Source of the DNA: Eubacteriales bacterium
Lineage (GTDB): Bacteria; Bacillota_A; Clostridia; Lachnospirales; Lachnospiraceae
Assembly: GCA_030527765.1 (NCBI GenBank)
Contig: JAUNAE010000106.1
Span: 1-10,330 of the forward strand
DNA: 10,330 nucleotides
Direction of reading: 5' to 3'
Part shown: positions 1-10,330 of the stretch, one piece after another
Layout: every line of letters starts with the position of its first letter
Numbering within the stretch: the stretch's first letter is position 1
Notes under the pieces: model-generated
What the model was told of the DNA's origin: nothing
The model's database searches: none
What the model saw: only the letters and a program-made list of their open reading frames with translations
Program-made: the position numbers and the translations under genes

Positions 1-615
1 AAGCTTGCCTTCCAGCTCGGTCAGCTCGTGATAATGGGTGGCAAACAGTGTTTTGGCACCGCAGAGTTTTGTATTGGAAATATGTTCAATGACAGCCCAG
101 GCAATGGAAAGACCATCGAAGGTACTTGTCCCGCGGCCGATCTCGTCCAGAATCAAAAGACTTCTGGATGTTGCATTTCGAAGAATGTTTGCAACCTCCG
201 TCATCTCTACCATGAAAGTAGACTGACCGCTTGCCAGGTCGTCAGACGCACCGACTCGTGTGAAAATACGGTCTACAATGGAAATATTCGCCTTAGAGGC
301 AGGGACAAAGCAGCCGATCTGGGCCATAAGCACAATCAGAGCGGTCTGACGCATGTAGGTGGATTTACCTGCCATGTTCGGTCCTGTAATGATGGCAACC
401 CGGTTTTTGTGGTTATCCAGAGTGGTGTCGTTGGCGATAAACATTCCGTTGGAGATCATTTGCTCTACAACCGGATGGCGGCCGTCTCGAATTTCCAGGA
501 CACCGGTGGTGTTGATTTTCGGGCGGACATAGTCATTTCGGTCAGATACAAGGGCAAGAGATGCGAATACATCCAGGGCCGCTACCGCTTTGGCGGTACG
601 CTGAATAAGCTGAAC
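1..615 (-). pseudogene. mutS: mutS 3' part (ATPase domain), cut off from its gene by an in-frame stop and by the window edge
   Basis: Read on the minus strand in the same frame as the upstream mutS ORF, these 205 codons are open and unmistakably MutS. They begin just after the TAA at 618-616 with the end of the core/lever region ([20 protein letters not shown]). The Walker A loop GPNMAGKS follows at about 384-361, and the Walker B / signature stretch [13 protein letters not shown] lies at about 159-121. The conserved [13 protein letters not shown] near the window edge includes the histidine switch. This part would bind ATP and form the MutS dimer interface. The last 100 or more residues, including the C-terminal helix-turn-helix, lie outside the window. 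I found no start codon with a good ribosome site right after the stop, so independent translation is doubtful. The residues look fully conserved, which suggests a very recent mutation or a sequencing error. Confidence 0.85.
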
Positions 616-2238
616 TTATTTTCCAACCTGTTCTCTCACCTGACAAAACAGCTCGTATTCCAGAGCATAGAGCTTATCTTCTGCTCCGAGAATCACATCT
701 TCCAGTTCTTTCAGTTCCTGGGTAATGTAGCGCTCTGCATTGGTGAGAGTCTGTTTGCGGACATAATTCTCCGGAACCAGTTCCTTGAAGGAGTTTGTGA
801 CTTCAATGGAATAACCGAAGACACGATTGAATTTGACACGAAGCGTCTTGATTCCGGTCTTCTCCCGCTCTCTCGCTTCCAGTTCGGACAGCCATTTCTT
901 GCCGTCGGTTCTGGATCGGCGATACTGATCGACGGTCTCATTGAATCCTTCACGGATGATTCCTCCCTCTTTCTGAGCAAGGGGCGGATCTTCCGCAATG
1001 GCAGACTGGATCAGTTCGGTAAGATCTGCGAGTTCATCCATATCTTCATTGATCTGCTGAAGAAGCGGAGAAGAAAAATCCTTCAGAATCTGCTTAATCG
1101 GCGGAAGCATCTGAATGGAGGAGGCGAAACAGATCAGGTCTCTTGGATTGGCGGACTGATAGCTGATTCGACTGATGAGACGCTCCATATCATAGATCGG
1201 TCCAAGATATTCCCGGATTTCGTCTCGAAGCATCGGGTTCTTGTTCAGCTCTTCCAGAGCCTCCAGACGATTTTCAATCTCTTCACTTCGAATCAGAGGC
1301 TGTTCCACATAGGTACGAAGCGTACGTGCCCCCATGGCGGTTCGGGTTTTGTCAAGAACCCAGAGGAGGGAACCTCTCTTCTGCTTCTCACGGAGGGTTT
1401 CTACAAGTTCCAGGTTACGACGGCTGGAACTGTCAATAAGCATAAACGTCTCAGCCGTATACGGGCGAATGGATGTCATGTGAGCCAGAGAGGTTTTCTG
1501 CGTCTCTTTCAGATAAAGGAACAGAGCACCGGAGGCAATCACTCCTGCATCGTAATCGCTGATGCCAAGACCTTCCAGAGCGGTCACGTGAAAATGATCC
1601 TTGAGCGTTTCCTGACATTTTTCATCATCAAAATACCAGGATTCCAGCTGGAAGAAACAGATTTTCAGGCGGTCCTTCAGATCTGCCACATCAATGCCGC
1701 TCATGAGAAAAGCTTCATTATAGATAATCTCTGCAGGGGCAAATTTGTTGATTTCATCGAGAAGTTTTCCCGCCTGATCCACTTCTGTGACGAAGCAGTC
1801 TCCTGTAGAAATATCAGCAATGGCACAGCCGAATTTGTCTTCCAGGCAAACGATAGACATGAGGTAATTGTTCTTGCCATCCTCCAGAACCATTCCGTCC
1901 AGAGCGGTTCCCGGAGTAATGACACGGATGACTTCTCTCTTTACCAGACCTTTGGCCTGTTTTGGATCTTCCATCTGTTCACAGATGGCAACCTTGTGTC
2001 CCAGAGCAATCAGCCGGTCAATGTAGTTCTGAGCAGAATGAAAAGGAATACCGCACATCGGTGCTCTCTCTTCCAGTCCACAGTCTTTGCCTGTCAGTGC
2101 AATTTCGAGTTCTTTGGATACCACAATGGCATCCTCAAAAAACATTTCGTAGAAGTCACCAAGGCGGTAAAAGAGGATACAGTCTTTGTATTCCTCTTTG
2201 GTTGCCAGGTAATTCTTCATCATAGGAGAAATCGCCAT
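616..2238 (-). CDS. mutS: DNA mismatch repair protein MutS, prematurely terminated (540 residues)
   Basis: MutS recognises mispaired and looped bases and, with MutL, starts mismatch repair in the cytoplasm. The N-terminal mismatch-binding domain (about residues 1-115) holds the Phe-x-Glu motif in GDFYEMFF, where F29 stacks on the mismatch and E31 contacts it. The connector domain (about 125-260), core (from about 265) and clamp (about 395-500) follow, with family blocks such as SYQSANPRDL and FNRVFGYSIEVT. The frame stops at TAA (618-616) after 540 residues, whereas family members are usually about 850-880 long. The rest of the core and the whole ATPase domain therefore lie beyond the stop. 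A product of this length should bind DNA weakly at best and cannot use ATP. The ATG start overlaps the last base of the miaB stop (TAATG). A GGGAGG stands 12 nt upstream inside miaB, so translation is probably coupled. Confidence 0.9.
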   Translation of the reverse strand: MAISPMMKNYLATKEEYKDCILFYRLGDFYEMFFEDAIVVSKELEIALTGKDCGLEERAPMCGIPFHSAQNYIDRLIALGHKVAICEQMEDPKQAKGLVKREVIRVITPGTALDGMVLEDGKNNYLMSIVCLEDKFGCAIADISTGDCFVTEVDQAGKLLDEINKFAPAEIIYNEAFLMSGIDVADLKDRLKICFFQLESWYFDDEKCQETLKDHFHVTALEGLGISDYDAGVIASGALFLYLKETQKTSLAHMTSIRPYTAETFMLIDSSSRRNLELVETLREKQKRGSLLWVLDKTRTAMGARTLRTYVEQPLIRSEEIENRLEALEELNKNPMLRDEIREYLGPIYDMERLISRISYQSANPRDLICFASSIQMLPPIKQILKDFSSPLLQQINEDMDELADLTELIQSAIAEDPPLAQKEGGIIREGFNETVDQYRRSRTDGKKWLSELEAREREKTGIKTLRVKFNRVFGYSIEVTNSFKELVPENYVRKQTLTNAERYITQELKELEDVILGAEDKLYALEYELFCQVREQVGK

Positions 2239-3641
2239 TATTCTGCAATGCCTCCCATATAGTAGAAGCCTTTACAGGTTTCCAGTTTTACAGGTACATA
2301 GCTTCCGATCAGAGATTTGTCTCCCGGGAAGTGTACAAGAAGGTTGTACTGGGTTCTTCCGGTCAGCACGCCTTCATCTTTGCTGCAGTCCTCAACAAGG
2401 ACTTCCTGAACGGTTCCCTCGAAACGGGAGGAATTCTCACGTCCTTTTGCCTGAACCAGCTTGAGAAGACGATCAAAACGATCTTTGATTACATCTTCCG
2501 GGATCTGATCTTCCATTTTGGCAGCAGGAGTTCCGGTACGTTTGGAATAGATGAATGTGAAGGCAGAGTCAAAGTTGGACTTCTCAACCACATCCAGTGT
2601 CTCAAGGAAATCTTCTTCGGTCTCACCCGGGAATCCCACAATTATATCGGTTGTAAGAGAAATGTCCGGAACAGCGTTTCTGATTTTGGAAACAAGTTCC
2701 AGATATTTTTCTTTGTCGTAGCGGCGGTTCATTGTTTTCAGCACACGGCTGCTGCCGGACTGCATTGGCAGATGAAGGTGGTGACAGATTTTTTTGCTCT
2801 GTGCCATGACTTCAATCAGCTCATCAGAGAGATCCTTCGGGTGGGAAGTCATGAAACGAATGCGTTTCAGTCCCTCGATTTTCTCCACTTCTGTCAGAAG
2901 CTGGGCGAAGGTCACCGGTGTTTCCAGATTTTTGCCGTAGGAATTGACATTTTGTCCGAGAAGCATAACTTCGGTTACACCGTCTGCTACCAGCTCTTCA
3001 ATTTCACGGATAATTGCCTGAGGCTCACGGCTCTTCTCACGTCCTCGAACGTAAGGAACGATGCAGTAGCTGCAGAAGTTGTTGCAGCCGAACATAATAT
3101 TTACACCGGTCTTGAAGGAGTACTTGCGGTCTGCCGGCAGTCCCTCAACGATTTCGTCAGTGTCTTTCCAGATATCGATGATCTGTCCCTCGGACTCTAA
3201 AGAACGATGGAACAGTTCCGGGAATTTGTGAATGTTGTGGGTACCGAATACGAGATCTACATATGGATACTGCTCACGGATGGTGTTCACAACGGTCTCC
3301 TCCTGCATCATGCAGCCAAAGAGAACGATTTTGAGATCCGGATGATGTCTCTTAATGCTTTTCAGATGACCAAGGTGGCCGTAGATTTTCTGGTTTGCGT
3401 TCTCGCGAACGGTACAGGTGTTGTAAATAACAACATCCGCTTCCTCTTCAGAGGAGGTTTTCTCGAAGCCCATCTTCTCAACCATACCTGCAACGGTTTC
3501 GGTCTGGAGGGAGTTCATCTGGCAGCCTTCATTCTGAATACGGAACAAGGGAGTACGGTCGTAACGGGATTTGACGATCTCGGCGCACTGGCGGATATAT
3601 TCGAGCTGAAGCTCGGTTTCTTTCATGGATTGCTGGCTCAA
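2238..3641 (-). CDS. miaB: tRNA-2-methylthio-N6-dimethylallyladenosine synthase MiaB
   Basis: MiaB is a radical-SAM methylthiotransferase that adds a methylthio group to i6A37 of tRNAs reading UNN codons, which improves codon reading. From the TTG at 3641 it has 467 residues, normal for clostridial MiaB. The N-terminal UPF0004 domain carries the three cysteines of the auxiliary cluster: C40 in GCQMN, C76 in YNTCTVRENANQ and C110 in FGCMMQE. The radical-SAM CxxxCxxC is CNNFCSYC (C186, C190, C193). Blocks such as LGQNVNSYG, LHLPMQSGSS and DIIVGFPGETEEDF follow, with a TRAM domain in roughly the last 65 residues. Residues just after GCQMN (SLQTETVAG) differ from the common ARDSEKLAG-like version, without a length change. 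Start choice: the frame stays open upstream to a TTG at 3716, but that stretch covers the promoter. The TTG at 3641 has GAGAGG 10 nt upstream. The ATG at 3626 is the alternative. It is the first gene of a two-gene operon with mutS. Confidence 0.93.
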   Translation of the reverse strand: MSQQSMKETELQLEYIRQCAEIVKSRYDRTPLFRIQNEGCQMNSLQTETVAGMVEKMGFEKTSSEEEADVVIYNTCTVRENANQKIYGHLGHLKSIKRHHPDLKIVLFGCMMQEETVVNTIREQYPYVDLVFGTHNIHKFPELFHRSLESEGQIIDIWKDTDEIVEGLPADRKYSFKTGVNIMFGCNNFCSYCIVPYVRGREKSREPQAIIREIEELVADGVTEVMLLGQNVNSYGKNLETPVTFAQLLTEVEKIEGLKRIRFMTSHPKDLSDELIEVMAQSKKICHHLHLPMQSGSSRVLKTMNRRYDKEKYLELVSKIRNAVPDISLTTDIIVGFPGETEEDFLETLDVVEKSNFDSAFTFIYSKRTGTPAAKMEDQIPEDVIKDRFDRLLKLVQAKGRENSSRFEGTVQEVLVEDCSKDEGVLTGRTQYNLLVHFPGDKSLIGSYVPVKLETCKGFYYMGGIAE

Positions 3642-3705
3642 CTTGTGAGTACCTCTCTTTCTATATCTATAAATAACGCTAATATGGCACAATAAAACAT
3701 GGTAT

Positions 3706-3734
3706 ATCATACCCAATTATTAAAAATCAGTCAA
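3706..3734 (-). promoter_or_regulatory. sigma-A-type promoter of miaB-mutS
   Basis: On the minus strand the -35 box TTGACT (3734-3729) and the -10 box TATGAT (3711-3706) are separated by exactly 17 bp, each one mismatch from consensus. Transcription would start near 3700, about 60 nt before the TTG start of miaB. This placement rules out the upstream TTG at 3716 as the true miaB start. Confidence 0.8.
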
Positions 3735-3809
3735 TAAGATACTTCGTAAATTCATCGATAGATTAACCGAATCAAACAAGTATCGAAACGAATTGTGAAT
3801 AGTAATAAA

Positions 3810-3843
3810 TAGAGTTCTATCCGATCACTCAAATAGAACTCTA
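3810..3843 (-). terminator. Hairpin terminator after the 50-codon ORF and the fibre operon
   Basis: A perfect 11-bp stem (TAGAGTTCTAT / ATAGAACTCTA) closes a 12-nt loop. On the minus strand it is followed by a moderately U-rich tail (TTATTACTATT). It lies 34 nt past the stop of the small ORF and just before the miaB promoter, so it separates the two transcription units. The stem is AT-rich and the U-tract is interrupted, so efficiency may be modest. Confidence 0.65.
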
Positions 3844-3877
3844 AACATGTGGCGATTATTTGGTTTTGGGTCTGCTG

Positions 3878-4030
3878 TTAATCTTCGATACCATCTTGTG
3901 TATCCTCGATTATTTCATTAAGAATTGTTTTCGCAGTCTCGATATCGTTTGCATCCAGTGCTTTTTTTAATGATTTTAACTGACGCATCAGTGAGCGCAA
4001 AAAGCTTTTGAAAACAGCCATTTCTTCCAT
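3878..4030 (-). CDS. Small acidic helical protein of unknown function (50 aa)
   Basis: This short frame begins with ATG at 4030 and ends with TAA at 3880-3878. GGTGGTG lies a few bases upstream as a ribosome site. The product starts MEEMAVFKSFLRSLM. Its N-terminal half is basic and amphipathic (RQLKSLKKAL) and its C-terminal half is acidic (NEIIEDTQDGIED). It has no signal peptide, cysteine or membrane segment, so a cytoplasmic helical-hairpin protein is likely. I recognise no family. It sits 57 nt after the adhesin gene and is followed by a hairpin terminator. It could be the last cistron of the fibre operon, or be transcribed from the promoter-like sequence directly upstream. A regulatory role for the locus would be speculation. 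Confidence 0.6.
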   Translation of the reverse strand: MEEMAVFKSFLRSLMRQLKSLKKALDANDIETAKTILNEIIEDTQDGIED

Positions 4031-4056
4031 TACTTTCACCACCTTCGTATGAGATG

Positions 4057-4085
4057 GTTATAGCGTATCACAGTCATAATCTCAA
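4057..4085 (-). promoter_or_regulatory. Possible promoter for the 50-codon ORF
   Basis: On the minus strand TTGAGA (4085-4080) and TATAAC (4062-4057) are 17 bp apart and lie about 27 nt before the ATG at 4030. The boxes are reasonable but not ideal matches, and they lie directly after the adhesin stop codon. They would let the small ORF be expressed separately from the long operon. Confidence 0.4.
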
Positions 4086-4087
4086 GT

Positions 4088-7012
4088 TCAATATCCGGAT
4101 TGTAAAATTTCTTCGTATTCTGTGGTATCTGACAGTATCAGAGGAATTTTATTGATGCGGATGTGATTGTGGTGATATCCCTCCCAGCAGGTCTTCTCAT
4201 TGGTGAATTGAAGGGATGCAGCAGGGATGGTTTCTGTCAGAATCACTTCTCCTGCCAATGTGGCGGCACTGTTTCCGGTGATCGTGACATTAGAGGAAAG
4301 TGCTTTGAGATCTTTGAGTTTATAATCCAGTACGTTCTCTTCTGTGACAGTGTATGTTCCGAGTGGAACGTTCGAAATTACAGTTTCAAGTACTGCAAGA
4401 TCTCCTTCGGTTCCATACTGTCCCTGACGGAAACAAATTGATGCTGCATAGTCATGAGACGTGCCTCGCTCATCGGTCCCTTTGACATCGAATAGAAACG
4501 TAGGATTTCCATGAGCCCACAAAATGTCAGAGTCTTTGATTACTTTTTGAATACGGATTTCCCCGGTCAAAAGAGGTGTGGGATCTACCGGCAGGTTGGT
4601 TAGAACCGGATTACTCTCCTGCTCTTCAGTTCTTCCTCTACGAGTGATGGATACAGAAGCCGTATTTCGTACTCTCCAGATACTGCCCTCGTAAGGACGC
4701 AGGTCCAGAGTATCCTTGATTTTTACATGGAATTCGAAGTGATACGTATTGTCATAGAAGGATTCCTTGGATAACCATGCCTCTTTTCCGGAAATGGTAA
4801 GTTCCTGTCCGGAGACATGGAAACGGAATCGTTCTGTGACATTACGGTTTCCATCTGTAAATACCTGGAAAGAATCTTCTTCTACTGTCAGATCCTCGGG
4901 TATAACATCCCTCACTGTGTAGGAATTGTAATAAAATTGGGAATTCTCTCCGGGAACTGTGTGAGACAAGGTATAGACATAGGATTCGTCTCTTTCGGAA
5001 AGGGTGTTTTCTGTCACTAGTATTTCATCGAAATCAGAAACTTGTTTGATGATCGGCGCCAGAGAAACCATGCCGAGACGTTTGAAATAGAGGCCCTGCC
5101 AGTTCTGAACGACAGAACCGCTGCTGTTCATGACTGAATAATCTTGGGCGTTACCGGAGTAATCCTTCTTCCACACATAATAGTTTCCTGTAGAGACGGG
5201 GAGATTTTGGTAGGTGAACCGGTATTGCTCAAAAGAGTTTCCGAAGCGGAACAACAGGTGATTGGAGTTGTAATTTGCCTGTACCCAGTTGGCTGTAACA
5301 GAATCATTGATGCGATTTCCCACTCGCTGAATCTCAAAAGGTGATGTGAATGCGAGGCGGTCAGGATCTTTGTACAGAACACAGTCATTGCTTACATAAA
5401 CCTGGTCCACGTCACTGAGTATGGACAGTGTCTGGGCAATATCAATATCTGAAAAGGTGGCATACCCTTTGACTGTCATGGGCTTTTGGGTTTCATGATC
5501 CAGGAATTGCATATCCACCGTGATATTTTTGAGGTTTGCGATACTGACACCGATCAACCTGGAACTGACAAGGAAAAAGCCAAGTTCCGGATCTCCATTC
5601 AGAGAATATTCTTCCCAGTCTTTGACTCGAAGAATTAAGTCCACTTCTCTTCCATTATATTGTCCCACTCTGCGGTAAATGGCTCCGATTTGTCCTTTCA
5701 GACCGGCAGATGTAAGTGGAATGACCGTATTCTCACCGTTTACGAAAGGCGATCCTCCGAAGGTCTCAGAAGTGGTATAGTTCGTGTACCATTTCGGACG
5801 AAAACTGTAGCTTCCATCTTGTCCTTCAAAGGTGTTCGGATCTACTGCAGGGAGCTGATTTTTTGCCAGATAAGAATCATTGTTCTGATTACTTTCACTT
5901 ATCAGAGTGTTTCCGTAGGCAAGCCGTACCTGCGAACAAATGCCATACTGGTCACAGTAATAGAACTTTCCGTCGATCGTGATTCCCGCATTGGTTGTCA
6001 GCATGCCGCCGGAAGGATCAAAATAGTGAGGAAGCCCATCGATCACCTGATATCCGGTCATTTGCTGAAAGGTTTTGGGATCGTAATAGCGATAACGAAA
6101 ATGAAAATCGTTTACATCATTTAGATCCATTTCCTGGGATGTGTAGGCGGTTTTCAGCCATCCGCTGACCAGCGCCCCGTTCTTTTCCGCGTAATAGCGG
6201 TTCCCGTTTGCGGAAAAACTTCCGTCTATGTAGTATTTGCCATTGACATAATAGCGGTAAACTTTGTCCTTATCCAGATGAAGCCCCTGAAGGGAAGAAC
6301 TGCCCGTATCGGTACTCAGCTTAGCACCATGTGCATTCTCACGGGAAATAGAGTCATGCAGGTAATTGGCAGGATTTTCTCCGGCAGCGACCATGAATGC
6401 GATTTCTTCTCCGTCACTTAGGAGATCCTCCCCATCGGTCAGAAGATCCGTATCCGCGTCCTCTTCTAGTGTATTCTCTTCTCCGCTCAGGTTATCCTCC
6501 GGTAAAAGCAGGGAATCCGGCAGCAGAAACGGTTCAGAATCTGCAGGAACTGCATCGGCATCATTCTCAAGTGAAGCTTCTGCAGATTCGGATGGATCGG
6601 AAGAATCTGACAAGTCAAAGCATTCAGGAGGATCTTGTATTGCCGATGAATTTGACCAGTCAGATGAATCTTGATTTTCCGATACAGCTGGGAAATCCGC
6701 CTGATCAGAAAATTGTGAAGAACCAAAAGAATCCGATTCATCAGGAAGCCCAGAGGAGTCCACGATTCCTGTAGTACCTTGGGAATTCCAAGTATCCTCG
6801 TATTCTGCTTCAGAAACAGTGTAATCGGTATTTTCCGAAGACGGTTCCTCAGAGAAATTCGTCGTTATAGGCACTTCCGTATCAGCAAAAGAAACACTGT
6901 TATACAGGGATTCTGCTGCAAGTTCTCTTCCGGTATCATCGGAGGCTGAAATGAGAGATGTTCCAGACAACAATAAAGCCAAAGTCAGTGCTGTCAGTTT
7001 TTTATATTTCAT
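4088..7012 (-). CDS. Large secreted adhesin with cell-wall-binding repeats and isopeptide-type pilin domains (974 aa)
   Basis: Probably a surface adhesin or fibre-associated protein. A signal peptide covers residues 1 to about 23 (KYKK, then LTALTLALLLSG, then a SASD cut region). Residues about 45-205 are low-complexity and rich in Ser, Asp and Glu, likely an extended stalk. Residues about 250-362 hold aromatic and Gly-rich cell-wall-binding (CW_binding_1-like) repeats such as VNGKYYIDG, NGNRYYAEKNGALVSGW and IDGKFYYCDQYG. Residues about 380-650 are a beta-rich region I cannot assign. Residues about 650-790 resemble an isopeptide-forming fimbrial domain, with candidate K656 (PIIKQV), D702 (RDVIP) and N783 (RNTASV). 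Residues about 817-939 resemble a CnaB/prealbumin-like domain, with K823, E890 or E891 (YTVTEEN) and N938 (FTNEK). There is no C-terminal sortase motif or membrane helix, so wall attachment probably relies on the repeats. The start has a strong AAAGGAGG and overlaps the previous gene by 11 nt. Confidence 0.85.
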   Translation of the reverse strand: MKYKKLTALTLALLLSGTSLISASDDTGRELAAESLYNSVSFADTEVPITTNFSEEPSSENTDYTVSEAEYEDTWNSQGTTGIVDSSGLPDESDSFGSSQFSDQADFPAVSENQDSSDWSNSSAIQDPPECFDLSDSSDPSESAEASLENDADAVPADSEPFLLPDSLLLPEDNLSGEENTLEEDADTDLLTDGEDLLSDGEEIAFMVAAGENPANYLHDSISRENAHGAKLSTDTGSSSLQGLHLDKDKVYRYYVNGKYYIDGSFSANGNRYYAEKNGALVSGWLKTAYTSQEMDLNDVNDFHFRYRYYDPKTFQQMTGYQVIDGLPHYFDPSGGMLTTNAGITIDGKFYYCDQYGICSQVRLAYGNTLISESNQNNDSYLAKNQLPAVDPNTFEGQDGSYSFRPKWYTNYTTSETFGGSPFVNGENTVIPLTSAGLKGQIGAIYRRVGQYNGREVDLILRVKDWEEYSLNGDPELGFFLVSSRLIGVSIANLKNITVDMQFLDHETQKPMTVKGYATFSDIDIAQTLSILSDVDQVYVSNDCVLYKDPDRLAFTSPFEIQRVGNRINDSVTANWVQANYNSNHLLFRFGNSFEQYRFTYQNLPVSTGNYYVWKKDYSGNAQDYSVMNSSGSVVQNWQGLYFKRLGMVSLAPIIKQVSDFDEILVTENTLSERDESYVYTLSHTVPGENSQFYYNSYTVRDVIPEDLTVEEDSFQVFTDGNRNVTERFRFHVSGQELTISGKEAWLSKESFYDNTYHFEFHVKIKDTLDLRPYEGSIWRVRNTASVSITRRGRTEEQESNPVLTNLPVDPTPLLTGEIRIQKVIKDSDILWAHGNPTFLFDVKGTDERGTSHDYAASICFRQGQYGTEGDLAVLETVISNVPLGTYTVTEENVLDYKLKDLKALSSNVTITGNSAATLAGEVILTETIPAASLQFTNEKTCWEGYHHNHIRINKIPLILSDTTEYEEILQSGY

Positions 7013-8189
7013 GTCGGTCCCTCCTTTTTCGGAATAGAATCCAGCCGGTCGATGTCATTCCAAGAATGAGAAGCACTGCCCAGCATACAAGGGGAGTCTC
7101 ATCTCCTGTTTTGACCGGATTTGATCCGGAGGATCCGCCTCCGCCTCCGAATTCTCCCGTTCCCGGATCCGGGGTGATAGAACTGTTAGGTACTTTCACA
7201 CTATATGTCCAGACAACTTCCGCAGAACGTTTGGCGTAGGTGTTCGTTAGCGTTTTCGGGACGGTAATGGTGTATGCCATTTCTCCGGTCTCTCCCGGTG
7301 CAAACACCCCAAGAGAAATTCCTTTTATCAGCTCTTCTGCCTTCAGAGTGCCGTCGTAGATTTTGTTGCGATTGTACCGAATGGTCAGATGCAGTGCTTC
7401 GAGAAGCTCTTGCTGCTTCTGATCCGCAGAATCATATCCCGTATGGAAAAAGAGCTCTACAGAATTCTTCGAGGAATTTTGAATGGAGGCCTTATCACTG
7501 TAGGAAACTCCGGGCATGAGGCGTTCGAAGTTTCGGAAGAAATCTTCCTCCTGCAGTACAAGCTTTCCGGAATCCCCTTCATACTCTACCCGGAACAGCA
7601 CAGGACGGGAATCCGGCAGCAGAGAATTGTCCGTCTCGTGGACACAATCCTCAATAGGCATATCGCCCCATGGATTTTCTGAATTAAAATCCGGGGTAAA
7701 AGCTTCTGCCTGAATGGCTTCTGCCCGAAGATCCACAGAAATGACGTTTCCGGACTCAGCTTCTGTGAGTTCTGCAGGAATGAACAGTCCTCGGAAAAGG
7801 TCTACAGAAGAACTTTTTTTCAAAATATTTGTATAATAGTAATAGGCTCCAATCTTCTTCCATCCTTTCTGAACATCTTCTAGATCGGAATCATTCAGAA
7901 TCACATCCCCAAAGAACGTGACAGACGTTCGTACATAGCAATCCTCTCCCAGATTTTTGATTCGCGGAATCTTAGAAATATGGTCTCCCGGAAGAACAAT
8001 CTGATGATTACGGAACGGAACTTCCTTATTATTCTGTAGTTCATATTCCTGAAGATCAATATGTACATCCCCGGTGGAAATCCGGTTCACCGTAGAAACC
8101 TCCTGCTTTTCCGAGGCTGCAGTTCCGATCAGGGAACATTGCAAAATGAAAAAACAGCAAAGAAGGAACCGTTTGATATTCTTTTTCAT
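7002..8189 (-). CDS. TasA-like protein with C-terminal sortase-type wall anchor (395 aa)
   Basis: Likely the wall-attached base or tether of the fibre. The signal peptide is residues 1 to about 25 (KKNIKRF, hydrophobic core, GTAAS). Residues about 36-165 look like a TasA/camelysin-type domain (ISTGDVHIDLQEYE, LPGDHISKIPRIKNLGEDCYVR, WKKIGAYYYYTN). A second related beta-rich domain spans about 195-335 and ends FAPGETGEMAYTITVP. A Gly/Ser linker (about 347-356) leads to the sorting-signal-like NPVKTGDE, a hydrophobic helix (about 367-385) and the basic tail FRKRRDR. PVKTG is a variant of LPXTG, and no sortase is encoded in the window. I chose the ATG at 8189 because an AGGAGG lies 5-6 nt upstream. 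The in-frame GTG at 8195 falls inside that ribosome site. It starts 12 nt after the preceding stop. The tether role is inferred from the anchor and the neighbours. Confidence 0.85.
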   Translation of the reverse strand: MKKNIKRFLLCCFFILQCSLIGTAASEKQEVSTVNRISTGDVHIDLQEYELQNNKEVPFRNHQIVLPGDHISKIPRIKNLGEDCYVRTSVTFFGDVILNDSDLEDVQKGWKKIGAYYYYTNILKKSSSVDLFRGLFIPAELTEAESGNVISVDLRAEAIQAEAFTPDFNSENPWGDMPIEDCVHETDNSLLPDSRPVLFRVEYEGDSGKLVLQEEDFFRNFERLMPGVSYSDKASIQNSSKNSVELFFHTGYDSADQKQQELLEALHLTIRYNRNKIYDGTLKAEELIKGISLGVFAPGETGEMAYTITVPKTLTNTYAKRSAEVVWTYSVKVPNSSITPDPGTGEFGGGGGSSGSNPVKTGDETPLVCWAVLLILGMTSTGWILFRKRRDRHEI

Positions 8190-8201
8190 AAGCACCTCCT
8201 G

Positions 8202-8753
8202 TCAGACAGATTCCGCCCGGAGAAAAGCATTCCAGGCTGTCTGATAATCCGGGTAATCCTCTGCCTGAATAGATTCCTCGTAGATCGTGATCTCAAAATC
8301 TTTTGCGTAGAAGAATGATTCTTCCGTTGCTTTTCGGGAATCCAGAGTAAAAGAAGTAAAAAGAGGCGTCGTGGATGCTCCGGGGGCCAGCGGGTTCTTG
8401 TAGTAATAGTAACCATCGGATTTTAGTGTCCAGTTCGTTAGATCCAGATTGTGAAGTACAACCAGATTTCCAATATCTGAATTCGAATAGAGAATTCTTG
8501 CCCGGACATAGCAGCTGACATTTCCTTCTTCTGAGGAATTCTGTACAGTCACCTTCTTCTCGAAGGTGGGATTTTCATTCGGAGGAACCGGTGTCGTTTC
8601 AGGAAACTCTTCCTCGATTGTGGAAGTCTGATGGCCCGGTTTGCAATGATTCAAGGCTTCATCCCGATCCGTCAAATAAGCCGATGTGCCGCCGATGGAC
8701 AGGCATACAGTGAGAAGCAGAATGCCTCCGGCGGATATCCAATGAAATTTCAT
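8202..8753 (-). CDS. TasA/camelysin-like secreted protein, minor subunit (183 aa)
   Basis: A small secreted protein of the SipW-dependent type. The N-terminus has a short charged start, a hydrophobic stretch (ISAGGILLLTVCLSIGG) and TSA|YLTDRDEALN. This matches the SipW-cognate signal region, in which cleavage precedes an aromatic residue followed by L/F-x-D; cleavage after A25 is likely. The mature part carries features seen in this group: EEEFPE, then KKVTVQNSSEE-NVSCYVRAR, then W-DGYYYYKNPLAPGASTTPLF, which is a repeating beta-sandwich pattern. Cys37 and Cys81 remain in the mature chain. A GGGGGTGA ribosome site precedes the ATG. It lies between the first TasA-like gene and the anchored protein, downstream of a hairpin, so it may be made in smaller amounts as a minor subunit or adaptor, comparable in position to accessory fibre proteins. 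That role is inferred from context. Confidence 0.82.
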   Translation of the reverse strand: MKFHWISAGGILLLTVCLSIGGTSAYLTDRDEALNHCKPGHQTSTIEEEFPETTPVPPNENPTFEKKVTVQNSSEEGNVSCYVRARILYSNSDIGNLVVLHNLDLTNWTLKSDGYYYYKNPLAPGASTTPLFTSFTLDSRKATEESFFYAKDFEITIYEESIQAEDYPDYQTAWNAFLRAESV

Positions 8754-8771
8754 AAGGTCACCCCCTGATCA

Positions 8772-8814
8772 TTAGACATCAGGCTGCACAAAATGCAGGA
8801 ATCCTGATGTCTAA
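8772..8814 (-). promoter_or_regulatory. Intercistronic hairpin between the two TasA-like genes
   Basis: A perfect 12-bp outer stem (TTAGACATCAGG / CCTGATGTCTAA) encloses, across a 4-nt bulge, a 5-bp inner stem (CTGCA / TGCAG) with a 5-nt loop. It begins 25 nt after the stop of the upstream gene. On the minus strand it is followed by TGATCAGGGGG, not by a U-run, so it is not a standard intrinsic terminator. A role as a 3'-end stabiliser or processing site that raises the level of the upstream subunit is an inference. Confidence 0.7.
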
Positions 8815-8839
8815 ATGTACATCTTATCTGTTTTTTGAA

Positions 8840-9487
8840 TCAGTCCTTGTCAGAGGTGCTCTGAGGAGGATTCTGTTTCAGATATTTTGCGTATGCAGCT
8901 TCCGCCTGTTCCGGAACAGTTTCTTTGTTGTCACCGGTGTTCGCAGACTGGATTGCATAGGCATGAAGTGGAATGGTAATCGTCTCTCCATCCATCTGAC
9001 CTTCGATGAGATTGACAAATTTTACCTTCTCAAATAATGGGGAGGTTGTTTTGCCGGGCTTCAGAATCTCATTGTAAGCGTAAAAATACGTAACCGCTTC
9101 ATTCGTCTGCGTGGTATTCAGAAGCGTCCACTTCTTCGATGCGTCAAAGGAGAAAAGATCGGTCAGTGTGGCATCCTTTCGATTGCCTGCTGTATCGGCG
9201 GTGGCAACGACTGCTCTCGGAATACTTACTTCCAGGTAAACATAGGAATCATTGATACCGGTGTTCACGATCTGTGGGTCTTTGGCAACTTCGGAATTCG
9301 GTGTCAGACTCTTGTTCTCTTCCGGTTTCCAGTTCGGCTCCTCCAGATCAATAGTAACCTTGCCGATGGTAAAATCGTTGTCCGCAGTATCGTAATCCGT
9401 CAAGTAAGAATAGGTACTGCCTGTGAAGATCATAAGTGCAGCAGCTGCAATGACCGCCGGTTTCAAAATAGATTTTTTATTTTTCAT
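8840..9487 (-). CDS. TasA/camelysin-family fibre subunit (215 aa)
   Basis: Probably the major secreted subunit of the locus. The N-terminus is basic (KNKKSILK), then hydrophobic (AVIAAAALMIFTG), then STYS|YLTDYDTADNDFTIGKV. This is the SipW-type signal layout, with cleavage likely between S27 and Y28. The mature protein begins with the family pattern FTIGKVTIDLEEPNW. It continues with KDPQIVNTGINDSYVYLEVSIP, WTLLN, AVTYFYAYNEILKPGKTTSPLFEKVKF and IPLHAYAIQS, the usual TasA/CalY beta-sandwich blocks. The C-terminus is hydrophilic (PPQSTSDKD) with no anchor. The gene overlaps the signal peptidase gene by 11 nt and has AAAGGA before its ATG, so synthesis is probably coupled to its own peptidase. 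In Bacillus, TasA forms biofilm fibres and related camelysins were described as proteases; fibre formation is the better guess here because of the operon. Confidence 0.88.
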   Translation of the reverse strand: MKNKKSILKPAVIAAAALMIFTGSTYSYLTDYDTADNDFTIGKVTIDLEEPNWKPEENKSLTPNSEVAKDPQIVNTGINDSYVYLEVSIPRAVVATADTAGNRKDATLTDLFSFDASKKWTLLNTTQTNEAVTYFYAYNEILKPGKTTSPLFEKVKFVNLIEGQMDGETITIPLHAYAIQSANTGDNKETVPEQAEAAYAKYLKQNPPQSTSDKD

Positions 9488-9917
9488 AGACGAATCCTTT
9501 CCTGAGAAAAATCAAAATAAAAATCGCCAGGAGGCAGAGGGATATCGGATGACGTCCTGCTGCAATCAGGTAACCTATCAGGGGAATAGATAAACGAACA
9601 GTTCCAATGATCTGATTCTCTTGAACCCTTGAGAAATCTTCCGCAGCGTTGGCGTCTCCTTTTGTGGTGATGCCATCTTCCGAGATTTCCATAATGCGAT
9701 GGGTGATTCTTGAAGTGCCCTTTTGGAATGTAATAATGTCGGAAACTTCCGGTTTGCGTTCTCGAAGATCCACGACAACCATACTTCCTGTAGAAATGGC
9801 AGGCTCCATAGAACCGGACATCACAGTATAAATTCTGTAATGGGTGGAAAAAAAGAAGAGAAAAGATATGAAAAGAATTGCGAGCAGAAATGATAGAATT
9901 TTACGGATATAGATCAT
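9477..9917 (-). CDS. sipW: Signal peptidase I, SipW / ER type
   Basis: A membrane-bound peptidase that removes signal peptides, in this family from TasA-like exported proteins. From the ATG at 9917 it has 146 residues. An N-terminal membrane helix (IRKILSFLLAILFISFLFFF) is followed by the box with the catalytic serine, VMSGSMEPA, where the second Ser is the nucleophile. Next comes SRITHRIMEI, with His in place of the Lys of ordinary bacterial enzymes, which marks the ER-type. The GDANAAED box supplies the acidic residues. A second hydrophobic segment (HPISLCLLAIFILIFL) ends the protein. Start choice: the frame is open to a TTG at 9947, but a strong GGGAGG at 9936-9931 lies inside that extension. 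The ATG at 9917 is 13 nt after it and overlaps the stop of the leader ORF (TGATG). It is the first recognisable gene of the fibre operon. Confidence 0.9.
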   Translation of the reverse strand: MIYIRKILSFLLAILFISFLFFFSTHYRIYTVMSGSMEPAISTGSMVVVDLRERKPEVSDIITFQKGTSRITHRIMEISEDGITTKGDANAAEDFSRVQENQIIGTVRLSIPLIGYLIAAGRHPISLCLLAIFILIFLRKGFVYEK

Positions 9918-10024
9918 CAGGATATGCTTACCTCCCGGCTTAAACAATAGAAATGAAAATCGAATTTGCGGGAAAGCATCGGAGGGGACCTACCACCGGG
10001 AGTATACGAAAAATGACAGAACAT
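9917..10024 (-). CDS. Possible leader peptide ORF (35 aa) coupled to the signal peptidase gene
   Basis: An ATG at 10024 stands 5 nt after a near-perfect ribosome site AAAGGAG (10036-10030). The frame runs 35 codons to TGA (9919-9917), whose last base is the first base of the sipW ATG. The product begins MFCHFSYTPGG and has no domain, signal peptide or membrane segment that I recognise. Codon content does not prove it is a protein. Translation may serve mainly to carry ribosomes through the leader and to open the sipW ribosome site, which can pair with an upstream copy of its complement inside this ORF. It may also be chance. Confidence 0.45.
   Translation of the reverse strand: MFCHFSYTPGGRSPPMLSRKFDFHFYCLSREVSIS
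9932..10002 (-). promoter_or_regulatory. Potential RNA pairing that hides the sipW ribosome site
   Basis: In the minus-strand transcript CTCCCGG (10002-9996) is the exact complement of CCGGGAG (9938-9932). The latter overlaps the GGGAGG ribosome site of sipW. The 7-bp, GC-rich helix could be extended by one G-U pair and would close a loop of about 57 nt inside the leader ORF. Ribosomes translating that ORF would pass through both arms. The complementarity is read directly; a regulatory effect is inferred. Confidence 0.4.
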
Positions 10025-10062
10025 GACGACTCCTTTGAGATGTGTTGAAATAGATGGGATGT

Positions 10063-10090
10063 AAATGAGAATGTTAACTGAAATGAGAAT
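10063..10090. repeat. Tandem 10-bp direct repeat in the operon leader
   Basis: AAATGAGAAT occurs at 10063-10072 and again at 10081-10090 (ATTCTCATTT on the coding strand), 18 bp from start to start, with the palindrome GTTAAC between them. The pair lies within the 5' untranslated leader, between the promoter and the leader ORF. It could be a protein-binding site on DNA or RNA, or a chance repeat in AT-rich sequence. Confidence 0.4.
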
Positions 10091-10194
10091 GGGAATTTAA
10101 AAGTGAATGGATGATATAAAACAAAATCGATTTGCGAATGTCTGCTTTACATGTGATTGATATGAAAAAATAAGAAGTGTTTTGATATATTTTA

Positions 10195-10223
10195 AGTATA
10201 CGTCTGCGGTGGTATGCCGTCAA
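10195..10223 (-). promoter_or_regulatory. sigma-A-type promoter of the SipW/TasA-like operon
   Basis: On the minus strand TTGACG (10223-10218) and TATACT (10200-10195) are separated by exactly 17 bp. The start of transcription would fall near 10188, about 165 nt before the leader ORF and 270 nt before sipW. The stretch from here to 9918 holds no recognised gene other than the short leader ORF. Its sequence includes the tandem repeat and the RBS-pairing element listed separately. Confidence 0.75.
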
Positions 10224-10302
10224 ACAGATTCCATCGACATATTCTTGGTTTGAGTGTAGAGGAATTTTGCTCGTATATACACGATCTACAGACACAAAAA
10301 AG

Positions 10303-10330
10303 AGACTTGCCAACTGATATGGGCAAGTCT
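10303..10330 (-). terminator. Intrinsic terminator of the gene upstream of the window
   Basis: On the minus strand a perfect 9-bp stem (AGACTTGCC / GGCAAGTCT) with a 10-nt loop is followed at once by CTTTTTTG. This is a classic rho-independent terminator for a leftward gene lying beyond the right edge. It insulates the fibre operon, whose promoter starts about 80 bp downstream. Confidence 0.8.

Follow-up and report, generated by a model that had tools for sequence, protein, structure and literature searches.

Fibres of the TasA type and their relatives have been described in several prokaryotes, and the statements on them given here follow excerpts of the papers cited. In TasA, the N-terminal strand of each subunit enters the next one, and the N-terminus of TapA starts the fibre (PMC9674648, PMC10151520). 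In Bacillus cereus, the accessory protein CapP contains a DUF4047 domain that is predicted to be a helical bundle (PMC13082335). The BsaA polymers of Clostridium perfringens withstand SDS as well as formic acid, and their assembly in Escherichia coli takes place without a sortase (PMC7395162); an archaeal thread seems to combine an isopeptide bond with strand complementation (PMC9715654). In the open-access literature, subscription papers and preprints being outside the scope of the search, neither a description of SipW fibres in Lachnospiraceae nor a proposal that the adhesin of a TasA-type fibre carries a donor strand at its C-terminus was found among the papers listed.

The locus described here lies in a window of 10,330 nucleotides, that is, the whole stretch of DNA analysed. 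It is a fibre operon of the Bsa/TasA type, and the closest described system is the operon sipW-bsaABCRSD of C. perfringens, compared here without the make-up of BsaB, BsaC and BsaD. With moderate confidence, we regard the product of the operon as an adhesive fibre tethered to the wall, with a donor-strand TasA shaft, a sortase-bound base and an adhesin plugged in by its tail.

Gene content and layout of the locus

The fibre locus occupies positions 4088-9917 of the minus strand and is represented by the genes sipW, tasA1, tasA2, anchor and adhesin, following one another almost without gaps (Table 1). This gene set and the predicted folds are shown by the analysis: the five gene identities of the initial annotation were borne out by profile and fold comparison, and its tight gene spacing by the ORF coordinates on the minus strand. 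A strong promoter, which it had placed ahead of the operon, was rejected, as promoter-like matches in the window do not exceed the chance level. Structured RNA families were not found at gathering scores in a scan of the window.

Table 1. Positions of genes, domains and signals of the fibre locus in the window
Feature	Position	Strand	Remarks
Intrinsic-terminator-like hairpin	3810..3843	-	between adhesin gene and miaB; 15 pairs, 4 G-C
adhesin, 974 aa	4088..7012	-	signal peptide, disordered acidic linker, repeats, AgI/II-V-like, isopeptide D2, CnaB, C-terminal tail
Proposed C-terminal donor strand, residues 946-960	4133..4177	-	Asn 954 in 18/18 homologues; family-level fit, weak here
CnaB-like C-terminal domain, residues 815-941	4190..4570	-	common to most adhesins of the loci
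RrgB/AgI-II-C2-type isopeptide domain, residues 649-807	4592..5068	-	profile and fold
AgI/II variable-domain / PrgB-like adhesin fold, residues 388-650	5063..5851	-	
Wall/choline/glucan-binding-type repeats, residues 241-360	5933..6292	-	PF19127 23.3, under the cut-off of 27
anchor, 397-aa ORF	7002..8189	-	TasA-like domains at residues ~30-185 and 198-338; C-terminal sorting signal
PVKTG sorting motif of anchor	7104..7118	-	followed by hydrophobic stretch and RKRR
tasA2, second TasA/BsaA-like subunit, 183 aa	8202..8753	-	profile matches, alignment A4
Stem-loop in tasA1-tasA2 gap	8773..8813	-	without T-run; 86-nt gap -26.9 kcal/mol, z -2.97
tasA1, TasA/BsaA-like fibre subunit, 215 aa	8840..9487	-	donor-strand motif YLTD..xxxN.F..G at the N-terminus; signal of the SipW type
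sipW, ER-type (Ser-His) signal peptidase I	9477..9917	-	likely start ATG 9917; ORF reaches TTG 9947

The stem-loop between tasA1 and tasA2 is possibly an mRNA-stability element setting the subunit ratio. Gaps of the window and of the loci L003, L004, L007, L012 and L015 were folded, with z below -2 in four of the six; these six are among the longer gaps, and in many other loci the gap is too short for a stem-loop.

On the 3' side of the adhesin gene, the minus strand carries the terminator-like hairpin, then miaB and then mutS. An ORF of 50 aa with a plausible ribosome site (3878-4030, minus strand), encoding a charged, probably helical product, was found between the adhesin gene and the hairpin; tblastn at E ≤ 1 gave no match to it in any of the loci fetched. 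The mutS ORF has an in-frame stop at 616-618 (minus strand) after 540 codons. MutS of L003 aligns in frame past this stop up to the window edge with 78% identity, and the interruption of mutS in the window reflects either a disrupted gene or an error in the sequencing.

Signal peptidases I of the ER type possess a Ser-His dyad where others have Ser-Lys. In SipW of the window this dyad is formed by S44 and H83, and the protein matches TIGR02228 with 87.9 bits (cut-off 51.85); the residues S44, H83 and D98 are invariant in all 30 SipW ORFs of the loci.

By their sequences, TasA1 and TasA2 resemble the BsaA family and would work in a similar way, but are not counted as its members, since both score below the cut-off of 60 bits of TIGR04090 over the whole protein (34.6 and 48.5, respectively). 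TasA1 is above the gathering score of Pfam M73 (23.9 vs. 22.5), while a scan with the same model gave no match for TasA2 and the anchor. The SipW-dependent signal region TIGR04088 (cut-off 19) was found in TasA1 (31.6) and, barely above the cut-off, in TasA2 (19.3), and the same scan gave no match for the anchor and the adhesin. The likeness to TasA was reached by fold comparison only, not by sequence search of solved structures. The jelly-roll fold of TasA was found by comparison of predicted folds, among which TasA1 and TasA2 are not included; the search of solved structures with the TasA1 sequence gave no match, and that with alignments A3 and A4 gave chance matches. With Foldseek alone, TasA was absent from the best 50 matches listed. 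At the place of the donor strand, alignments of the TasA1 and TasA2 families share the motif Y[FL][ST]D..xxxN.F..G, and the published interface residues F29, P62, F200 and Q232 of TasA correspond, as judged from spacing alone, to L29, P63, F152 and Q180 of TasA1. One TasA-like protein would be the major and the other the minor subunit, an assignment that we infer.

The large protein has neither a sorting signal nor a wall anchor motif. The model RrgB_K2N_iso_D2 scores 50.9 on it against a cut-off of 30, predicting an isopeptide domain, and matches 15 of 18 homologues at E ≤ 0.01; together with the CnaB-like domain, this upholds the isopeptide-type domains annotated earlier. In a sequence search, the wall-binding-type repeats of the protein matched the repeats of large clostridial toxins and those of a 'cell wall-binding repeat protein'. 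Its role as an adhesin, also proposed earlier, is supported by the predicted fold.

The anchor protein and occurrence of the locus in relatives

A sorting signal, recognised by a rule of our own (xPxTG-like motif, hydrophobic stretch and basic tail), was found in the anchor protein of 35 of 39 loci, and the same rule recognised none in TasA1 (0/36), TasA2 (0/33) and the adhesin (0/30). Curated models are stricter: at E ≤ 0.01, among 25 anchors, LPXTG_anchor matched one, srtB_target two and EF0750_LPXTG three, and the anchor protein of the window was matched by none of them. One sortase-type substrate per anchor-bearing locus is thus observed, and the single sortase-type secreted protein of the initial annotation (PVKTG in the window) stands. 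Of the secreted proteins, the two-domain one alone has the features of a sortase substrate. A role as the wall-bound base of the fibre is well supported by its sequence, in line with the anchor role assigned before, and polymerisation of the fibre by sortase, with no signals on TasA1 and TasA2, was rejected. No pilin sortase was found among the seven ORFs scanned in the 10.3-kb window.

In L037, the halves of the anchor are split over two adjacent ORFs, and L004, L007 and L008 contain an additional short downstream ORF with its own VQTGD sorting signal. An anchor with a recognised signal was absent from seven of 20 further stretches, which counts against the proposed fibre.

The sorting signal also bears on whether the fibre is tethered at all. 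The similarity of the subunits to the BsaA family would fit a plain BsaA/TasA biofilm-matrix locus as in C. perfringens, where, in the excerpts of the report, BsaA polymers are mainly extracellular and can form without bsaB/bsaC (PMC7395162); the adhesin and the anchor would then be accessory proteins of the matrix, and a pilus tethered to the cell would not exist. We regard this as improbable, since a sorting signal on a TasA-like protein in 35 of 39 loci argues for tethering.

Conservation of the five-gene set in Lachnospiraceae found support in related loci, collected with the anchor profile. All five genes are clustered in 21 of 38 loci, 13 of the 21 (14 if the split anchor of L037 is counted) having the gene order of the window; of the 17 incomplete loci, 8 touch a contig edge and 9 do not, the latter being a point against the proposed fibre. 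By MutS, the closest of the loci fetched are those of two Blautia MAGs, L003 (76%) and L010 (78%), and, as in the window, miaB comes next after the locus in Blautia L002, L003 and L010. In a sample of the family of genome G003, a match to the anchor alignment was found somewhere in 134 of 299 genomes, reaching at least 170 bits in 15 (counted by eye); the weaker matches mostly cover one domain or only the end. Matches to the BsaA family at E ≤ 0.001 were found in 38 of 391 class-mates, 12 of them above the cut-off.

Locus L070 of genome G276 contains two tandem clusters of genes for a large protein, a TasA2-like protein, an LPSTG anchor-like protein, SipW and a BsaA-like protein. A composition of the operon without precedent is not supported, the same gene kinds recurring in this class-mate and Bsa-type loci with sipW and several secreted proteins being known in C. 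perfringens, according to excerpts of PMC7395162. VWA domains were detected in large proteins adjoining sipW/tasA genes in L069, L072, L084 and L087, that of L072 also containing a GBS104-like tip-pilin Ig domain; the ends of the four proteins are alike by eye, and the donor profile is best at the tail only in L072.

The C-terminal tail of the adhesin and the fibre joints

In the proposed fibre, SipW would cleave the signal peptides of the TasA-like proteins, freeing an N-terminal beta strand, and the freed strand of each subunit would enter the groove of the next one, by homology with the donor-strand exchange of TasA. The two-domain TasA-like protein would form the base, linked to peptidoglycan by a sortase via PVKTG. 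The adhesin, devoid of a wall anchor, would fill the empty groove at the fibre end with the tail following its CnaB domain, so that its lectin-like N-terminal domains would stay free for ligand binding. Polymerisation, the polarity of the fibre and the location of the adhesin at the tip rather than at the base are what we infer.

A similarity of the tails throughout the adhesin family is observed: the conserved tail motif Y.H.D..xN.I resembles the N-terminal donor strand of the subunits. In a model of the adhesin monomer the tail is disordered, of low confidence and without a strand. The TasA-like alignment yielded 141 segments, a profile was made of every one, and the position of its best match was sought in 28 adhesins; L001, L019, L022 and L017:8086-9676, truncated by the end of a contig, as well as L017:1-1137 and L016:2723-4432, matched by the profile in the wall-repeat part only, were excluded. 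The donor segment 29-41, the best of the 141 tried, was best at the tail in 16 of the 28 adhesins (15 without L086, in which the window differs from the motif), the neighbouring segments in 10, 8, 5 and 5, and all remaining segments in at most 4 (median 0, chance 0.66). Segment 28-41 pointed to the tail in 11 of 28, a number reached by 10 of 1000 column permutations. These counts are not independent, since the adhesins belong to one family and the profile that retrieved them includes the tail.

In 15 further large proteins, picked by eye from unlabelled ORFs, 13 of them for look-alike ends, segment 28-40 led to the tail in 7 (chance 0.43) and segment 29-41 in 4. With the own locus left out, the tail was the best window in L072, L075, L077 and one L070 protein (4/15) and ranked 2 to 32 in the other 11. 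Segment 28-41 gave 6 of 15, reached by 1 of 1000 permutations, a control biased by the hand-picked set. Among ORFs of at least 300 aa lying near clusters on the same strand, 31 of 205 contain the tail pattern, vs. 2 of 186 others; the pattern had been derived from the same tails in which it was then counted. In the adhesin of the window itself the profile fits weakly, the best C-terminal window ranking 8 of 922 and not being the motif itself. Insertion of the adhesin into the vacant fibre groove through a C-terminal donor strand is, on these sequence comparisons, a good hypothesis; since the donor strand is N-terminal in the subunits and C-terminal in the adhesins, its geometry is unproven.

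The large protein of L088:9702-13229 is matched best at FSHTDVVENSFKI, a donor-like window located more than 25 residues before the protein end. Adhesins of L071, L076, L082 and L086 end in S/T-[HD]-T-A..x.N.F; these loci contain a protein of 624-641 aa matched by TasA profiles, and no anchor-like protein was recognised in them.

The adhesin may instead be an independent surface protein, bound to the wall non-covalently and merely co-transcribed with a biofilm-matrix fibre. Its wall-binding-type repeats, although below the cut-off in the window protein, point in this direction, and a glucan-binding repeat is present in 9 of 18 homologues. This explanation is nevertheless unlikely, for the donor-strand profile points at the tail, and several adhesins in the same place match the profile from the later domains on only, yet keep the tail Asn. 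Insertion of the adhesin by its tail remains the preferred reading.

The fibre joints could in addition be covalent, the invariant Asn at the end of the donor strand being bonded to the invariant Lys of the acceptor with the invariant Glu as the catalyst, without a pilin sortase, and the Asn of the adhesin tail being locked likewise; this is possible, though doubtful. The residues N37, E50 and K69 of TasA1 are invariant across the 26 rows of alignment A3, as are N35, E48 and K66 of TasA2 across the 23 rows of alignment A4. The trio, with E or D allowed in the middle place, is complete in 151 of 188 TasA-like ORFs, where independence of the three residues would predict 123, although kinship accounts for part of this co-occurrence. 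Covalent joints would also agree with the resistance of the C. perfringens polymers, which, in excerpts of PMC7395162, are also made by recombinant E. coli and form independently of srtB, and with the apparent inter-subunit isopeptide bond accompanying strand complementation in archaeal threads, in excerpts of PMC9715654. Against them, and against the proposed fibre as well, most anchor-like proteins in the wider set (14 of 18) lack N as well as K. Moreover, N..F..G is common in SipW-type signals generally, and the Asn of the subunits may therefore serve the strand itself. TasA of B. subtilis may lack the Asn at position 37. A search with Pfam M73 in the class around G399 gave weak matches only (22/247, best 39 bits), and no Bacillus TasA was identified among them. 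The Asn-Lys lock is thinkable from the sequences, as a speculative long shot.

Taken as a whole, and put forward as a rather unlikely extension, the loci might represent a further kind of Gram-positive pilus in gut Clostridia, with a donor-strand TasA-type shaft, one sortase-bound TasA-like base and exchangeable adhesins (AgI/II-like, VWA or other heads) that plug in through a donor strand repeated at their C-terminus, all joints being Asn-Lys-locked without a pilin sortase. If right, the wall-tethered fibre with an adhesin plugged in by its tail would provide a testable assembly rule for little-studied fibres of gut anaerobes, one motif pairing a large surface protein with a TasA-type fibre; it would show how gut Clostridia may adhere to mucus, food particles or each other, carry donor-strand assembly in Gram-positives beyond a matrix polymer to an adhesive pilus anchored in the wall, and open a possible way of explaining why BsaA polymers are reported to be so extremely stable.

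Comparison with known systems

Similar to chaperone-usher pili, by analogy, the proposed fibre would use the donor-strand principle and attach its adhesin via a strand, while the proposed donor strand of the window adhesin is at the C-terminus; no usher or chaperone was matched among the seven window ORFs scanned.

Like tapA-sipW-tasA of Bacillus subtilis, the locus has a SipW of its own and subunits of the TasA fold that bear a strand motif at the N-terminus; it differs in the presence of two subunits, a sortase-type two-domain TasA-like protein and an isopeptide-domain adhesin. No family named TapA was found among the Pfam/NCBIfam matches of the window proteins at E ≤ 1, a result that hinges on the libraries containing a TapA model. 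As in TasA-CalY-CapP of B. cereus, there are two TasA-like subunits and a sortase-independent fibre; the accessory protein of B. cereus is CapP with DUF4047, whereas those of the window are a CnaB-domain adhesin and a wall anchor.

Sortase-dependent pili of the SpaA, RrgB and EbpB type resemble the locus in the isopeptide D2 and CnaB domains, present in the window adhesin, and in the wall anchor. Unlike them, the locus encodes a single secreted protein with a sorting signal, and no sortase was found among the window ORFs scanned. Since only one of the four secreted proteins is of the sortase type, the 'hybrid pilus' suggested by the initial annotation holds for the adhesin stalk and the wall anchor, which are of the Gram-positive-pilus type, and not for polymerisation.

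Unlike the bsa operon of C. perfringens, the window contains no two-component genes among the ORFs scanned (up to 10330), possesses a two-domain anchor, and has subunits below the cut-off of the BsaA family. A predicted terminator follows bsaA in C. perfringens, and a stem-loop follows tasA1 in the window. In both systems, one operon unites sipW with the gene of a BsaA-like subunit and with genes of other secreted proteins.
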